From assembly GCF_000744815.1 (NCBI RefSeq), contig NZ_JQMQ01000005.1, positions 2,116,055 to 2,180,054 of the forward strand: a DNA stretch of 64,000 nucleotides, given 5' to 3'. The position numbers and the translations under genes are program-made. This document shows, one piece after another, positions 1-64,000 of this stretch. Position 1 is the stretch's first letter. Every line of letters starts with the position of its first letter. The notes beneath the pieces were generated by a model that was given only the letters and a program-made list of their open reading frames with translations, made no database searches and had not been told where the DNA came from. Source of the DNA: Phaeacidiphilus oryzae TH49 (GTDB lineage Bacteria; Actinomycetota; Actinomycetes; Streptomycetales; Streptomycetaceae).

Positions 1-1
1 C

Positions 2-505
2 GCGCCCCGCGCGGGCGACTACCCCACCGGTTCCTGGGGCGACGAGAGCCGCGACTACCACGTCTGCGTGGAGGTGCCGGCGGCCGCGGTGGGCAGCGAG
101 ATGCTGGCCGCCCGGATCAGCCTGGTCCTGCCGCAACCGGACGGCAGCAGCAAGGTGCTCTCCCAAGGTTTGGTCAAGGCCGTCTGGACCGACGACCTCC
201 AGGCGTCCACCCGGATCAACCCCCAAGTCGCCCACTACACCGGGCAGGCCGAGCTGGCCGACTCCATCCAGGAGGGGCTGGAGGCGCACCGCGAGGGGGA
301 CCTGGACCGGGCCACGGCCAAGCTGGGGCAGGCCGTCCGACTCGCCCACGAATCGGGCAATGAGGACACCTTCCGATTGCTGGAGAAGGTCGTTGACGTG
401 GTGGATCCGGCGGAGGGTACCGTTCGTTTCCGCAAGAACGTGAGCGAGGCAGACGAGATGACGCTCGAAACCCGCTCGACGAAGACAGTTCGGGTAAAGA
501 AATAG
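2..505 (+). CDS. vWA-domain protein, C-terminal part (5' end outside window)
   Basis: The frame is open from base 2, so this is the last 167 codons of a longer gene. The visible part reads as the region after a von Willebrand factor A domain: a beta-rich stretch (YHVCVEVPA, ISLVLPQ, VKAVWTDD) followed by a helical segment (about residues 75-125) and a basic end, RSTKTVRVKK. Streptomyces vWA proteins that sit beside FHA and phosphatase/kinase genes end in this way; that is recognition from memory, and the MIDAS motif itself lies outside the window. The next gene, for a zinc-ribbon/FHA protein, starts 47 bases downstream on the same strand, so co-transcription is likely. Inferred role: a cytoplasmic partner in Ser/Thr-phosphorylation signalling. 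Confidence 0.8.
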   Translation, partial: APRAGDYPTGSWGDESRDYHVCVEVPAAAVGSEMLAARISLVLPQPDGSSKVLSQGLVKAVWTDDLQASTRINPQVAHYTGQAELADSIQEGLEAHREGDLDRATAKLGQAVRLAHESGNEDTFRLLEKVVDVVDPAEGTVRFRKNVSEADEMTLETRSTKTVRVKK

Positions 506-552
506 ACGGCACGACACGACCCGAGCGCCGAGAGCCACGAGGGGGACTCCCG

Positions 553-2061
553 ATGCCGACCTGCCCGCAGGGCCACGATTCGCCGACCGACGACTACTGC
601 GACGTCTGCGGGCTGGCGATCACGCCTTCGCCGAGCAGCCATCCCGGCGGGGACGCGGGCTCGATCTCCTTCGGCGCGACGGGCATGGCCCCGGTGTACT
701 CGCCGCCGCCCGGCTACGGCGCTCCGCCGACGGCGGGCGGACTGGGCGGACCCGGCGGACCGGGCGGCCCCGGCGCGGGTCCGGGCGCCGGCGCGCAGGG
801 CGCGTACGGAGCCCCGAGCACCCACCCGGGCGGCGGCCCCGGTGGCACCGAGGGCGCGGGCTACCCCGGCGGCGGCCAGTACGCACCGCCGAGCGGTCAC
901 GGATCGCCCAGCGGTCCCGGAGGCGCGGGCGGCCCGGGCGGCCCGGGCGGTGGTTTCCGCGGCGGCAGCGCGGTCGGCTACGGCGGGGCCGCCGCCGGGC
1001 CGGCCGCGCCCGCCGGCCCCACCACCGAGGTGCGCTGCCCGATATGCGGCACCGTGCAGACCGAGCGGTACTGCGAGGAGTGCGGCTACGACTACGAGCT
1101 GTCCTCGCCGTCCCAGCGCGCCCGCTTCCAGCCCCCGCAGCCCCGGCAGGAGCAGCCGCCCGCGGGCGGGCCGGGCGGCGGACCGGGCAACGGGCCGGGC
1201 AACGGGCCGGGTGCGCCGGGCGACCCCGGCGGGTTCGGCGGTCCCTCGCAGCCCTCCTTCGGCGGCTACGCCGGTTCCACCTCCACCGGGCCGGCCGGCA
1301 GCGCCGGCAGCGGCGGTTCCGCCGGGCCGGCCTCCGGCTACGGCTACCCGCCGGCCGGGCCGACGCCAGGCGGCGCCCCGGGCCCCGGCGCCGCCGCTCC
1401 GGTTCCGGCGCCCGCGCGCTTCCCCGGAGGCAACGGCTCCAGCGCCGACTTCGTCATCCCCCCGCCCCCGGGCGGCGGTTCGGGAGCCGGCACCACCGAG
1501 CAGCCGTACCCGAACCTCCCCGGCGGCTTCGGGCCGCCGCAGCCCGGCGGCGGCTACCAGCAGCAGCCCGGCGAGGGCTATGAGCAGCCCGACAACGGCG
1601 ACTTCCACGTGCCGGGCAGCTTCGCCCCCCAGCCCCCGCAGCCGGCCACCACGACGACCTGGGTGGCGGTGGTCAACGCCGACCGGGAGTACTTCCAGGA
1701 GACGATGGCCCGCAGCGGCCCCGACGTGCCCGGGCTGTCCTTCCCGCCGTACTCGCCCGAGCGGAGGGTGCAGATGACCGGTCGCGGCCAGCTGCGGATC
1801 GGCCGGCGCAGCCACCACCGCGGCACCGTCCCGGAGATCGACCTGTCCACGCCGCCGGAGGACCCGGGCGCCTCGCACAACCACGCCCTCCTCCAGGAGC
1901 AGCCGGACGGCGGCTGGGTGGTGATCGACCAGGACTCCACCAACGGCACCACGCTGAACGGCTCCCCGGACGCGATCACCCCGCACATGCCGGTGCCGCT
2001 GGCCGACGGCGACCGGATCCACATCGGCGCCTGGACCACCATCACCGTCCAGCGGGTCTGA
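553..2061 (+). CDS. Double zinc-ribbon protein with Gly/Pro linkers and C-terminal FHA domain
   Basis: This 502-residue protein has three parts. The N-terminus has a Cys/His ribbon (C4, H8, C16, C19), and a second CPxCG...CxxCG ribbon lies near residues 163-181. Both are joined and followed by long Gly/Pro/Ala linkers of low complexity (about residues 35-155 and 195-370). The last 100 residues form an FHA phosphothreonine-reading domain with the expected landmarks IGRRS, SHNHA (family SxxH) and STNGT. The ATG follows an AGGGGGA ribosome site (about 540-546). FHA domains bind phosphothreonine peptides, so this is probably an adaptor for a Hanks-type kinase; the vWA gene upstream fits such a locus. 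The N-terminal ribbon pair closely resembles that of the protein at 17717-18319. Confidence 0.9.
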   Translation: MPTCPQGHDSPTDDYCDVCGLAITPSPSSHPGGDAGSISFGATGMAPVYSPPPGYGAPPTAGGLGGPGGPGGPGAGPGAGAQGAYGAPSTHPGGGPGGTEGAGYPGGGQYAPPSGHGSPSGPGGAGGPGGPGGGFRGGSAVGYGGAAAGPAAPAGPTTEVRCPICGTVQTERYCEECGYDYELSSPSQRARFQPPQPRQEQPPAGGPGGGPGNGPGNGPGAPGDPGGFGGPSQPSFGGYAGSTSTGPAGSAGSGGSAGPASGYGYPPAGPTPGGAPGPGAAAPVPAPARFPGGNGSSADFVIPPPPGGGSGAGTTEQPYPNLPGGFGPPQPGGGYQQQPGEGYEQPDNGDFHVPGSFAPQPPQPATTTTWVAVVNADREYFQETMARSGPDVPGLSFPPYSPERRVQMTGRGQLRIGRRSHHRGTVPEIDLSTPPEDPGASHNHALLQEQPDGGWVVIDQDSTNGTTLNGSPDAITPHMPVPLADGDRIHIGAWTTITVQRV

Positions 2062-2062
2062 G

Positions 2063-2100
2063 GTCCGTCCCGTCCGTCCCGTCCGTCCCGTCCGTCCCGT
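2063..2100. repeat. 9-bp tandem repeat, about 4 copies
   Basis: The unit GTCCGTCCC is repeated four times without change (2063-2071, 2072-2080, 2081-2089, 2090-2098), beginning just after the stop codon of the FHA gene. It lies between convergent genes. It is not a hairpin and has no obvious function. Confidence 0.9.
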
Positions 2101-2150
2101 CTCAGCCCGCGGACGGGCCCCGGCGGATCTCGGGCGGATCCTGGAAGGGC

Positions 2151-2195
2151 GCCGTGTCGCTGCGGCACGGCGTCGACACCGGCTCAGCCGGCGTC
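2151..2195. terminator. Possible bidirectional terminator between convergent genes
   Basis: Two adjacent stems are visible: GCCGTG/CACGGC (2151-2156 with 2166-2171), and GACACCGGC with GCCGGCGTC around a TCA loop (2175-2183, 2187-2195, one mismatch). The second ends at the stop codon of the methyltransferase gene on the minus strand. There is no T-tract, which is common for Streptomyces terminators. Confidence 0.4.
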
Positions 2196-3513
2196 AACAC
2201 CAGCTCAGCTCCCGCTGCCAGGGGCCGCCCAGCGGGCGGTCCAGCCAGATCCACTGCCGGTCCGGGCGGACGGTGACGCCGAACCGGTCGCGGTCCGGCC
2301 GTCCCCACTCCACCCAGCGGGCGTACAGCCGCTCCACCTCGGCCCAGACGTCCCGGCGCCCGCTGCGGGTGACGGTGCCGTCCGGCGCGAGGTGGGCCAT
2401 CGAGCCGTCCCCGGCCACCACCATGGCCGAGAACTGAAGCGGGCGGCGCCGGTGCGAGACGGTCAACTCGGCGTCGGCGAGCGCGAACCGCAGCAGAAAG
2501 CTGAACGGCTCGATCTCCGGACCGAGAGGGATCGCCGAACGCTGGGGTTGGGGTTGGGGCTGGGGTTGGGGTTGGGGCTGGGGCGCGGCAGCCTCTCCGC
2601 TCGCGCCGGCGTCCGGCACCTGCTCGGCGGCCTCCTCGCACTCCCGTGCGCCCGCGGACGCCGCCACCGCACGCGCTGCCCCGGCGCTCTCCGCGGCCGG
2701 CCCGCGCAGCGGCACGAAGTACGCGCCGGTGGGCTCGAACCGCCCCTCCGCCGTACCGTGCTGACCCACCCTCAACCGCAGCAGCCCGGTACCCAGCGGA
2801 GTGACGATCAGCCCGCCCGGGCGGGTCTGCGCCGCCCAGCTCGGCGGCACCGCGGGGACCGCGCAGGTCGCGATCACCGCGTCGTACGGGGCGCCCGGCG
2901 CCCAGCCGTCCGCCCCGTCCCCGGTCACCACCCGCACCCCGCCGTATCCGGCTCCGGCCAGCCGCTCCGCCGCGGGGCCGGTGATCGACCCGTCCAGATC
3001 GACCGTCACCACCTGCTCCGGACCCAACCGGTGAGCCAGCAGGGCCGCGTTGTACCCGGTCCCGGTGCCGATCTCGAGCACCCGGTCGCCGTCCCGCAGC
3101 GCGAGGAGCCGCAGCATGGTCGCCATCAGCGAGGGCTGGCTGCTGGAGGAGACGGGCCCCTGTCCCGGCGAGAGCCTGGTGATCAGCGCGGTGTCCGCGT
3201 ACGCCGCGGCCAGCCACTCCGCCCGGCGCTCCGGGTCGGGGTCCTGGGCGCGCAGGGTCACGTGCGCGGCCGCTCCGCCCTCCCCGTCCGGGCGCAGGAA
3301 CTCGGGAACGAACGCCTCTCGGGGCACCGTCTCGAACGCCTCCCGCCAGCGCGGATCCGCCAGCTCCCCGCGTTGGCGCAGCGCCTCCACCAGCCCGCGC
3401 CGGGCCTCGGCGGCGGCCACCGGGCCCGCTGCGTCCTCCGGGCCGCCCCCCGCGTCCCGCTCCGCACCGGGTCTCGCACCCGGCTCCGCCCCTCTGCCCG
3501 CGCCGCCGTCCAT
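2194..3513 (-). CDS. Protein-L-isoaspartate O-methyltransferase-family protein with C-terminal extension
   Basis: This is a SAM-dependent methyltransferase of the PIMT (protein-repair) family. The SAM-binding motif I is VLEIGTGTGYNAALL, followed by VVTVDLDG (motif for the ribose-binding acidic residue) and DAVIATCAVPAVP with RPGG (motifs II/III). PIMT enzymes are about 220 residues, whereas this protein has 439, so half of it is an extension. The extension starts with a low-complexity PQ repeat (positions 2544-2583) and ends in a conserved-looking Trp-rich domain (WIWLDRP, WQRELSWC). The ATG at 3513 is preferred over an upstream GTG (3537) because GGGAGG lies seven bases upstream of it. Streptomyces carries several such long PIMT-like proteins, and true repair activity is not certain. 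It converges on the FHA gene. Confidence 0.85.
   Translation of the reverse strand: MDGGAGRGAEPGARPGAERDAGGGPEDAAGPVAAAEARRGLVEALRQRGELADPRWREAFETVPREAFVPEFLRPDGEGGAAAHVTLRAQDPDPERRAEWLAAAYADTALITRLSPGQGPVSSSSQPSLMATMLRLLALRDGDRVLEIGTGTGYNAALLAHRLGPEQVVTVDLDGSITGPAAERLAGAGYGGVRVVTGDGADGWAPGAPYDAVIATCAVPAVPPSWAAQTRPGGLIVTPLGTGLLRLRVGQHGTAEGRFEPTGAYFVPLRGPAAESAGAARAVAASAGARECEEAAEQVPDAGASGEAAAPQPQPQPQPQPQPQRSAIPLGPEIEPFSFLLRFALADAELTVSHRRRPLQFSAMVVAGDGSMAHLAPDGTVTRSGRRDVWAEVERLYARWVEWGRPDRDRFGVTVRPDRQWIWLDRPLGGPWQRELSWC
2544..2583 (+). repeat. Seven GGGG tracts: potential G-quadruplex, encodes a Pro-Gln repeat on the minus strand
   Basis: Runs of four G are spaced by TT or CT at 2544, 2550, 2556, 2562, 2568, 2574 and 2580, giving a telomere-like pattern on the plus strand. 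On the minus strand the array codes for the alternating Pro-Gln linker of the methyltransferase. Confidence 0.9.
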
Positions 3514-3756
3514 GCCCCAACCCTCCCGCGCCACCACCCCGTTCGGGAAATCGGCTGGTCACCGGGGCTGGAATGGCGCTGGTGCCGCCGCCCCAGGACC
3601 GGCAGCGGCCCCGCCGGCGCGCCTGCGGCCCGCGGCCGCCTGCCCTCCGGCCCGTCTGCTCGCCGCTCGCTCCTCGCTGCTCACCGCTCGCCTCCGGGCT
3701 GGCCCCGGCGCCCGATGATCCACCTGCGCGGCTCCCCGATCGCCCGCCCCCTCTGC

Positions 3757-3762
3757 GACAAT
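3757..3762 (+). promoter_or_regulatory. Possible -10 box for a leaderless globin transcript
   Basis: GACAAT ends six bases before the GTG start at 3769, and there is no Shine-Dalgarno sequence between them. This is the spacing of a leaderless mRNA. No -35 element is convincing. Confidence 0.35.
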
Positions 3763-3768
3763 GATCCG

Positions 3769-4176
3769 GTGGACGAGCAGCAGACCGAGACGCAGCAGCC
3801 GACCCTCACCTTCTACGAGGCCGTCGGCGGCGAGCCGACCTTCCGCAGGCTGGTGCACCGGTTCTACCAGGGCGTCGCCGAGGACCCGCAGCTCCGGCCG
3901 ATGTACCCGGAGGAGGATCTCGGGCCGGCCGAGGAGCGCCTGACCCTCTTCCTGATCCAGTACTGGGGCGGCCCGAAGACCTACAGCGAGCAGCGCGGGC
4001 ATCCGCGGCTGCGGATGCGGCACGCGCCCTTCCAGGTGAACCGGGCGGCGCACGACGCCTGGCTGCGCCACATGCGGGCGGCGGTCGAGGAGTTGGCCCT
4101 CCCCGAGCCGCTGGAACGCCAGCTGTGGACGTACCTCACCTACGCCGCCGCCTCGATGATCAACACGCCCGACTGA
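3769..4176 (+). CDS. Group II truncated haemoglobin (HbO type)
   Basis: This 135-residue protein has the length and pattern of truncated haemoglobins: FYEAVGGEPTFRRLVHRFY (helices A/B with the B10 Tyr), FLIQYWGGP with the preceding Leu/Phe-rich helix E, and LRMRHAPFQV containing the proximal F8 His. The WG/YWGGP signature at the end of helix E marks group II (trHbO). These proteins bind O2 or NO with haem in the cytoplasm. The reading frame is open far upstream, but homology begins at GTG 3769 (sequence MDEQQTETQQ). No ribosome site is visible, so leaderless translation is likely. The gene is divergent from the methyltransferase. Confidence 0.92.
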   Translation: MDEQQTETQQPTLTFYEAVGGEPTFRRLVHRFYQGVAEDPQLRPMYPEEDLGPAEERLTLFLIQYWGGPKTYSEQRGHPRLRMRHAPFQVNRAAHDAWLRHMRAAVEELALPEPLERQLWTYLTYAAASMINTPD

Positions 4177-4285
4177 TCGGATCGGGCGCAGCCGATCGGC
4201 GGCGCGAGGCCCCGGGCTCCTCGGCTCCCCGCTCCCCGGCTGGTCAGCTGGTCGACTCCCGACGCCGCGTCTCTCCGCTACGCGC

Positions 4286-5083
4286 TCAGCGCACCGGCGT
4301 CAGCCCGAGCCCGGCGCCCGGACCGGGCGCGCGGCGGACCGCGACCGCCCCGTACGGGCCGTTCAGCCGCATCCAGGCCGGATGCCGGTGCACGGTCAGC
4401 ACCTCGTCGGCGGAGAGCCGGCTGAGGAAGCCCAGCACCTGCGCCGCGTGGGCGGCCCGCAGCGGGAGCCCGCCGGCCCCCGGCAGCTCCAGCGGCCGGG
4501 ACCAGATCTCGTCCGCAACCGCGTTCGAGTCCACTCCCGGCGCCGCGCCCGCCGCCGGGTCGGTACGCCGCCGGAACTCCTCCACCCCGGCCCGAACCGC
4601 GGCCACCACCCGGTCCGCCGGGATCTCGCCGACGACGCTCCAGCCGCTGCGCGGCGGCAGCATCCCCGTCCAGGCCGGGCCGGTCACCGCGGCCGGCAGC
4701 GGGAAGCCGTCCGCCTCACCGCGCGCCGGCGGCTCCAGGGCCTCCAGCAACTCGCCGGCCGAGACGGTCGCGTCGACCTCGACCTCGGCTTCGACCTCAC
4801 CCTCGGTCTCGATCTCGCCCCGGCCAGGCCCCTGGCCCCCGGCGGCGGAGCCGGTCGAGCTCAGCCCCACCGTCCGCAGCGCTATCGGCGCGCGCTCGCC
4901 CAGCGGCGGGCGGCCGAAGACCGCGAGCGCGCTGCCCGCGGACCGCACCCGTACCGCCGCCGCGCGGTCGTACCGGAGCAGCCGGGCGAGGTAGGCCGCG
5001 AGTCCCGCGGCCTCCCTCGGATCGGCCAGCCTGAGTTCCGCGGCGGTCGCGCCGGACGCGCGGGTGGTCGCGTCGGCGTTCAT
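4286..5083 (-). CDS. Conserved hypothetical protein (265 aa)
   Basis: I do not recognise a named family. The product is 265 residues, soluble, with alternating helix/strand character and an acidic Glu/Val repeat near the middle (EIETEGEVEAEVEVDATVS, about residues 93-111). The last 30 residues are well ordered (LTVHRHPAWMRLNGPYGAVAV). The ATG at 5083 overlaps the TGA of the upstream thioesterase gene (ATGA), which fixes the start and shows that the two are translated together. The longer open frame upstream (to 5497) only shadows the thioesterase gene. The Streptomyces context (ettA, thioesterase, this gene, globin) looks like conserved core synteny, but no role can be given. Confidence 0.75.
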   Translation of the reverse strand: MNADATTRASGATAAELRLADPREAAGLAAYLARLLRYDRAAAVRVRSAGSALAVFGRPPLGERAPIALRTVGLSSTGSAAGGQGPGRGEIETEGEVEAEVEVDATVSAGELLEALEPPARGEADGFPLPAAVTGPAWTGMLPPRSGWSVVGEIPADRVVAAVRAGVEEFRRRTDPAAGAAPGVDSNAVADEIWSRPLELPGAGGLPLRAAHAAQVLGFLSRLSADEVLTVHRHPAWMRLNGPYGAVAVRRAPGPGAGLGLTPVR

Positions 5084-5547
5084 ACCGCGGCGACCGGTGC
5101 TTCCAGGTAGGGGGCGAGGAACTCCCGCTCCCCCTGGCTCATCCGGCGCGGCCGCCCGGCGTCCAGGTCGTACGGCACGCACTTGGTGGACGCCCGGACG
5201 TAGAGCGTCTCGGTGCCGTCCTCGTGGACGTCCTTGATCTCGTAGGCGACCGTGAACGAGGCGTTCGCCAGCTTGGTGAGCCAGGTCTCGACGGTGACCG
5301 GCGCCGCTCGGTGGACCAGCGGGCGCAGGTAGTCGATCTCGTGGCGGGCGACGACCGTCCCTCGGGACAGATCGCGCACACCGGCGTTCGACGCCTGCGT
5401 CCACATGAAGTCGATGCGCGCCTCCTCCAGATACCGGAGGAAGTTCACATTGTTCACATGCCGGAACGCGTCCATGTCGGACCAGCGCAACGGGCATGCG
5501 TAGCGGTGCCGGAGATGTGCTCCGTCTGCCACGGGTACCTGACTCAC
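5080..5547 (-). CDS. Acyl-CoA thioesterase, 4-hydroxybenzoyl-CoA thioesterase (hot-dog) family
   Basis: The 155-residue protein begins its fold with YACPLRWSDMDAFRHVNNVNFLRYLEEARIDF split around the typical catalytic Asp (WSDMDAFRHVNN). This is the FadM/YbgC-type hot-dog signature, in which the Asp and the following His/Asn act in thioester hydrolysis. Family members cleave acyl-CoA or acyl-ACP in the cytoplasm; the substrate cannot be told from sequence. The GTG at 5547 has GGGAGGG five bases upstream and is chosen over the TTG at 5562. The gene is followed at once by the overlapping unknown gene and probably shares a transcript with ettA upstream (38 bases away). Confidence 0.9.
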   Translation of the reverse strand: MSQVPVADGAHLRHRYACPLRWSDMDAFRHVNNVNFLRYLEEARIDFMWTQASNAGVRDLSRGTVVARHEIDYLRPLVHRAAPVTVETWLTKLANASFTVAYEIKDVHEDGTETLYVRASTKCVPYDLDAGRPRRMSQGEREFLAPYLEAPVAAV

Positions 5548-5584
5548 CTGACCCTCCCTCAACTCGACTCCCCCGCTGCCTCGT

Positions 5585-7249
<1,665 letters not shown>

Positions 7250-7461
7250 AAGAAACCATCCGGCGTCGTCGTGGGTGTCTCGGGTCTCAGCCCCCCATTG
7301 TGCCGCACGCCCAGGCCGCGCCCGGCCAGCCCCAGCACGGGGCCAAGCGCCGGGCCCCCGCCCCCTTCCCGACCAGGCCCGACGCTGACGCACCCGACGC
7401 CGGCACCTCGGCCCCGCCCGCTCTCGCGCGGCCCTCAGCGCGGCCCCTCAGCCGCCCGCCC

Positions 7462-8178
7462 CTACGCCGCCCCGGCGGGGAGAGGGGCGGCGGCGTCCGC
7501 GGCGGCCTCCTCAGCCAGGTGGCCGCGCCCCTCCACACGCTCCGTCGCGTCCTCGCCACCGGGCTTGGAGACCTCACCCTCGCGGCTCGTCGCCGCCGCA
7601 AGCGGGCCATCCTCCGTCCCCGCGTCCGCGACTGCCTCCGTCTGCGCCCAGGTCGCAAGCGCGCGGCCAGCCGCCTTGCCGTCGTTGCCGTCGTTCCCGT
7701 CGGTACCGCCGGCGCCCTGCTTCGGCGGGACGTCAGCGCCGAGGGCTGGGGCCCAATCGTCCGCCCTTCCGCCTCGTCCGCTCCCGGGCGTGGTCTCTCC
7801 CGCTCTCCATCGCCTTCCGGTGCGACGGAAGACCGACGCCCCCTTCGTCAGGTCGTGGCCGACCGCCAGCGCGTCGATCTCGGCCTGGTAGAAGCGGCTC
7901 TGGTCGTCGCCGCGTCTGCGCTCGACGACCCGGAGCCATCCAGTCAGCACCACCGGATCGCCCTTCGCCACCGAGCCGGCCACGTTCTCCGCGGCGCCCC
8001 GGTACGCCCGTACGGCGTAGAAGCTGGTCACCCCGTCCACCCAGGCCTGCTGGCCGCGGTGGTACCGCCGCTCCGACGCCGCCACCCGGAACTCGGCCAC
8101 CGGGATCCCCGCCCTGGTCGTCGAGTACCTGACATCCGACGCGACATTCCCCACGACCGTCACCGTCGTCCCGATCAC
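7462..8178 (-). CDS. Single-stranded DNA-binding protein (SSB family, SsbB-like)
   Basis: The N-terminal 110 residues form an SSB OB-fold: MIGTTVTVVGNVASDVRY, FRVAASERRY, WVDGVTSFYAVRAYRGAAENVAGSVAKGDPVVLTG split over the usual strands, and a DQSRFYQAEIDALAVGHDL end. The remaining 128 residues are a disordered Gly/Ala/Asp/Glu tail. It lacks the acidic DDDIPF-type tip that recruits partner proteins in essential SSBs. Streptomyces has a second SSB (SsbB, tied to chromosome segregation in sporulation) that also lacks the tip, so this is probably that paralogue; the tail here is longer than I expect. The start is GTG at 8178, by alignment to the fold; the ribosome site is poor. Confidence 0.88.
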   Translation of the reverse strand: MIGTTVTVVGNVASDVRYSTTRAGIPVAEFRVAASERRYHRGQQAWVDGVTSFYAVRAYRGAAENVAGSVAKGDPVVLTGWLRVVERRRGDDQSRFYQAEIDALAVGHDLTKGASVFRRTGRRWRAGETTPGSGRGGRADDWAPALGADVPPKQGAGGTDGNDGNDGKAAGRALATWAQTEAVADAGTEDGPLAAATSREGEVSKPGGEDATERVEGRGHLAEEAAADAAAPLPAGAA

Positions 8179-8626
8179 AACCCACCCCCGAACTCTCCAC
8201 GCCACCCGTCTGGAGATCAGCCTCCCGCCGCGATCGACCCCGGCGCCACCCGCTCCGGCCCGCCTGTGGACAAGGTCCAAATGGACATATCCCACCCCCA
8301 CGTCCGGGTGACCCGCCCCGTCGCACACTTGACTGCACGACCCGGCGACGGGCCTCTGACCTGACATGTCCGCACCCTGTTCACGTCTCCGGTGCGGATC
8401 CATAACGGGTGAGCCTGCGGGCCGTAACGACTGCACAACGTCCGACCCCCGAACCACACCGAGGCGCTGCACTCACGGAACCCACCTGCGATTATCAGAC
8501 CCGCTTCAACCAGGGCCCGGCGACCGCCACCCCCGCGAAGCACCAGGTACAGACCCCGGACACCTCTATCCTGTCCCCGACAGGCACCCCCGCCGCTCCG
8601 AGCGCGCCCCGTCCGGTCCCTGTCCA
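8179..8626. other. Intergenic region between ssb and tRNA-Arg
   Basis: These 448 bases show no convincing gene. Open frames here are antisense or shadow frames. The region must hold the promoter for the SSB gene on the minus strand and for the tRNA on the plus strand; TATCCT at 8567-8572 is a possible -10 for the tRNA, without a clear -35. Confidence 0.6.
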
Positions 8627-8702
8627 GCCCCCGTAGCTCAGCGGATAGAGCAGGTGCCTTCTAAGCACTTGGTCGCAGGTTCGAGTCCTGCCGGGGGCGC
8701 CA
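8627..8702 (+). tRNA. tRNA-Arg (anticodon UCU)
   Basis: A complete cloverleaf can be drawn. Acceptor stem GCCCCCG (8627-8633) pairs with CGGGGGC (8692-8698). The D stem is GCTC/GAGC. The anticodon stem GGTGC/GCACT (8653-8657, 8665-8669) holds loop CTTCTAA with anticodon TCT at 8660-8662, and the T arm contains GGTTCGAGTCC. CCA is encoded at 8700-8702. It decodes AGA, a rare codon in this organism. Confidence 0.97.
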
Positions 8703-9259
8703 AGCCGGAAGTCTGGCTGCCACCGGCAAAAACCAGCTCTCCACGGCTGGCCGTCCCCCATGTGTCCCCCAAGGGACGCTGCCCGTTCTACGGCGTTGTC
8801 GACAGATAACTGATGGAATCCAGCCTTTTGCGGTAATCCGCAGCCTGCCCGGCTACGCACCGCGCAAAGGCCCCGCGCCCGCGCCCACTCACATCAGTGC
8901 CGCAGAGGTCGGACTCCTCCTCCGGACAGTTCCCCGCCCACCGCGGCCCACTACCCCGCGCCTCCCCGGACCCGACGTCAGCACAGCACCGCAGACGCAA
9001 CAGCACGCGGTCGATGAAGAGCTGCTCGCCCTGGCGACGGGGGCGGTGGTGGCTCGCTGCCGCAAGACCGGCTGGAGCCCCCGGCCCCCGGGGCAGATCG
9101 CCCGACTGGTGGGGTCGGCGGCCACCACCTTTGAGGAGCGGTTCTGCGCGGTCGCGGTCGCGGCCGCGCGCGACGGAAGGCCCTCGCCCGGAGGGGCTGG
9201 CACGGCACCTCGATCACCCGCCGCACCGGCGACGCGGCGCCAGTGCCGGTCCCGGTGAA
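8703..9259. other. Non-coding or decayed stretch downstream of tRNA-Arg
   Basis: About 550 bases follow the tRNA without a clear gene. One plus-strand frame is open from about 8761 to a TGA at 9256-9258 and contains a protein-like stretch near its end (DEELLALATG, then QIARLVGSAATTFEERF). It lacks a start codon with a ribosome site, and only GTG 9046/9049 are available. It ends two bases before a strong hairpin, which suggests the end of a once-functional gene. The opposite-strand peptide GRTRTCDQVLRR is the usual false translation of a tRNA antisense strand. Confidence 0.5.
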
Positions 9260-9304
9260 GCCGGGCGAACCACCCGTACCCGGAGGCCGGGTGGTTCGCC
9301 CGGC
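9260..9304. terminator. Strong bidirectional hairpin terminator (17-bp perfect stem)
   Basis: The left arm 9260-9276 and right arm 9288-9304 are perfect complements (GCCGGGCGAACCACCCG) around an 11-base loop. It lies 29 bases beyond the stop of the NmrA-type gene on the minus strand, and just after a plus-strand stop at 9258. No T-tract follows. Confidence 0.85.
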
Positions 9305-9333
9305 GCGACGGCCGGCTCCGGCGGCAGCGACCC

Positions 9334-10173
9334 TCAGCGGAAGGCGTCGACGTTGCGGGCGGCCCAGTCGGCGAAGGGGCGCGGGGCGCGGCCGAGGATC
9401 TGCTGGACGTCCGGGCTGACGCGCAGCTCGGCCGGGCTCGGGGAACCGAGGATGTCCAGGGTGTCGTCGGCGAGTTCCGCCGGCATGCTCTGGGTCATGG
9501 CGGCCTTGGCCTCGTCGCGGGTGAGCTCGTGAAACCTCACCGGCGAGCCCAGCGCGGCGGCGATGGCCTCCGTCTGCCGGCGCGGAGTGATCACCTCTGG
9601 CCCGGTCAGCTCGTACACGCCGCCGGTGTGCCGGTCCTCCAGCAGGCAGGCCGCCGCGACTGCCGCGATGTCCGCCGGGTCGATGACCGGCACCCCGATG
9701 TCGCCGAAGGGCGCGGCGACGACCCGTCGCGTGCGGACGGACTCGGCCCACCACAGGGCGTTGGAGGCGAAGCCGCCCGGCCGCAGGACGGCCCACTCCA
9801 GGCCGGACTCCCGCAGTGTGTCCTCCAGCGCACGCATCGCTATCCGCGTTCGGCCGAAGGGCCTGGTCGCCACGCCCAGTGTGGAGAGCAGGACGACCCG
9901 GCGGACCCCGCCGGCCGCGGCCTCGCCGATGATGTCGGCAGGGTTGGCCCCGATGGCGTGCAGGTCGCCGGACAGCAGCAGGAACAACGCCTCCGCCCCG
10001 GCCAGCACGGGCTTGAGACCGGCCGGCTCGGCCAGGTCGGCCACCACGTGGCGGACGCCGTCCGGCACCTGCGCCGCGTGCCGTGACACCGCCGTCACCT
10101 GATGGCCCGTCTCCGCCAGCGCCCGCGTCAACGGCCGGCCGATGTTCCCGGTGGCCCCGGTCACCACGATCAT
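9334..10173 (-). CDS. NmrA-like / atypical SDR NAD(P)-binding oxidoreductase
   Basis: The 279-residue protein starts MIVVTGATGNIGRPL, a Rossmann motif (TGATGxxG) of the NmrA/atypical short-chain dehydrogenase group. It goes on with VVADLAEP, LLSTLGV, WAVLRPGGFASNALWW and VYELTGPEVIT, as in NAD(P)H-binding proteins related to quinone oxidoreductase 2 and NmrA sensors. There is no classical YxxxK pair in place, so catalysis is uncertain; a redox-sensor or quinone-reductase role is possible. The ATG at 10173 has AAGGAG six bases upstream. It is divergent from an HxlR regulator, a very common pairing in which the regulator controls the reductase. The likely HxlR operator is in the 92-base gap. 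Confidence 0.88.
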   Translation of the reverse strand: MIVVTGATGNIGRPLTRALAETGHQVTAVSRHAAQVPDGVRHVVADLAEPAGLKPVLAGAEALFLLLSGDLHAIGANPADIIGEAAAGGVRRVVLLSTLGVATRPFGRTRIAMRALEDTLRESGLEWAVLRPGGFASNALWWAESVRTRRVVAAPFGDIGVPVIDPADIAAVAAACLLEDRHTGGVYELTGPEVITPRRQTEAIAAALGSPVRFHELTRDEAKAAMTQSMPAELADDTLDILGSPSPAELRVSPDVQQILGRAPRPFADWAARNVDAFR

Positions 10174-10243
10174 GATCAGCTCCTTCTCGGATGTCCTCTG
10201 AGGTCTGCACGCTAAGAGCACGGGCTAACTCTTCGTAAGGACG

Positions 10244-10259
10244 TACCTGAAGGTAAGCT
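10244..10259 (+). promoter_or_regulatory. HxlR promoter: palindrome TACCTGAAGGTA overlapping -10 TAAGCT
   Basis: TACCT-GA-AGGTA (10244-10255) is a perfect inverted repeat. It overlaps the -10-like TAAGCT (10254-10259), which ends six bases before the ATG of the HxlR gene. A weak -35 (CTTCGT, 10231-10236) sits 17 bases upstream. This suggests an autoregulated, leaderless transcript and an operator shared with the divergent reductase. Confidence 0.5.
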
Positions 10260-10265
10260 CAGGAC

Positions 10266-10637
10266 ATGACGGGAGGCTCGCAGCACAGACAGGCCGAGGC
10301 AGGGAAGCGGTATGACGTGTTTCACACCGACTGCCTCGCCCGCGATGTGGTCGACCACGTGACCAGCAGGTGGGGCATCTGGGTGCTGATCTCCTTGCGG
10401 AGGAACAGCCTGCGGTTCTACGAGCTGCGCGAGAGCATCCAGGGGATCAGCGAGAAGATGCTCGCCCAGACCCTGCGCGCGCTGGTCCAGGACGGCCTGG
10501 TCTGGCGGGAGGTCGAGCCGACGACGCCGCCCCAGGTCACCTACGGGCTGACCGAGTTCGGCCAGGACGTCGGCGAGCCGCTGACGGAGCTGTTCGACCG
10601 GATCACCGAGCGACTGTCGCGGCCCGGCGCGGGCTGA
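10266..10637 (+). CDS. HxlR-family winged-helix transcriptional regulator
   Basis: The 123-residue protein has the HxlR/MarR-like plan: a Cys near the start of the domain (TDCLARDVVDHV), then SRWGIWVLISLRRNSLRFYEL, the recognition region GISEKMLAQTLRALVQDGLVWR split over helices 3-4, and the wing PPQVTYGLTEFGQ. HxlR proteins are small dimers that sense electrophiles, aldehydes or oxidants, often through the N-terminal Cys, and repress a neighbouring oxidoreductase. The adjacent divergent NmrA-type reductase is the obvious target. There is no ribosome site at useful distance; the -10 box lies directly upstream, so the mRNA is probably leaderless. Confidence 0.93.
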   Translation: MTGGSQHRQAEAGKRYDVFHTDCLARDVVDHVTSRWGIWVLISLRRNSLRFYELRESIQGISEKMLAQTLRALVQDGLVWREVEPTTPPQVTYGLTEFGQDVGEPLTELFDRITERLSRPGAG

Positions 10638-10974
10638 CCGCACCGAGCCGTGGACGTCTCGTGAACGAGCGCCCCGGGCGCCCAGTCCGTCCGATCCAGC
10701 CCGATCAGCGGCGGGATCGGGGCGGTTCACCTCCGCTGGCGGAGGTGAACCCGACCGCGAGGACACCTGCGCCGACGCCGCGCGCAGGACCCCGCTGCTG
10801 AAGGCCGAGGAGGAGTCGACCTGACCGCTTTCGCCGGCTTCCCTCAGCGCCGCTGGAAGCCGATCGCCTCGACCAACCCCCTGCATGAATTCGCTCTACC
10901 CCGCGTTCTTGCAACGCACCGGCGAACCCCCAACACCACCGACGAGCCCGGAAGTTGATCCGCGACCCCCAAGG
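10638..10974. other. Intergenic region between convergent genes
   Basis: Apart from the palindrome at 10724-10751, I see nothing coding in these 337 bases. Short open frames here are shadows. The sequence near 10870-10950 is slightly lower in GC than its surroundings. Confidence 0.6.
10724..10751. terminator. Perfect 13-bp-arm palindrome, probable bidirectional terminator
   Basis: GGTTCACCTCCGC (10724-10736) and its exact complement (10739-10751) are separated only by TG. It lies between the convergent HxlR and ATPase genes, 87 bases after the HxlR stop. With a two-base loop it is better described as a near-perfect palindrome, so a protein-binding site is an alternative. Confidence 0.6.
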
Positions 10975-12957
10975 TCATGATGTGCTCGTGCGACGACCGG
11001 TCTCGCTCGTCCACAGCCGCTCGGTGATGGCGGTGACCGCCCGGTCCCGGTGGCGGCGGTAGGTGTTGAAGGACAGGTGGAGGCTCTCGGCGATGCGTTC
11101 CTGGGTGGTGACGGGGTGGAGGAACGTGCGATCCGCCAGCACCGCCAGGTTGGGCGGCAGCGCGCTGACCGCCGTCTCCAGCAGTTCTCGCAAGGTCTCG
11201 GCGGGAGCGCTCCCGTCGCGCTGGTTCTGCCGTACGGCCCGCGAGTGCAGCAGGGGGTTCTCTCCTAGCAGGCCCGGTGTGCGGAGGTCGCGCAGGGCGG
11301 CCTGGACCGCCTCGGCGAATTGCGCCTCCGAGAGGACCGTGGTGTCTGCGCCGTCGGCCGCTGCGGTCTGTGCGCCGGCTTGACGCGCGTGGAGGTTCTC
11401 CAGCCATTCGTCGACGTCGATGCGGCGCCAGTCGTGGGCGAAGACCGGGAACCGGGTGCCGCCGACGGTGTATTCGGCGCCCTTGGCGGGCTCGAAGCCG
11501 AGGTTGTGCATGGTGGGCGCCCACAGAACGGGGTCGGCGTAGGCCCCCACCAGGGTCCAGGCCGTGTCGTGGTGGGTCAGGGCGTCCAGGGTCTGGCAGG
11601 CGGCGAACAGGGTGACCGAGGGCGACGCGAGCTGGCCGTGGTCGCGGTCGAGGAAGAAACGCCAGGCTCTCACCCGCTCCCCGGTCCGGGGCGCGCCGTG
11701 GTCCTGCGCGTATCGCCACATCGCGTCCACTCCCGGGTCCGCGCCCAGGTCCGTTTCGGTCAGCTCCAGGCAGGCGACGTAGCCGCGCGGCTCTCCTGAG
11801 ACGGTGCGGAAGACGCGGAACGCCCCGGGGCGGCGGTCCAGCCAGTAGGCGGCCAGTTCGGCCTGCTCTTCCCCCTGCCACGCGGTGGTCATGGCGAGGA
11901 TCGGCGCGCGGTCGCCGTCCTGAAGGACGTCGGCGTATGCCTGCATGGTGGCCGGCGGGTTCGAGCACGTCGCCACCTTGGATCGGGAGCCCGCCACCGC
12001 GATCACGTCCGCCAGCAGCTGGATCTGCTCCCGCTCGTCCGGGGTGGCAAGGATCCGGGCCCGCAGCGCGACGGAGGTCTGACGGCGCAGCTCGGCGTAG
12101 CGGGCGGCGTCCCGCCAGCGCAGATCCGCGTCAAGGGCGTCCCGGGCGACCTCGTGCGGGTACAGCCCGTTCGGGCCGTCGTCGACGAACGGCAGCGTGC
12201 GCAGCCAGGCGAACAACTCCTCCGCCTCGTCGCCGAGCACCGCGCGCAGCAGGTCCTCGGTGGTGACGGGCGCATGCGCGCACAGCTCGAGCGCCGCCCG
12301 GTGCAGCGGGCTCGGCGCCTCCTCGACGATCTGCGCGAGCAGCGCGCCGACGACGGAGGGGACATCGCCCAGCCGGCTCGGTTCTGCGCCCTTGCCCACC
12401 GCGTCGACCAGCATCGACAGCAGAAGGGGATGGCCGTGGCTGATGGCCAGCAGCCGGTCGTGGAGCTTCTCCGGCACCCCTTGCGCGGCCAGGTACGCCC
12501 GCCCGTCCGCAGGAGGCAGGTTCCCCAGTGCGATCTCCCGCATCAGGTTCCGCCATGCGGGATCCGCGTACCACCGGGGGCCCGGCGCCCGGCGGCCGGC
12601 GATCACCACCAGCGCATCGCCGGGCAAGGACGGCAGGTACTGCTCCCGGACCCAGTCGTCGAGCGGCTCCAGCAGCTCGTACGTGTCGATGAGCAGGACC
12701 TCGCCTTCGGCGAGCGCGGGCAGGACGTCCGGACCGAGCCGCAGATGCCGGCCGTCCACGCGCACCGAGGAACGGCCGGCGGCGGCCGCGGCGTCCGCGA
12801 ACACGTCGAGCAGGGCGCTCTTGCCCACTCCGCCCGGCCCGTGGACGAACAACAGGCCGGAGTCGGCCAGCGCCGACCGGAACAGCCCAACTTCCCGGTC
12901 ACGCCCGGCAAATGAGCGCCGCCGCAGGTCCCGGAGCCGTTCGCCAAGCATCGTCAC
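10975..12957 (-). CDS. AAA-type ATPase regulator with GNAT-like and C-terminal HTH regions
   Basis: This 660-residue protein has three parts. Residues 1-210 are a STAND/AAA-like ATPase: FAGRDREVGLFRSAL, Walker A VHGPGGVGKSALLDVF, Walker B EVLLIDTYELLEP, then a sensor-like ALVVIAGRR. Residues about 330-510 look like a GNAT acetyltransferase fold (AYWLDRRPGAFRVFR, PRGYVACLEL, MHNLGFEPA). Residues about 545-650 end in a helix-turn-helix, RIAESLHLSFNTYRRHRDRAV followed by ITERLW. No transmembrane segment is present. I infer an ATP-dependent transcriptional switch. The start is the ATG at 12957 (MTMLGERL); MLGERL at 12951 is an alternative. It is divergent from the aldo/keto reductase, which may be its target. 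Such ATPases are frequent in Streptomyces but uncharacterised. Confidence 0.8.
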   Translation of the reverse strand: MTMLGERLRDLRRRSFAGRDREVGLFRSALADSGLLFVHGPGGVGKSALLDVFADAAAAAGRSSVRVDGRHLRLGPDVLPALAEGEVLLIDTYELLEPLDDWVREQYLPSLPGDALVVIAGRRAPGPRWYADPAWRNLMREIALGNLPPADGRAYLAAQGVPEKLHDRLLAISHGHPLLLSMLVDAVGKGAEPSRLGDVPSVVGALLAQIVEEAPSPLHRAALELCAHAPVTTEDLLRAVLGDEAEELFAWLRTLPFVDDGPNGLYPHEVARDALDADLRWRDAARYAELRRQTSVALRARILATPDEREQIQLLADVIAVAGSRSKVATCSNPPATMQAYADVLQDGDRAPILAMTTAWQGEEQAELAAYWLDRRPGAFRVFRTVSGEPRGYVACLELTETDLGADPGVDAMWRYAQDHGAPRTGERVRAWRFFLDRDHGQLASPSVTLFAACQTLDALTHHDTAWTLVGAYADPVLWAPTMHNLGFEPAKGAEYTVGGTRFPVFAHDWRRIDVDEWLENLHARQAGAQTAAADGADTTVLSEAQFAEAVQAALRDLRTPGLLGENPLLHSRAVRQNQRDGSAPAETLRELLETAVSALPPNLAVLADRTFLHPVTTQERIAESLHLSFNTYRRHRDRAVTAITERLWTSETGRRTSTS

Positions 12958-13241
12958 GATCCCAAGCTACCCGACCGGATCAGCCGGATCGGCTGCCGTG
13001 CCGGCGGTGAAGGAGGGTCCTCCGGCCGGCACGGCCGAACGGCTCCGGCCACCCGGGCGGACCGGCCGCCCGGCCGCCCGGCTGCCCCACCGCCCGCGCA
13101 CCTGTCGGCAGACCGGGCTGGGCAGCGGATGGGCACCCCGTGGGCTGTCGACCGCCGGCCGCCGCGACAACGATGGTGCCGCAGGCGACCGAGCCGGCGG
13201 GGCCCTTGTCCCGGCACCGCCGACTGCCCGAAAGGACGAAG

Positions 13242-14189
13242 ATGACCGCCATAGGAAATGGCATCGAGGTGTCCCCGCTCGCGCTGGGCGGCTCCACGTT
13301 CGGCTGGACCAGTGACGCGACCGCCTCCCGACAGGTCCTGGACGGCTTTCTCCATGCCGGCGGCAACTACATCGACACCGCCGACAGTTACTCGTCCTGG
13401 GCGCCCGGCAACAGCGGTGGCGAGTCCGAGACCGTCATCGGTGGGTGGCTGTCCGCCCGCGGCAACCGCGACCGCGTCGTCATCGGCACCAAGGTCAGCC
13501 GGCACCCGGAGTTCCCCGGACTGTCCGCCGCCAATGTCGCGGCCGCCGCCGACGCCTCGCTCAAGCGGCTGGGGACCGACTACATCGACCTGTACTGGGC
13601 CCACTTCGACGATCCCGACGTGCCGCTGCAGGAGACCGCCGAGGCGTTCGACGCTCTGGTCCGTGCGGGCAAGGTCCGCGCGATCGGCGTGTCCAACTAC
13701 ACCGGCGAGCGCATCCGGGAATGGATCACCATCGCCCGCCGCGAGGGCCACGCCGTGCCCGTGGCGGTGCAGCCGCTGTACAACCTGGTCAAGCGCGAGG
13801 CGTACGAGCGGGACATCGCCCCGGTCGCCGCCGCCGAGAATCTCGCCGTCCTCCCCTACCAGGCCCTGGCCAGCGGCTTTCTCACCGGCAAGTACCGGGC
13901 CGAGTCCGACCTCGCCGGCGGAGTCCGCCAGTACATGGCGCGCGGCTTCTACAGCGAGGCCGGGCTCGCCGTGGTCGGTGTTCTCGAGGATGTCGCACGC
14001 GAGCACGGCTCCAACCCGGCGGCCGTCGCGCTTGCCTGGCTGCGCGGGCGCCCCGGCGTGGCGGCCCCGATCGCCAGCGCTCGCACCCTCGACCAGCTCG
14101 CCTCGATGATGGCCTTCACCCGCTTGCAGTTGACGGCCGATCAGCGCTCCGCGCTCGACGAGGTGTCCGCCCGTGTCCCCCGCGGGTGA
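13242..14189 (+). CDS. Aldo/keto reductase
   Basis: This NADPH-dependent carbonyl reductase (315 aa) has the (beta/alpha)8 AKR landmarks: LALGGSTFGW, the catalytic Asp and Tyr in NYIDTADSY, Lys in VVIGTKVS and His in LYWAHFDD, and the NADPH-binding strand APIASARTLDQL. The motif GVSNYTGERI follows the usual pattern after strand 5. The ATG at 13242 follows AAAGGA by six bases; the open frame extends upstream without homology. It begins a same-strand set with a GMC oxidoreductase and a glycosyltransferase, and is divergent from the ATPase regulator. The substrate is unknown; a sugar or small alcohol is plausible from the neighbours. Confidence 0.94.
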   Translation: MTAIGNGIEVSPLALGGSTFGWTSDATASRQVLDGFLHAGGNYIDTADSYSSWAPGNSGGESETVIGGWLSARGNRDRVVIGTKVSRHPEFPGLSAANVAAAADASLKRLGTDYIDLYWAHFDDPDVPLQETAEAFDALVRAGKVRAIGVSNYTGERIREWITIARREGHAVPVAVQPLYNLVKREAYERDIAPVAAAENLAVLPYQALASGFLTGKYRAESDLAGGVRQYMARGFYSEAGLAVVGVLEDVAREHGSNPAAVALAWLRGRPGVAAPIASARTLDQLASMMAFTRLQLTADQRSALDEVSARVPRG

Positions 14190-14257
14190 CCCGGCCGCCC
14201 GGCCCGTTCAACGGCGTTTCCGCATGGCTATCCGCATCCTGGACGAAGGGGCACGGG

Positions 14258-15781
14258 GTGGACGGTTTTGATTTCGTCGTCGTAGGGGGCGGGACGGCCG
14301 GCTGCGTGCTGGCCGCCCGGCTTTCCCAGGATCCCCGGGCGTCGGTGCTCCTGCTGGAGGCGGGGGCGCCCGCGCCCCCCGCGAACGCGGCCGATCCCAG
14401 CGCCTGGATGTCCCTGTGGGAGTCTCCTGCCAGCACGGGCGGGGTCCCGCCGGGCCGACCGACCGCGGGTTCCACCGATCCGATCCGGCGCGGCCGGGTG
14501 CTGGGCGGCTCGTCGGCGATCAACACCATGATCTTCGTGCGCGGTCACCGGTCCAGCTACGACCGGTGGCCCGAGGCGGGGGCGAAGGGGTGGGGCTTCG
14601 CCGACCTGCTGCCGTACTTCATGCGCAGCGAAACCGCTGCTGGGCGTGACCCAGCGGTCCGCGGCACCTCGGGTCCGCTGTCCGTCGCCCCGGCGAGCCC
14701 GCCCGGCCCGGTGTTCGAGGCCTTCCTCGACGCGGCCGGGGAAGCGGGCCACCGACGGGCGGACGACATCAGCGGCGGGCTCGAAGAGGGCTTCGGCCTG
14801 CCGGACCTGAACATCGTGGCAGGCCGCCGGCAGAGCGCCGCCGACGCGTACCTCGCCCCGGCGGAGAGCCGCGGCAACCTCCGGGTGGTGACGGGGGCGT
14901 CGGTCCGCCGCGTCCTGGTGCGCCGGAACCGCTGTGTCGGCGTCGAGTACGACACGGGCGACGAGGTGGTCCGGGCCGGGTGCACCGGAGAGGTCGTCCT
15001 CGCCGCAGGCACCATCGGCTCGCCCGCGCTGCTGCAGCGCTCCGGGATCGGCCCCGTGGGCGTGCTGCGCCCGCACGGCATCGAGGTGGTCGCGGATCTC
15101 CCCGGGGTCGGTGAGAACCTCCAGGACCATCCAGGCGTGACCCTGGCCTACGCACCCGGCCGGCCGCTGCCGGCGGCCGGGTACAACCGCGCCGAGGCCC
15201 TGGGCCTGCTGCGCAGCGGCCCCGATCTGGGATATCCCGACGTGCAGATCGGATGTTCCGAGGTCCCGGTGCCCTCGCCCGCCGGCAGCGGGCCGCAGGC
15301 GGTCTTCGCCCTCCTGACCTCGCTGATGCAGCCGTTCAGCCGGGGGACGGTCCGGCTGGCCGGCGCCGACCCGGACGCCGCTCCCGTGGTGGACCCGTGC
15401 TACCTGAGCGATCCCCGGGACCTCGACGCCGTCGTCAGGTCTCTGAAGCTCGCCCGGGACATCCCGCGGACCGGTCCCCTGAAGCCCTGGTTCGCGCGGG
15501 AACTCCGGCTCGGCCCCGACGCCGGGGACGACACGGCACTGCGCGTCTTCGCCACCGCGGCGGTCTCCTCCTGCTTCCATCCGGTGGGCACCTGCCGGAT
15601 CGGGACCGACGACATGGCGGTGGTCGATCCGGAGCTGCGGGTGCACGGCGTCAGCGGCCTACGGGTCGCGGACGCGTCCGTGCTGCCGTCCCTTCCCTCC
15701 GCCAACACCAACGCCACGGTCTACGCTGTCGCCGAGCGGGCCGCGGAACTGATCCGGCCGGCTCACGGGCATGGCCGGTAG
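14258..15781 (+). CDS. GMC-family FAD-dependent oxidoreductase (choline dehydrogenase-like)
   Basis: The 507-residue protein begins with the FAD-binding Rossmann motif FVVVGGGTAGCVLAARL and continues with the GMC signature GRVLGGSSAINTMIFVRG. It has the second signature around EVVLAAGTIGSPALLQRSGIG, the PGVGENLQDHPG motif, and the C-terminal active-site His in CFHPVGTCRIG with the Asn/NATVYAVAERAA end. Such enzymes oxidise alcohols (choline, glucose, aryl or long-chain alcohols). The substrate cannot be set. The start is GTG at 14258, with AAGGGG six bases upstream. The gene is 68 bases after the aldo/keto reductase. Its stop codon lies inside a 20-bp tandem repeat. Confidence 0.94.
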   Translation: MDGFDFVVVGGGTAGCVLAARLSQDPRASVLLLEAGAPAPPANAADPSAWMSLWESPASTGGVPPGRPTAGSTDPIRRGRVLGGSSAINTMIFVRGHRSSYDRWPEAGAKGWGFADLLPYFMRSETAAGRDPAVRGTSGPLSVAPASPPGPVFEAFLDAAGEAGHRRADDISGGLEEGFGLPDLNIVAGRRQSAADAYLAPAESRGNLRVVTGASVRRVLVRRNRCVGVEYDTGDEVVRAGCTGEVVLAAGTIGSPALLQRSGIGPVGVLRPHGIEVVADLPGVGENLQDHPGVTLAYAPGRPLPAAGYNRAEALGLLRSGPDLGYPDVQIGCSEVPVPSPAGSGPQAVFALLTSLMQPFSRGTVRLAGADPDAAPVVDPCYLSDPRDLDAVVRSLKLARDIPRTGPLKPWFARELRLGPDAGDDTALRVFATAAVSSCFHPVGTCRIGTDDMAVVDPELRVHGVSGLRVADASVLPSLPSANTNATVYAVAERAAELIRPAHGHGR

Positions 15782-15818
15782 CCGGCGGGCATGGCCGGTA
15801 GCCGGCGGGCATGGCCGG
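15767..15818. repeat. 20-bp tandem repeat spanning the GMC gene stop codon
   Basis: The unit GGGCATGGCCGGTAGCCGGC occurs at 15767-15786 and 15787-15806, with a partial third copy at 15807-15818. The TAG stop of the oxidoreductase is inside the first unit, so copy number does not change the protein. Confidence 0.92.
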
Positions 15819-15904
15819 CGACGGCCTGGGCCGGTATCAAGGCCGTGAAGTCGACGGGTCTTGCGGGATTGGCCAAGAGGCGCTGAGCGCCACCGGGCCG
15901 TTCA

Positions 15905-15932
15905 GTCGCGGGTCGCGGGTCGCGGGTCGCGG
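15905..15932. repeat. 7-bp tandem repeat, 4 copies
   Basis: GTCGCGG is repeated four times without a gap in the region before the glycosyltransferase gene. No function is apparent. Confidence 0.9.
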
Positions 15933-16069
15933 GTTCTGCCCTCCGTCTCGTGGTCCACCTGGTCCTGGCCGCCTGCCTGTTCCCAGAGTTGGGCCACCCC
16001 TCCTACGCGTCGGCGGCAGGCCGCCGCGATGCCCTTCCGGTCTGGAAGTTCATTCACTCAGGAGTCCGA

Positions 16070-17164
16070 ATGCGTATTCTCCTCAGCGCCGTACCGGCGG
16101 GCGGCCATGCCCTGCCGTTGATACCCCTGGCAGAGGCGGCTCGTGCGGCAGGTCATCGCACGGCCATCCTGAACAGCGCGGACATGGCCCCGCTGCTGCG
16201 GCCGTTCGAGGTGCTGACCGCCGGGCCCGGCCTCGCGGAGCAGTTCGCGGAGACCGAGCGGCGTACCGGCCTCTCCCCAGCCCAGCCCGGGCCCGCGGCG
16301 GTCGAGCACTTCGCCGGCACGAGGGTCGACCTCACCTACGAGGAGGCGCTTCGCCAAGCGACCTCGTACCGACCGGAGTTGATCGTGTGCGAGGCGTTCG
16401 ACTTCGTCGCGCCGATGGTCGCGGCCGCCCTGGACGTCCCGTGGGCGGCCCTGGGGATCAGCGGTGCGATACCGGCGGACCTCATGGCGCAGATGCGGAA
16501 GCGCTGGCAGCGGGAACTCGACCTGCGCTCCCTCGTCGCCACGGAGCGCCTGGCCTATCTGGACCCGTATCCCGCCTTCCTGCGGCAGGAGGGCGAGGCA
16601 CCGGAGCCAGACGGCATCGCGGTGCGCCCCACCGCCATAACCGGCGAAGAGCCTTTCGCCACACCGGATTTCGGGGAAGACGGCCGCCGTCGCGCGCTGG
16701 TGACCTTCGGTACCAGCGTCAGTGACGCGGAGGCCGAGGAGCGGGTGGTCCGGTCCCTGGCGGACGCCGGTTTCGACGTCCTCGTCGCGGGCTCCCAGCA
16801 TCCCGGCCCGGCCGCCGGCCACGTCCACCGCGCCGGTTTCGTGCCGCTCGCCAGGGTCCTCCCGTGGGCCGACGTCGTCGTGTCGGCGGGCGGCACGGGA
16901 ACGGTGCTGGCCGCGCTGGCGGCGGGGAAGCCCATGGTGGTGCGGCCGTTCCACGCCGACCAGCCGTGGAACGCGGAGCGGCTGGCCAGGGCCGGCGTCG
17001 CCAGGACCATCGACGGGTACGAGGAGGCGGGCCCCGCGGCCCTGGAGGTCGCGTCCGGGCCCTCCTACCTCGACGCCGCCGCCCGGGCCGCGAAGGAGAC
17101 AAGCGATATGCCCTCGTTCGCCGAGGTCCTCCCGCTCCTGGAGGCCGCCGTGCGCGACCGCTGA
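16070..17164 (+). CDS. UGT/MGT-type glycosyltransferase (GT-B fold)
   Basis: The 364-residue protein has a two-domain GT-B layout. The N-terminal acceptor domain begins MRILLSAVPAGGHALPLIPLA (His18-type catalytic position in GGHALP). The C-terminal donor domain has ALVTFGTSVSD and the family signature HRAGFVPLARVLPWADVVVSAGGTGTVLAALAAGKPMV split around the conserved SAGGTGT, followed by FHADQPWNAERL. These enzymes transfer NDP-sugars to small molecules, often macrolides, aglycones or carotenoids. The ATG at 16070 follows AGGAG by five bases. It is shorter than typical macrolide glycosyltransferases (about 390-420). It is the last gene of a same-strand group; no polyketide or aglycone genes are in the window. 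Confidence 0.92.
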   Translation: MRILLSAVPAGGHALPLIPLAEAARAAGHRTAILNSADMAPLLRPFEVLTAGPGLAEQFAETERRTGLSPAQPGPAAVEHFAGTRVDLTYEEALRQATSYRPELIVCEAFDFVAPMVAAALDVPWAALGISGAIPADLMAQMRKRWQRELDLRSLVATERLAYLDPYPAFLRQEGEAPEPDGIAVRPTAITGEEPFATPDFGEDGRRRALVTFGTSVSDAEAEERVVRSLADAGFDVLVAGSQHPGPAAGHVHRAGFVPLARVLPWADVVVSAGGTGTVLAALAAGKPMVVRPFHADQPWNAERLARAGVARTIDGYEEAGPAALEVASGPSYLDAAARAAKETSDMPSFAEVLPLLEAAVRDR

Positions 17165-17413
17165 GCCGGCGGCGCCGACCTGGCACGGCACGCGACACGG
17201 AGCTGGGCGTCGGCTGCGTGCGCCACCGCCTGGGCGATCTGCTGGATCCAGCGGGCGGGCTCGGCAGCCACCTGCCGACAGCCACCTGCCGACAGCCATC
17301 TGACGACCCGGAGACCAAGCGGACCGCGGCCTGGGCGCCCGACGAGTCGCCGACGGGAGCAGCACCCGCGAGGCACCGCGCGTCGTTCCGTGTCGGGCGT
17401 CAGCTCGCCCGGG
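17165..17413. other. Intergenic spacer with a 14-bp repeat
   Basis: Between the glycosyltransferase and the aldolase relic there is no gene. A 14-base unit, AGCCACCTGCCGAC, is repeated twice with a degenerate third copy at about 17266-17307. Confidence 0.6.
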
Positions 17414-17713
17414 TCAGCTCCAGTGCCACTCCAGTGCCACGTCGACGATCATGTCCTCCCGGCCGCCGACCAGGCCGCGCTTGCCGGCCTCGACGAGGAT
17501 GGTGCGGACGTCGACGCCGTAGCGTTCGGCCGCCGCGTCGGCGTGGCGGAAGAAGGAGCCGTAGACCCCGGCGTACCCGAGGATGAGGGTTCTCCCGGTC
17601 CACGCGGACCGGCCGGTCCTGCAGCGGGCGCACCAGGTCCTCGGCGACGTCCTGCAGCGCGGAGAGGCCGCAGCCGTGCTCCCAGCCGTTGAGATCGGCG
17701 ACCGCCTGCGCCC
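17414..17713 (-). pseudogene. C-terminal relic of a 4-hydroxy-2-oxovalerate aldolase, frameshifted
   Basis: Reading the minus strand gives [12 protein letters not shown], then [19 protein letters not shown], and after a one-base shift [32 protein letters not shown] and [10 protein letters not shown]. This is the C-terminal third of the DmpG/MhpE-type aldolase of catechol meta-cleavage pathways (full length about 340 aa). The N-terminal two thirds are absent, and homology stops next to the stop codon of the zinc-ribbon gene (17717). One extra base near 17589-17592 breaks the frame. The end VALEWHWS comes from an 11-base tandem duplication (17420-17440). No partner genes (hydratase, acylating aldehyde dehydrogenase) are nearby. 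Confidence 0.85.
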
Positions 17714-17716
17714 CTG

Positions 17717-18319
17717 TCAGTCGTCCGCGCCTTCGGAGTCCTGCCGGGGGGCCGGTCCGCTCCGGCCGGTGCGCCGGGCCCGCTTGGTCTCCTCGCGTTC
17801 GTGGAGGGCGGCCTGGCGTTCCTGGGCGGCGATCTCCTCCCGGCGGACTTCGGCGTCGAGTTCGTTCTTCCGGCGCTGGGTGGTCGCCTCCACCTTCGCC
17901 TTGGCCACCGAGGCGGCGGCGGTGAAGCTGGCCGCGACCGCCCCGCCGGCGACGAGCTGGTCGAAGATCGCCGGTTCCGAGGAGCGCTTCACCGCCGCGT
18001 CGGCGGACTCGATGGCGCTCGGGCAAGGGTCGGCCATCGGAGGCGCCACGTCGGCCCGGTGGTGACTGGGCGGCGACAGGCGCTGCGGCGGCGAAACGGG
18101 CGGCGCGCCAGCGCCGGGGCCGATCAGCGACGGCAGTCCCGGCCCCGCGGTGAGACGGCCGTCGGCGCCCGGTCGCAGCAGCGCGAAGTCGCAGCCGCAC
18201 GCCTCGCAGAAGCGTCCCGACTGCGCGGTCCCGCAGACCGGGCACGGCGGCACCGCCCGCCCGCACTCGCTGCAGTAGTCGTCCGTGGTCGTCGCGTGAC
18301 CCTCTGGGCACGTTGGCAT
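17717..18319 (-). CDS. Double zinc-ribbon protein with C-terminal coiled coil
   Basis: This 200-residue protein begins [20 protein letters not shown], then a second ribbon [19 protein letters not shown] (four Cys). After a Pro-rich linker, residues about 130-200 form a charged helix rich in Arg/Glu/Ala ([20 protein letters not shown]), a likely coiled coil. The N-terminal ribbons match those of the FHA protein at 553-2061 almost motif for motif (CPxGHxxxTDDYCxxCG...CPxCGTxQxxRxCExCGxD). In that protein the ribbons lead to an FHA domain. A role as a cytoplasmic adaptor is inferred only from this resemblance. The ATG at 18319 has no strong ribosome site. A much longer frame upstream is antisense shadow. 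Confidence 0.78.
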
Positions 18320-18441
18320 ACCGGCAGCGTAGGCCCGACCGAGGCCCCACCGGCACCGGTCGGCGGCATCCCGGACGCGGAGGCGGAGCCCTCGGGCGGC
18401 ACGGGTACGGGCTACGGGTCCTGGAGGGGGATGGGCGACGG

Positions 18442-21400
18442 TCAGGGCCCGGTCACTGCCACCCCGTCGGGGACGGCGCCCACCGTCACCGGGGGCCCGG
18501 CGGTGGCCGTCGCCACGTCGATCGCGCGGACGTCGTCGACGTTGCTGTCGACGACCAAGGCGGTCGATCCGTCCGGGTCGAAGGCCACCGCGTAGGCGCC
18601 CGAGCCGGTGGGGATCAGCGGGCCGGCCGTGCCGGTGGCGACGGTGATCGGGGTGACGCCCCCGGCGCCGGCGTCCGCGACGTAGACGTACTTTCCGTCG
18701 GGCGAGGTCGCCGCGTACTCCGGGCCCGCGCCGGTCGGGATGGTGCCGGTGACCTGGTGGGTGGCGGTGTCGACGACGGAGACCTCGGCCGAGCCGTTGT
18801 CCGTGACGTACGCCGTGCCGCCGTCCTTCGAGAAGGCGACGCCGAAGGGCGCGGCACCGACCGGGACCGTTCCGGTGACCTGACGGGTACTCAGGTCGAC
18901 CGAACTGACCGTCCCCGAGCCCTGGTTCGCCACCCACAGCTCGGTCCCGGCCGGGTTCACGGCCAGCCGCTCGGGCTGGCTGCCGACCCGGACCGGGGCG
19001 CCCGCGGTGAGCGTCGCGGTGTCGATCGGCTGGACGGTTCCGTCGCCGAAGTCGCTCACCCAGACGGTCTTCCCGTCCGGGGTGGCGGCCACGTCCGCGG
19101 CCACCGAGCCGACCGCGACCCGGCCCAGCACGGCGTTGGTGGTGGTGTCCACGACCGTCACATCGTCGGTGTTGTTGTCGGCCACGAAGAGCCGGCCGCC
19201 GGCCACCGCCATCCCGTCCGGGCCGCCGCCGACCGGGATCGGGGGTCCGGCGTCGTGGGTGCGGGTGTCCACCGGGGTGACCGTGTCGTCCGAGTAGTTG
19301 GAGACGTAGGTGGTGGGGATGGTCTCGCCCGGCCGGGCGACCGTCAGCAGGAGCGAACTCCCGGCGAGCACCGCGCCATTGGACGCCTTCGCCGTCACCG
19401 CGACCGAGTAGTAGCCGGTCGCGGCGGAGGCGGCGGCGGAGACGGTGAGCGGGCTGGTGGCGGTCTGCCCCGCGGGGACGGTGACGGTTCCGGTGGGCGG
19501 CTCGGCGGTGAGGCCCGACCCGCCGCCGGACGGGACGCCGGCGTTCCAGGTGACCGTCGCGGGCACGGTCCCGGCCGAGTTGTCGACGGTGATCCGGGCC
19601 GTGGCGGAGCCGCCGGGGGCGATCCGCAGCTGGCCGGGGGTGAGCGAGAGGGCGGCCCTGGTGGTCGGCGGGAAGTGCACCGGGCCGGCGCCGAAGGAGG
19701 CCGGGGCGTCGTCGGGGCCGGTTCCCCAGTGGAGGTCCGGCGTCGAGCCGAGGGTGAAGTCCAGCCGCCGGGTGCGGGTGAGATCGACGGCGGTACGGGT
19801 CGAGGGGCGGCCGTCGACCGCGAGGCCGTGGACGTAGACGCCCTGCGCGCCGGCGCCGGTTGCGTCGATGGTGAGGCTGCGTCCGTGCGCCTCGTGCAGC
19901 ACGGCGTGCGGGAAGAGCGGGCTGCCGAGCACGAGTTGGGGCACCCCGGGCGTCTGCGGGTAGATGCCGAGGGCGGCCCAGACGTACCAGGAGCTCATCG
20001 CGCCCAGGTCGTCGTTGCCCGGCTCGCCGCCGGGGGCGGTGGAGTAGAGCTGGTCCATCACGGCGCGGACGGTGGACTGGGTCTTCCACGGCTCGCCGGT
20101 GCTGTCGTAGATCCAGGGGTTGCCGAAGGAGGGCTCGTTCCCGGCCCATTCGTAGGGGGCGTTCGGCCCGGCGTTCAGCTGGGCGAAGTAGGCGTCCAGC
20201 CGGGCGTTCGCGGCCTTGTCCCCGCCTAGCCCCTGGATCAGGCCGCGGAGGTTCTGCGGGACCATCCAGGTGTACTGGGCGGCGTTGCCCTCCTGGAAGC
20301 CGCTCTGCCCGAAGCCGCTTCCGGTGTCCACCGGCGGGCCGGCCGGGAAGGCGCCGGCCGCGTCCCGGGGCCTGATGTAGCCGGTGGCGGTGTCGAAGAG
20401 GTGGGCCCAGTTCTGCGAGCGGTCGAGGTACTCGGCCTCGGTGGTGGGCTGCCCCAGCGCTCCCGCCAGCCGGGAGACGGAGAAGTCGGCGAGGGCGTAC
20501 TCCAGGGTCTCCGAGGCGCCGTTGGGCACCGGGCTGATCGAGTCCGAGCCGGTGTTGGGGACGTAGCCGCGGCTGAGGTAGGCGGCGAGGTTGGGCCGCT
20601 CCACGTACCAGCCCTGACCGGGCGCGCCGGTGGTGGCCGAGGCGCCGTGCTCCATGGTGCGCAGCGCCTTGGCGGCGTCGAAGCCGGTGGCACCGAAGGC
20701 GTAGGCGTCGGCCAGGATCGGGTCCGCGGGGTCGCCGTTCATCACCCCGCTCTCGCCGTTGGCCACCGGCCACTTGGGCAGCCAGCCGCCCATCTGGTCG
20801 GCGTCGTCGAGGAGGGAGGTGGCCATGTCCCCGGTGCGCTCCGGCTCGATCGCGGCGAGCAGCGGGATCTGCGACCGGTAGATGTCCCAGCCCGAGAAGT
20901 TGGCGTACTGCGTGTGCCCGCGCGGCATCCGGTGGACGGCGCCGTCGAAGCCCGGGTAGCGGCCGTCTGCGTCGCTGAACGTGCTGGGGTCGAGGAGCGC
21001 GTGGTACAGCGCGGTGTAGAAGGTGGCCTGCTGGGCTGGGGTGCCGCCGGCGATCCCGATCCGCCCGAGCTCGCGGTTCCACTGCGCGCGGGTGGCCGCG
21101 GCGACCGCGTCCACCCCTCGGCCGCGCGCCTCGGCGGCGAGGTTGGCCTCGGCTCCGGCCTCGCTGACGTAGGAGACGGCGACCTGCATGCCGACCACCG
21201 GATCGGTGCGGGTGTCGAAGGTCAGCCAGCCGCCGGCGACCACGCCGCCGCCCTGCGCCTGCGCGCTCTTCCCGGAGAGGTCCTCGTGCGCCGGCCGCTG
21301 GGCCCCCCGGACGCTCACCTGCCTGCTTCCCGCCGTCACCCGGCCGGCGGCCGCCGACTGGCCTCCCCAGGTGCCGGAGCCGGTGAAGGGGCGGTCGAAA

Positions 21401-22086
21401 CGGGCGGCGAAGTGGACGGTGTAGCCGTCCGGTTGGCCGCAGAAGTGGCCGCTGGTCACGGTGCCGGCGATCTCCCGGTCGCCGATCGTGCGGAAGCTCG
21501 CCGCCGAGCTCCCGTTGGCGCTGTCCGCCACCTTGACCAGCATCCTGGCCTGGTCGGTCCGCGGGTAGGTGAAGCTGCCGACGCCGGTGCGCTCGGTGAC
21601 GGCCAGCTCCGAGCGCACCCCGCCCGCCGTGACCGCGTACGAGCCGGGGTGGGCGCTCTCACTGCCGTGGGTGAAGGAGGCGGTGGCCGCGCCCGGGTCC
21701 GCCGGGACCGCCCCGGTCATCGGCAGGAACGGGAAGTCCCCGGCGACAGCGCAGCCGGGGCCGGAGAGATGGGTGAGGCTGAAGCCGGTGGTGGCGGTGT
21801 CGGAGTAGCTGTAGCCGCCGCCCGGCGGACGTGACGGGGTGTCAGGACTCCACTGCAGCATGCCGAACGGCGCCGAGGCCCCGGGAAAGGTGTCCACCTG
21901 GCCGACCACCGCGCCGCCGCTTCCGGTCCCCGCGAACGGGTCGACCAGCGCGGCGGGATCGGTGACCGCGGCCGCTCCGGCGGCGCGGTCCGCCGCCGAT
22001 GCCACGGTGCCGGGCAGCGGGGCCAACGCGAGCCCTGCGGCGGCGAATCCGGCGATTCCGGCGATCAGCGCGGTACGGCGGAACAC
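18442..22086 (-). CDS. Secreted GH92 alpha-mannosidase fused to a YVTN beta-propeller
   Basis: Of about 1,214 residues, the first 35 are a signal peptide ([20 protein letters not shown]...GTVASA). Residues about 45-770 are a GH92 catalytic module: [49 protein letters not shown] split over the family loops, and the hallmark [20 protein letters not shown] with [13 protein letters not shown]92 enzymes are calcium-dependent exo-alpha-mannosidases acting on N-glycan or fungal mannans. Residues about 800-920 resemble a NEW3/NPCBM-associated beta-sandwich. Residues about 925-1214 are six to seven YVTN/NHL-type repeats ([27 protein letters not shown]). I choose GTG 22086 because the signal peptide starts there; the frame is open to 22161. 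Confidence 0.93.
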
Positions 22087-22131
22087 TCGACCACCTGCCT
22101 CATCCTCAAGCCCAGGCGCGCAGCGGCGTAT

Positions 22132-22149
22132 CCCGACATCGTTATCGGG
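22132..22149. promoter_or_regulatory. Weak inverted repeat upstream of the GH92 gene
   Basis: CCCGA and TCGGG flank an 8-base centre in the gap between the GH92 and transporter genes. CGTATCC also occurs twice here (22127-22133 and 22153-22159). It could be a carbohydrate-responsive operator, but the repeat is short. Confidence 0.3.
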
Positions 22150-22249
22150 CACCGTATCCACTCACGCCCCACAGGACGTGTCAAGGCTTCCCGCACACCC
22201 GGCGCACCGCCGCGACGCGAGCGGGCCGGCGCTCTGCGAGACTCCTGCG

Positions 22250-22840
22250 GTGACTGAGAACGACACGTCCCGAGCCGCCCTGCTGCGGCGGGGCTTCGCC
22301 CTGGAGTACGCCACCCTCGGCTGGAACGTGGTCGGCATCGTGGTGCTCGCCTTCGCCGCGCTCTCCGCCCGGTCGGTGGCGCTGGCCGGCTTCGGCCTCG
22401 ACTCGCTGATCGAGATCGGCGCCTCCACCGTGGTGGTCTGGGAGCTCTCCGGGGCCGGCGAGGACCGGCAGCGGCGGGCGCTGCGGCTGATCGGCGTCGG
22501 CTTCGCGCTGCTGGCCGGGTATCTGCTGGTGCAGTCGACCTGGGTGCTCGCCGCCGGCTACCGCCCCCACCACTCCCCCCTCGGCATCGCCTGGACCGCC
22601 GTCACCGCGGCCGCGATGTTCGCCCTCGCCGCCGGCAAGGCCCGGACCGGCGCGGCGCTGGACAACCCGGTGCTGCGGACCGAGGGCCGGGTCACCCTGA
22701 TCGACGGCCTGCTGGCCGCCGCCGTCCTCCTCGGCCTGGTCCTGAACAGCGCCCTCGGCTGGTGGTGGGCCGACCCGGCGGCCGGCTACGTCCTCGTCTA
22801 CTACGCGCTCCGCGAGGTGCGGGAGATCTTCTCCGACTGA
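22250..22840 (+). CDS. CDF-like cation efflux membrane protein
   Basis: The 196-residue protein has about five transmembrane helices, including VVGIVVLAFAALSARSVALA, LIGVGFALLAGYLLVQSTW and LIDGLLAAAVLLGLVLNSAL. The pattern FGLDSLIEIGAS in helix 2 and TLIDGLLAA in helix 5 place Asp residues as in cation diffusion facilitators. It lacks the cytoplasmic C-terminal domain and is shorter than typical CDF proteins (about 300). Small proteins of this kind are annotated as cation transporters in actinomycetes; the metal is unknown. The start is GTG 22250, where a -10-like GAGACT (22237-22242) lies seven bases upstream and no ribosome site is present. The sigma-factor gene follows 36 bases after. Confidence 0.82.
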   Translation: MTENDTSRAALLRRGFALEYATLGWNVVGIVVLAFAALSARSVALAGFGLDSLIEIGASTVVVWELSGAGEDRQRRALRLIGVGFALLAGYLLVQSTWVLAAGYRPHHSPLGIAWTAVTAAAMFALAAGKARTGAALDNPVLRTEGRVTLIDGLLAAAVLLGLVLNSALGWWWADPAAGYVLVYYALREVREIFSD

Positions 22841-22876
22841 TTGTGCGCCGGGCCAAAGATCACGGAGGATGCCGGT

Positions 22877-23806
22877 ATGCGCACCGAAACCGGCGGCCGG
22901 GCCGAGGAGTTCCAGCAGCTGCGGCCGCTGCTGTTCTCGGTCTCCTACCGGATCCTGGGGAGCGTGGCCGAGGCCGAGGACGCGGTCCAGGAGACCTGGC
23001 TGCGGTTCGAGGCGGCCGGGGCCGAGCCCCGGTCGCTGAAGGCGTACCTCTCCGCGGCGGTGACCCGGATCTCGATCGACGTCCTGCGCTCGGCGCGGGT
23101 CCGGCGGGAGGAGTACACCGGCCCCTGGTTCCCTGAGCCGCTGCTGGCCGATCCGTACCAGGACCCGGAGCGGGCCGCGGAGTTGGCCGACTCGGTCTCG
23201 GTCGCGGCGCTGCTGCTGCTGGAACGGCTCAGCCCGCTGGAGCGGGCGGTCTTCGTGCTGCGCGAGGTCTTCGACTTCGGCTTCCCCGAGGTCGCGGAGG
23301 CGGTCGGGCGCTCGGAGGCGGCCTGCCGGCAGCTGGCGGCGCGGGCCCGCCGCCATATGGCCGACGGACGGCCGCGTTACGAGGCCGACCGCAAGGAGCG
23401 GGAGGAGCTGGCCGCGCGGTTCTTCGACGCGCTGAGCGAGGGGGACGTCGGCGGCCTCCGCGAACTGCTGGCCGGCGACGTGTCGCTGGTCGGCGACGGC
23501 GGGGGCAAGGCCCCGCAGCTGGCCCGGGCCGTCTCCGGCGCGGACCCGGTGGCCCGGCTGCTGGCCGCGGTCTTCCCGCGGCTGGCCCGGTTGGACCTGG
23601 TCCTCGACCGCTGCGAGGTCAACGGCGGCCCCGGGGCGGTGCTCCGGGACGAGGAGGGCCGGGTGCTGCAGACCATGGCGCTGGACGTGGCGGACGGGCG
23701 GATCCAGGACGTCCGGTTCGTCCTCAACCCCGACAAGCTGCGGCATCTCGGCCCGGTGGCCGACGTCTGGGCGGTCCACCGCCGGTTCAGAAAGCTTCCC
23801 CGCTAG
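22877..23806 (+). CDS. ECF41-family RNA polymerase sigma factor (SigJ-like, SnoaL C-terminal domain)
   Basis: The 309-residue protein has sigma region 2 (FQQLRPLLFSVSYRILGSVAEAEDAVQETWLRF, residues about 10-42, read in parts) and region 4 (LSPLERAVFVLREVFDFGF, then VAEAVGRSEAACRQLAARAR). A SnoaL/NTF2-like domain of about 130 residues follows. The three ECF41 hallmarks are visible: a WxPEP motif in the linker (WFPEP), DGGGK in the extension, and NPDKL near the end. In this family the extension acts as a built-in anti-sigma factor. ECF41 genes usually adjoin a carboxymuconolactone-decarboxylase, oxidoreductase or epimerase gene; none is adjacent here. The ATG at 22877 has GGAGG eight bases upstream. 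Confidence 0.95.
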   Translation: MRTETGGRAEEFQQLRPLLFSVSYRILGSVAEAEDAVQETWLRFEAAGAEPRSLKAYLSAAVTRISIDVLRSARVRREEYTGPWFPEPLLADPYQDPERAAELADSVSVAALLLLERLSPLERAVFVLREVFDFGFPEVAEAVGRSEAACRQLAARARRHMADGRPRYEADRKEREELAARFFDALSEGDVGGLRELLAGDVSLVGDGGGKAPQLARAVSGADPVARLLAAVFPRLARLDLVLDRCEVNGGPGAVLRDEEGRVLQTMALDVADGRIQDVRFVLNPDKLRHLGPVADVWAVHRRFRKLPR

Positions 23807-23814
23807 CGCGGCGG

Positions 23815-23844
23815 GCACCTTCCCCGCGCCGTGCGGGGGTGGGG
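23815..23844. terminator. Bidirectional terminator between sigma-factor and MFS genes
   Basis: CCCCGC (23822-23827) pairs with GCGGGG (23833-23838) around a five-base loop, with extra outer CACC/GGTG-type pairing. It lies between the convergent stop codons at 23806 and 23854. Confidence 0.6.
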
Positions 23845-23853
23845 ATCCACCGC

Positions 23854-25359
23854 CTAGCCCCGGTCGTGGCCGTCGTCGCGCCCGGCCTCCGGCGAGCCGG
23901 ACCCCAGCGACCCCGACGCCAGCGACCCCGACCCCAGCGATCCGGGCAGCAGCGGGCCCGGCAGCACCGCGAGGGCGGCCGCCGCCACCGCCAGCCAGAG
24001 CCCGGCCGCCGCGGCCGCCACCGCGTGGAAGCCGGACATGAAGCCGGGGCCGCCCGGAGCGCCGCTGATCGCGCCGGCCGCCGCGATGCCCATCGCGCCG
24101 CCGGTCTGACGTGCGGTGTTGTTGACCGCCGAGGCCAGCCCGGCGCGCTCGGGCTCGACCTCGGACACCGCCGCCGCGACCACCGCCGGGGTGAGGATCC
24201 CCATCCCGATCCCCCACAGCAGAAAGGCCGGCAGCAGCACGGGGTACGGGGACCCCGGCCCGGCGATGGTGAGGAGGGCGATCCCGGCCGCGCCGACCAC
24301 CAGCCCCAGCACGGTGGGCAGCCGCGGCCCGAGCCGCCCCGCCAGCCGCCCGGCGATCGGGGCGAGGACCGCGAGCGGCGAGAACAGCGGGATCAGCGCG
24401 AGCCCGGCGCCCAGCGGGGAGCGGTGCTGCACCGACTGGAGGAAGAGGGTCAGCACGAAGAGCGTCCCCAGCGTGCCCAGGTTCATCGCCCCCGCGGCCA
24501 GGTTGGCGAGGCTGAACGCCGGCCGGGCGAAGAGCCGCAGCGGAAGCATGGCGTCGTCCCCCCGGCGGCGTTCCACCCGCACGAAGAGGGCCGCCAGCAC
24601 CAGCCCGGCCGCGAGCGCGAGCACCACCGCGAGGGTCGCCGCGGCTCCGCCGCCGTGCCCGGCCTGGATGACCGCGAAGGTGAAGGCGAGCAGCGCCGGC
24701 GACCCCGTCGCCAGCCCCGGTAGGTCGGGCGGACGCGCCCGCGGCTCCCGGCTCTCCCGGGCCAGCAGCCAGACCGCCGCCAGCGCGAGCACGACCAGCG
24801 GCACGTTGACCAGGAAGACCGACCGCCAGCCGAGGCCGTCCACCAGCAGCCCGCCGAGCAGCGGGCCGGCCGGCAGCGCCAGACTGCCGATCCCGGCCCA
24901 GATGCCGATGGCCCGGGCCTGCTCGCCCCGGCCGGGGTAGGCGTGGCTGATCACAGCCAGCGTGCCGGGCAGCATCAGCGCGGCCCCGACCCCCTGCACC
25001 ACCCGGCCGGCGACCAGCACCGCCACCCCCGGCGCGAGCCCGCAGAGCAGCGAGCCGGCGCCGAAGACCGCGAGGCCGAGGGAGACGAGTCTGCGGTGGC
25101 CGTACCGGTCCCCCGCCGTTCCGCTGGCCAGCATCAGGCAGGCCAGGGCCAGCGCGTAGCCGTCCACCACCCACTGCAGCCCGGCGACGCCGGCGCCGAG
25201 GCCGGAGCCGATCCGGGGCAGGGCGACGTTGATGATGGTGACGTCGAGCAGCACCAGGAAGTAGCCGACGCACATCACCACCAGCACCGCCGAGCGCGGC
25301 GCGGAGTTCCTGGCGCGCTCGGCGGCGCGCCTGATCCCGGCGGGGGCTGATCCACTCAC
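23854..25359 (-). CDS. MFS transporter, DHA2 (14-TM) drug:H+ antiporter type
   Basis: This protein of about 501 residues has many hydrophobic helices and the DHA2 motifs: LDVTIINVALPRI (motif D1-like), GDRYGHRR (motif A), GRVVQGVGAALMLPGTLAVI (motif B) and WRSVFLVNVPL (family end of helix 6). Proteins of this group export drugs or dyes with proton exchange in the plasma membrane. The C-terminus is a low-complexity GSLGSGSLASGSLGSGS tail coded by a short DNA repeat (about 23895-23950). The start could be GTG 25359 (chosen) or TTG 25392; neither has a clear ribosome site. No regulator is adjacent apart from the convergent ECF41 sigma gene. Confidence 0.9.
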   Translation of the reverse strand: MSGSAPAGIRRAAERARNSAPRSAVLVVMCVGYFLVLLDVTIINVALPRIGSGLGAGVAGLQWVVDGYALALACLMLASGTAGDRYGHRRLVSLGLAVFGAGSLLCGLAPGVAVLVAGRVVQGVGAALMLPGTLAVISHAYPGRGEQARAIGIWAGIGSLALPAGPLLGGLLVDGLGWRSVFLVNVPLVVLALAAVWLLARESREPRARPPDLPGLATGSPALLAFTFAVIQAGHGGGAAATLAVVLALAAGLVLAALFVRVERRRGDDAMLPLRLFARPAFSLANLAAGAMNLGTLGTLFVLTLFLQSVQHRSPLGAGLALIPLFSPLAVLAPIAGRLAGRLGPRLPTVLGLVVGAAGIALLTIAGPGSPYPVLLPAFLLWGIGMGILTPAVVAAAVSEVEPERAGLASAVNNTARQTGGAMGIAAAGAISGAPGGPGFMSGFHAVAAAAAGLWLAVAAAALAVLPGPLLPGSLGSGSLASGSLGSGSPEAGRDDGHDRG

Positions 25360-25476
25360 GCCCGCACGGCTACCCGGGGCGACCGGCCCCAAAGCCGACG
25401 GACACCGGTCGGCCCAGCCGGCGCCCCGGTCGGCGGCGCCCGGACGGCTGCCCGATCGGCGGCGCCGGCCGGCGGC

Positions 25477-25935
25477 CTAGTCGGCGACGGCGGGCTCGGC
25501 GCCGACCGACGGCCAGACCTCCCGGACCTCCTCCAGCCGCTCGTAGGCGTCGTCGAACCAGGCGTCGTCGATCGTGACGCCGACGGTGACCGTGGTCAGG
25601 GCGCCGGCCAGGTCGGAGACCGAGACCTGGGCCCGCTCGGGGTCGCCCTCCGGGTCGAGCTCGACGTGCAGCTCGGGGCCCCGGCCGCCCTTCCGCCAGG
25701 CGATGTCGCCGCCGGCGTCGAGGAGGTCGAGGGCGTCCTGCCACTCCTCCACGTCCTCCGGGCGGAGGTGGACCGGGGTGGACCCGGACACGAACGGGGT
25801 GTCGACGGTGATCACCCCCTGGAGCGCCGACCCGCCGCCGGTCGTCCCGCCCCCCGGCCCCCCGTAGAGGCTCAGCACCACGCTGTTGCCCGGCCCCTCC
25901 AGGCGTATCAGCTCGACGGTCTCCGTACCTGCCAT
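25477..25935 (-). CDS. DUF5959-like small protein
   Basis: The 152-residue soluble protein reads VELIRLEGPGNSVVLSLYG, FVSGSTPVHLRPEDVEEWQDALD, DIAWRKGGRGPELHVELD and a C-terminal ERLEEVREVWP. This alternating beta-strand pattern with the LxPEDLxxWxxAL motif is that of the actinobacterial DUF5959 family as I remember it. The function is unknown. The ATG at 25935 has an AGGAAGAGGAG-type purine stretch upstream (25944-25956). It is encoded in the same direction as the TauE/SafE permease upstream (36 bases apart), so they may be co-transcribed. Confidence 0.75.
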   Translation of the reverse strand: MAGTETVELIRLEGPGNSVVLSLYGGPGGGTTGGGSALQGVITVDTPFVSGSTPVHLRPEDVEEWQDALDLLDAGGDIAWRKGGRGPELHVELDPEGDPERAQVSVSDLAGALTTVTVGVTIDDAWFDDAYERLEEVREVWPSVGAEPAVAD

Positions 25936-25971
25936 TCCAGGCTCCTCTTCCTCTTGTCGTCCGTTCGGAGT

Positions 25972-26703
25972 TCAGAACGCGCCCAGCCCCCGGCCCAGGG
26001 TGACCAGTCCGCCCGCGCAGGCCAGCAGCAGGACGAGTCCGCGGGCCCGCCGGTCGGGGACCCGGGCCGCGAGGAACCTCCCGGCCGGCAGGCCGGCCAG
26101 CAGCGCGCAGGCGATCAGCGCCCACGCCGCGCCGGGCAGCCGGGGCGGGCCCTTGAGGGCCACCGAGAGCGCGTTGACCAGCACCCCGTAGAAGAGGGCG
26201 TTGGGCACGAACTCGCGCACCGACCAGCCCTCGTTGAGGGCGTACAGCGACACCGCGGGACCGCCGACGCCGGCCGCGGCGTTCATGAACCCGCTCGCCG
26301 CCCCGGCTATCACCGCCCCGGACCGCCCGCTCAGCGCGGCCGACCGCACCCCGCGGGCGATCACCGCCACCGCCGCGACCACCGTCGCCCCGATCCCGAC
26401 CAGCAGCACCGGCCGCGGCAGCGCCCCCGCCGCCCAGGCGCCGACCGGCACCAGGCAGGCGGCGGCCGCGACCAGCGGCACCATCACCCTCGGCCGCAGC
26501 CCGCGCCATTCGGTCGCCAGGCCCAGCGCGCTGATCCCGCAGGAGGCGCAGTTCGCCAGCAGTACGCCCTGCAGCGGCCCCTGAAGCGCGATCAGCCCGG
26601 GCCCGGCCACCAGAGCGAAGCCGATCCCGGACATCCGCTGCACCGCCGCGCCGACGAAGACGATCGCGGCCAGCAGCAGCTCCGGTGCCCAGTCTCCCCC
26701 CAC
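25972..26703 (-). CDS. TauE/SafE-family membrane permease
   Basis: The 243-residue protein has seven to eight hydrophobic helices. The first, ELLLAAIVFVGAAVQRMSGIGFALVAGPGL, carries the G-x-GxxxxxP loop of the TauE/SafE fold, and the repeat copy ASGFMNAAAGVGGPAVSLYAL stands in the second half. These proteins export sulfite, sulfoacetate or related organic anions. The substrate is unknown. The GTG at 26703 is preceded on its own strand by a 7-bp inverted repeat, GGCCGCA/TGCGGCC (26704-26710, 26718-26724), which overlaps the region where a promoter would be. A start further in is possible. It is divergent from the haemerythrin gene. Confidence 0.88.
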   Translation of the reverse strand: MGGDWAPELLLAAIVFVGAAVQRMSGIGFALVAGPGLIALQGPLQGVLLANCASCGISALGLATEWRGLRPRVMVPLVAAAACLVPVGAWAAGALPRPVLLVGIGATVVAAVAVIARGVRSAALSGRSGAVIAGAASGFMNAAAGVGGPAVSLYALNEGWSVREFVPNALFYGVLVNALSVALKGPPRLPGAAWALIACALLAGLPAGRFLAARVPDRRARGLVLLLACAGGLVTLGRGLGAF

Positions 26704-26804
26704 GGCCGCACAGCATATGCGGCCCGGCGGGGAACGGTGACCCGGCCGCCCCGCCCGGCGCCCGCCGCCCGCGGAGGGGCCGGATCCGGCGGATAATCAC
26801 CGGC

Positions 26805-27257
26805 ATGTGCCACTACTGCGGCTGCCGGGAGATTCCCCTGATCAAGGAGTTCATCGCAGAGCACGCCGAGGTGACCGACCTGGCCGGGAAGGCGCTGCGG
26901 GCGCTGGACCGGGGGGCGGTGGACGAGGCCGCCCGGCTGGTCCCGCGGATGGCTGCGGAGCTCCGCAGCCATTGGCAGGGCGAGGAGCGCGGCCTCTTCA
27001 CGGTGATGCGCGAGGACCCGGAGTACGCCGGGTACATCGCCGCCCTGGAGCGCGAGCACCGCGAACTCGACGCCTTCCTGGCCGGGTTGGACCTCCACGA
27101 CCCGGCCGGCAGGCAGGCCTTCGAGACCGCCGTCCAGGAGCTGTACGCACACATCTCCAAGGAGGAGGACGGCCTCTTCCCGGCCTCCCTCACCGCCCTG
27201 GACGGGCCGGAGTGGGACCTCTCGATGCGGGCCTGGCGCGAGGCCCACCCCGGCTAG
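26805..27257 (+). CDS. Haemerythrin-domain protein with Cys-rich N-terminus
   Basis: This 150-residue helical protein has the di-iron ligands of haemerythrin domains: FIAEHAEV, SHWQGEERGLF, LEREHRELD and AHISKEEDGLFP. These domains bind O2 or NO and occur in oxygen or nitrosative-stress proteins. The N-terminus MCHYCGCREIPLI has three Cys in seven residues, which could bind an extra metal. The ATG at 26805 lacks a close Shine-Dalgarno. It is divergent from the TauE/SafE gene. After the stop there is a 23-bp repeat. Confidence 0.9.
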   Translation: MCHYCGCREIPLIKEFIAEHAEVTDLAGKALRALDRGAVDEAARLVPRMAAELRSHWQGEERGLFTVMREDPEYAGYIAALEREHRELDAFLAGLDLHDPAGRQAFETAVQELYAHISKEEDGLFPASLTALDGPEWDLSMRAWREAHPG

Positions 27258-27301
27258 CGGCGGAAACGGTCAGCGGCGGGCGGCGGAAACGGTCAGCGGC
27301 G
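27257..27301. repeat. 23-bp period direct repeat, two copies
   Basis: A 22-base sequence beginning GCGGCGGAAACGGTCAG occurs at 27257-27278 and again at 27280-27301, straight after the haemerythrin stop. It lies between convergent genes. Confidence 0.85.
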
Positions 27302-27332
27302 GCCGGCGGGAACGGCGGCCGGCGGGCCGCTG

Positions 27333-27941
27333 CTACTTCCCGCCCGAGGACCCGGCCGGCGCGGAGGCCGCGGACGCCGGCGCGTCCCCCGCCACCGACA
27401 TGTCCAGCACATGGAGGCCGCGCCTGGGCGCGACCGCCAGGTGGTAGCGGACGCCGCCCTGGCGCAGTTCGTGACCGGTCCCGCTGCTGGCCCTGCCGAA
27501 CTCGGCGGTGAGCCAGCCGTCGACCTCGGTTCCGGCACCGCCGGGCGCGGCCGCCGCACACGCCTTCAGGAAGTCCTCGGCGGCCGCGGTGTCGGCGCCC
27601 ACGGCCTGGCAGGTGAGTTCGGCGGGGGCGGAGGGCAGGTCGCCGGCCTCCACCGCCTCGGTGATCAGCTTCCCGGTCTGGGCGCGGCCGATCCGCAGGT
27701 CCCGCCGGGTCTCGTGGCCGGTGTCGACCTTGCGGTAGGCGAGCTTCCAGCCGTGGGCGGCGAGGGCGTCCTCGAAGGACCCCTGGCTGACCCCGGTCAG
27801 CGCCGCCATCCCGTCCGAGCTGCCGGCGGCGCTGTCGCTGGAGGGTGAGCGGCCGCCCGAGCAGCCGGTGAGGACGGAGGTCAGCGCGACGGCGGCGATG
27901 AGCGCGGACGCCAGCGCGGCGGGGCGGGCACGGTTCGGCAT
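27333..27941 (-). CDS. Putative lipoprotein, coupled to the giant DUF11 protein gene
   Basis: The protein starts with a lipoprotein signal (MPNRARPAALASALIAAVAL, lipobox LTGC, Cys about residue 27) and then about 175 exported residues, partly Ser/Gly/Ala-rich at both ends. The core (FEDALAAHGWKLAYRKVDTGHETRR... and FGRASSGTGHELRQGGVRYHL) is not recognised. ATG 27941 has GGGAG eight bases upstream. A second in-frame ATG at 27980 overlaps the TGA of the giant surface-protein gene (TGATG), so translational coupling to that gene is likely whichever start is used. The coupling suggests a joint role at the cell surface. Confidence 0.75.
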   Translation of the reverse strand: MPNRARPAALASALIAAVALTSVLTGCSGGRSPSSDSAAGSSDGMAALTGVSQGSFEDALAAHGWKLAYRKVDTGHETRRDLRIGRAQTGKLITEAVEAGDLPSAPAELTCQAVGADTAAAEDFLKACAAAAPGGAGTEVDGWLTAEFGRASSGTGHELRQGGVRYHLAVAPRRGLHVLDMSVAGDAPASAASAPAGSSGGK

Positions 27942-27979
27942 GGCAGCGGCTCCCGGATAGGGGCGGATTCGAGGGGTCA

Positions 27980-30900
27980 TCAGGTCTGCTTCCGGCGCCG
28001 GAGGAAGGCGGTGAGCAGCACCCCGCCGGCGAGGATCAGGGCCAGGCCGAGCTCGGCGGCCAGGGAGACGAACCCGCCGGCGCCGGTGTGGGAGAGCTGC
28101 GGCCGGGGCCCGGCCGGGCGCGGTCCGCTCGGCGCGATCACCTTCGGCAGCGCGGAGTTCGGCTGGTTGTGGTTGTTCGACGGCCGCGGGTCGGGGGTGT
28201 CGGCGTGGACCACGGCGACGTTCTCCAGGTCCGAGCCGTCGCCGCGGTATCCGGCGGCCAGCAGGGCGGTGAACCGGTAGGCCCGCGAGGTGCCCGGCAT
28301 CAGCAGCGGATAGGTGCGGCAGACCACCGCACGGCCCTCGGCGGTGCAGCCGTCCGGCGAGGAGACGAAGCTGATGCCGTTCGGCAGCGGGTCCTTGACC
28401 ACCACGCCGTGGGCGGCGGACGGCCCGTGGTTGGTGACGGTGATCAGGTAGCCGAAGATGGTGCCGGGCCGTACGGCGTCCGCCCCGACGGTGGTCTTCC
28501 GGGTGGAGAGGTCGGCCTCGGCGCGGACCGGCACCGGGCCGCTGCTCGCCGAGTTGTTCGAAGGGTCGGGGTCCGGGGTGTCCGCGGAGACCTCGGCGCG
28601 GTTCTCCACCGAGCCGCCGTCGGCCAGGGCCGGGTCGACGTCCGCGGTCACCGTGAAGGTCCGCTCACCGCCGACCGCGAGCTCGCCGACCAGGCAGCTG
28701 AGGGTGCGGCCGGAGACCAGGCAGCCGCCGGTGTCCGAGCGGTAGGTCAGTCCGTCCCCGAGGGTGTCGGTGACCACCGCGTTCCGTGCCTCCGAGGGAC
28801 CGTTGTTGACCACCCGCACGGTGAACTCGGCGCTGGTGCCGGCGGTGGCCGAGGCCGGGCCGGTCTTGGTGATGCCGAGGTCGGCGGAGGCCACGCTGGG
28901 CGGCCATTCGACGGTGGTCTCGGTGTCGGACGGGTCCAGGCTGCCGGTGTCGCTGGTCAGCGTGGCCGTGTTGGACAGCGCGGTGCCGGGCGGCACGTCG
29001 GCGGAGAGCCGGACGGTGATCCGGTAGGTGAGTTCCTGACCCGGCGTCAGCACGCCGCCCGGCGGCACGCAGGTGATCGAGGTCCCGCTGCCGGTGCAGT
29101 CGGGGGAGTCGGCCCGGACGAAGGCGAGCCCGGGGGCGAGCGGGTCGGAGGCGACCACCCCGGTGGCCGTCGAGGGGCCGCTGTTGCCGATCGTGAGGGT
29201 GAAGGTGGACTCCGAGCCGGCCGCCGGCGCGGTCTCCGGAGCGGTCTTGGTGATCCGCAGGTGGGCGTCGGCCGCCACCGGGATCGCCCCGGTGTCCGCG
29301 GTGTTGTTGGACTCGTCCGGGTCGTGGGTGGCGGCCCCGACCGTCGCCCCGGCGTGCACCGAGTCGCCGGCGGCGAGGCCCGGATCGACCTCGGCGGTGA
29401 CCGTGATCCAGGCCTCCTGGCCGGCCCCGAGGACGCCCAGCGGGCAGCTGAGGGCCCCGGCGGCGAAGGTGCAGCCGCCGGTGTCCGACCGGTAGCCGAG
29501 GCCCGGGCCGAGCTCCGGGTGGAGCACCACGCCGTTCGCTTCGGAGGGGCCGTGGTTGGTCACGTGGAAGGTGAACTCCGCGGTGTCGCCTGCGGTGACG
29601 GTGGCCGGGCCGGTCGCGGTGACGGCCAGGTCGGCGTCGGCGCGGACCGGGATCGGGCCGGTGTCCGCGGTGTTGTCGGCGGGGTTCGGGTCCTCGGTGT
29701 CCGAGTCGGTGGTGGCCGTGTTGTGGACGGTGCTGCCCTCCGGCGCGGCCGCGTCCACCAGGGCGGTCACCGTGAACGAGGTCCGGGCGCCGGGCGCCAG
29801 GGTGCCCAGGGGGCACTCCAGCCCCGCGCCGCCCGGGGTGCAGCCGCCGGTGTCGGACTGGTGGGTGAGCCCGGCGCCGAGGGCGTCCTCCACCCGGACG
29901 TTCTGGGCGGCGGACGGCCCGTTGTTGACGACCGTGATGGTGAACTCGGCGGTGCCGCCCGCGGTCACCGAGGCCGGGCCGGTCTTGGTGACGGCCAGGT
30001 CCGCGATGGCGGCGGAGGTCGGCCAGGAGGCGTGCGAGCTGTTGTTCGCCGGGTCCGGGTCCGCGGTGGCGGAGGACGCGGTGGCGGTGTTGGTCAGCAC
30101 CGTGCCGGCCGCCAGGTCCGCGGCCACATGGACGGTGATGCGGTAGGTGAGCTCCTGGCCGGGCGCCAGGTCGCCGCCGGGCGGGGTGCAGGTGACCGTG
30201 CCGGCGGTGTCGGTGCAGTCCGCGGAGTCGGCGGAGACGAAGGTCAGGCCGGCCGTCAGCGGGTCCCTGAGCACCACCTCGTGGGCGGTGGACGGGCCCG
30301 CGTTCCCCAGCACCACGGTGAACACCGCGTCCTGGCCGGCCACCGGGGGCTGGTCCGGCGCGCTCTTGAGGACGTGGACGTCGGCCTCGGCGGTGACCGG
30401 GATCGGGCCGGTGTCGGCGGAGTTGTCGTCCGGGTTCGGGTCGGCGGTGTCCGAGGCCACGGTCGCGGTGTTGCGGACCGTGTCGGCGGAGGTCAGCCCC
30501 GGGTCCACCGTGGCCGTCACGGTGAAGGTGTGGGCGTCCCCGGCCGCGAGCGTGCCCAGCGGGCAGGTCAGCACCTGCCCGGCAGCCGTGCAGCCGCCGG
30601 TGTCCGAGACATGGCTCAACCCGGCGCCCAGGGTGTCGGTCACCCGCACGTTCTGCGCGTCCGAGGGACCCGGGTTGCTCACCGCGATCGTGAACACCGC
30701 CTCCCCGCCCGCCGTCACCGACGCCGGACCGGTCTTGGCGATCGCCAGATCCGCACCCGAGGTGGCGCCCAGCCAGTCCACGTGGGACGTGTTGTTCGAC
30801 CCGTCCGGGTCCGCAGTCGAGGAGCTCGCCGTACTGGTGTTGGAGAGGACGGTGCCCGGGGCGACGTTCGCCGCCACCCGGACGGTGATGTGGTACGTCA

Positions 30901-33900
30901 GCTCCTGCCCCGCCGCCAGATCGCCGCCGGGCGGGGTGCAGGTGACCGTGCCGGCGGTGTCGGTGCAGTCCGCCGAGTCGGCGGAGACGAAGGACAGGCC
31001 GGCCGTCAGCGGGTCCCTGAGCACCACCTCGTGGGCGGTGGCGGGTCCGGCGTTGCCCAGCACCACGGTGAACACCGCCGTCTGCCCGGCGACCGGGGCG
31101 GTGTCCGGGGCGGTCTTGTGGACGTAGAGGTCGGCCTCGGCGGTGACCGGGATGGGGCCGGTGTCCGCGGAGTTGTCGTCCGGGTTCGGGTCGGCGGTGT
31201 CCGAGGCCACGGTCGCGGTGTTGCGGACCGTGTCCGCGGAGGTCAGCCCCGGGTCCACCTTCGCCGTCACCGTGAAGGTGTGGGCGTCCCCGGCGGCCAG
31301 CGTGCCCAGCGGGCAGCTCAGCACCTGCCCGGCAGCCGTACAGCCGCCGGTGTCCGAGACATGGCTCAACCCGGCGCCCAGGGTGTCGGTCACCCGCACG
31401 TTCTGCGCGTCCGAGGGACCCGGGTTGCTCACCGCGATCGTGAACACCGCCTCCCCGCCCGCCGTCACCGACGCCGGACCGGTCTTGGCGATCGCCAGAT
31501 CCGCACCCGAGGTCGAGGTCTGCCAGTCCACGTGGGCGGTGTTGTCGGCCTCGTTCGGGTCCTCGGTGCCGCTGGTCGCGGAACTGGTGTTGGAGAGAGT
31601 GGTGCCCGGGGCGACGTTCGCCGCCACCCGGACGGTGATGTGGTAGGTCAGCTCCTGCCCCGGCGTCAACTCCCCGCCGGGAGGCAGGCACTGCACATGC
31701 CCGGCACTCTCGGAGCAGTCCGGGGAGTCGGCGGAGACGAAGCTCAGGCCGGGCGACAGCGGGTCCGTCAGCACCACGCCATGGGCGGTGGACGGCCCGG
31801 CGTTGCCGACCATGACGGTGAAGACCGCCGTCTCCCCGGCGACCGGCGCGCCGGCCGGGGCCGCCTTGCGGACGTAGACGTCGGCCAGGGCGGAGACCGG
31901 GATCGGGCCGGTGTCGGCGGAGTCGTTGTCCGGGTTCGGGTCGGCGGTGTCCGAGGCCACGGTCGCGGTGTTGCGGACCGTGTCGGCGGAGGTCAGCCCC
32001 GGGTCCACCCTGGCCGTGACGGTGAAGCTCCGCGAGTCCCCCGCCGCCAGCGTCCCGACCGGGCAGGTCAGCGTCTGCCCGGCCGCCGTGCAGCCGCCGG
32101 TGTCCGAGACATGGCTCAACCCGACGCCCAGGGCGTCGGTCACCCGCACGTTCTGCGCGTCGGAGGGGCCGTCGTTGGTCACCAGCACGGTGAAGACGGC
32201 GTCCTGACCCGCCGTCACCGTCGCCGGGCCGGTCTTGGTGATCGCCAGGTCGGCGCCCGCGGTGGAGACCGGCCAGGTCGCCGTGGCGCTGTTGTTGTCC
32301 GGCTCGGTGTCCTCGGTGCCGCTGGTCGCGGTGGCGGTGTTGGACAGCACCGTGCCGGCGGCCAGGTCCGCGGCCAGCCGGACCGTGAGGTGGTAGGTGA
32401 TCTCCTGGCCGGGTGCCAGCTCGCCGCCCGGCGGCTCGCAGGTGACCGCGCCGCCGCTGTCCGCGCAGTCCGCGGAGTCGGCCGAGTCGAAGGAGAGCCC
32501 GGGCGCCAGCGGGTCGGTGACCAGCACCCCGTACGCGGTGGAGGGGCCGGCGTTGCCGACCATGACGGTGAAGACCGCCGTCTGCCCGGCGACCGGCGCG
32601 GTGGCCGGGGCCGCCTTGCCGACGTAGACGTCGGCCTGGGCGGTGACCGGGATCGGGCCGGTGTCCGCCGAGTTGTTCGACGGGTCCGGGTCGGCGGTGT
32701 CCGCGTCCACGGTCGCGGTGTTCCGCACGGTGTCGGCCGAGGTGAGGCGGGAGTCGACGGTCGCCGTCACGGTGAAGGTGTGGGCGTCCCCGGCGGCCAG
32801 CGTGCCCAGCGGGCAGGTCAGCACCTGCCCGGCGGCCGAGCAGCCGCCGGTGTCCGAGGCGTACGCCAGACCGGCCCCGAGGGTGTCGGTGACCTGGACG
32901 TTCTGCGCGTCCGAGGGGCCGTGGTTGCTGACCGTCACGGTGAACTCGGCGGGCTCGCCGGCGGTCACCGAGGCCGGTCCGGTCTTGGCGAGGGCCAGGT
33001 CCGCGCCGGTGGCGGCGAGCGGCCAGACGACGGTGTCGGTGTTGTTGGACTGGTCGGTGTCCGGGGTCGTGGTGGTCGCGGTGACCGTGTTGGACAGCTC
33101 GGTGCCGGCGGTCAGGTCCGCGGCCACCTGGACGGTGATGTGGTAGGTCAGCTGCTGACCCGCCGTCAGTTCGCCGCCGCCGGACGGGACGCAAGTGACC
33201 GTCCCGCCGCTGTCCGCGCAGTCCGGGGAGTCGGCCGAGACGAAGGTCAGCCCTGGGGCGAGCGGGTCGGTGGCGACCACGCCGCGGGCGGTGGAGGGCC
33301 CGGAGTTGCCCACCACCAGGGTGTAGACCGCCGTCTCACCGGCCGTGGGGGCCACCGCGGGCGGGGTCTTGTGGACGTACACGTCGGCCTGGGCCTCGAC
33401 CGGGATCGGGCCGGTGTCCGCCGAGTTGTTGGCGTCCACCGGGTCCGGGGTGTCCGAGCCGACCGCCGCCGCGTTGTGGACGGTGCTGCCGGGCGTGGAG
33501 TCGGCGGCGACCCGGGCGGTCACGGTGAAGCTCGTGACGGCCCCGGCGGCCAGCGTGCCCAGCGGGCAGGTCAGACCCTGGCCTGCGGCGGAGCAGCCGC
33601 CGGTGTCCGAGACGTACGTCAGGCCGTCCCCGAGGGTGTCGGTGACCACGGTGTTCTGCGCGTCCGAGGGGCCGTGGTTGGTGACCGTGACGGTGAACTC
33701 CGCGGTCTCGCCCGCGATCGCGGAGGGCGGACCGGTCTTGGTGATGCCGAGGTCGGCGGAGGCCTCCGAGGACGGCCAGGACACGGTGGAGGTGTTGTTC
33801 GACTGGTCGGCGTCGGCGCTGGAACTGCTCGCCGTCGCGGTGTTGGTCAGCACGGTCCCGGCGGTGACCGCGGGGCCGACCCGGACGGTGACGGTGTAGG

Positions 33901-36900
33901 TCACCGCCTCACCGGGCGCCAGTACTCCCCCGGGCGGGGTGCAGGTCAGCGTCCCGCCGCTGGCGCCGCAGTCCGGCGAGTCCGCGCCGGCGAAGCTCAG
34001 GCCCGCCGCCAGCGGGTCGGTGACCACCACCCCGGTGGCCGTGGACGGGCCGTTGTTGCCGACCTTGAGGGTGAAGACGGTGTCCTCCCCCGCCACCGGG
34101 GGTACGGCCGGGGCGCCCTTGTCCACGTACACGTCGGAGTCGACCTGGACCGGGATGGGCCCGGTGTCGGCGGAATTGTTGTCCGGGACCGGGTCGTCGG
34201 TGTCGGCGGTCACCGAGGCGGTGTTGTGGACGGTGTCGGAGTCGGTCAGCGCCGGGTCGACCCCGGCGGTGACGGTGAAGACCGCCGAGTCGCCGGCGGC
34301 CAGGCTGCCCACCGGGCAGGAGAGCACCGAGCCGGCGGCGGTACAGCCGCCGGTGTCCGAGACATAGCTCAGACCGTCCCCGAGGACATCGGTGACCAGG
34401 GCGTTCTGCGCGTCCGAGGGGCCGTGGTTGGTGACCGTGACCTCGAAGACCGCGTTCCGGCCCGCGGTCACCGAGGCCGGTCCGGTCTTGGTGATCGACA
34501 GGTCCGCACCGGCGGCCGAGGCGGGCCAGGTGGCGGTGTCGTCGTTGTTGGCGGTGTCCGGGTCGGGGGTGTCGCTGGTGACCGAGGCGCTGTTGGTGAT
34601 CAGCGTCCCCGGCAGGACCGAGGGAGCCACTTCGGCCGTGACGCTGTACTGGACGGAGTCGCCGGCGGCGAGGGTGCCCGGGACGCAGGTGAGGGTCTGT
34701 CCGGCGGCGGTGCAGCCGGCCGGGGCGGCGTCCACGAAGGCCAGTTGGGGCGGGAGGACGTCGGTGACGACCACCCCGGCGGCGTCCGAGGGCCCGTTGT
34801 TGGTGGCGGTGAGGGTGAAGGTGGTGCGGTCGCCCGCGACCGGCGGGGTCTGGGAGACCGTCTTCTCCATCGCCACGTCGGCAGACGGGGTGATGGGGGT
34901 CGGCGGGGGTGCCACCGCGCTGGTGTTGTTCGACTCGTCCGGGTCCTCGGTGTCGGAGCTGACCTTGGCCGTGTTGCCGAGGTCGCTGCCGTCCCCGGTG
35001 TAGGAGGAGGCGATCTTGACGGTGAAGGTCCAGCTCCGGTCCGCGCCGGCGGCCAGGGTGGGTTCGGGGCCGCAGCTGACGATCTGCCCGCTCGCGGTGC
35101 AGCCGTCGACGGAGGAGACGAAGGAGAGGCCGGCCGGCAGGTCGTCGGTCACCAGCACGCCGCTCGCGGTGGACGGCCCGGCGTTGTGGACGGCGACCGT
35201 GTAGTCGTAGGTCTCGCCGGGGGCGATCGGGCCGGTGCGGTCGGCCTGCTTGGTGATGCTCAGGTCGGCCTGCGGCTCCAGCACGGCCACCGTGTTCGAG
35301 CAGGACGCCGCCATGCTCGCGGGGTCCCCGGCCACGCAGACCTGGTTGTCCGAGGTGACGGTGTTGGCCAGGGAGGCGTTGCCGGTGTCCGGGTCGGAGA
35401 CCCGCACGGTGTAGCCGAGAGTCACCGTGCCCGGGGAGTCCGGGGTCCCGGCCGGTACGTCCCCGGTCCAGTGCAGGGTGTGCGCGGAGGAGTCGTAGGT
35501 CGGCGGGTCGACCGAGCCGGCGGCGGAGGAGGTGGCCGTCATACCGGTCGGCGGGCCGGTGTCGTCGACGACGTCGGAGAGGTCGTCGGTGATCCCCAGC
35601 GAATCGACCTGACCGGGCGTCGGATTGCTGATCGTGATCGTGTAGTGGACGTCCTGGCCCGGTCTGGCCTCGGTCCGGTCCGCGCTCTTGGTGATGGTCA
35701 TCCCACCGGAGGTGGTGAGGCAGGCGCCGAAGTCGGAGGCGAGGGCCAGACTGGGGGTCAGATCACTGACCTGGTCCGGGCCGTTGGTGTTGCGGGCGTC
35801 CGGACAGGTCGTCGGCGTGAGGATCCCGGGCGCGGTGGTGACATCGACCGAGACCGTGCAACTCGCCGGGCCCGGCCCCACCGAGGCGCCGGAGAGCGAG
35901 ACGGTGGAGCCGGAGGCGCTGACCGTGCCGCCCTCGCAGTCCGTGGTGGCGTTGGGCGCGGGGGCGAGCGCCAGGCCGGCCGGCAGGGTGTCGGTGAACC
36001 CCATGTCGTTCTGGCCGGTGTTGCCGGCGGCTGTGGTCGCGGTGAAGGTGAGCCGGCTGGTGCCGCCGACCGGGACGGTCGAGGGGCTGAAGGCCTTGGT
36101 CAGGGTGGCCTGGGTGGTGCTGGCGAAGAGGACCGAGCCGATCTGGAAGGCGTTGGCGGTGTCGCCGGGGGTCCAGGTGCGGGTCGAGCAGTCGGTGCCG
36201 ATCGGGCTGCTGCTCGCCTGCGGCCAGGCCAGGAGCTTGTAGTAGCCGGGGCCGTCGGCGGTGAAGTCCTGGGTGCCCAGGACCGTCGAGTAGGCCACAT
36301 TGCTGTGGTGCGGGGTCACCGACAGCGAAACCGGATTGGGGGTCAGCTTGGTGGGCGAGCCGTCCTGTTTGACCCACTGGTAGTAGACCTGGTCGGTGAT
36401 CCCGCAGTCCGGGGAGGCCGTGGTGGACACGAAGTTGGGGTTGTCGGCGTCCAGCACGAAGATCGGGTTGGTCACCACTCCGGTGTCGGTGGTGACCCAG
36501 CCGAAGCCGGCCTGGCTGTTGGGGTTGGTGCCCGGCCAGGCGGTGTCGTAGGGCAGCCGCATCAGCGGGCGGCCGACGAGGGCGCAGGCGGCGAAGGCGC
36601 GCACGTCCAGCGTGAACGGGACGGTGACCGTCCCCGAGGCGAAGGTGAGCAGCGCGCTGAGGGTCACCGGGTGGCTGGGGCAGACCGGGGTGTCGAAGGC
36701 GGCGTCGCCGCGCATGGCGATGTAGAGGTGGTCGTTGGGACCGTCGTGGACGATCTGCAGGATCTGGTAGTCGTTGTTGATGCTGGGGCCGTAGACGCGG
36801 CTGCTGATCACGTCCATGATCCCGTCCCCGTTCGCGTCGTACTCGACGAGGGTCGGCAGCTGGCCGGCCGGGACGGTGACCTCCAGGTCCAGCCGCATCT

Positions 36901-37541
36901 CCGAGTCGGCGCTGTTCGGCTTGTTGGCATAGCCGAGGACGGTCACCTGCGGCGAGGTCACCGCGGTGGCCCGGGGCCGCGCGGCGGCGCGGGGCGGGCG
37001 GCGGCGCGAGGGGCGGGGATCCGCGTGGAGGGACGGGGGCGGCGCTGCGCGGGCGCGGGCCGGCGCCCGGCTTCCGGCAGACCGCACTGCCCGCCCTGGT
37101 CGGCAGCGTCAGCTCCCGCGCGCGGGGGGCGGCGCCCGCCACCTGGTACCGCACGGTCGCCACCTGCCCCGGGTGCAGCGAGCCCGCCCAGACCAGCGCT
37201 CCACCGCGAAGGGCGACCTTCCCGGCATCGGCCACCGCCCCGCCCGCCGGCCTCAGCCCCAGCGACAGTTCCCGCCCCAGCTCCTGACGGACCGTCACTC
37301 CGTCCAACCGCTGCGACCCGCGATCGGCGATCCTGACGACCGCCGTCCGAGCGGCGCCGGTCCGCGCTGCGGCACCGAGCGTCGTCGTACTCACCGACAG
37401 ACCGGGCACTCCGTGGGCGCAGTCCACCGATCCCGGCACGGCGGGCGCGGCGGGCGCGGTGGCGCCGGAGAACAACGGCAGCAGCAGGATCAGCACCAGG
37501 GAATGCGCCAGCCCCGACAGGAGTCTCGACCTGACGGGCAT
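27980..37541 (-). CDS. Giant DUF11-repeat cell-wall protein with sortase-like signal; frame broken near the N-terminus
   Basis: The protein would have about 3,186 residues. A signal peptide lies at the start (MPVRSRLLSGLAHSLVLILL...), with GGAGGG three bases before the ATG at 37541. After about 155 residues the frame is lost in a Pro/Arg-rich, GC-extreme linker (36965-37075), and coding continues in the next frame to 27980. The following 600 residues hold a calcium-loop-like DANGDGIMD and DUF7933/DUF7927-like sandwiches. From about 35270 to 28130 come some nineteen DUF11 repeats of 120-130 residues, mostly alternating type A (KTGPASVTAG...SDTGGC) and type B (VAGxxAVFT...SADSxDC). Each has one or two Cys pairs. 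The end is LSHTG, a membrane helix (LALILAGGVLLTAFL) and RRRKQT, as in LPXTG/LAXTG sortase substrates. Inferred: a long fibre or adhesin on the cell wall. The frameshift may be a sequence error or a real inactivation. Confidence 0.85.
28130..35270 (-). repeat. Tandem DUF11 coding repeats (about 375-bp units, A-B pairs of about 750 bp)
   Basis: The gene is an array of 360-390-bp units. Two-unit periods of 750 bp are clearest at 30390-30763 versus 31140-31513. The stretch 30591-30763 is identical over 173 bases to 31341-31513. Units at the edges are more divergent than those in the centre, as expected for growth by unequal crossing over. Confidence 0.9.
36965..37075 (-). other. Frameshift interval in the giant DUF11 gene
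   Basis: The signal-peptide frame reads sensibly down to SAVCRKPGAGPRPRS, and the downstream frame is sensible from TAVTSPQVTVLGYANKP. Between them one extra base (or two missing) is needed to join the two. The DNA consists of repeated GGGGC/GGCGGCG runs, a typical place for indel errors or slippage. Confidence 0.75.
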
Positions 37542-38052
37542 ACGCCCTCCAAGGGGGTGCCTTCACACGCGGTGACCGGCGGTCGGTCGGATCATCTTTT
37601 GCGCCTCCCACGCCGAAACCGCCACGACCGCCACGCCGATTGCCCCGAACGCCCCGCCCAACACCACCCATTCAGCCCCGCCCCACCCCCACGGCCCCGC
37701 CCCGCACCCCCCGAAGCAGCCCGGTCATGTGCCCCCGACCGTTGCCCGAGCACCCGAGCGCCCACCATGGGGAGCAACACCCCGGCGGGTCGACCCCGGG
37801 ACTTCCGCAAGACGCCACCCCGTGCGCCGAGCCGCCGGAGGGTGCGGAACCGCACGGAAGACGGCCCGAAGAGCCGAGCCCTCAGGGGCGCGGGGAACAG
37901 CGCGACCGGCCGCTGACGTGCCGCCAGACGGCTACGGGGCCCGGGTCGCAACCCGGGCCCCGATGCCGCCGGCGGCGCCGTAGCCGCCCAGCCGCGCTGT
38001 TTCCCGCACCCCTGGGGCCGGCCCTCCGGGCCGAACCGTGGGGGCGCCGGCC
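37542..38052. other. Intergenic region, 511 bases, with terminator and a Streptomyces-type dispersed motif
   Basis: No gene is supported. The region holds the promoter of the giant surface gene near 37542-37620 and, at about 37883-37912, a CAGGGGCGCGGGGAAC...GCGCGAC motif that I know as a frequent intergenic sequence in Streptomyces. A hairpin lies at 37935-37962. Confidence 0.6.
37935..37962. terminator. Hairpin terminator after the C1B peptidase gene
   Basis: CGGGGCCCGGGT (37935-37946) pairs perfectly with ACCCGGGCCCCG (37951-37962) around CGCA. It is about 90 bases downstream of the minus-strand peptidase stop at 38053. Confidence 0.75.
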
Positions 38053-39414
38053 TCAGTCGGCCAGCGCGCCCATCGGGTCCCAGGCAGGAAGGACGATGGG
38101 GGGCTGGTCGAGGGCGGCGGAGAGCTCCGGGGGCAGCGCGGAGCGGCGGACGGCGATCTCGAAGACGTGCTCGCCGAACCAGGAGTCGTTCATGGTCCAG
38201 AAGCCCTTGTCGGCCCGGTCCTCGCCCCAGCTGTTCTCCACCCGCCAGCGGCGCGGCGCGCCCTCCACCACGTCCACGCCGGTGAAGAGCATGGCGTGGG
38301 TCATCTGGGTCTCGTGGTGGAGCAGCCGGTCGGCCTTGTCGAGGGTGAACGGCGCGTCGTAGACGGACGCGTAGTCGAAGAGCTCCGCGTCCCAGACCCC
38401 CGCGTCCGAGCGCATCATCCTGGCCACGTCGCAGCCGAACCACACCGGCTCGCCGCCGACGACCGCCTCCATGGCCAGCCGCTTGAGGAGGTCCATCTCG
38501 GCGTTGAGGTAGACCACCGGCGGGGCGTCCACGATGTTGCCCAGATACTCGACGGTGAAGGTGCGGCCGACCGGGCTGCTCTCCCGGGGGTCGTGCACCA
38601 GGCAGACGTACTCGTCGATCGGCAGCTGGACGTAGGCGGCGGCGAACTCGGCCGGGGTGAGCCAGCCGTCGCGGTGGAACTCCTTGTCCTTGTCCTGCCA
38701 CTGCCACAGGAACCTCTGCGGCGGCGTCCCGAGGTGGATGCTGAGCACCCGGTGGATCGCGGCCAGCACCTCCCGCTTGTGCTGCCGCTGCGCCTCGGCG
38801 CCCGCGGAGGCCAGCCGGCGCAGGTCGCGGGCGCCCTGCCGGAGAAGCGCCTGCAGGTCGCGGTTCATCGACCGGGTGGCCGAGGAGCTGTTCGTCTCCG
38901 GCATGGCCGACTTCGGCACCAGGCCGTGCTTGGCGATCAGCGCCACGAACATGTTCCACTGCCCGCCGTCGCTGATCGGGTCGGAGAGGAGGTGGGCGAC
39001 GGTGCGGTCGTCGACGTCCCGGTCGGAGGTCTCGACGATCGCCTCGAGGAAGTGGTTCGCCCGCTCGAACTTGTCCCACCACAGCAGGTAGTTCTGGGAG
39101 AACTCGAAGTCCTTCACGCCGAGCTTGCGCGCGGCGCCGACGCGCAGCAGGTTGAGGCCGGCGAACAGCCAGCAGCGGCCGCTCTGCTTCTGGTTGGTGA
39201 CCTTCCAGTCGTCCAGCTGGTGGGAGACCGAGTGGTCGATGCCGGTGAGGATCCGGCGGTCCAGGGCCACGTCGTCCACCGCGGTCTGGGTGACGGCGTT
39301 CTGCATCAGCCGGTTGGCCGGCCGGGCCGCGAACTCCTTCTCGAACAGTTCTAGTTCATCCGGCGTCAGGCTGCGTTCCATGGCCGGCCGGGAGTCGTCT
39401 TGTCCGAAGGTCAC
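38053..39414 (-). CDS. C1B-family cysteine aminopeptidase (PepC/bleomycin hydrolase type)
   Basis: The 453-residue protein has the papain-like triad in the bleomycin hydrolase order: oxyanion Gln and Cys in NQKQSGRCWLFAGLN, His in THAMLFTGVDV and Asn in RVENSWGEDRADKG. Length and the intervening inserts (NYLLWWDKFERANHFLE, GGQWNMFVALIAKHG) match PepC/BLMH, which form hexameric barrels in the cytoplasm and trim peptides; the family also inactivates bleomycin-type glycopeptides. No signal peptide is present. GTG 39414 is chosen because GGAGG lies nine bases upstream; ATGs at 39456, 39468 and 39381 lack ribosome sites. A single gene with its own terminator. Confidence 0.93.
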   Translation of the reverse strand: MTFGQDDSRPAMERSLTPDELELFEKEFAARPANRLMQNAVTQTAVDDVALDRRILTGIDHSVSHQLDDWKVTNQKQSGRCWLFAGLNLLRVGAARKLGVKDFEFSQNYLLWWDKFERANHFLEAIVETSDRDVDDRTVAHLLSDPISDGGQWNMFVALIAKHGLVPKSAMPETNSSSATRSMNRDLQALLRQGARDLRRLASAGAEAQRQHKREVLAAIHRVLSIHLGTPPQRFLWQWQDKDKEFHRDGWLTPAEFAAAYVQLPIDEYVCLVHDPRESSPVGRTFTVEYLGNIVDAPPVVYLNAEMDLLKRLAMEAVVGGEPVWFGCDVARMMRSDAGVWDAELFDYASVYDAPFTLDKADRLLHHETQMTHAMLFTGVDVVEGAPRRWRVENSWGEDRADKGFWTMNDSWFGEHVFEIAVRRSALPPELSAALDQPPIVLPAWDPMGALAD

Positions 39415-39582
39415 AGCGGTCTGCCTCCACTTCCCCTGTGCGTCTCGAACGGTCATCGGGGCGCGCATTCACCGTCGCACGTCCGTTCGCCCGAGGTCAA
39501 CGGACAATCCAGGTCAGCGCCCTGGCGAGGGGCCGACACCGGCGGCTCGCCGCCGCCTGCGCCGGCCCCCGTAGGCCCGCGG

Positions 39583-41061
39583 TCAGCAGGTGCCGTCGGC
39601 GATGACGTAGTAGCCGGCGGAGGTCTCCTTCAGGGTGTGGGTGACGTAGAGGTTGTACAGCCCCATGTCCTGGTTGGAGCCGTTGGCGTAGGTCTCCCCC
39701 AGGGTCTGGTGGGCCCGGCCGGCGGCGACCTGGTTGTAGTTGTTGTCGGTGAAGCACTGCGCGGCGCCGCCGGTGGTGGTGGCGCTGACCGCGGTCGACC
39801 TGGTCCCGACGGTGCCGGAGGAGTCGACGGCGGCCACCGTGTAGCTGTAGGTGGTGCCGCCGCTCAGCCCGCTGTCGGTATAGCTGGTGGCGGTGACCGG
39901 CGAACTGGTCACGAGGGTGCCGTTGCGGTAGACGTCGTAGCCGGCCGCGCCCGAGACGGCGTTCCAGCTGAGCGAGGCGCTGCTGCCGGTGGTGCCGGTC
40001 ACGGTCACCCCGGTGGGGGCCGCGAGGCCGCCGGTGCCGCCGCCCCCGCCGCCCTGCGCCAGGCCGAAGAACTGGGCGGTGTAGTAGCTGGAGCAGATGG
40101 TGTTGAGATAGTAGGTGCCGGTGGTGCCGCACTGGTCGGTGGCCGAGCCGGGGTTGACCGCGAGGCCGTGGGTCATCCCGGAGACGGAGTAGGTCTCCAC
40201 GGCCGGGTTGCCGCTGCCGTCGTTGTAGATGTTCTCGGTGGTGCCCCCGGTCAGGGTCTGGGTGCTGGACGGGGTCTGGCCGATGCCCCAGACGTTGGTC
40301 CAGCCGTCCATGTTGTACGTCAGCTCGGCCGGGTTGACCGTGGTGTCCGAGCTGCCCTGCCAGATCGCCACCCGCGGCCAGGGGCCGGCGTAGCCGGAGT
40401 CGGAGCCGCGGATCAGGTCGCCCCACTGCTGGACGGTCTTGCTGGTGGTTCCGGAGGTGCAGTTGGTGTTGGTGATGCCGGTGGTGGAGCACTGCGCGGC
40501 CGGGCCGGAGTCGATCGAGCCGGCGGCGAAGACGTCCGGATAGTCGGCGAGGAGGTCGGCGGTCATCCCGGCGCCCGCGGAGAGGCCGGTGATGTAGATC
40601 CGGCTCGGGTCGACGTGGTAGTTGCTCTCGGCGTACTGGATCATCTGGTAGATCGACAGCGCCTCTCCCTTGCCGCGGCCGTCGTTGGACGGGGTGCCCC
40701 AGTCGAAGCAGTTCTCGATCGGGTTGGTGAGCGAGGGCTGCTCGGGGAAGACCAGCGCGAAGCCGTACAGGTCCGCGTACTTGGGCCAGCCGGAGTGGCT
40801 GTAGTAGTCGTTCGCGCTCTGCGTGCAGCCGTGGAGGGCGAGCACCAGCGGCGCGTTGGCCGGCAGGTTGTCGGGGACGTAGCTGTACATGTTGAGGCTG
40901 CCCGGGTTGGATCCGAAGCCGGTCACCTGGGTCAGGCTCGCGGCCTGCGCGGGCGAGGCCGCGGTCAGCCCGCCGAGCAGCAGCAGGACGCCGGTGAGCA
41001 GCGCCGTCCAGCCGCGGAGCAGCCGTCGTCGGGTGGGGGGTCTTCCAGCGGAAGGTGCCAT
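39583..41061 (-). CDS. Secreted PHB-depolymerase-family esterase with FN3 and C-terminal domain
   Basis: The 492-residue protein has a signal peptide (TRRRLLRGWTALLTGVLLLL...AQA). The catalytic domain (about residues 45-330) is an alpha/beta hydrolase of esterase family 10 (PHB depolymerase): LALHGCTQSANDY, nucleophile Ser in ITGLSAGAGMT, Asp in WQGSSDTTVN and His in SGMTHGLAV. A Gly-rich linker leads to a fibronectin type III domain (about 345-430) and a 60-residue C-terminal module containing CFTDNNYNQVAAGRAH, common in extracellular PHB depolymerases and thought to bind the polymer. The ATG at 41061 has AGGAG six bases upstream. It may degrade short-chain polyhydroxyalkanoate, or feruloyl/acetyl-xylan esters. 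Confidence 0.93.
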   Translation of the reverse strand: MAPSAGRPPTRRRLLRGWTALLTGVLLLLGGLTAASPAQAASLTQVTGFGSNPGSLNMYSYVPDNLPANAPLVLALHGCTQSANDYYSHSGWPKYADLYGFALVFPEQPSLTNPIENCFDWGTPSNDGRGKGEALSIYQMIQYAESNYHVDPSRIYITGLSAGAGMTADLLADYPDVFAAGSIDSGPAAQCSTTGITNTNCTSGTTSKTVQQWGDLIRGSDSGYAGPWPRVAIWQGSSDTTVNPAELTYNMDGWTNVWGIGQTPSSTQTLTGGTTENIYNDGSGNPAVETYSVSGMTHGLAVNPGSATDQCGTTGTYYLNTICSSYYTAQFFGLAQGGGGGGTGGLAAPTGVTVTGTTGSSASLSWNAVSGAAGYDVYRNGTLVTSSPVTATSYTDSGLSGGTTYSYTVAAVDSSGTVGTRSTAVSATTTGGAAQCFTDNNYNQVAAGRAHQTLGETYANGSNQDMGLYNLYVTHTLKETSAGYYVIADGTC

Positions 41062-41152
41062 GGTGAACTCCTGGGTGGGGAATCGGCCCGCCCCGCAGAA
41101 TGGGACCGGTGGCTTCCGCGGGGATATGTGCGGGACCGCCAGTTCCACGTCC

Positions 41153-41175
41153 GCTGACATATCGTCAGCTGACAT
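41153..41175. promoter_or_regulatory. Cluster of overlapping direct and inverted repeats between divergent genes
   Basis: GCTGACAT occurs at 41153-41160 and 41168-41175 (15-base spacing). Interleaved are TGAC-ATATC-GTCA (41155-41167), the palindrome TCAGCTGA and, just beyond, GACATGTC. The block lies 92 bases upstream of the esterase ATG and 174 upstream of the ABC operon, and looks like an operator for a dimeric regulator. Confidence 0.45.
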
Positions 41176-41348
41176 GTCGGCGTCATCGCAGCCGGGCGAC
41201 CCGGGGTGGTGGCGGCCGCCACCCCTCCTGGGCGGATTACGGGGCCCGGCCACATACCGGCGCGGCTGACGCGTCCTTAGTTTCTGGCGCCTAACCCTTC
41301 GTCACCGCCTGGCCTCGCTCGCCGGCGACACACCTGGAGCCGCCCACC

Positions 41349-42572
41349 ATGCGCCCGCCGAGAAACCCCAGACAGCTCCGCACCCTCGCATTGCTGGCCT
41401 CCTCCGCCCTCCTCGCCGGACTGACCGGGTGTGCCGCGGCCGGCACTGCCGGCTCCACCGGCTCCAGTGCCTCCGAGTCCGCCTCGGCGCCGGTGAAGGT
41501 CGGTCTCCTCTACTCCCGCACCGGCCTCCTCGCCTCCTACGGCGCCCAGTACGAGCAGGGCTTCAAGGCGGGACTGGCGTACGCCACCGGCGGCACCGGC
41601 AAGGTGGCCGGGCACCCGATCCAGGTCACCGAGGAGGACGACGCGGGCGACCCGGCCAAGGCGGTCGCCGAGGCCAAGGACCTGATCGGCAAGGGCGACC
41701 GGATCCTGGCCGGCACCACCGACTCCGGGGTCGCCGAGCAGCTGGCGCCGCTGGCCGCGCAGAACCAGACCCTGTACATCAGCGGCGCCGCCGCCACCGA
41801 CGCGGTCACCGGCATCAACCGCTACACCTTCCGCTCCGGGCGGCAGACCTGGCAGGACATCCTCACCGCCGGCTCGATGCTGGGCTCGGTGAAGGGCAAG
41901 CGGATCACCGTGCTGGCCCAGGACAGCGCCTTCGGCCAGGCCAACGTCGCCGCGGTGAAGCAGGTGCTGGGCGCCGGCGGCGCCACCGTGCGCTCGGTAC
42001 TGGCGCCGCCCAGCGCCACCGATCTGACGCCCTTCGCCCAGCAGGCCGGCTCCGGCAAGCCGGACCTGGTCTTCGTCGCCTGGGCCGGCTCCACCGCCCC
42101 GGCCCTGTGGACGGCACTGGACCAGCAGGGAGTGCTGGACTCCAGCAAGGTGGTGACCGGCCTGGCCGGCACCGCCTCGTACCCGATCTTCGGCTCGGGG
42201 GCGGCCAAGATCGCGTTCCTGGCGCACTACTTCCCGGGAGCCGGCGGCGGCAACCCGGTGGAGAAGGCGATGATCGACGGCATCGGCAAGGCCGGCGGCA
42301 CCCCCGACCTGTTCAGCCCGGACGGCTTCACGGCGGCCCAGATGATCGTCCATGCGATCAAGTCCGGTTCGGCCACCGACACCGACGCCATGATCAAGGC
42401 GCTGGAGGGCTGGACCTTCGACGGGGTGAAGGGCCCCGAGGAGGTCCGCGCCGCCGACCACGCCCTGCTGCAGCCGATGTTCCAGGCCAAGCTGACGGGC
42501 GGAAAGCCGGTCCTGGTGAAGTCCCTTCCGATGAACGCAGTCGCCCCGCCGACCAAGCAGATGGGGAGCTGA
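41349..42572 (+). CDS. ABC transporter substrate-binding lipoprotein (branched-chain amino acid/amide type)
   Basis: The 407-residue protein has a lipoprotein signal (TLALLASSALLAGLTGC, lipobox LTGC) and then a periplasmic-binding-protein fold of the LivJ/LivK/Leu-Ile-Val type: VKVGLLYSRTGLLASYGAQYEQGF, VTEEDDAGDPAKAVAEAKDLI, KRITVLAQDSAFGQA and DGFTAAQMIVHAIKSG. It captures the solute outside the membrane for the permeases coded downstream. The ligand could be an amino acid, urea or short amide, or an aromatic acid, and cannot be settled here. ATG 41349 follows GGAG by ten bases. It is the first gene of a five-gene operon. Confidence 0.93.
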   Translation: MRPPRNPRQLRTLALLASSALLAGLTGCAAAGTAGSTGSSASESASAPVKVGLLYSRTGLLASYGAQYEQGFKAGLAYATGGTGKVAGHPIQVTEEDDAGDPAKAVAEAKDLIGKGDRILAGTTDSGVAEQLAPLAAQNQTLYISGAAATDAVTGINRYTFRSGRQTWQDILTAGSMLGSVKGKRITVLAQDSAFGQANVAAVKQVLGAGGATVRSVLAPPSATDLTPFAQQAGSGKPDLVFVAWAGSTAPALWTALDQQGVLDSSKVVTGLAGTASYPIFGSGAAKIAFLAHYFPGAGGGNPVEKAMIDGIGKAGGTPDLFSPDGFTAAQMIVHAIKSGSATDTDAMIKALEGWTFDGVKGPEEVRAADHALLQPMFQAKLTGGKPVLVKSLPMNAVAPPTKQMGS

Positions 42573-42576
42573 CCCG

Positions 42577-43377
42577 ATGGCAGGCACCCCGGACACCCAC
42601 GCGCCCACCCACGCGCCGCCGAAGCGCGGCACCGCCGCCCCCGTGCTGTGGCTCAGCGGCGTCGGCTGGTCCGTGGGCGGAGCGGTGATCCTGGAGGACG
42701 TCGGATTCGACGTGCGGGAGGGCGAGTTCCTGGCCTTCATCGGCCCGAACGGGGCCGGCAAGACCTCGCTGTTCAACGTGGTCAGCGGCCTGGTCCAGGC
42801 CACCGCCGGGCGGATCGAGCTGGACGGGGCGGACCTCACCGGCCGCCCCGCCCACGACCGGGCCCGGCTCGGCCTCGGCCGCACCTTCCAGACCTCCAGC
42901 CTGTGGCCGGGGATGTCGGTCGCCGACCATGTCCGGCTGGCCGCCCAGGCCGCCCAGGGCGGCTCGTACCGGATCTGGCGGCGGGCCGCCGGCTACCGGG
43001 AGGAGGTCCGCGACGCCCTGGCGCGGACCGGTCTCGCCGGCCGCGCCGACGCCCTCGCCGGCGCCCTCTCGCACGGCGAGAAGCGGAAGTTGGAGCTGGC
43101 CGTGCTGCTGGTCGGCGACCCCCGGGTGATGCTCCTCGACGAGCCGATGGCCGGCGTCAGCGCCGAGGAGGTGCCCGCCCTCACCGAACTGATCGGCGCA
43201 CTCCACCGGGAGGAGGGCCGCACCGTCCTGATGGTGGAGCACCACATGGACGTCCTCCTCGGCCTCGCCGACCGGGTGGCCGTGATGCACCACGGCACCC
43301 TCCTCGCGCTGGACGACCCGCGGGCCGTGACGGCCGACGCCACCGTGCAGCAGGCCTACCTCGGGGAGGCGCTGTGA
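42577..43377 (+). CDS. ABC transporter ATP-binding protein, LivG type
   Basis: The 266-residue ATPase has Walker A FIGPNGAGKTSLFNVVSG, signature LSHGEKRKLELAVLL (family variant of LSGG), Walker B VMLLDEPMAGVSAEE and switch His in MVEHHMDVL. The LivG features include the loop GRTFQTSSLWPGMSVADHV. It powers uptake together with the next gene product. The ATG at 42577 lies five bases after the stop of the binding-protein gene, and its stop overlaps the next GTG. Confidence 0.95.
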   Translation: MAGTPDTHAPTHAPPKRGTAAPVLWLSGVGWSVGGAVILEDVGFDVREGEFLAFIGPNGAGKTSLFNVVSGLVQATAGRIELDGADLTGRPAHDRARLGLGRTFQTSSLWPGMSVADHVRLAAQAAQGGSYRIWRRAAGYREEVRDALARTGLAGRADALAGALSHGEKRKLELAVLLVGDPRVMLLDEPMAGVSAEEVPALTELIGALHREEGRTVLMVEHHMDVLLGLADRVAVMHHGTLLALDDPRAVTADATVQQAYLGEAL

Positions 43378-44117
43378 GCGGCGCCCTGCTGGAGGTCGCG
43401 GACCTGCGGGTGGTGATCGGCGGCCGGCACATCCTGCACGGCGTGGACCTCGCGGTGGCCCCCAGCGGCGTCACCGCGCTCCTCGGCCGCAACGGCGCCG
43501 GCAAGACCACCACCGTGCGCGGGGTGCTCGGCCTGGTCCCGCGCACCGGCAGCGTCCGCTTCGCCGGGGAGGAGACCGTCCGCCTGGACACCCACCGGCT
43601 CGTCCGCCGCGGGATCGGCTACGCGCCAGAGGACCGCGGGGTGTTCGCCGGGCTCACCGTCGCCGAGAACCTGCGGCTCGCCGAGCGTCCCGGCCCCGGA
43701 CCGGACGGCGGCGGCCCCGCCTACGGGCTGGTCCACGAGCTCTTCCCGGAGCTGCGCGAGCGGGCCCAGCAGCCGGCCGGCACGCTGAGCGGCGGCCAGC
43801 AGCAGATGCTCGCGATCGGCCGCACCCTCCTCAACGGAAACCGCCTGATCATCGCCGACGAGCCGACCAAGGGACTGGCCCCGAAGGTGGTCACCGAGGT
43901 GGCGCAGGCCCTGGAACGGGCGGCCGAGGCGGTGCCGGTGCTGCTGGTCGAGCAGAACCTCGCCCTGGTGCGGCGGCTGGCCGCGCACTGCGCGGTGATC
44001 GCCGACGGCCGTACCGCCCACCAGGGCCCGGCCCGGGAACTGCTCGCCGACGCCGAGGCGGCCCGGCGCCTGCTCGGCGTCGGACAGACCGCCGGCACCA
44101 AGGGAGGGACGGCCTGA
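43374..44117 (+). CDS. ABC transporter ATP-binding protein, LivF type
   Basis: The 247-residue ATPase has Walker A LLGRNGAGKTTTVRGVLG, signature LSGGQQQMLAIGRTLL, Walker B LIIADEPTKGLAPKV and switch region LVEQNLALV, all as in LivF. GTG 43374 overlaps the TGA of the preceding gene (GTGA), and its own TGA overlaps the next ATG (TGATG), so the cassette is translationally coupled. Confidence 0.95.
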   Translation: MSGALLEVADLRVVIGGRHILHGVDLAVAPSGVTALLGRNGAGKTTTVRGVLGLVPRTGSVRFAGEETVRLDTHRLVRRGIGYAPEDRGVFAGLTVAENLRLAERPGPGPDGGGPAYGLVHELFPELRERAQQPAGTLSGGQQQMLAIGRTLLNGNRLIIADEPTKGLAPKVVTEVAQALERAAEAVPVLLVEQNLALVRRLAAHCAVIADGRTAHQGPARELLADAEAARRLLGVGQTAGTKGGTA

Positions 44118-45004
44118 TGGCCACCGTCGTGCTGCTCACCGCCACCGGTCTGGGACTGGGCGCGCTCTACTTCCTGATCGCCTCCGGACTGACCCTGATC
44201 TTCGGGCTGATGGACATCCTCAACTTCGCCCACGGCGCCCTCCTCTCCATCGGCGCCTACGCCACCTGGTGGGCCGCCTCGGGCCACCTGCCGGGCGCCG
44301 GGGCCTCCGGCGCCGGCTTCGCGCTCGCGGTCCTCTTCGGCACGGCGGTCGGCACCGCGGCCGCGGTGCTCCTCGAACTCGCCGTCATCCGGCCGCTGTA
44401 CGAGCGGCCGCGGGAGCAGATCCTGGCCACCGTGGGCGTCGGGCTGGCCGTGCCCGCGCTGCTCTCCGCGGTGTGGGGGACGGACCCGCACACCTTCCCC
44501 GGGCCGAAGGCGCTCTCCGGCACCTTCGGGCTGCTCGGCGCCCGGATCCCGGTCGACCGGCTGGTGCTGATCGTGGCCGCGGTGGCGGTGCTGGCCGCGC
44601 TGAAGCTTTTCTTCGGCCGCACCCGGCACGGCCTGATCGTCCGGGCCGGGGTGGAGGACCGGGCGATGGTCAGCGCCCTCGGCGTCGACGTCCGGAAGGC
44701 CTTCACCCTGGTCTTCGCGATCGGCGGGGCGGCGGCCGGGCTCGGCGGGGCGCTCGGCGGGCTGTACTTCGGCTCGGTGGACCCGGGCCAGGGGACCTCG
44801 CTGCTGATCTTCGCCTTCGTGGTGGTCGTCACCGGCGGGATGGGCTCGATCGCGGGCGCGGCCGGCGCGGCCGTCCTCGTCGGCCTGGTGCAGCAGTTCG
44901 CCAACCACTACACCAGCGCCGGACTCGGCGATCTGTCCGTCGTCATCCTGCTCGCCGTCCTGCTGCTGGTCAGGCCGCGCGGACTCACCGGGAGGCCCGC
45001 ATGA
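44117..45004 (+). CDS. Branched-chain amino acid-type ABC permease, LivH type
   Basis: The 295-residue membrane protein has about eight helices. It includes LGALYFLIASGLTLIFGLMDILNFAHGALLSIGAY read in parts (the LivH signature GLxLIFGxMxxxNFAHG), RTRHGLIVRAGVEDRAMVSALGVDV (coupling loop to the ATPases) and FVVVVTGGMGSIAGAAGAAVLVG. It forms a heterodimer with the next permease. The TGA overlaps the ATG at 45001 of the next gene (ATGA). Confidence 0.94.
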   Translation: MATVVLLTATGLGLGALYFLIASGLTLIFGLMDILNFAHGALLSIGAYATWWAASGHLPGAGASGAGFALAVLFGTAVGTAAAVLLELAVIRPLYERPREQILATVGVGLAVPALLSAVWGTDPHTFPGPKALSGTFGLLGARIPVDRLVLIVAAVAVLAALKLFFGRTRHGLIVRAGVEDRAMVSALGVDVRKAFTLVFAIGGAAAGLGGALGGLYFGSVDPGQGTSLLIFAFVVVVTGGMGSIAGAAGAAVLVGLVQQFANHYTSAGLGDLSVVILLAVLLLVRPRGLTGRPA

Positions 45005-46133
45005 CCACCACCGCGCCCACGACCACCCCCAGCCGGCCCAGGCCCCCTCCCCCGAGGAGCGCGGAACCGCGCGCGGGCGCCGCTGGCTGCGGTGGTGGCC
45101 GGCCCCGCTGCTGCTCGTCCTCCTCATCGCGCCCTACAGCGCGGTCCCCCTCCCCGGCCTGCTGGACGGGCCGATCGGCAGCGCCGGAAACCTCCAACTG
45201 ATCGCCCTCTGCCTGGTGTTCGGCGGCCTGGCGACCGGCTACGACCTGCTGCTCGGCCGCACCGGGCTGCTCTCCTTCGGGCACGCCCTCTACTTCGCCA
45301 CCGGCACCTACGTCACCGACGTGCTGATGCTGCGGGCGGGCCTGCCGTTCGCCGCGGCGGCGGTGCTGGGGCTGGCCGCCGGGGTGCTGCTGGCCGCGGT
45401 GCTCGGCTCGGTCAGCCTGCGGGTGACCGGCATCGGCTTCTCCATGGTGACCCTCGCCTTCGCGCAGGCCGGTTCGATCCTGGTGACCCGCGACCCGGGC
45501 GGCGCCACCGGCGGCGAGGAGGGGCTGGCCGCCCCGGCGGACCGGATGCCGGCGGCGCTGATCGGCATCGGCCACACCGCCGACCTCTACTGGATCGCCC
45601 TGGCCTACGTGGTGCTGACCTTCGCCGTCGTCCAGTGGCTGCTGCGCTCGCCGATCGGCCGGGTGTGGGAGGGGATCAAGGAGAACGAGCTGCGGGTGGA
45701 GGTGCTGGGGCTGCGGCCGCACGGCTTCAAGCTGGCCGCGTTCGTCCTCTCCGGGGCGCTGGCGGCGCTCGGCGGGGTGGTCTACCTCCTCCTCACCGGC
45801 GGCGCCACCCCGCAGACCACCACCTCGGACTTCACCCTCTCGCTGCTGGTGATGGTGGTGCTGGGCGGCTCCGGCAGCCGCTGGGGGCCGCTGCTCGGCG
45901 GCGTCCTCTACACCTGGGCCGACCAGCGGCTCGGCGATCTGGCCAACTCCACCGGGGTGGCCGGGCTCCCGGCGGTGCTGCGGGTCCCGCTCTCGCAGCC
46001 GCTGTTCCTCCTCGGCGCACTCTTCGTGGTGATCGTCTTCGCCCTGCCGGGAGGCGTCGTCCGCCTCCCGGACCGGATCCGCTCGGCCCGCCGCCGCAGG
46101 GGCGGCAGGCGCACGGAGGCCGCCACCGGATGA
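45001..46133 (+). CDS. Branched-chain amino acid-type ABC permease, LivM type; apparent one-base deletion near the N-terminus
   Basis: From GTG 45216 on, the frame gives a clear LivM permease: GYDLLLGRTGLLSFGHALYFATG, LRVTGIGFSMVTLAFAQ, LRSPIGRVWEGIKENELRVEVLG and VVLGGSGSRWGPLLGG, with about eight helices. The coding frame reads well further upstream (RRWLRWWPAPLLLVLLIAPYS, first helix), but that frame has no start codon. The expected ATG at 45001, overlapping the LivH stop (ATGA), lies in another frame and reads MTTTAPTTTPSRP. One missing C in the run CCCCCTCCCCC (about 45043-45053) would join the two and give 377 residues. Either the sequence has an error, or the gene is mutated and starts internally. 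Confidence 0.85.
45043..45053 (+). other. Probable frameshift site in the livM-type gene
   Basis: Two runs of five C flank one T. With one more C in the second run, the frame from ATG 45001 enters PEERGTARGRRWLRWW and the first membrane helix. No other single change in this interval is as simple. Confidence 0.7.
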
Positions 46134-46151
46134 ACCGGCCGGGGCGGCCGC

Positions 46152-46484
46152 TCAGGGCTGGACGGCGACGGTGAGGAGGACGGCGGCGTCCTCCTCGGCC
46201 TCCAGGCTGTGCCGGGCCGGAGGGACGATCAGGAGGTCGCCCGGACTGCCCTCCCAGCTCTCGTCGCCGCTGCGGAGGCGCACCCGGCCGCGCAGCACCA
46301 GGACGGTGGCCTCGCCGGGGTTCTCGTGTTCGGAGAGCGCGGTGCCGGAGCGCAGGGCGATCAGCGTCTGCCGCAGGACGTGCTCGTGGCCGCCGTAGAC
46401 GGTCTCGGCGCTCCGGCCGGTCTTGGCCGCGGACGCGCGCTCCAGGTGCTCGCGCGCCCCGGCTTCCAGGGAGAGCTTCTGCAT
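46152..46484 (-). CDS. Small cupin-domain protein
   Basis: The 110-residue protein is a single beta-barrel cupin: GGHEHVLRQTLIALRSGTALSEHENPGEATVLVLRGRVRL read in parts contains motif 1 (HENPGEA), and PGDLLIVPPARHSLEAEEDAAVLL holds motif 2. The metal-ligand His positions are present in part. The function is unknown; proteins of this size often bind small ligands or protect from stress. ATG 46484 has only a weak ribosome site. It converges with the transporter operon, with 18 bases between. Confidence 0.87.
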   Translation of the reverse strand: MQKLSLEAGAREHLERASAAKTGRSAETVYGGHEHVLRQTLIALRSGTALSEHENPGEATVLVLRGRVRLRSGDESWEGSPGDLLIVPPARHSLEAEEDAAVLLTVAVQP

Positions 46485-46594
46485 GCCCACGAGTCTGCCG
46501 CCTGCCGGCGCTCCGGCCCAAGCCGGCAGGCCGGGGACTGTCGGCCGCTCCCGCCTCGACGTCCTGGCGGCCATCGCCCACGAGCGACCTCGCG

Positions 46595-47035
46595 CTACCC
46601 GCCGCCCGCGGCCCACCCGGTGAGCCGGTCGATCCGGATCGCCACCACCGCGCCCCGCGGCGGCCGTTCGCGGTACTGGGGGTATCGGGCCGCCAGCAGG
46701 CGAAGCGCCGCGGCCCGGCGGGAGCCACCCCCGTCGCCCTCGTCGGGCGGCCACACCTCGGCCCTGCCGTCCGCCCGGACCCACCAGAGCCGGGACCAGT
46801 CCTCGGCGTACTCGTCGGCGAGGACACTCACCCGCGGGTTGCCGGCGATGTTGCGCAGCCGCCTGAGCGCCGTGCTCCGCTTCGGCTTGTGGTCGACGGC
46901 GAAGTACAGCCGCTCGCCGTCCAGCGCGAAGGTGATCGGCACCAGATGCGGCTGCCCGTCCGCGGAGGCGGTGGCGAGGCGCGCGGACCGCGCGGCCGCC
47001 AGCCGTGCGCGCGCCTCGGCCTGGTCGAGCTCCAT
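46595..47035 (-). CDS. PPOX-class, probably F420-dependent, oxidoreductase (Rv0121-type)
   Basis: The 146-residue protein is a split-barrel flavin/F420-binding domain: ARLATASADGQPHLVPITFALDGERLYFAVD, then KPKRSTALRRLRNIAGNPRVSVLAD and WVRADGRAEV. The pattern with PHLVPITFA and the KxxxxxxLRRLxNI motif is that of the TIGR03668 (Rv0121c-like) group, which is predicted to use F420. ATG 47035 has AAGGAG five bases upstream. It is transcribed with the DUF4232 gene 21 bases upstream. Confidence 0.9.
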   Translation of the reverse strand: MELDQAEARARLAAARSARLATASADGQPHLVPITFALDGERLYFAVDHKPKRSTALRRLRNIAGNPRVSVLADEYAEDWSRLWWVRADGRAEVWPPDEGDGGGSRRAAALRLLAARYPQYRERPPRGAVVAIRIDRLTGWAAGGG

Positions 47036-47056
47036 CGCCGCTCCTTCGCTCCGCCG

Positions 47057-47731
47057 CTACTTGCCGGCCCCGACCGGGTCGACGTAGACCTTCGGGCTCG
47101 CGTTGCCGTCCGCCGGCACGTTGATGCCCACCGGCATGGTGTGCGAGTTGGTCTCGTTCGGCGGCGTGACGACCAGCTTGGTGAAGGTCACCCCGCTGCC
47201 GCCGGTGTTGTTCGGCGGGAAGTGGAGCACGAAGTTGGTCTCCTGGCCGGGCTGGAGGACGACGTCCGGGGCGGCCATGCTGCTCCGCCCGGCGCTCACC
47301 GTGCCGTCCGCGCCCACCAGGTCGACCCCCGGGAAGCCGCGCATCTCGCACGAACCGGAGCTGGTGTTCTTGAGGTTGATCAGCAGCTCGCCCTCGCCCA
47401 TCCCCCAGGAGTGGCTGAAGCCGAGCTGGGCGGTGTGGCAGATGCCGGCGTTGGCCTGGCCGGACCCGGCCGGCGCGGAACCGCCGCCGCCGTTGCCCGC
47501 AGCGGCACCGGAGCCGCTGCCGCTGCCGCTGCCGTTGCCGTTGCCGTTGCTGGAGCCGGCCGGGGCGGCGTTCGTCCCCGCCGAGCCCGCCGAGCCGGCG
47601 GCGCCGGAGGCGTTCGAGGAGCCCGAAGCAGAGGCGCTGACGCCGCCGTTGGAGTTGCAGGCGGTGAGTGAAAGGCTCGCGGCCACCGCGGCGACGGCGA
47701 GGACGGAGACCTTCTTGGCGTGGATGCGCAT
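47057..47731 (-). CDS. DUF4232-domain lipoprotein
   Basis: This 224-residue exported protein has lipobox LTAC after MRIHAKKVSVLAVAAVAASL. A long Ser/Gly/Asn-rich linker (about residues 25-90) is coded by short repeats, including a GSGSGSGS tract. The C-terminal DUF4232 domain shows CHTAQLGFSHSW, LINLKNTSSGSCEMRGFPGVDLVG and a final beta-sandwich. The two Cys of the domain are likely bonded. The function is unknown; the domain is common in actinomycete cell-envelope proteins. The ATG at 47731 has GGGGAG eight bases upstream. Confidence 0.9.
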   Translation of the reverse strand: MRIHAKKVSVLAVAAVAASLSLTACNSNGGVSASASGSSNASGAAGSAGSAGTNAAPAGSSNGNGNGSGSGSGSGAAAGNGGGGSAPAGSGQANAGICHTAQLGFSHSWGMGEGELLINLKNTSSGSCEMRGFPGVDLVGADGTVSAGRSSMAAPDVVLQPGQETNFVLHFPPNNTGGSGVTFTKLVVTPPNETNSHTMPVGINVPADGNASPKVYVDPVGAGK

Positions 47732-47856
47732 CGTTGCTACTCCCCGATCAGTACGTGTTCTTGTCTGACTGGACATGGGGCGCGTGGCACGCCGTTGCAC
47801 GCCCGATCACACCAGGACACGTCTGTGACACGCGGGTAGAAACGCCGTGACAGGCC

Positions 47857-48573
47857 TCACCCGGCGGGCACATCCTCCTCCGCGCCGCCGCTTCCACCCG
47901 GCGTGACCAGGCCCGTCTCATAGGCCAGCACCACCGCCTGGACGCGGTCCCGCAGGCCGAGCTTGCCCAGGATCCGGGCCACGTGGGTCTTGACCGTGGT
48001 CTGCCCGAGCACCAGCCGGTCGGCGAGTTCGGCGTTGCTCAGACCGCTCGCCATCAGCCGCAGCACCTCCAGCTCACGCGGGGTCAGCTGGGAGAGGTCG
48101 CGGTGCAGCCGGTCCTTCGAGCCGCCGTCGGCGTCCCGGCCGGCGAAGCGCTCGATCAGCCGCCGGGTGATCGCGGGGGCGAGCAGCGCGTCCCCGGTCC
48201 GCACCAGCCGGACGGAGGCCACCAGGTGCTCCGGGGAGACGTCCTTGAGGAGGAAGCCGCTGGCCCCGGCGGAGAGCGCGGCGTAGACGTAGTGGTCGAG
48301 GTCGTAGGTGGTGAGGATGAGCACCCGCGGCCGCTCGTCGCCGTCCGCTTCCCCGGCGAGGATCCGGCGGGTCGCCTCCAGACCGTCCAGCCGGGGCATC
48401 CGGATGTCCATCAGCACCACGTCCGGGCGGGTGCGGCGGACCGCGGTGACCACCTCCTCGCCGTCCGCCGCCTCGGCGGCGACCTCGATGCCGTCGGCGG
48501 CGAGGATCATCCGGAACCCGGTGCGCACCAGCGCCTGATCGTCGGCGATGACCGCGCGCAGCGGTCGGCTCAT
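47857..48573 (-). CDS. NarL/LuxR-family response regulator
   Basis: The 238-residue protein has a receiver domain (VIADDQALVRTGFRMIL, phosphoacceptor Asp in VVLMDIRMPRLDG, Lys in FLLKDVSPEHL) and a C-terminal LuxR helix-turn-helix (LTPRELEVLRLMASGLSNAELADRL, then TVKTHVARILGKLG). ATG 48573 overlaps the TGA of the sensor kinase gene (ATGA), and GGAGG lies five bases upstream. With the kinase it forms a two-component system that probably controls the divergent ABC exporter. Confidence 0.96.
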   Translation of the reverse strand: MSRPLRAVIADDQALVRTGFRMILAADGIEVAAEAADGEEVVTAVRRTRPDVVLMDIRMPRLDGLEATRRILAGEADGDERPRVLILTTYDLDHYVYAALSAGASGFLLKDVSPEHLVASVRLVRTGDALLAPAITRRLIERFAGRDADGGSKDRLHRDLSQLTPRELEVLRLMASGLSNAELADRLVLGQTTVKTHVARILGKLGLRDRVQAVVLAYETGLVTPGGSGGAEEDVPAG

Positions 48574-50069
48574 GCGTTCCTCCACGGGACTCGGGCCAGG
48601 ATCCGGAAACCTCCGGTCATCCTCCCTCCCGACTCCAGCGTTCCGCCATAGACGGCGAGCCGCTCCCGAAGTCCGATCAGCCCGCGGCCGTTGCCGGCCG
48701 CCGCCTGCTCGCCGCGTCGGCCGCCGCTGTCCGTCACCTCTATCGACAGCAGCCGGTCGTCATGGCCGACCCGCACCTCGGCCTCGGCCCCGGCCGCGTG
48801 CTTCAGCGCGTTGGTCAGCGCCTCCTGGACCACCCGGTACGCCGCCAGCTCGACCCCGGAGGGCAGCGGCCCGGTCGGCAGGTCCACGGAGAGCCGCACC
48901 GGCAGTCCGGCCGCGCGGACCCGCGCCACCAGCCCCTCCAACTGGTCGAGGCCCGGCTGCGGTTCGAGACCGTCCGCCGGGGTGTCCGCGGCTCCGGCCG
49001 ACGGCGCCGCGGCCCCGCTCGCCGCCAACAGGCCCATCACATGCCGGAGTTCGGCCATCGCGGCCCGTCCGCCGTTCTCCACCGCGAGGAGGGCCTCCTT
49101 GGCGAGCTCCGGTTGGGCGTCCAGCACCTTGCGGGCGGCGCCGGCCTGGATGACCATCACGCTGACGTTGTGGGTGACCACGTCGTGGAGCTCACCGGCG
49201 ATCCGGGAGCGCTCCTCGGCCACCGCGCGCCGGGTGGCCTCCGCCTGCTTCCGCCGCAGGTCGTCGAGCCGGCGCCGGCTCTCCCGCAGCCGCAACCGTC
49301 CGCCGCGGACCAGCGCGGCCGCCGCCCCGAGCAGCAGCAGCACGGCCAGCCCGGTCCGCAGCGGCTCGGGGGCGTCCGCGACCTCGCCCAGGTACCGGTA
49401 CACCAGCACCGCCCCGAGGAGGCAACTGCCGGCCGCCACGGCCTGGTTGCGGCTGTACCGGACCGCGCTGTACGCGGCCAGGCCGATGATCGGCAGGCTC
49501 GCGGGTCCGGCGAAGGGCAGGTCGGAGAGGAGGGCGATCAGGCATCCCCAGAGGGCGGTCAGCGGATACCGCCGGCGCAGCGCCAGCGGCAGCGCGCTCA
49601 GCCCGACCAGCACCAGGTCGCGCGGCCCGGCCGGCACGCTCACATAGTGGAAGTACGGGGCCGCGGGCGGGGGCGGAACCGGCGCCGCGCCGGCCGCCCC
49701 GGAGCCGGCCCAGGCGGAGGGGACGCCGGGTGGGAGGACCGGGATGCCCTTCTCGACGGTCTTCCGCGCGGCGGCGGCCACCGCGACCGCCGTCAGCGCC
49801 AGCGCGATCAGCGCGTCGGCCAGATACTGCCGACGGGTCGGCCGGGGCCGGTCCGGGTCCGGGGCGAACATCTCCCGGAACCCGCCCGACCCGCTCAGCT
49901 CGCCCACTTCGCGCAGCTCGCGCAGGGCGTCCCGGAGGCGGTCCGAGAGGACCGGGAAGGCCGGGAAGGACGGGAAGGCCAGGAAGGACGGGAGGTTTCG
50001 CAGGCCGCCCAGGCCCGGCAGGTACTCCCGCAGCCGCCGCAGGCCTTCCGGCCGCTCGATCGTCGTCAC
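48570..50069 (-). CDS. Sensor histidine kinase (HisKA_3 / NarX-DesK type)
   Basis: The 499-residue protein has an N-terminal region of about five membrane helices (ADALIALALTAVAVAAAA, LVLVGLSALPLAL, YPLTALWGCLIALL, AGSCLLGAVLVYRYL, GLAVLLLLGAAAALV). The HisKA_3 dimerisation helix has His in GELHDVVTHNVSVMVIQAG, and the HATPase_c domain shows QEALTNALKHA and GRGLIGLRERL. It autophosphorylates on His and passes phosphate to the overlapping response regulator. The start GTG 50069 is a best guess; upstream in-frame starts (50105 and 50321) extend into the operator region. Small Pro-Ser-Phe repeats occur at the N-terminus (FLAFPSFPAFP). Confidence 0.93.
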   Translation of the reverse strand: MTTIERPEGLRRLREYLPGLGGLRNLPSFLAFPSFPAFPVLSDRLRDALRELREVGELSGSGGFREMFAPDPDRPRPTRRQYLADALIALALTAVAVAAAARKTVEKGIPVLPPGVPSAWAGSGAAGAAPVPPPPAAPYFHYVSVPAGPRDLVLVGLSALPLALRRRYPLTALWGCLIALLSDLPFAGPASLPIIGLAAYSAVRYSRNQAVAAGSCLLGAVLVYRYLGEVADAPEPLRTGLAVLLLLGAAAALVRGGRLRLRESRRRLDDLRRKQAEATRRAVAEERSRIAGELHDVVTHNVSVMVIQAGAARKVLDAQPELAKEALLAVENGGRAAMAELRHVMGLLAASGAAAPSAGAADTPADGLEPQPGLDQLEGLVARVRAAGLPVRLSVDLPTGPLPSGVELAAYRVVQEALTNALKHAAGAEAEVRVGHDDRLLSIEVTDSGGRRGEQAAAGNGRGLIGLRERLAVYGGTLESGGRMTGGFRILARVPWRNA

Positions 50070-50148
50070 CCCGGCATTCTCACCGGCCACCGCCCGCCCC
50101 GGCATCAGCCCTGCAGCCGGGGGCGGTGGACCGCGGGGGTCATCCTTC

Positions 50149-50175
50149 AGGACGACCCCGGCGCGGGGTCGTCCT
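50149..50175. promoter_or_regulatory. Perfect 12-bp-arm inverted repeat, probable response-regulator operator
   Basis: AGGACGACCCCG (50149-50160), GCG, then CGGGGTCGTCCT (50164-50175) form a perfect palindrome. It lies between the divergent kinase/regulator pair and the ABC exporter, 112 bases before the exporter ATG. NarL-type regulators bind inverted repeats of this kind; a terminator is unlikely between divergent genes. Confidence 0.7.
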
Positions 50176-50286
50176 CGGGAGCGACGGAAAGTCGGTGATC
50201 CGACCGACGCGGTCGTCCGGCCCCGCTCCCTACCGTCGTTCCGTCCGGCCGACCCGGCCGGGACCTCGAAGGGACGGACCCCAGTC

Positions 50287-51027
50287 ATGGACCCGATGAT
50301 CCACCTGCGCGAGGCGCGCAAGAGCTACTCCGGAGCCGGCAGCCCGGCGCTCGGGCCGATCTCGCTCACGGTCGAGCGCGGCGAGGCGGTGGCCGTGGTC
50401 GGCCCCTCGGGCAGCGGCAAGTCGACCATGCTCAACCTGGTGGCGGGGCTCGACGGCCCGAGCGGCGGCGAGGTCACCGTGGACGGCGTCCGGGTCGACC
50501 TCCTCGGCGAGGCCGGACTGGCCCGCTACCGGCGGGAGAAGATCGGCATGGTCTTCCAGTTCTTCAACCTGCTGGACGACCTCACCGTGCTGGACAACAT
50601 CCTGCTGCCGGCCCGGCTCAACGGAATGTCACGGCGTCAGGCCGCGCAACGGGCGGCGGAGTTGACGGACTCCCTGGGCATCGGCCGGTACGCCCACGGC
50701 TACCCCGGCCGGCTCTCCGGCGGCGAGCGCCAGCGGGTGGCGGTGGCCCGGGCGCTGATCAACCGCCCGCCGCTGCTCCTCGCCGACGAGCCGACCGGCG
50801 CCCTGGACACCGTCTCCGGGCAGGAGGTGCGGAGGCTGCTGGTCGACCTCAACCGGGAGGGCCAGACCATCGTCCTGGTCACCCACGATCCGGCGCTGGC
50901 CCGCTCCTGCGCCTCCCGCACGGTGGTGCTGGTGGACGGCCAGGTGGCCGGCGACCAGCCCGTTCCCGAGCGGGACGGGGAGCGCTCGGGCCAGGGCCGG
51001 GACCGCAGCGGGGAGGCCGTGCGATGA
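50287..51027 (+). CDS. ABC exporter ATP-binding protein (MacB/LolD type)
   Basis: The 246-residue ATPase has Walker A VVGPSGSGKSTMLNLVAG, signature LSGGERQRVAVARALI, Walker B LLLADEPTGALD and switch LVTHDPALA. The MacB/LolD family motif MVFQFFNLLDDLTVLDNILLP is present. It drives the FtsX-type permease coded next (ATGA overlap). ATG 50287 has an AAGGGACGG stretch upstream. Such modules next to a NarL-type two-component system typically export peptides or antibiotics, or sense cell-envelope stress. Confidence 0.95.
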   Translation: MDPMIHLREARKSYSGAGSPALGPISLTVERGEAVAVVGPSGSGKSTMLNLVAGLDGPSGGEVTVDGVRVDLLGEAGLARYRREKIGMVFQFFNLLDDLTVLDNILLPARLNGMSRRQAAQRAAELTDSLGIGRYAHGYPGRLSGGERQRVAVARALINRPPLLLADEPTGALDTVSGQEVRRLLVDLNREGQTIVLVTHDPALARSCASRTVVLVDGQVAGDQPVPERDGERSGQGRDRSGEAVR

Positions 51028-53531
51028 GCAGCGCCCGACAGCACCCTCAGCCTCAGCCTCAGCCGGAGCCGGAGCCGGAGCCGGGTCCTGGGCCGGAACC
51101 ACGCCGGCGGCCCGCCCGGCGCGGGCAGCGCGGGCAGCGCGGGCAGCGCGGGCAGCGCGCCTTCCGCGCCGGAGCGCTCGGCCGGATCGTCCGCTCCGGC
51201 GTGGGCCGGCGGCGGGTGCAGACCGTCGTCCTCACCCTGACCGTGCTGATGGCGGTCACCTCCTCGATCGTGGCCGGTTCGCTGATGGCGGCCTCCTCAG
51301 GGCCGTTCGCCCAGTCCTTCCGGCACCAGCACGGCGCCCAGCTGACCGCCGGCTTCGACGGCTCCCGGGCCACCGCGGCCCAGGTCGCCGGCACCGCCCG
51401 GGCCGCCGGCGTCACCGAGAGCGCGGGCCCGTACCCGACCGCCTCGATCGATCCGCTCGACCCGTACGGCAACCGGCTGCCGCAGTCGCTGACCGTGGTC
51501 GGCCGCCCCTCGGCCGGCGGCGGGGCGCTGGACCACCTCGCGCTCCTCTCCGGACGGTGGCCCGTCGGCCCCGGCGAGATCGTCCTCTCCTCGGACGCGG
51601 TCGGCCCCCTCTACCAGCTGGGGGCGAGGCTGCGGACCGGTTCCGCGCCCGGCAGCCCGGTGCTGACCGTGGTCGGCACGGCCAAGTCGGTGACCCAGTC
51701 CGCGGCGGCCTGGATGCTGCCGGCCGGAGTCCGGGCGCTGGCCGCGGCGCCGGGCGGCGGCCGCTCCGCCGGCTTCCAGATGCAGTACCGCTTCGCCTCG
51801 GCCTCCACCACCGCCCAGCTCACCGCCGACCGCTCGGCGGTGGCCGCCGCGGTCCCCGGGGGCGCCATGGTCTCCGCCCAGTCGTACCTGGACGTCGAGC
51901 TGGCGGACAACCAGAACACCGCGCTGATCGTGCCGATCATGCTGGCCTTCGGTCTCCTGGGCCTGGTGATGTCGGTGGTGATCATCGCGAGCGTGGTCGG
52001 CGGCGCGGTCGGCGCCGGGGCCCGGAGGATCGGCGTCCTCAAGTCGATCGGCTTCACCCCGGGGCAGGTCGTCCGGGCCTACGTCGGCCAGGCGCTGGTC
52101 CCCGCGGCCGTCGGCATCATCCTCGGGGTGGCGGTCGGCGAGATGGTCACCACCCCGCTGATGTCCGACGCCCAGCAGGTGTACGGGGCAGCGGCGCTGG
52201 CCACCCCGTCGTGGGTGGTGGCCGCGGTGGCCGGCGGGACGCTGGCGGTGGTCGCCGCCGCGGCGCTGGTACCGGCGCTGCGCGCCGGGCGGATGCGCGC
52301 GGTGGAGGCGCTCGCGGTCGGCCGCGCGCCGAGCGCTGGGCGCGGACGCTGGGCGCACCGGTTCGCCGAGCGGCTTCCGGTGCCCCGCCCGGTGGCGATG
52401 GGGCTCGCCTCCCCCTTCTCCCACCCGGTGCGCACGGCCGGGCTGGTCGCCGCCGTCCTCTTCGGCACCGCCGCGGTCACCTTCTCCGTGGGGCTGACCG
52501 AGTCGGCCAACGCCATCGGCCGGGCCCAGCACCCGGACGCCGCCGCCCAGGTGGTGGTCGGCCCGGAGCTGGCCGGTCCCGGCCAGAACCCGGCGCTCCT
52601 CTCGGCCGCGGAGAACGCCCGGGCGGCCGCGGCGATCCGGTCCCAGCCGGGCACCCGGGAGTACTACGGCGCGGGCGGCACCGGCGTCTCGGTGGCCGGC
52701 GCGAGCGACACCGTCCATGTCGACCTCTACCAGGGCGACTCGAAGCTGGGAGCGCACGCCATCATCCACGGCCGCTGGTTCTCCGGCCCGGGCGAGGCGG
52801 TCGTCCCGACCCACTTCCTCACCAGCACCGGTACCCGTCTCGGCCAGCGGATCACGCTGGTGGACGGCGGCGCCCGGATCCCGGTGCTGATCGTCGGCGA
52901 GGACTTCGACCCGGGGAACGGCGGGATGTCCCTCAGCACCGACGCGGCGACCTTCACCTCGGCCGGGGTCCCGGTCCAGCTCGTCGAGTACTTCGTCGCC
53001 CTCAGGCCCGGCGTCTCGGTGGGCTCCTACATCGGCGGGCTCAACCCGGCCCTCCGGGCGCTGCACGCCCAGGCCATGCCCAACGTCCAGGGCGGCACCA
53101 GCGACACCGCGGCGGCGGTCGAGGCGATGGCCGGGCTGCTGACCCTGCTGCTCCTCGTCTCGGCCGGGCTCGGGGTGCTCAACAGCGTGGTGCTCGACAC
53201 CCGGGAGCGCGTCCACGACCTGGGCGTCTGCAAGGCGGTGGGGATGTCGCCGCGGCAAGTGACGGCGCAGGTGCTGACCTCGGTTGCGGGCGTCGGCGTG
53301 GTCGGCGGGCTGCTCGGGGTCCCGGCCGGGATCGCCGTCCACCACCTGGTCATCCCGGCGGTGCTGCACGCCGGCGGCACCGTGCCCATCCCGCAGGTGG
53401 AGTCGGTCTACCAGCTGCTTCCCGCGGTGCTGATGGCCCTGGGCGGACCGGCGATCGCCCTCCTCGGCGCCCTCCTCCCGGCCGGCTGGGCGGCCCGGGT
53501 CCGCACCGCCACCGCGCTGCGGACCGAGTGA
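51024..53531 (+). CDS. FtsX-family ABC permease
   Basis: The 835-residue membrane protein has two FtsX domains: a first helix (TVVLTLTVLMAVTSSIVAGSL), an extracellular MacB-like domain, then IVPIMLAFGLLGLVMSVVIIA, QALVPAAVGIILGVAVGEMV and VVAAVAGGTLAVVAAAALVPAL. After a second extracellular part, LLTLLLLVSAGLGVLNSVVL with the FtsX signature VHDLGVCKAVGMSPRQV follows. The N-terminus is low complexity (QPQPQPEPEPEP, then RGQRGQRGQRGQR) from DNA repeats. The start ATG 51024 overlaps the ATPase stop. It forms the membrane part of a MacB-type exporter. Confidence 0.94.
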   Translation: MSSARQHPQPQPQPEPEPEPGPGPEPRRRPARRGQRGQRGQRGQRAFRAGALGRIVRSGVGRRRVQTVVLTLTVLMAVTSSIVAGSLMAASSGPFAQSFRHQHGAQLTAGFDGSRATAAQVAGTARAAGVTESAGPYPTASIDPLDPYGNRLPQSLTVVGRPSAGGGALDHLALLSGRWPVGPGEIVLSSDAVGPLYQLGARLRTGSAPGSPVLTVVGTAKSVTQSAAAWMLPAGVRALAAAPGGGRSAGFQMQYRFASASTTAQLTADRSAVAAAVPGGAMVSAQSYLDVELADNQNTALIVPIMLAFGLLGLVMSVVIIASVVGGAVGAGARRIGVLKSIGFTPGQVVRAYVGQALVPAAVGIILGVAVGEMVTTPLMSDAQQVYGAAALATPSWVVAAVAGGTLAVVAAAALVPALRAGRMRAVEALAVGRAPSAGRGRWAHRFAERLPVPRPVAMGLASPFSHPVRTAGLVAAVLFGTAAVTFSVGLTESANAIGRAQHPDAAAQVVVGPELAGPGQNPALLSAAENARAAAAIRSQPGTREYYGAGGTGVSVAGASDTVHVDLYQGDSKLGAHAIIHGRWFSGPGEAVVPTHFLTSTGTRLGQRITLVDGGARIPVLIVGEDFDPGNGGMSLSTDAATFTSAGVPVQLVEYFVALRPGVSVGSYIGGLNPALRALHAQAMPNVQGGTSDTAAAVEAMAGLLTLLLLVSAGLGVLNSVVLDTRERVHDLGVCKAVGMSPRQVTAQVLTSVAGVGVVGGLLGVPAGIAVHHLVIPAVLHAGGTVPIPQVESVYQLLPAVLMALGGPAIALLGALLPAGWAARVRTATALRTE
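51121..51156 (+). repeat. 9-bp in-frame tandem repeat (RGQ) in the FtsX permease gene
   Basis: GCGGGCAGC is repeated four times without change and codes for an Arg-Gly-Gln repeat. A CAGCCT/CCGGAG hexamer array (about 51047-51083) just before it codes for Gln-Pro and Glu-Pro repeats. Both lie in the cytoplasmic N-terminus. Confidence 0.88.
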
Positions 53532-53543
53532 CCCCCGGGCCCC

Positions 53544-54296
53544 TCAGATCCGGTTCGGCTCCGGGCGGTAGGCCCGGAGCCAGCGCTCGGTGGCGGCGAT
53601 GTGCGCGCCCATCTCGACCGAGGCGGCCGCCGGGTCGCGGGCGGTGATGGCGGCGGCGATCGCCCGATGGGCGTCGTCGCTGTGCCGTCGGACGTCCTCG
53701 ATCGAGTAGATGTCATAGTGGCTGCCGCGGGCCCGGAAGACCTCGACCAGCGCGGAGAGCGCCTCGTTCCCGCCGGCCTCGCAGATCCGGCCGTGGAAGC
53801 GGGCGTCCAGCGCGCTCAGCTGGACCGGGTCGCGGACCTCCGACATCTCCGCGAGGAGCCGCGCCAGTTCGGCGTCCAGCTCCGCGGTGGCCCGCGCGGC
53901 CGCCCGCGCGGCCGCGTGCACCTCGAGCACCCGCCGGATCTCCAGCAGTTCGAGCAGCCCGTCCAGCGGGATGAGGTCCACGGTGGCCGCGAAGCCGCGC
54001 ATCATCTCGGCCGGTCGCAGCTGCGAGACGTAGGTGCCGGAGCCGTGCCTGGCCTGGAGGACGCCGAGGGCCTCCAGCTCGCGGACGGCCTCGCGCAGCG
54101 ACCCGCGGGAGGCCCCGAGGCGGGCGCAGAGCGCCGGCTCGGACGGCAGCTTCTCCCCCGGCGCCAGCTCGCCCCGCGCGATCAGCGCCCGCAGCTGGTC
54201 CAGCACCGCCTGCTTGGCGGTCACCGCCACCACCCGCCCCTCTGCGTCCGCGCCCGACCCTGCGCCGAAGTCATCTGATGAATCAACCGATGCCAC
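53544..54296 (-). CDS. FadR-type GntR-family regulator (FCD ligand domain)
   Basis: The 250-residue protein has a winged helix (VLDQLRALIARGELAPGEKLPSEPALCARLGASRGSLREAVRELEALG read in parts) and an FCD helical domain with the metal-ligand pattern LEVHAAARAA, DARFHGRICEAGGN and DDAHRAIAAAI. FadR/GntR regulators of this subgroup respond to carboxylic acids and usually repress a neighbouring catabolic gene; the divergent aminotransferase is the natural target. GTG 54296 is the longest start; GTG 54233 or 54230, with GAGGGG upstream, is at least as likely, because an operator-like TCATC-T-GATGA (54271-54281) lies inside the longer version. Confidence 0.92.
   Translation of the reverse strand: MASVDSSDDFGAGSGADAEGRVVAVTAKQAVLDQLRALIARGELAPGEKLPSEPALCARLGASRGSLREAVRELEALGVLQARHGSGTYVSQLRPAEMMRGFAATVDLIPLDGLLELLEIRRVLEVHAAARAAARATAELDAELARLLAEMSEVRDPVQLSALDARFHGRICEAGGNEALSALVEVFRARGSHYDIYSIEDVRRHSDDAHRAIAAAITARDPAAASVEMGAHIAATERWLRAYRPEPNRI
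54271..54281. promoter_or_regulatory. Possible FadR-type operator
   Basis: TCATC-T-GATGA is a perfect inverted repeat between the preferred start of the regulator gene and the divergent aminotransferase gene. It is short, so it is a candidate only. Confidence 0.4.
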
Positions 54297-54373
54297 TTCC
54301 TCGATCCCGCATGGAACTGCTAAGTTCCGGCGAACTCGATCCTCTCATCGGACAACTTCGCAGGAGCAGCCCC

Positions 54374-55567
54374 ATGTCCACCGCCGTACCGGCAACCGTA
54401 CCGACGGAGGGCCGCCCGGCGACCGGCGGCTGGCCCCTCGACCCGGAGGTCCTCCACCTCAACCACGGCTCCTTCGGCACCTCCCCCACCGCCGTCCTGG
54501 ACCACCAGCGGCGGCTGCGCGAGGAGATGGACGCCGATCCGGACGCCTGGTTCCGTGCCCTCCCGGAGCGGGTCGCCGAGGCCCGGCGGTCGGTGGCCGA
54601 GTGGCTCGGCGCGCCCGAGCCGACCGCCGCCCTGGTGCCCAACGCCAGCGCCGGGGCGACCGCGGTCGCGGCCGCGCTGCCGTTCGGCCCGGGCGACCGG
54701 GTCCTGGTCACCGACCACGCGTACGGCGCGGTGGAGATGGGCGTGCGCCGGCACGCCGCCCGGGCCGGCGCCACGGTGGAGACCGTCGCGCTGCCGATCG
54801 ACGCCGACGCCGAGCAGATCACCGCCCTGCTGCGGGCGGCGATGGACGACGGGCCGCGCCCGGCCCTGCTGGTGGTGGACCAGATCACCTCGGCCACCGC
54901 GCTGCTGCTGCCGGTGGAGCGGATCGCCGCGGACTGCCGCGAGCGCGGAGTACCGCTGCTGGTCGACGGCGCCCACGCGCCCGGGATGCTGGCCGATCCG
55001 CTGACCGGCCTCCAGGGCGCGTACTGGATCGGCAACCTCCACAAGTGGCCCTGCGCCCCGCGCGGCACGGCTGTGCTGGTCGCGGACCCCGCCGAGCCGG
55101 ACGACCGGCAGCGGCTCTTCCCGCCGATCGACTCCTGGGGCGCCCCCGACCCGTACCCGCGGCGCTTCGACCAGCAGGGCACCCAGGACCTCAGCGCCTG
55201 GCTGACCGCCCCGCACGCGCTGCGCACCATCGAGGCCGAGTACGGCTGGGCGGCCGTGCGCGAGCACAACGCGTCCCTCGCCGAGGAGGCCCAGGCGCTG
55301 GTGGCGGAGCACTGGGGCGTCGCCCTGGACGGCGTGCCCGTCCTCCCGGCCCCCGCGATGCGGCTGGTCCCGCTGCCGGCCGGGGTCGCCGCCGACCAGG
55401 CGGCCGCGCACACCATGCAGCGGCTGCTCGCCGAGCGGCACGGGGTGGCCGCCGCGGTCACCACCTGGCGCGGGCGGGGCTTCGTCCGCCTCTCCGCCCA
55501 CCTCTACAACCGCACGGCCGACTACCAGGCCTTCGCCGAGCGCTGCCGGGACACCCTCCTCGGCTGA
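54374..55567 (+). CDS. Class V aminotransferase (isopenicillin-N epimerase/cysteine desulfurase-like, PLP)
   Basis: The 397-residue protein opens with WPLDPEVLHLNHGSFGTSPTAVL, typical of the CefD-like class V group, and has NASAGATAVAAAL, the PLP Asp/His in LLVDGAHAPGM and the Schiff-base Lys in WIGNLHKWPCAPRG. The end VTTWRGRGFVRLSAHLYN is also typical. Enzymes of this kind epimerise, deaminate or desulfurate amino acids. No beta-lactam genes are near, so a catabolic role with an unknown amino acid is more likely. ATG 54374 follows AGGAG by eight bases; the frame is open further upstream without homology. Confidence 0.92.
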   Translation: MSTAVPATVPTEGRPATGGWPLDPEVLHLNHGSFGTSPTAVLDHQRRLREEMDADPDAWFRALPERVAEARRSVAEWLGAPEPTAALVPNASAGATAVAAALPFGPGDRVLVTDHAYGAVEMGVRRHAARAGATVETVALPIDADAEQITALLRAAMDDGPRPALLVVDQITSATALLLPVERIAADCRERGVPLLVDGAHAPGMLADPLTGLQGAYWIGNLHKWPCAPRGTAVLVADPAEPDDRQRLFPPIDSWGAPDPYPRRFDQQGTQDLSAWLTAPHALRTIEAEYGWAAVREHNASLAEEAQALVAEHWGVALDGVPVLPAPAMRLVPLPAGVAADQAAAHTMQRLLAERHGVAAAVTTWRGRGFVRLSAHLYNRTADYQAFAERCRDTLLG

Positions 55568-55641
55568 GCCTTGGCCGCCGCCCGCCTCGCCCCGGCCCCC
55601 ACCGGCGAACCCGGGCGGCTCCGGGCGGGCGCGGGGCGGCC

Positions 55642-56355
55642 TCAGGACTCGGCGGTCGGCAGTTCGGTCGCCGCCGTTCCGGCGATCACCGCCCGGAAGG
55701 TCCAGGCGAGGCGCTGGGACGGGGAGCCGGAGGTCAGGTCGAGGGCGGCGGCCGCGATCCGGGGGTGGGTGGCCGGGTCGATCTCGTGGAGGGCGGCGGT
55801 CAGGGAGGCGTGCTCGGCCTCGGCCTCGGGGATGTCGTCGCGGGTCGACTGCTCGGCGGCGGTGGCGGTGGCCACCTGGAGGAGGACGTCGACGCCCCAG
55901 GCGGCCTGGGCGTCCGGAACACCCCCCTGGTGGAGGAGGTCCAGGATCCGCTCGACCAGCGCCAGGTAGTGGGGCCCGGACGGACGGGCGACCAGAGCGG
56001 CGCGGGCCAGGCTGGGGTGGGCGAAGAGGACCCCGGTGTAGGAGTCGAGGACGGCCACCAGCCGGTCCCGCCAGTCGCCGCCGCCCTCCGGCGCGAGGGC
56101 GACCTCGCCCAGCAGCTCCTCCAGGATCGCGGCGTGCAGCTCCGAGGTGTTGGCCACGTAGACGTAGAGCGACGCGGGACCGGTGTCCAGTTCCTGCGCC
56201 AGCCGGCGCATGGTCACCCGCTGCAGCCCCTCCGCCCGCATCAGCCGGACGGCGGCCTCGACGATCCCCTGGTGGGAGAGGGCCGGTTTGGCCGGCCGGT
56301 CCCGGCGGCTGCGGGGCTGCGGGGAACGGGCGGGCCGGGCGGGTCGAGCGGACAT
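55642..56355 (-). CDS. TetR/AcrR-family regulator
   Basis: The 237-residue protein has an N-terminal Arg/Pro-rich arm, a TetR helix-turn-helix (HQGIVEAAVRLMRAEGLQRVTMRRLAQELDTGPASLYVYVANTSEL read in parts) and a helical ligand domain. Its arrangement (AALYVYV-type motif, LFAHPSLARAAL) resembles regulators of tetracycline-type exporters. It follows the FAD monooxygenase gene by nine bases on the same strand, so it is in one operon with it. The tandem operators at 57598-57626 upstream of the monooxygenase are its probable target. Confidence 0.93.
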   Translation of the reverse strand: MSARPARPARSPQPRSRRDRPAKPALSHQGIVEAAVRLMRAEGLQRVTMRRLAQELDTGPASLYVYVANTSELHAAILEELLGEVALAPEGGGDWRDRLVAVLDSYTGVLFAHPSLARAALVARPSGPHYLALVERILDLLHQGGVPDAQAAWGVDVLLQVATATAAEQSTRDDIPEAEAEHASLTAALHEIDPATHPRIAAAALDLTSGSPSQRLAWTFRAVIAGTAATELPTAES

Positions 56356-56364
56356 GGGGCAAGC

Positions 56365-57555
56365 CTATCCATCGGCCTCGGGACCCCGGTGCTCCGCGAA
56401 GACCGCCAGCAGCCCGCCGAGGGGGTCCGGACCGAACATCGTCTCCAGATTGGCCGCCGACCCCGCCGCGGACAGCTCCGCGCGCGGGAACATCGCCGTC
56501 TCGTACGCCGACAGCGCCGCCTCGGTGTCGCCCGGGTGCTCCGCCAGCGCACGGCCCAGCTCGGCACCGTCGAGCAGTGCGAGGTTGGCACCCTCGCCCG
56601 CGAACGGCGACATCAGATGGGCGGCGTCGCCCAGCAGCGTCACGCCGGGGACCCGCTCCCAGCGGTGGCCCACCGGCAGGGCGTGGATCCGGCGGACCGT
56701 CAGCTCCCCGTCGGCGTCCGCGATGAGGGCGCGCAGCCGGTCGTCCCAGTCGTCGAAGCGCTCCAGCACCGCCTTGCGGAGGGCCGCGTCGTCGCCTGCG
56801 GCCACCAGGTCCGCGAGCCAGTCCTCCTCGGCCCGGACGGCCGCGTACACATGGATGCTGCCGTCGGTCTCCTTGTGGGCGAGGAGGCCGGTCCCGCCGC
56901 CGGACTCGGAGAGGCTCATGAAGGCGCCGGGGCCGATCAGCCCAGCGCTGACCGGATGCCGCTGGTCGGCGTCCACCAGGTCCGCCTCGACGAAGGAGAT
57001 GCCGGTGTACGCCGGCTCCGCCTCGGACAGCAGCGGGCGGACCCGCGACCAGGCGCCGTCCGCGCCGATCAGCAGGTCGGTGGTGATCACCTCGCCGTCC
57101 GCGAAGACCACCTCGTGGCCGCCGCCCGGCGTGGGCCGTACGGCCACGGCCTTGCGGCCCCAGCGGACGGTGCCCTCGGGGAGCGAGTCGAGCAGCAGGT
57201 CGCGCAGGTCGCCGCGGTCGATCTCCGGACGGTCGCCGGTGCCGTCGTCCTCCTCGGCGAGGAGGAGGGCGCCGTCCGGGCCGGTGACCCGCACGGCCTG
57301 CCCGCCGGGGTGCACCAGGGCGCGGAAGCGGTCGTGGAGGCCGGCCAGCCGAAGGGCCCGCTGCCCTGAGTCGCCGTGGATGTCGAGCATCCCGCCCTGG
57401 ACCCGGGCCTCCCGCGAGGGCTCCAGGTCGAAGACGGTCGCGGCGATGCCGTGGACGTGCAGGACGCGGGCCAGGACGAGCCCGCCGAGACCGCCTCCGA
57501 CGATCGCGACGGGGTGGTGCCGGTGGTGATGGTGATGGTGGGCCGTGGTGCTCAT
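56365..57555 (-). CDS. FAD-dependent monooxygenase (TetX/PgaE-like)
   Basis: The 396-residue protein has the FAD-binding GGGLGGLVLARVLHVHG, the middle motif DGEVITTDLLIGADGAWSRVR (DG) and VTLLGDAAHLMSPFAGEGANLALLDGAELG read in parts (GD motif). This is the class A flavoprotein hydroxylase family, close to tetracycline-inactivating TetX and to polyketide hydroxylases. ATG 57555 has GAGGAGG five bases upstream. The N-terminus holds a natural run of six His, Arg and two His (57514-57540) before the first strand. With the TetR gene it forms a substrate-induced pair; a role in degrading or modifying an aromatic antibiotic or phenol is inferred. Confidence 0.93.
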   Translation of the reverse strand: MSTTAHHHHHHRHHPVAIVGGGLGGLVLARVLHVHGIAATVFDLEPSREARVQGGMLDIHGDSGQRALRLAGLHDRFRALVHPGGQAVRVTGPDGALLLAEEDDGTGDRPEIDRGDLRDLLLDSLPEGTVRWGRKAVAVRPTPGGGHEVVFADGEVITTDLLIGADGAWSRVRPLLSEAEPAYTGISFVEADLVDADQRHPVSAGLIGPGAFMSLSESGGGTGLLAHKETDGSIHVYAAVRAEEDWLADLVAAGDDAALRKAVLERFDDWDDRLRALIADADGELTVRRIHALPVGHRWERVPGVTLLGDAAHLMSPFAGEGANLALLDGAELGRALAEHPGDTEAALSAYETAMFPRAELSAAGSAANLETMFGPDPLGGLLAVFAEHRGPEADG

Positions 57556-57597
57556 GGCTGCCTCCTCGGGGGGATCGTGACTGTCCCCTCCACGGTA

Positions 57598-57626
57598 ACG
57601 AACATGTTCGTAACGAACAAGTTCGC
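57598..57626. promoter_or_regulatory. Tandem TetR-type operators
   Basis: ACGAACATGTTCGT (57598-57611) is a perfect 14-bp palindrome. ACGAACAAGTTCGC (57613-57626) is a near copy, centred 15 bases away. They lie 43 bases upstream of the monooxygenase ATG, inside its presumed promoter. Confidence 0.8.
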
Positions 57627-57706
57627 CGCACTCCGGGATGCCGGACCGTTGACAGCGACGGCGACGGAGAGGGCGCCGGTGTAGACGCCGGCGCGAGGCG
57701 CGGGCC

Positions 57707-57729
57707 TAGATTGTTCCGTGACACGGAAC
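57707..57729 (+). promoter_or_regulatory. IclR promoter/operator: -10 TAGATT and palindrome over the start codon
   Basis: TAGATT (57707-57712) ends five bases before GTG 57718, as in leaderless genes. GTTCCGTG-A-CACGGAAC (57713-57729) is a perfect inverted repeat of the IclR-family type and covers the start codon. This suggests autorepression at the transcription and translation start. Confidence 0.7.
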
Positions 57730-58485
57730 CACCCGCCCGCCTCGGGGAACATGCTGGACAAGGCCGCCGCCCTGCTCAACTGCTTCGCCCCCGACGGCGG
57801 CCCGTACCGCCTCTCGGAACTGGCCCGCCGGGCGGGCCTGCCGAAGACCACCGCCCACCGCCTGGTCGGGCAGCTGGAACGGCTCGGCCTGCTGGAGCGC
57901 GCCGGGGACTGGTCCGACTCCGGCTACCGCCTCGGCGCCCGGCTCTTCGAGCTCGGCAGCCTCGTCCCGCGCCGGCTCGACCTGCGGGAGACCGCACTGC
58001 CCTTCCTCCAGGACCTGCACGCGGCCGCCGGGGAGGCCGTCCACCTCGGCGTCCGGGACGACCGCTCGGCGGTCTGCCTGGACCACGTCCACGGCCACGA
58101 CGGGCTGCCGATGCCCTTCCGGACCGGCGGCCGGCTGCCGCTGACCTGCACCGCGGTCGGCAAGGCACTGCTCGCCTTCTCCGACCCGGGGCTCGGCGAG
58201 CGGATTCTGGCCGCGCCGCTGCCCCGGCTCACCGACCACTCGATCACCGACCCGGCCCGGCTGCGCACCGAGCTGGAGCAGGCGCAGAACACCGGCCTCG
58301 CCTACGCGGAGCAGGAGTCGGCACTCGGCGTCAGCTGCATCGCGGCGCCGGTCTTCGACCGCCGCGGGGAGGCGGTGGCCGCGCTGTCGGTGGCGGTACC
58401 CTGCGCCCGCTTCCGCCCGGCCATCCTCGCCCCGGCGCTCCGCACCGCTGCCCTCGGCCTCTCCCGCCGGCTGCGCGGGGCGTGA
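57718..58485 (+). CDS. IclR-family transcriptional regulator
   Basis: The 255-residue protein has an N-terminal winged helix (NMLDKAAALLNCFAPDGGPYRLSELARRAGLPKTTAHRLVGQLERLGLL read in parts) and the IclR effector domain (EAVHLGVRDDRSAVCLDHVHG, LTCTAVGKALLAF, YAEQESALGVSCIAAPVFD). IclR proteins are repressors or activators of carbon-source genes. The start at GTG 57718 has no ribosome site; MLDKAA at 57751 is an alternative. The neighbour downstream is a relic MFS gene on the other strand, which may once have been its target. Confidence 0.93.
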   Translation: MTRNHPPASGNMLDKAAALLNCFAPDGGPYRLSELARRAGLPKTTAHRLVGQLERLGLLERAGDWSDSGYRLGARLFELGSLVPRRLDLRETALPFLQDLHAAAGEAVHLGVRDDRSAVCLDHVHGHDGLPMPFRTGGRLPLTCTAVGKALLAFSDPGLGERILAAPLPRLTDHSITDPARLRTELEQAQNTGLAYAEQESALGVSCIAAPVFDRRGEAVAALSVAVPCARFRPAILAPALRTAALGLSRRLRGA

Positions 58486-58538
58486 CCCACCGGACCGTGC
58501 CGCGCGCCGCGCGCCCGCTTGGAGCGGCCCGGCCCGAC

Positions 58539-58997
58539 TCAGACCAGCAGACAGACCAGCCCGACCAGCCCCGCCTGGAGCACCGCGGTGACCGGCGTCC
58601 CGCAGGCGAACCACAGCGCCCCGAGCAGGGCCACCCCCAGCGCGTTGGCGAACTGCTGGCCCGTCGTCACCATCCCGGAGGCGGCTCCGGCCTGGCCCGG
58701 TCCCACCTCCCGCAGGGCCGCCCCGAGCAGCGGCGGCAGCACCAGCCCGTTGCCGAGGCCGATCAGGCTCAGCGGCAGGATCAGCCAGACCGCCACCGCC
58801 GTGCCGTCGGCCCCCTTCCCGCCGGCCGCCCCGGCGAGGCCGGCCAGCAGCACCAGTCCGGCGATCACCACTCCCCCGCCCAGCCGGATCGCCGGACGCC
58901 CGTACCGGGCCACGATCCGGCCCCCGGCCAGCGAGGAGGCGGAGAAGAGGACGCCCTGCGGCAGGAAGATCAGCGCGGCCTGGGTCGGCGTCCGGCC
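58539..58997 (-). pseudogene. C-terminal relic of an MFS (DHA2-type) transporter
   Basis: Reading the minus strand gives TPTQAALIFLPQGVLFSASS, LAGGRIVARYGRPAIRLGG and four helices ending LVGLVCLLV, with the DHA2-type motif GQAGAASGMVTTGQQFANALG. This is the last third (about 150 of 470 residues). Upstream of about 58997 the homology stops within a few codons, in the promoter region of the KDG kinase gene, and no good start is present; GTG 58913 is only internal. I treat it as a truncated gene. The regulator next to it is intact. Confidence 0.75.
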
Positions 58998-59015
58998 GAT
59001 AGCGTCTCTGCCTTC

Positions 59016-59032
59016 TGTGCATCATGCGCACA
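59016..59032. promoter_or_regulatory. Probable operator of the KDG kinase operon
   Basis: TGTGC-ATCATGC-GCACA is an inverted repeat, with inner GCAT/ATGC symmetry. A -10-like TAGCTT is at 59062-59067, so the operator would sit about 45 bases upstream of the transcription start. The IclR regulator coded within the operon (60116-60859) is the likely binder. Confidence 0.5.
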
Positions 59033-59141
59033 GGCGATGTCCCCTCCGCACGGCCGCCTGCTAGCTTCAGCGCCGAGCCGCCGAGCCGCCGAGCCCCGGC
59101 CGAGCGGCGTCCGACGGCACGGACGCGCAGCGGAGGTGGAA

Positions 59142-60119
59142 GTGACCGAGCAGAGCCAGCGGGGCGAGGAGGCCGGGAGCCCCCCGGACCTGGTGCTGTG
59201 CGTGGGCGAGAGCATGGTGCTCCTCGTCACCCCGGCCGGCACCCGGCTGGCGCGGGCCCGCGGGGTCGAACTGCGGGTGGCCGGTGCCGAGTCGACGGTC
59301 GCCCGCTACCTGGCCGATCTCGGGCAGCCGGCGGCCTGGGCGAGCCGGGTCGGCGCCGATCCGCTCGGCGAGCGGGTGGTCGCCGACATCGCCGCGGCCG
59401 GCGTCGACGTCCGGTACGTGGAACGCGATCCGGCCGCGCCCACCGGGGTGTACTTCAAGGACCCTGCGCCGGACGGCACCCGCGTCTACTACTACCGCTC
59501 GGGCTCGGCCGCCGCGCGGATCGACCCGGCGTTCGTCGAACGGCTGGCGCCGGCGCTCGCCGGCGCGCGGATGATCCACCTCAGCGGGGTCACCCCGGCG
59601 CTCTCCGCGGAGTGCGCGGCGGCCTCCACCGCGCTCTTCGCGCGGGCGCGGGACGCCGGCGCCCTCTGCTCCTTCGACGTCAACCACCGTCCCCCGCTGT
59701 GGAGTCCGGCCGAGGCCGCCGGCCCGCTGCTGGAGCTGGCGCGCCGGGCGGACCTGGTCTTCGTCGGCCTGGACGAGGCCCAGCGGGTCTGGGGCGGCCG
59801 GCTGCGCTCCGCGGCGGACGTCCGCGGTTTGATCGGCGGCGGCACGCTGGTGGTGAAGGACGCCGAGGTCGGCGCGACCCTCTTCGAGCCGGACGAGCCC
59901 GCGGTGTTCGTCCCGGCGCCCCCGGTCGAGGTGGTCGAGCCGGTGGGCGCCGGCGACGCCTTCGCCGCCGGCGTCCTCGCCGCCCGGCTGCGCGGTCTGC
60001 CCGCACCGGAGCAGCTGGCGCTCGGCCACCGGGTGGCCGCCCTCGCGCTGCGCTCGACCGGGGACCACGCGGACGCGAGCGCGCTGCGCCCCGGCCAGGA
60101 GAGGCAGGGAGCCCGATGA
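59142..60119 (+). CDS. kdgK: 2-keto-3-deoxygluconate kinase (PfkB family)
   Basis: The 325-residue kinase has PfkB motifs: LCVGESMVLLVTP, FDVNHRPPLW, FVGLDEAQRVWG (motif near the ATP site), LVVKDAEVGATLF and the catalytic PVGAGDAFAAGVLAARLRG. The substrate is set by context: the operon also codes for an IclR regulator and a KDPG aldolase, so KDG phosphorylation to KDPG is the natural step, as in pectin or uronate use. GTG 59142 has GGAGG five bases upstream. Confidence 0.92.
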   Translation: MTEQSQRGEEAGSPPDLVLCVGESMVLLVTPAGTRLARARGVELRVAGAESTVARYLADLGQPAAWASRVGADPLGERVVADIAAAGVDVRYVERDPAAPTGVYFKDPAPDGTRVYYYRSGSAAARIDPAFVERLAPALAGARMIHLSGVTPALSAECAAASTALFARARDAGALCSFDVNHRPPLWSPAEAAGPLLELARRADLVFVGLDEAQRVWGGRLRSAADVRGLIGGGTLVVKDAEVGATLFEPDEPAVFVPAPPVEVVEPVGAGDAFAAGVLAARLRGLPAPEQLALGHRVAALALRSTGDHADASALRPGQERQGAR

Positions 60120-60859
60120 GCCGGTCCGTCGAACGCGCCGTCCGCGTCCTGGAGTTGCTCAGCGAGCGGCCGCAGCATCCCGCCGCCGTCGCGGAGGGCT
60201 TCGGCGTCCACCGGACCACCGCCCTCCGCCTCCTCCAGGACCTCTGCGAGGGCGGCCTCGCCCGCCGCCGCGAGGACGGCACCTTCGCCGTCGGCTACCG
60301 GCTGGCCGGCCTCGCCCAGGCCGCCCTGGAGCAGTTCGACCTGCGGGCGATCGCCCACCCCTTCCTGGCCGACCTCGGCCGCCGGCTCCAACTGACCGTG
60401 CACATCGCCACGTTGGAGAACGGCCAGGTGATCTACGCGGACAAGGTCGAGCCGCGGACCGGCGTCCGGCTCTACTCGCAGATCGGGAGGCCGGTGCCGC
60501 TGCACACCTCCGGAGTCGGCAAGGCGATCCTGGCGTATCTGCGGGAGGAGGAGCGCGAGCGGATCCTCACCGGCTACCGGTACGAGCGCTTCACCGAGAC
60601 CACGCTGACCACCAGCGCCGCCTTCCGCGCCCAGCTGGCGGAGGTGCGGGCGCGCGGCTGGGCCGAGGACGACGGGGAGTACGAGCACTTCGTCGCCTGC
60701 GTGGCGGTGCCGGTCCGGGACGGCACCGGACGGGTCCGCAGCGCCCTGTCGGTCACCGCCCTCAGGGCGCAGACCGACCTCGCCGGCCTGCACGAAAGGC
60801 TCCCGGCGATCCGCGGTACCGCGCAGGCGGTGTCCCGGGCCCTGGGGTGGACCCGATGA
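60116..60859 (+). CDS. IclR-family regulator of the KDG operon (KdgR-like)
   Basis: The 247-residue protein has a winged helix (SVERAVRVLELLSERP, FGVHRTTALRLLQDLCEGGL) and an IclR effector domain (LQLTVHIATLENGQVIYADKVE, LHTSGVGKAILAYL, VACVAVPVRDGTGRV). ATG 60116 overlaps the kinase stop (ATGA), so it is translated with the operon it probably controls; KDG or KDPG is the likely effector by analogy to KdgR. It differs clearly from the IclR protein at 57718-58485. Confidence 0.94.
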   Translation: MSRSVERAVRVLELLSERPQHPAAVAEGFGVHRTTALRLLQDLCEGGLARRREDGTFAVGYRLAGLAQAALEQFDLRAIAHPFLADLGRRLQLTVHIATLENGQVIYADKVEPRTGVRLYSQIGRPVPLHTSGVGKAILAYLREEERERILTGYRYERFTETTLTTSAAFRAQLAEVRARGWAEDDGEYEHFVACVAVPVRDGTGRVRSALSVTALRAQTDLAGLHERLPAIRGTAQAVSRALGWTR

Positions 60860-60869
60860 GAGGACCGCA

Positions 60870-61562
60870 GTGACGAACCCGACCACCGTCCACCGAGCCG
60901 CGCTGTCCGGCGACCTCTTCGAGACGGCCTTCGCCCGGCTTCCGCTGATGGCGATCCTGCGCGGACTCGACCGCGAGCGCACCGTCGAGGTCAGCCGGCG
61001 TGCCTGGCAGGCGGGCATCCGGCTGGTCGAGGTGCCGGTGCAGAGCGAGGCCGCCGTCGAGGCGCTGGCCGCCGCCGTCGAGGCCGGGGCCGAGCGCGGC
61101 GAGGTGGTCGGCGCCGGCACGGTGACCACCGTCGAGCGGGTGGAGCGGGCCGCCGCGGCCGGCGCCCGGTTCACCGTCGCCCCCGGCTTCTGCCGGGAGG
61201 TGGCCGAGGCCTCGCTGGCCGCCGGGCTGCCCCACCTGCCCGGGGTGGCCACCGCCTCCGAGATCCAGCGCGCCCAGGCGCTCGGCCTGACCTGGCTGAA
61301 GGCCTTCCCGGCCGCCGAGTTGGGGGCCTCCTGGATCCGGGCGATGCACGGGCCGTTCCCTGAGGCCCGGTTCGTGGCCACCGGCGGGATGAGCCCGGGC
61401 AACGCCGAGGAGTTCCTGTCCGCGGGCGCCGCCGCGGTCGCCCTCGGCTCGGCCCTCTCCGACCCCGGGCGGTTCGCCCGCCTCCCCGCGCTGGTCGGCC
61501 GGCTCCTCGACCGCCCGGACGGCCACGTCGCCCGCCCCGGCGGCCCGCGAGATCGCGATTAG
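60870..61562 (+). CDS. eda: KDPG/KHG aldolase
   Basis: The 230-residue class I aldolase has the family points: LPLMAILRGLDRERTVEVSR, Glu in IRLVEVPVQSEAAVEAL, VGAGTVTTVERVERAA, FTVAPGFCREV, LPHLPGVATASEIQRA and the Schiff-base Lys in LTWLKAFPAAELG, with PFPEARFVATGGMSP. It splits KDPG to pyruvate and glyceraldehyde-3-phosphate. GTG 60870 follows GAGAGGA. The stop TAG (61560-61562) overlaps the -10 box of the next gene. Confidence 0.95.
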   Translation: MTNPTTVHRAALSGDLFETAFARLPLMAILRGLDRERTVEVSRRAWQAGIRLVEVPVQSEAAVEALAAAVEAGAERGEVVGAGTVTTVERVERAAAAGARFTVAPGFCREVAEASLAAGLPHLPGVATASEIQRAQALGLTWLKAFPAAELGASWIRAMHGPFPEARFVATGGMSPGNAEEFLSAGAAAVALGSALSDPGRFARLPALVGRLLDRPDGHVARPGGPRDRD

Positions 61563-61565
61563 GCT
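61560..61565 (+). promoter_or_regulatory. -10 box TAGGCT of the leaderless Rrf2-type gene
   Basis: TAGGCT ends six bases before ATG 61572, and there is no Shine-Dalgarno between them. Its TAG is also the stop codon of eda. Confidence 0.55.
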
Positions 61566-61571
61566 CGACCC

Positions 61572-62039
61572 ATGAAGCTCTCCCAGGGCGTCGAGTGGGC
61601 GCTGCACTGCGTGACCCTGCTGGCGCAGGGTGACCCGGGCACGGTGGCGTCCCGGCACACCCTGGCCGGCTGGTACGGGCTGCCCGAGGCGTACCTGGCG
61701 AAGCATCTCAAGTCGCTGGTGCGGGCCGGGGTCCTGCACGCCGGCAGCGGCCCGCGGGGCGGCTTCCGGCTGGCCCGCCCGCCCGAGGAGATCACCGCGC
61801 TGGAGGTGGTGGAGTCGATCGACGGCCCGTCGTCCGCCTTCGTCTGCACGGAGATCCGGCAGAACGGCGCCTGCGCCGCCCCGCCCGAGGAGTGCGTCCG
61901 GCGGTGCGCCATCGACCGGCTGATGCAGGAGGCCGACGCGGCCTGGCGGGAGCGACTGCGCCGGACACCGGTCTCCGAACTGGCCGCCGGCCTGCCGGCG
62001 CCGCTGCGCGGCCGGGCGCGCGAGTGGCTGGCCCGGTAG
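61572..62039 (+). CDS. Rrf2-family transcriptional regulator (Fe-S type)
   Basis: The 155-residue protein has an Rrf2 winged helix: MKLSQGVEWALHCVTLLAQ, LAGWYGLPEAYLAKHLKSLVRAGVL, and the wing GSGPRGGFRLARPPEEITALEVVESIDG. Cys residues follow in VCTEIRQNGACAAPPEECVRRCAID, which could hold an iron-sulfur cluster, as in IscR, NsrR or RsrR. Such regulators sense NO, redox state or cluster supply. A -10 box directly upstream suggests a leaderless transcript separate from the KDG operon. No target is adjacent. Confidence 0.93.
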   Translation: MKLSQGVEWALHCVTLLAQGDPGTVASRHTLAGWYGLPEAYLAKHLKSLVRAGVLHAGSGPRGGFRLARPPEEITALEVVESIDGPSSAFVCTEIRQNGACAAPPEECVRRCAIDRLMQEADAAWRERLRRTPVSELAAGLPAPLRGRAREWLAR

Positions 62040-62049
62040 GCGGCGCCGG

Positions 62050-63765
62050 ATGGACCCCGTCCCCGAGAACCGCCCGGCCGCGCCTGCCGGACCCGCCGGG
62101 CCGCCCGCGCCGCCTGGGCCGCCTGGGCCGCCCGGGCCGCCCGGGCCGCCCGGCCTCGGCGAGGTTCTGCGGCTGCTGCCGCCGGGCGCCGTCGAGCTCG
62201 CCTCGGCCGCGCCGGAGGGCCTGGCCGCCGAGGTGTCGGACGCGGTGGTCTTCGACCCTGGCGATCCGTCGGCCGAAGAGGCGCTGAGGCCGGGTCTGAT
62301 CCTCCTCGCGGTCGGGGTGGCGGCCGGCTCGCCCGCCGCCGAGGCGGCCTGGGCCGCGGCCGCCCGCACGGGCGCGGCCGCGCTGGTCCTCCGCCGGGCC
62401 GTACCGCCCGCCGGCGCCGAACCAGCGGCCGGCGCCGAACCGCCCGCCGGCGGCCGCCCCGCGCTGCTCCTCCGCGGCCCGGGCCAGGGCTGGACCGAGC
62501 TCCTCGGCGCGCTGCGCAGCGCCCTGGCGTACCACGGCGCGCCCCGGCCCGCCGAGCTCGGCGGGCTGCCGCTGGGCGACCTCCCCGCCCTCGCCAACAC
62601 GGTGGCCGACCTGGTCGGCGGCGCGATCACGGTGGAGGATCCGCAGTCCCGGGTGCTCGCCTACTCCCGGATGGACGGCGAGCCCGACGCGATGCGCCGG
62701 CAGACCATCCTCGGCCAGCAGGTGCCGCGCTGGCGGGTCGAGGAGCTGCGGGAGCGCGGCTTCCTGCGGGAGTTGTGGAACAGCGGCGACGTCCTGCGGC
62801 TGCCCGCCGACGGGCGCTACGCCGAGCGGCTGGCGATCGCCGTCCGGCACGGCTCGGAGGTGCTCGGCTCGCTGTGGGCGGCGGGCACCGGCCGCCCCCT
62901 GGACGAGGAGTCGGCGGCCGCCCTGCGCACCGCGGCCCGGGCCGCCGTGCCGCATCTGATCCACCACCGGTCCTGGGGGCGGGCGGCGGCCGTGCAGCGC
63001 GAGCGCGCGGTCCGGGCGCTGCTGGACGGCGGCGAACTGGCCGGCCAGGCCGCGTACGAGGCGGGGCTCGCGCCCGACCTGCCGTACACCGTGCTGGTCG
63101 CGGAGGTCCTGGCGGAGGAACCGCGGGTGCTGGACGTCCTCGCGCTGCAGATCGCGGCCTACGGCCCCGGCTGCCTCACCGCCAGGACCGGACGCCGGCT
63201 GCTCGCGCTGATCCCGGCCGACGTCGCCGATCCGGCGCGACGGCTGCCGGCCACCGTCCGCTCGCTGCCGCGCGGCGCCGTCCTCGCCGGGCTCGGCCCG
63301 GTGGCCGCCGACCTGGCCGCGCTGCCGTCCTCCAAGGAGGGCGCGGAGCTGGTGCTCCGGGTCCTGCGGGAGCGGGCGTCGGCGGCCGACGCGGAGTCGG
63401 CGGCGGCGGCCGACGGGGAGCGGGCCGTCCCGGCGTTCGCCGCCTATCCGGAGGTCCTCCCCGAGATCGCGGCGCTGCGCCTGCTGGACCGGGTGGAGCC
63501 GCTCTGGCCGCAGCTCTCCGGACCCGTCCACGAGCTGGTGGCCCACGACCTCGCCCACGGCTCCGAGTACGGCCGGACGGTCGCCGCCTATCTGGACGCC
63601 TTCGGCGACACCAGCAGCGCGGCGGAACGGCTCGGGGTCCATCCCAACACCCTGCGCTACCGGCTCCGGCGGGCCCGGGAGCTGTTCGGGGTGGACCTCT
63701 CGGACCCGACGACGCGGCTCCTCGCCGAGATCGGCCTGCGGCTGGCCCGCCGTTCCGGACCATGA
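62050..63765 (+). CDS. PucR-type transcriptional regulator with C-terminal HTH
   Basis: The 571-residue protein has a collagen-like Gly-Pro-Pro stretch (residues about 17-36), a PucR-like domain (LRLLPPGAVELAS..., ALRPGLILLAVGVAAG), a GAF-like middle (ITVEDPQSRVLAYSRMDGEPDAMRRQTILG read in parts) and the C-terminal CdaR/PucR helix-turn-helix AYLDAFGDTSSAAERLGVHPNTLRYRLRRARELFG read in parts. Such regulators activate amino acid, purine or sugar-acid genes. ATG 62050 is 10 bases after the Rrf2-type stop. The upstream low-complexity part is coded by a 9-bp GGGCCGCCC repeat. Confidence 0.92.
   Translation: MDPVPENRPAAPAGPAGPPAPPGPPGPPGPPGPPGLGEVLRLLPPGAVELASAAPEGLAAEVSDAVVFDPGDPSAEEALRPGLILLAVGVAAGSPAAEAAWAAAARTGAAALVLRRAVPPAGAEPAAGAEPPAGGRPALLLRGPGQGWTELLGALRSALAYHGAPRPAELGGLPLGDLPALANTVADLVGGAITVEDPQSRVLAYSRMDGEPDAMRRQTILGQQVPRWRVEELRERGFLRELWNSGDVLRLPADGRYAERLAIAVRHGSEVLGSLWAAGTGRPLDEESAAALRTAARAAVPHLIHHRSWGRAAAVQRERAVRALLDGGELAGQAAYEAGLAPDLPYTVLVAEVLAEEPRVLDVLALQIAAYGPGCLTARTGRRLLALIPADVADPARRLPATVRSLPRGAVLAGLGPVAADLAALPSSKEGAELVLRVLRERASAADAESAAAADGERAVPAFAAYPEVLPEIAALRLLDRVEPLWPQLSGPVHELVAHDLAHGSEYGRTVAAYLDAFGDTSSAAERLGVHPNTLRYRLRRARELFGVDLSDPTTRLLAEIGLRLARRSGP
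62116..62152 (+). repeat. 9-bp repeat coding for Gly-Pro-Pro triplets
   Basis: Four units of GGGCCGCC(C/T) code for the collagen-like stretch at the N-terminus of the PucR-type regulator. Confidence 0.85.
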
Positions 63766-63893
63766 TCGTTCACCTGTCGGGCCGCACAGCGGATCCGCCG
63801 GTTCCTGGTCCGGCCGGTGGATGACGCCGCCCGCCGACCCGGCCGAGACTGTCCGGGCAGGCGGGGTCGGGCACGGCGGTGGAGGGTGGACAC

Positions 63894-64000
63894 ATGGCTT
63901 CCGAGCAGGCGAGGACGCGGCGGCGGGCGCGGGACGCGGCGCTGGCGAGCGCCGTCGGGCAGGGGCTGCTCGGCCCGGAGAGCCCGCTGATCGGGCTGCT
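63894..64000 (+). CDS. N-terminal fragment of an unidentified gene (possible type III PLP enzyme)
   Basis: The last 107 bases code from ATG 63894, with GGAGGG about seven bases upstream, for MASEQARTRRRARDAALASA, then VGQGLLGPESPLIGLL. The gene continues beyond the window. The opening, with a basic helix and GLLGPESPLIGLL, resembles the N-terminus of actinobacterial alanine racemase-fold/amino acid deaminase-type PLP enzymes, but 35 residues are too few for a firm call. Confidence 0.55.
   Translation, partial: MASEQARTRRRARDAALASAVGQGLLGPESPLIGL

Follow-up and report, generated by a model that had tools for sequence, protein, structure and literature searches.

The minus strand of the window (the whole stretch of DNA analysed, 64,000 nucleotides, from a filamentous bacterium of soil type) holds a gene whose product is probably a fibrillar-adhesin stalk of the CLIPPER/DUF11 type, anchored to the cell wall. 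Nineteen DUF11 units are found at 28154-35269, which agrees with the "about nineteen" of the first-pass annotation, and the description given there of a DUF11 surface fibre with a sortase-like end is borne out by these 19 units, by an LSHTG end, and by class E sortase genes in the genome. What is unusual in the protein is that two DUF11 subtypes alternate strictly; its length and Cys content are ordinary, since long arrays and Cys pairs are widespread. From the N to the C terminus, the order is a signal peptide, a weak DUF11-like domain, a frame change, a domain of ~280 aa, DUF7933, a D2-type domain, the 19 DUF11 units, a spacer, and the anchor. The features are as follows (window coordinates):

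37090..37541, minus strand: signal peptide and DUF11-like first domain (MPVRSRLLSGL...SAVC), in a frame that differs from that of the body; ORF start at 37541
36950..37089, minus strand: Pro/Ala-rich, C-rich linker with the frame change, from the third-position GC frame plot
36113..36949, minus strand: N-terminal domain of ~280 aa, candidate tip, no Pfam match
35813..36109, minus strand: DUF7933 domain (PF25564, 81.8 bits)
35288..35704, minus strand: fimbrial isopeptide-forming D2-type domain (TIGR04226 / DUF7927), from a profile match
34883..35269, minus strand: U1, cap type C, from clustering
34508..34882, minus strand: U2, divergent B, from clustering
29636..34507, minus strand: U3-U15, 13 units that alternate strictly, A at odd and B at even numbers, all with C-x8-C and Lys-Asp-Asn
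29273..29635, minus strand: U16, A type, at which the alternation is interrupted; retains the Cys pair and has Ala/Pro/Ala in place of Lys/Asp/Asn
28886..29272, minus strand: U17, B type
28517..28885, minus strand: U18, A type
28154..28516, minus strand: U19, cap type C, from clustering
28100..28153, minus strand: Pro-rich wall-spanning spacer, ALPKVIAPSGPRPAGPRP, from the sequence
27983..28096, minus strand: sorting signal (LSHTG, hydrophobic helix, RRRKQT), from the sequence
27333..27980, minus strand: next gene, 215 aa, lipobox LTGC; its ATG shares one base with the stop codon of the fibre gene (TGATG)

Between 27980 and 37087, the minus strand is a single open frame of 3035 codons with no internal stop and a third-position GC content (GC3) of 0.97. 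A plus-strand frame at 28088-37336 was considered as the gene and rejected as a shadow frame, with a third-position GC of 0.65 versus 0.97 on the minus strand. The signal-peptide ORF, whose first domain gave a weak match to DUF7927 in a Pfam profile search (residues 107-135), lies in another frame, and in the frame plot the GC3 signal hops frames inside the linker, at ~37080-37000 of the minus strand; therefore, the fibre gene is out of frame in the current assembly, and expression as a single chain may fail. Thus, the span 27980-37541, which had been annotated as one protein, holds for the units and the C-terminal end, but its coordinates cross a frame break. The cause may be an assembly indel or sequencing error, a real mutation, or recoding. 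Stalk and anchor, as parts of a fibrillar adhesin, are present in the body, and the signal peptide is present in the other frame. DUF7933, which precedes the D2-type domain, is another family predicted to form an isopeptide bond.

Searched as a whole, the protein matched PF01345 in 20 stretches (1474 bits) and TIGR01451 also in 20 (627 bits), and units scored singly (types A, B, and C, and U16) reached 74.6-97.3 bits with PF01345, for which the curated cut-off is 24.6. Average-linkage clustering separates subtypes A (SDTGGC) and B (SADSxDC) and gives the order C-B-ABABABABABABA-A-B-A-C for U1-U19. Identity is 55-98% within A (from U3 on), 52-77% within B (from U4 on), and ~32-45% between the two, which have 11 positions fixed differently, including a linker Pro versus Trp. 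A third subtype, C, forms both ends of the array (U1 and U19 are 49% identical), and this cap type resembles the units that fill the entire arrays L047-L049. An assignment of subtype A to DUF7507, prompted by the six DUF7507 stretches that the full-length protein matched, was rejected: with PF24346 (DUF7507 / CLIPPER_2), A and B units score 23-30 bits, far below their PF01345 scores (93-97 bits for A and 81 for B), and both subtypes are thus DUF11 proper.

Across U2-U18 (BABABABABABABAABA), the type switches at 15 of the 16 junctions (p = 0.0007 by shuffling, with type labels drawn from the same sequences that were tested). A label-free measure, the period-2 contrast, which is the mean identity at offset two minus that at offsets one and three, amounts to 0.213 on raw identities, and none of 300 shuffled orders matched it. 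Thus, the two-subtype alternation (SDTGGC / SADSxDC) of the first-pass annotation is upheld at 15 of the 16 core junctions, but it is interrupted once, by the A-A junction of U15-U16, its ends are capped by the third type, and U2 is a divergent B. The next-highest contrast, 0.056, was found among ~60 other arrays with at least eight DUF11 units, and five more giant arrays of the same family fell below zero; the patterns with which these comparison arrays (~65 altogether) were collected were derived from subtype A, so the set is not a random sample. Super-repeats of period three occur in arrays L097, L098, and L144, and of period four in L090 and L086, while L047-L049 and L162-L166 are almost uniform in unit type and more distant DUF11 arrays are irregular in order. 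No orthologue of the A/B array was found in the contigs of 84,980 species (best identity 46%; records of the source itself or its nearest relatives may be absent from these) or among 298 genomes of the family and 198 of the order. Length had also been thought unusual, but other DUF11 arrays reach 25-37 units, and GhlA of Litorilinea aerophila, a grappling-hook-like filament seen by cryo-EM, has 49 DUF11 domains (PMC13319060). The DUF11 genes L160 and L161, in two related genomes, consist of several separate frames on one strand, which represent adjacent genes or else genes that are broken.

DUF11 was renamed CLIPPER after the crystal structure 9IFR, in which Lys715 and Asn806 form an isopeptide bond with Asp748 (PMC12617251), and 9IFR was the sole PDB sequence match to the array (E 1.3e-4). 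The corresponding triad, with Asp at +33 and Asn at +88 from the Lys (+33 and +91 in 9IFR), is complete in 18 of the 19 units and had been overlooked in the first-pass annotation. The triad Lys is the only lysine of the unit in 14 of these 18, and in 56 three-unit stretches from many phyla, the alignment columns of K, D, and N vary little or not at all. These residues suggest that an isopeptide bond may form in 18 of the 19 units. U16, which also makes the sole A-A junction, has Ala, Pro, and Ala at the triad positions and no lysine at all; in 27 arrays with at least 12 units and at least 75% complete triads, the units that lack every triad residue number two, namely U16 and one unit of L077. 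The C-x8-C pair is kept in all 19 units, one step beyond the "nearly all" originally noted. That Cys in every unit would be unusual, as was also stated, does not hold, for 665 of the 1115 units in 76 other arrays have the pair (831 have the triad), as do 133 of the 143 units in five longer arrays (25-34 units) from the same family. Disulfides have also been reported alongside isopeptides in 29.7% of CLIPPER domains (PMC12617251).

The structure of an A-B pair had been proposed as a check on the Cys pairs, and an AF2 model of U9-U10-U11 (A-B-A), based on a 56-row alignment, is confident (pLDDT 97.3, pTM 0.81) and consists of ordered, all-beta, Ig-like domains. In its hairpin register, C55 faces C64 and C180 faces C189, so that the pairs are predicted to meet across the hairpin. 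The modelled fold corresponds to a CnaA-like / Ig-like beta-sandwich, and Foldseek ranks integrin alpha chains first for it (E 5e-21); a match of this type has likewise been given for a DUF11-like stalk (PMC9210967).

At the C terminus, the protein reads LSHTG-AGGFVSLAAELGLALILAGGVLLTAFL-RRRKQT, the end of motif, membrane helix, and basic tail that the first-pass annotation had described. A genome search with the PF00746 profile did not pick up this sorting signal. There is no sortase gene within the 64,000 nucleotides of the window, while seven are located elsewhere in the genome, including at least one of class F and, as looked for at the earlier suggestion, three adjacent ones of class E (C5:3.548-3.551 Mb; NF033747, 228-242 bits). 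LSHTG has Ser in place of Ala at P3 and thus falls outside the LAxTG pattern of class E. Given that SrtE1 prefers LAxTG, with Ala, yet cuts LPETG too (PMC5148588), it is plausible that a class E sortase anchors the fibre through LSHTG.

At the other end, the 280-aa domain has counterparts in 9 of 395 genomes of the family, including the source (33-36% identity; one match is marginal), and a sample of 396 genomes from the phylum yielded no further ones. Its relatives (L057-L063) are stand-alone proteins of ~310-440 aa with no DUF11 arrays and apparently no signal peptides. The AF2 model of the domain is weak (pLDDT 64.8), its Ig-like matches are also weak, with query-normalised TM-scores <0.3, and a fold assignment was consequently rejected. 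Profile and structure searches of the fibre protein found no known adhesive domain; it is the position of the 280-aa domain that suggests an adhesive tip. The lipoprotein-like gene of 215 aa next to the fibre gave no family match, and with marginal matches only in 200 genomes, it was rejected as a conserved partner, but it is possible that it is a partner of this particular fibre.

Taken as such an adhesin, the protein would be exported by its signal peptide, and each of the 19 Ig-like DUF11 beads would fold. In 18 beads, the Lys and Asn of adjacent strands would form an intramolecular isopeptide bond promoted by the Asp, and in all 19, a disulfide would staple one hairpin. A class E or other sortase would cut LSHTG and attach the chain to the peptidoglycan. 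The resulting extended chain, resistant to proteases and force and probably rigid, would keep the N-terminal domain, as the likely tip, off the cell.

From its sequence, the fibre most likely joins the known CLIPPER fibrillar-adhesin type, with an unusual two-subtype order. It shares with the CLIPPER stalks and 9IFR (PMC12617251) the tandem DUF11 Ig-like beads, a nearly equal triad spacing, a signal peptide, and a C-terminal sorting signal, but it has a C-x8-C hairpin staple where 9IFR has a CTTC motif, and its two DUF11 subtypes alternate strictly. Two related isopeptide Ig-like types also alternate in tandem in the CLIPPER / CLIPPER_2 (DUF11 / DUF7507) arrays (PMC12617251), although in the present fibre both are DUF11 proper. 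GhlA, like our protein, is a giant surface string of DUF11 beads, known in its case from cryo-EM and in ours from sequence; its filament was modelled from three chains, and the protein is reported to lack a signal peptide (PMC13319060), in contrast to the signal peptide and sortase-type end found here. The giant arrays L162-L166 of the same family (25-34 units) also have the Cys pair and the triad in most units, and several have LPxTG-like C-terminal motifs, but their units are nearly uniform (offset-1 identity 0.65-0.74), with no alternation and with other N-termini. In the G5-E stalks of SasG/Aap (PMC4458895), two kinds of domains also alternate in an extended, wall-anchored stalk; since these domains are unrelated and SasG/Aap have no covalent cross-links, the comparison concerns only how such stalks work.

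As to how the order arose, comparison of A-B pairs gives mosaic profiles of nucleotide identity: U11 is 97% identical to U13 beside divergent stretches, and identity between U12 and U14 is 97% mid-unit and goes down to 55% at the end. Such profiles fit a model in which two units were duplicated long ago and units two positions apart then exchanged patches of sequence; they do not fit one in which whole pairs were recently and cleanly duplicated. Duplication with exchange at this spacing probably gave rise to the A/B alternation, with copies of A staying like A and copies of B like B. The distance matrices of A and B (six units each) correlate with r = 0.62 (p = 0.026) in the A-B register and r = 0.39 (p = 0.16) in the B-A register, and thus the idea that the A-B pair was the duplicating unit is weakly backed by the better correlation in the A-B register, while the mosaic nature of the youngest copies goes against it. 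We lean slightly towards the alternation being a neutral by-product of recombination, in which an ancestral two-unit duplication set the register, which was then kept by gene conversion or unequal crossing-over at a spacing of two units. In addition to the mosaic profiles, the arrays with periods three and four would be expected if the size of the duplicated block varied randomly, but neutrality leaves unexplained that the A units are more alike than the B units. This reading is about how the order came into being, and it can hold together with the protein being an adhesin stalk. It is unlikely, by comparison, that A and B form an obligate structural module through complementary interfaces, in which alternation was selected for rigidity as in the G5-E stalks of SasG. 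The strict alternation unique to this array (0.213 versus at most 0.056), the 11 positions at which A and B are fixed for different residues, among them the linker Pro/Trp, and the better correlation in the A-B register could all be explained in this way; nevertheless, an A-A junction exists at U15-U16, and equally long DUF11 arrays are nearly of one type or irregular, so a long fibre can do without alternation.

U16 bears on two further possibilities. Its loss of all three triad residues, together with the frame change that cuts the signal peptide from the body, could indicate a decaying pseudogene in which U16 is drifting. Nevertheless, the 3035 codons are stop-free, GC3 is 0.97 along the whole frame, the triad is intact in 18 units and the Cys pair in all 19, and one assembly indel would account for the frame change, making decay quite improbable. 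We would give very little credence to the combined proposal that the A-B pair is a selected module that sets stiffness and that U16 is a built-in mechanical weak link; if this were true, U16 alone would unfold under load, up to its disulfide, sparing the remaining beads and the attachment to the wall.

Returning to the adhesin stalk, a single chain combines two alternating DUF11 subtypes, 18 of 19 beads predicted to be doubly cross-linked, and a bead, U16, that naturally would have no isopeptide. The fibre is thus a handy system for measuring the strength added by isopeptide bonds, disulfides, and domain order. More generally, giant DUF11 arrays can carry periods of two, three, or four units, as a record of how their genes grew.
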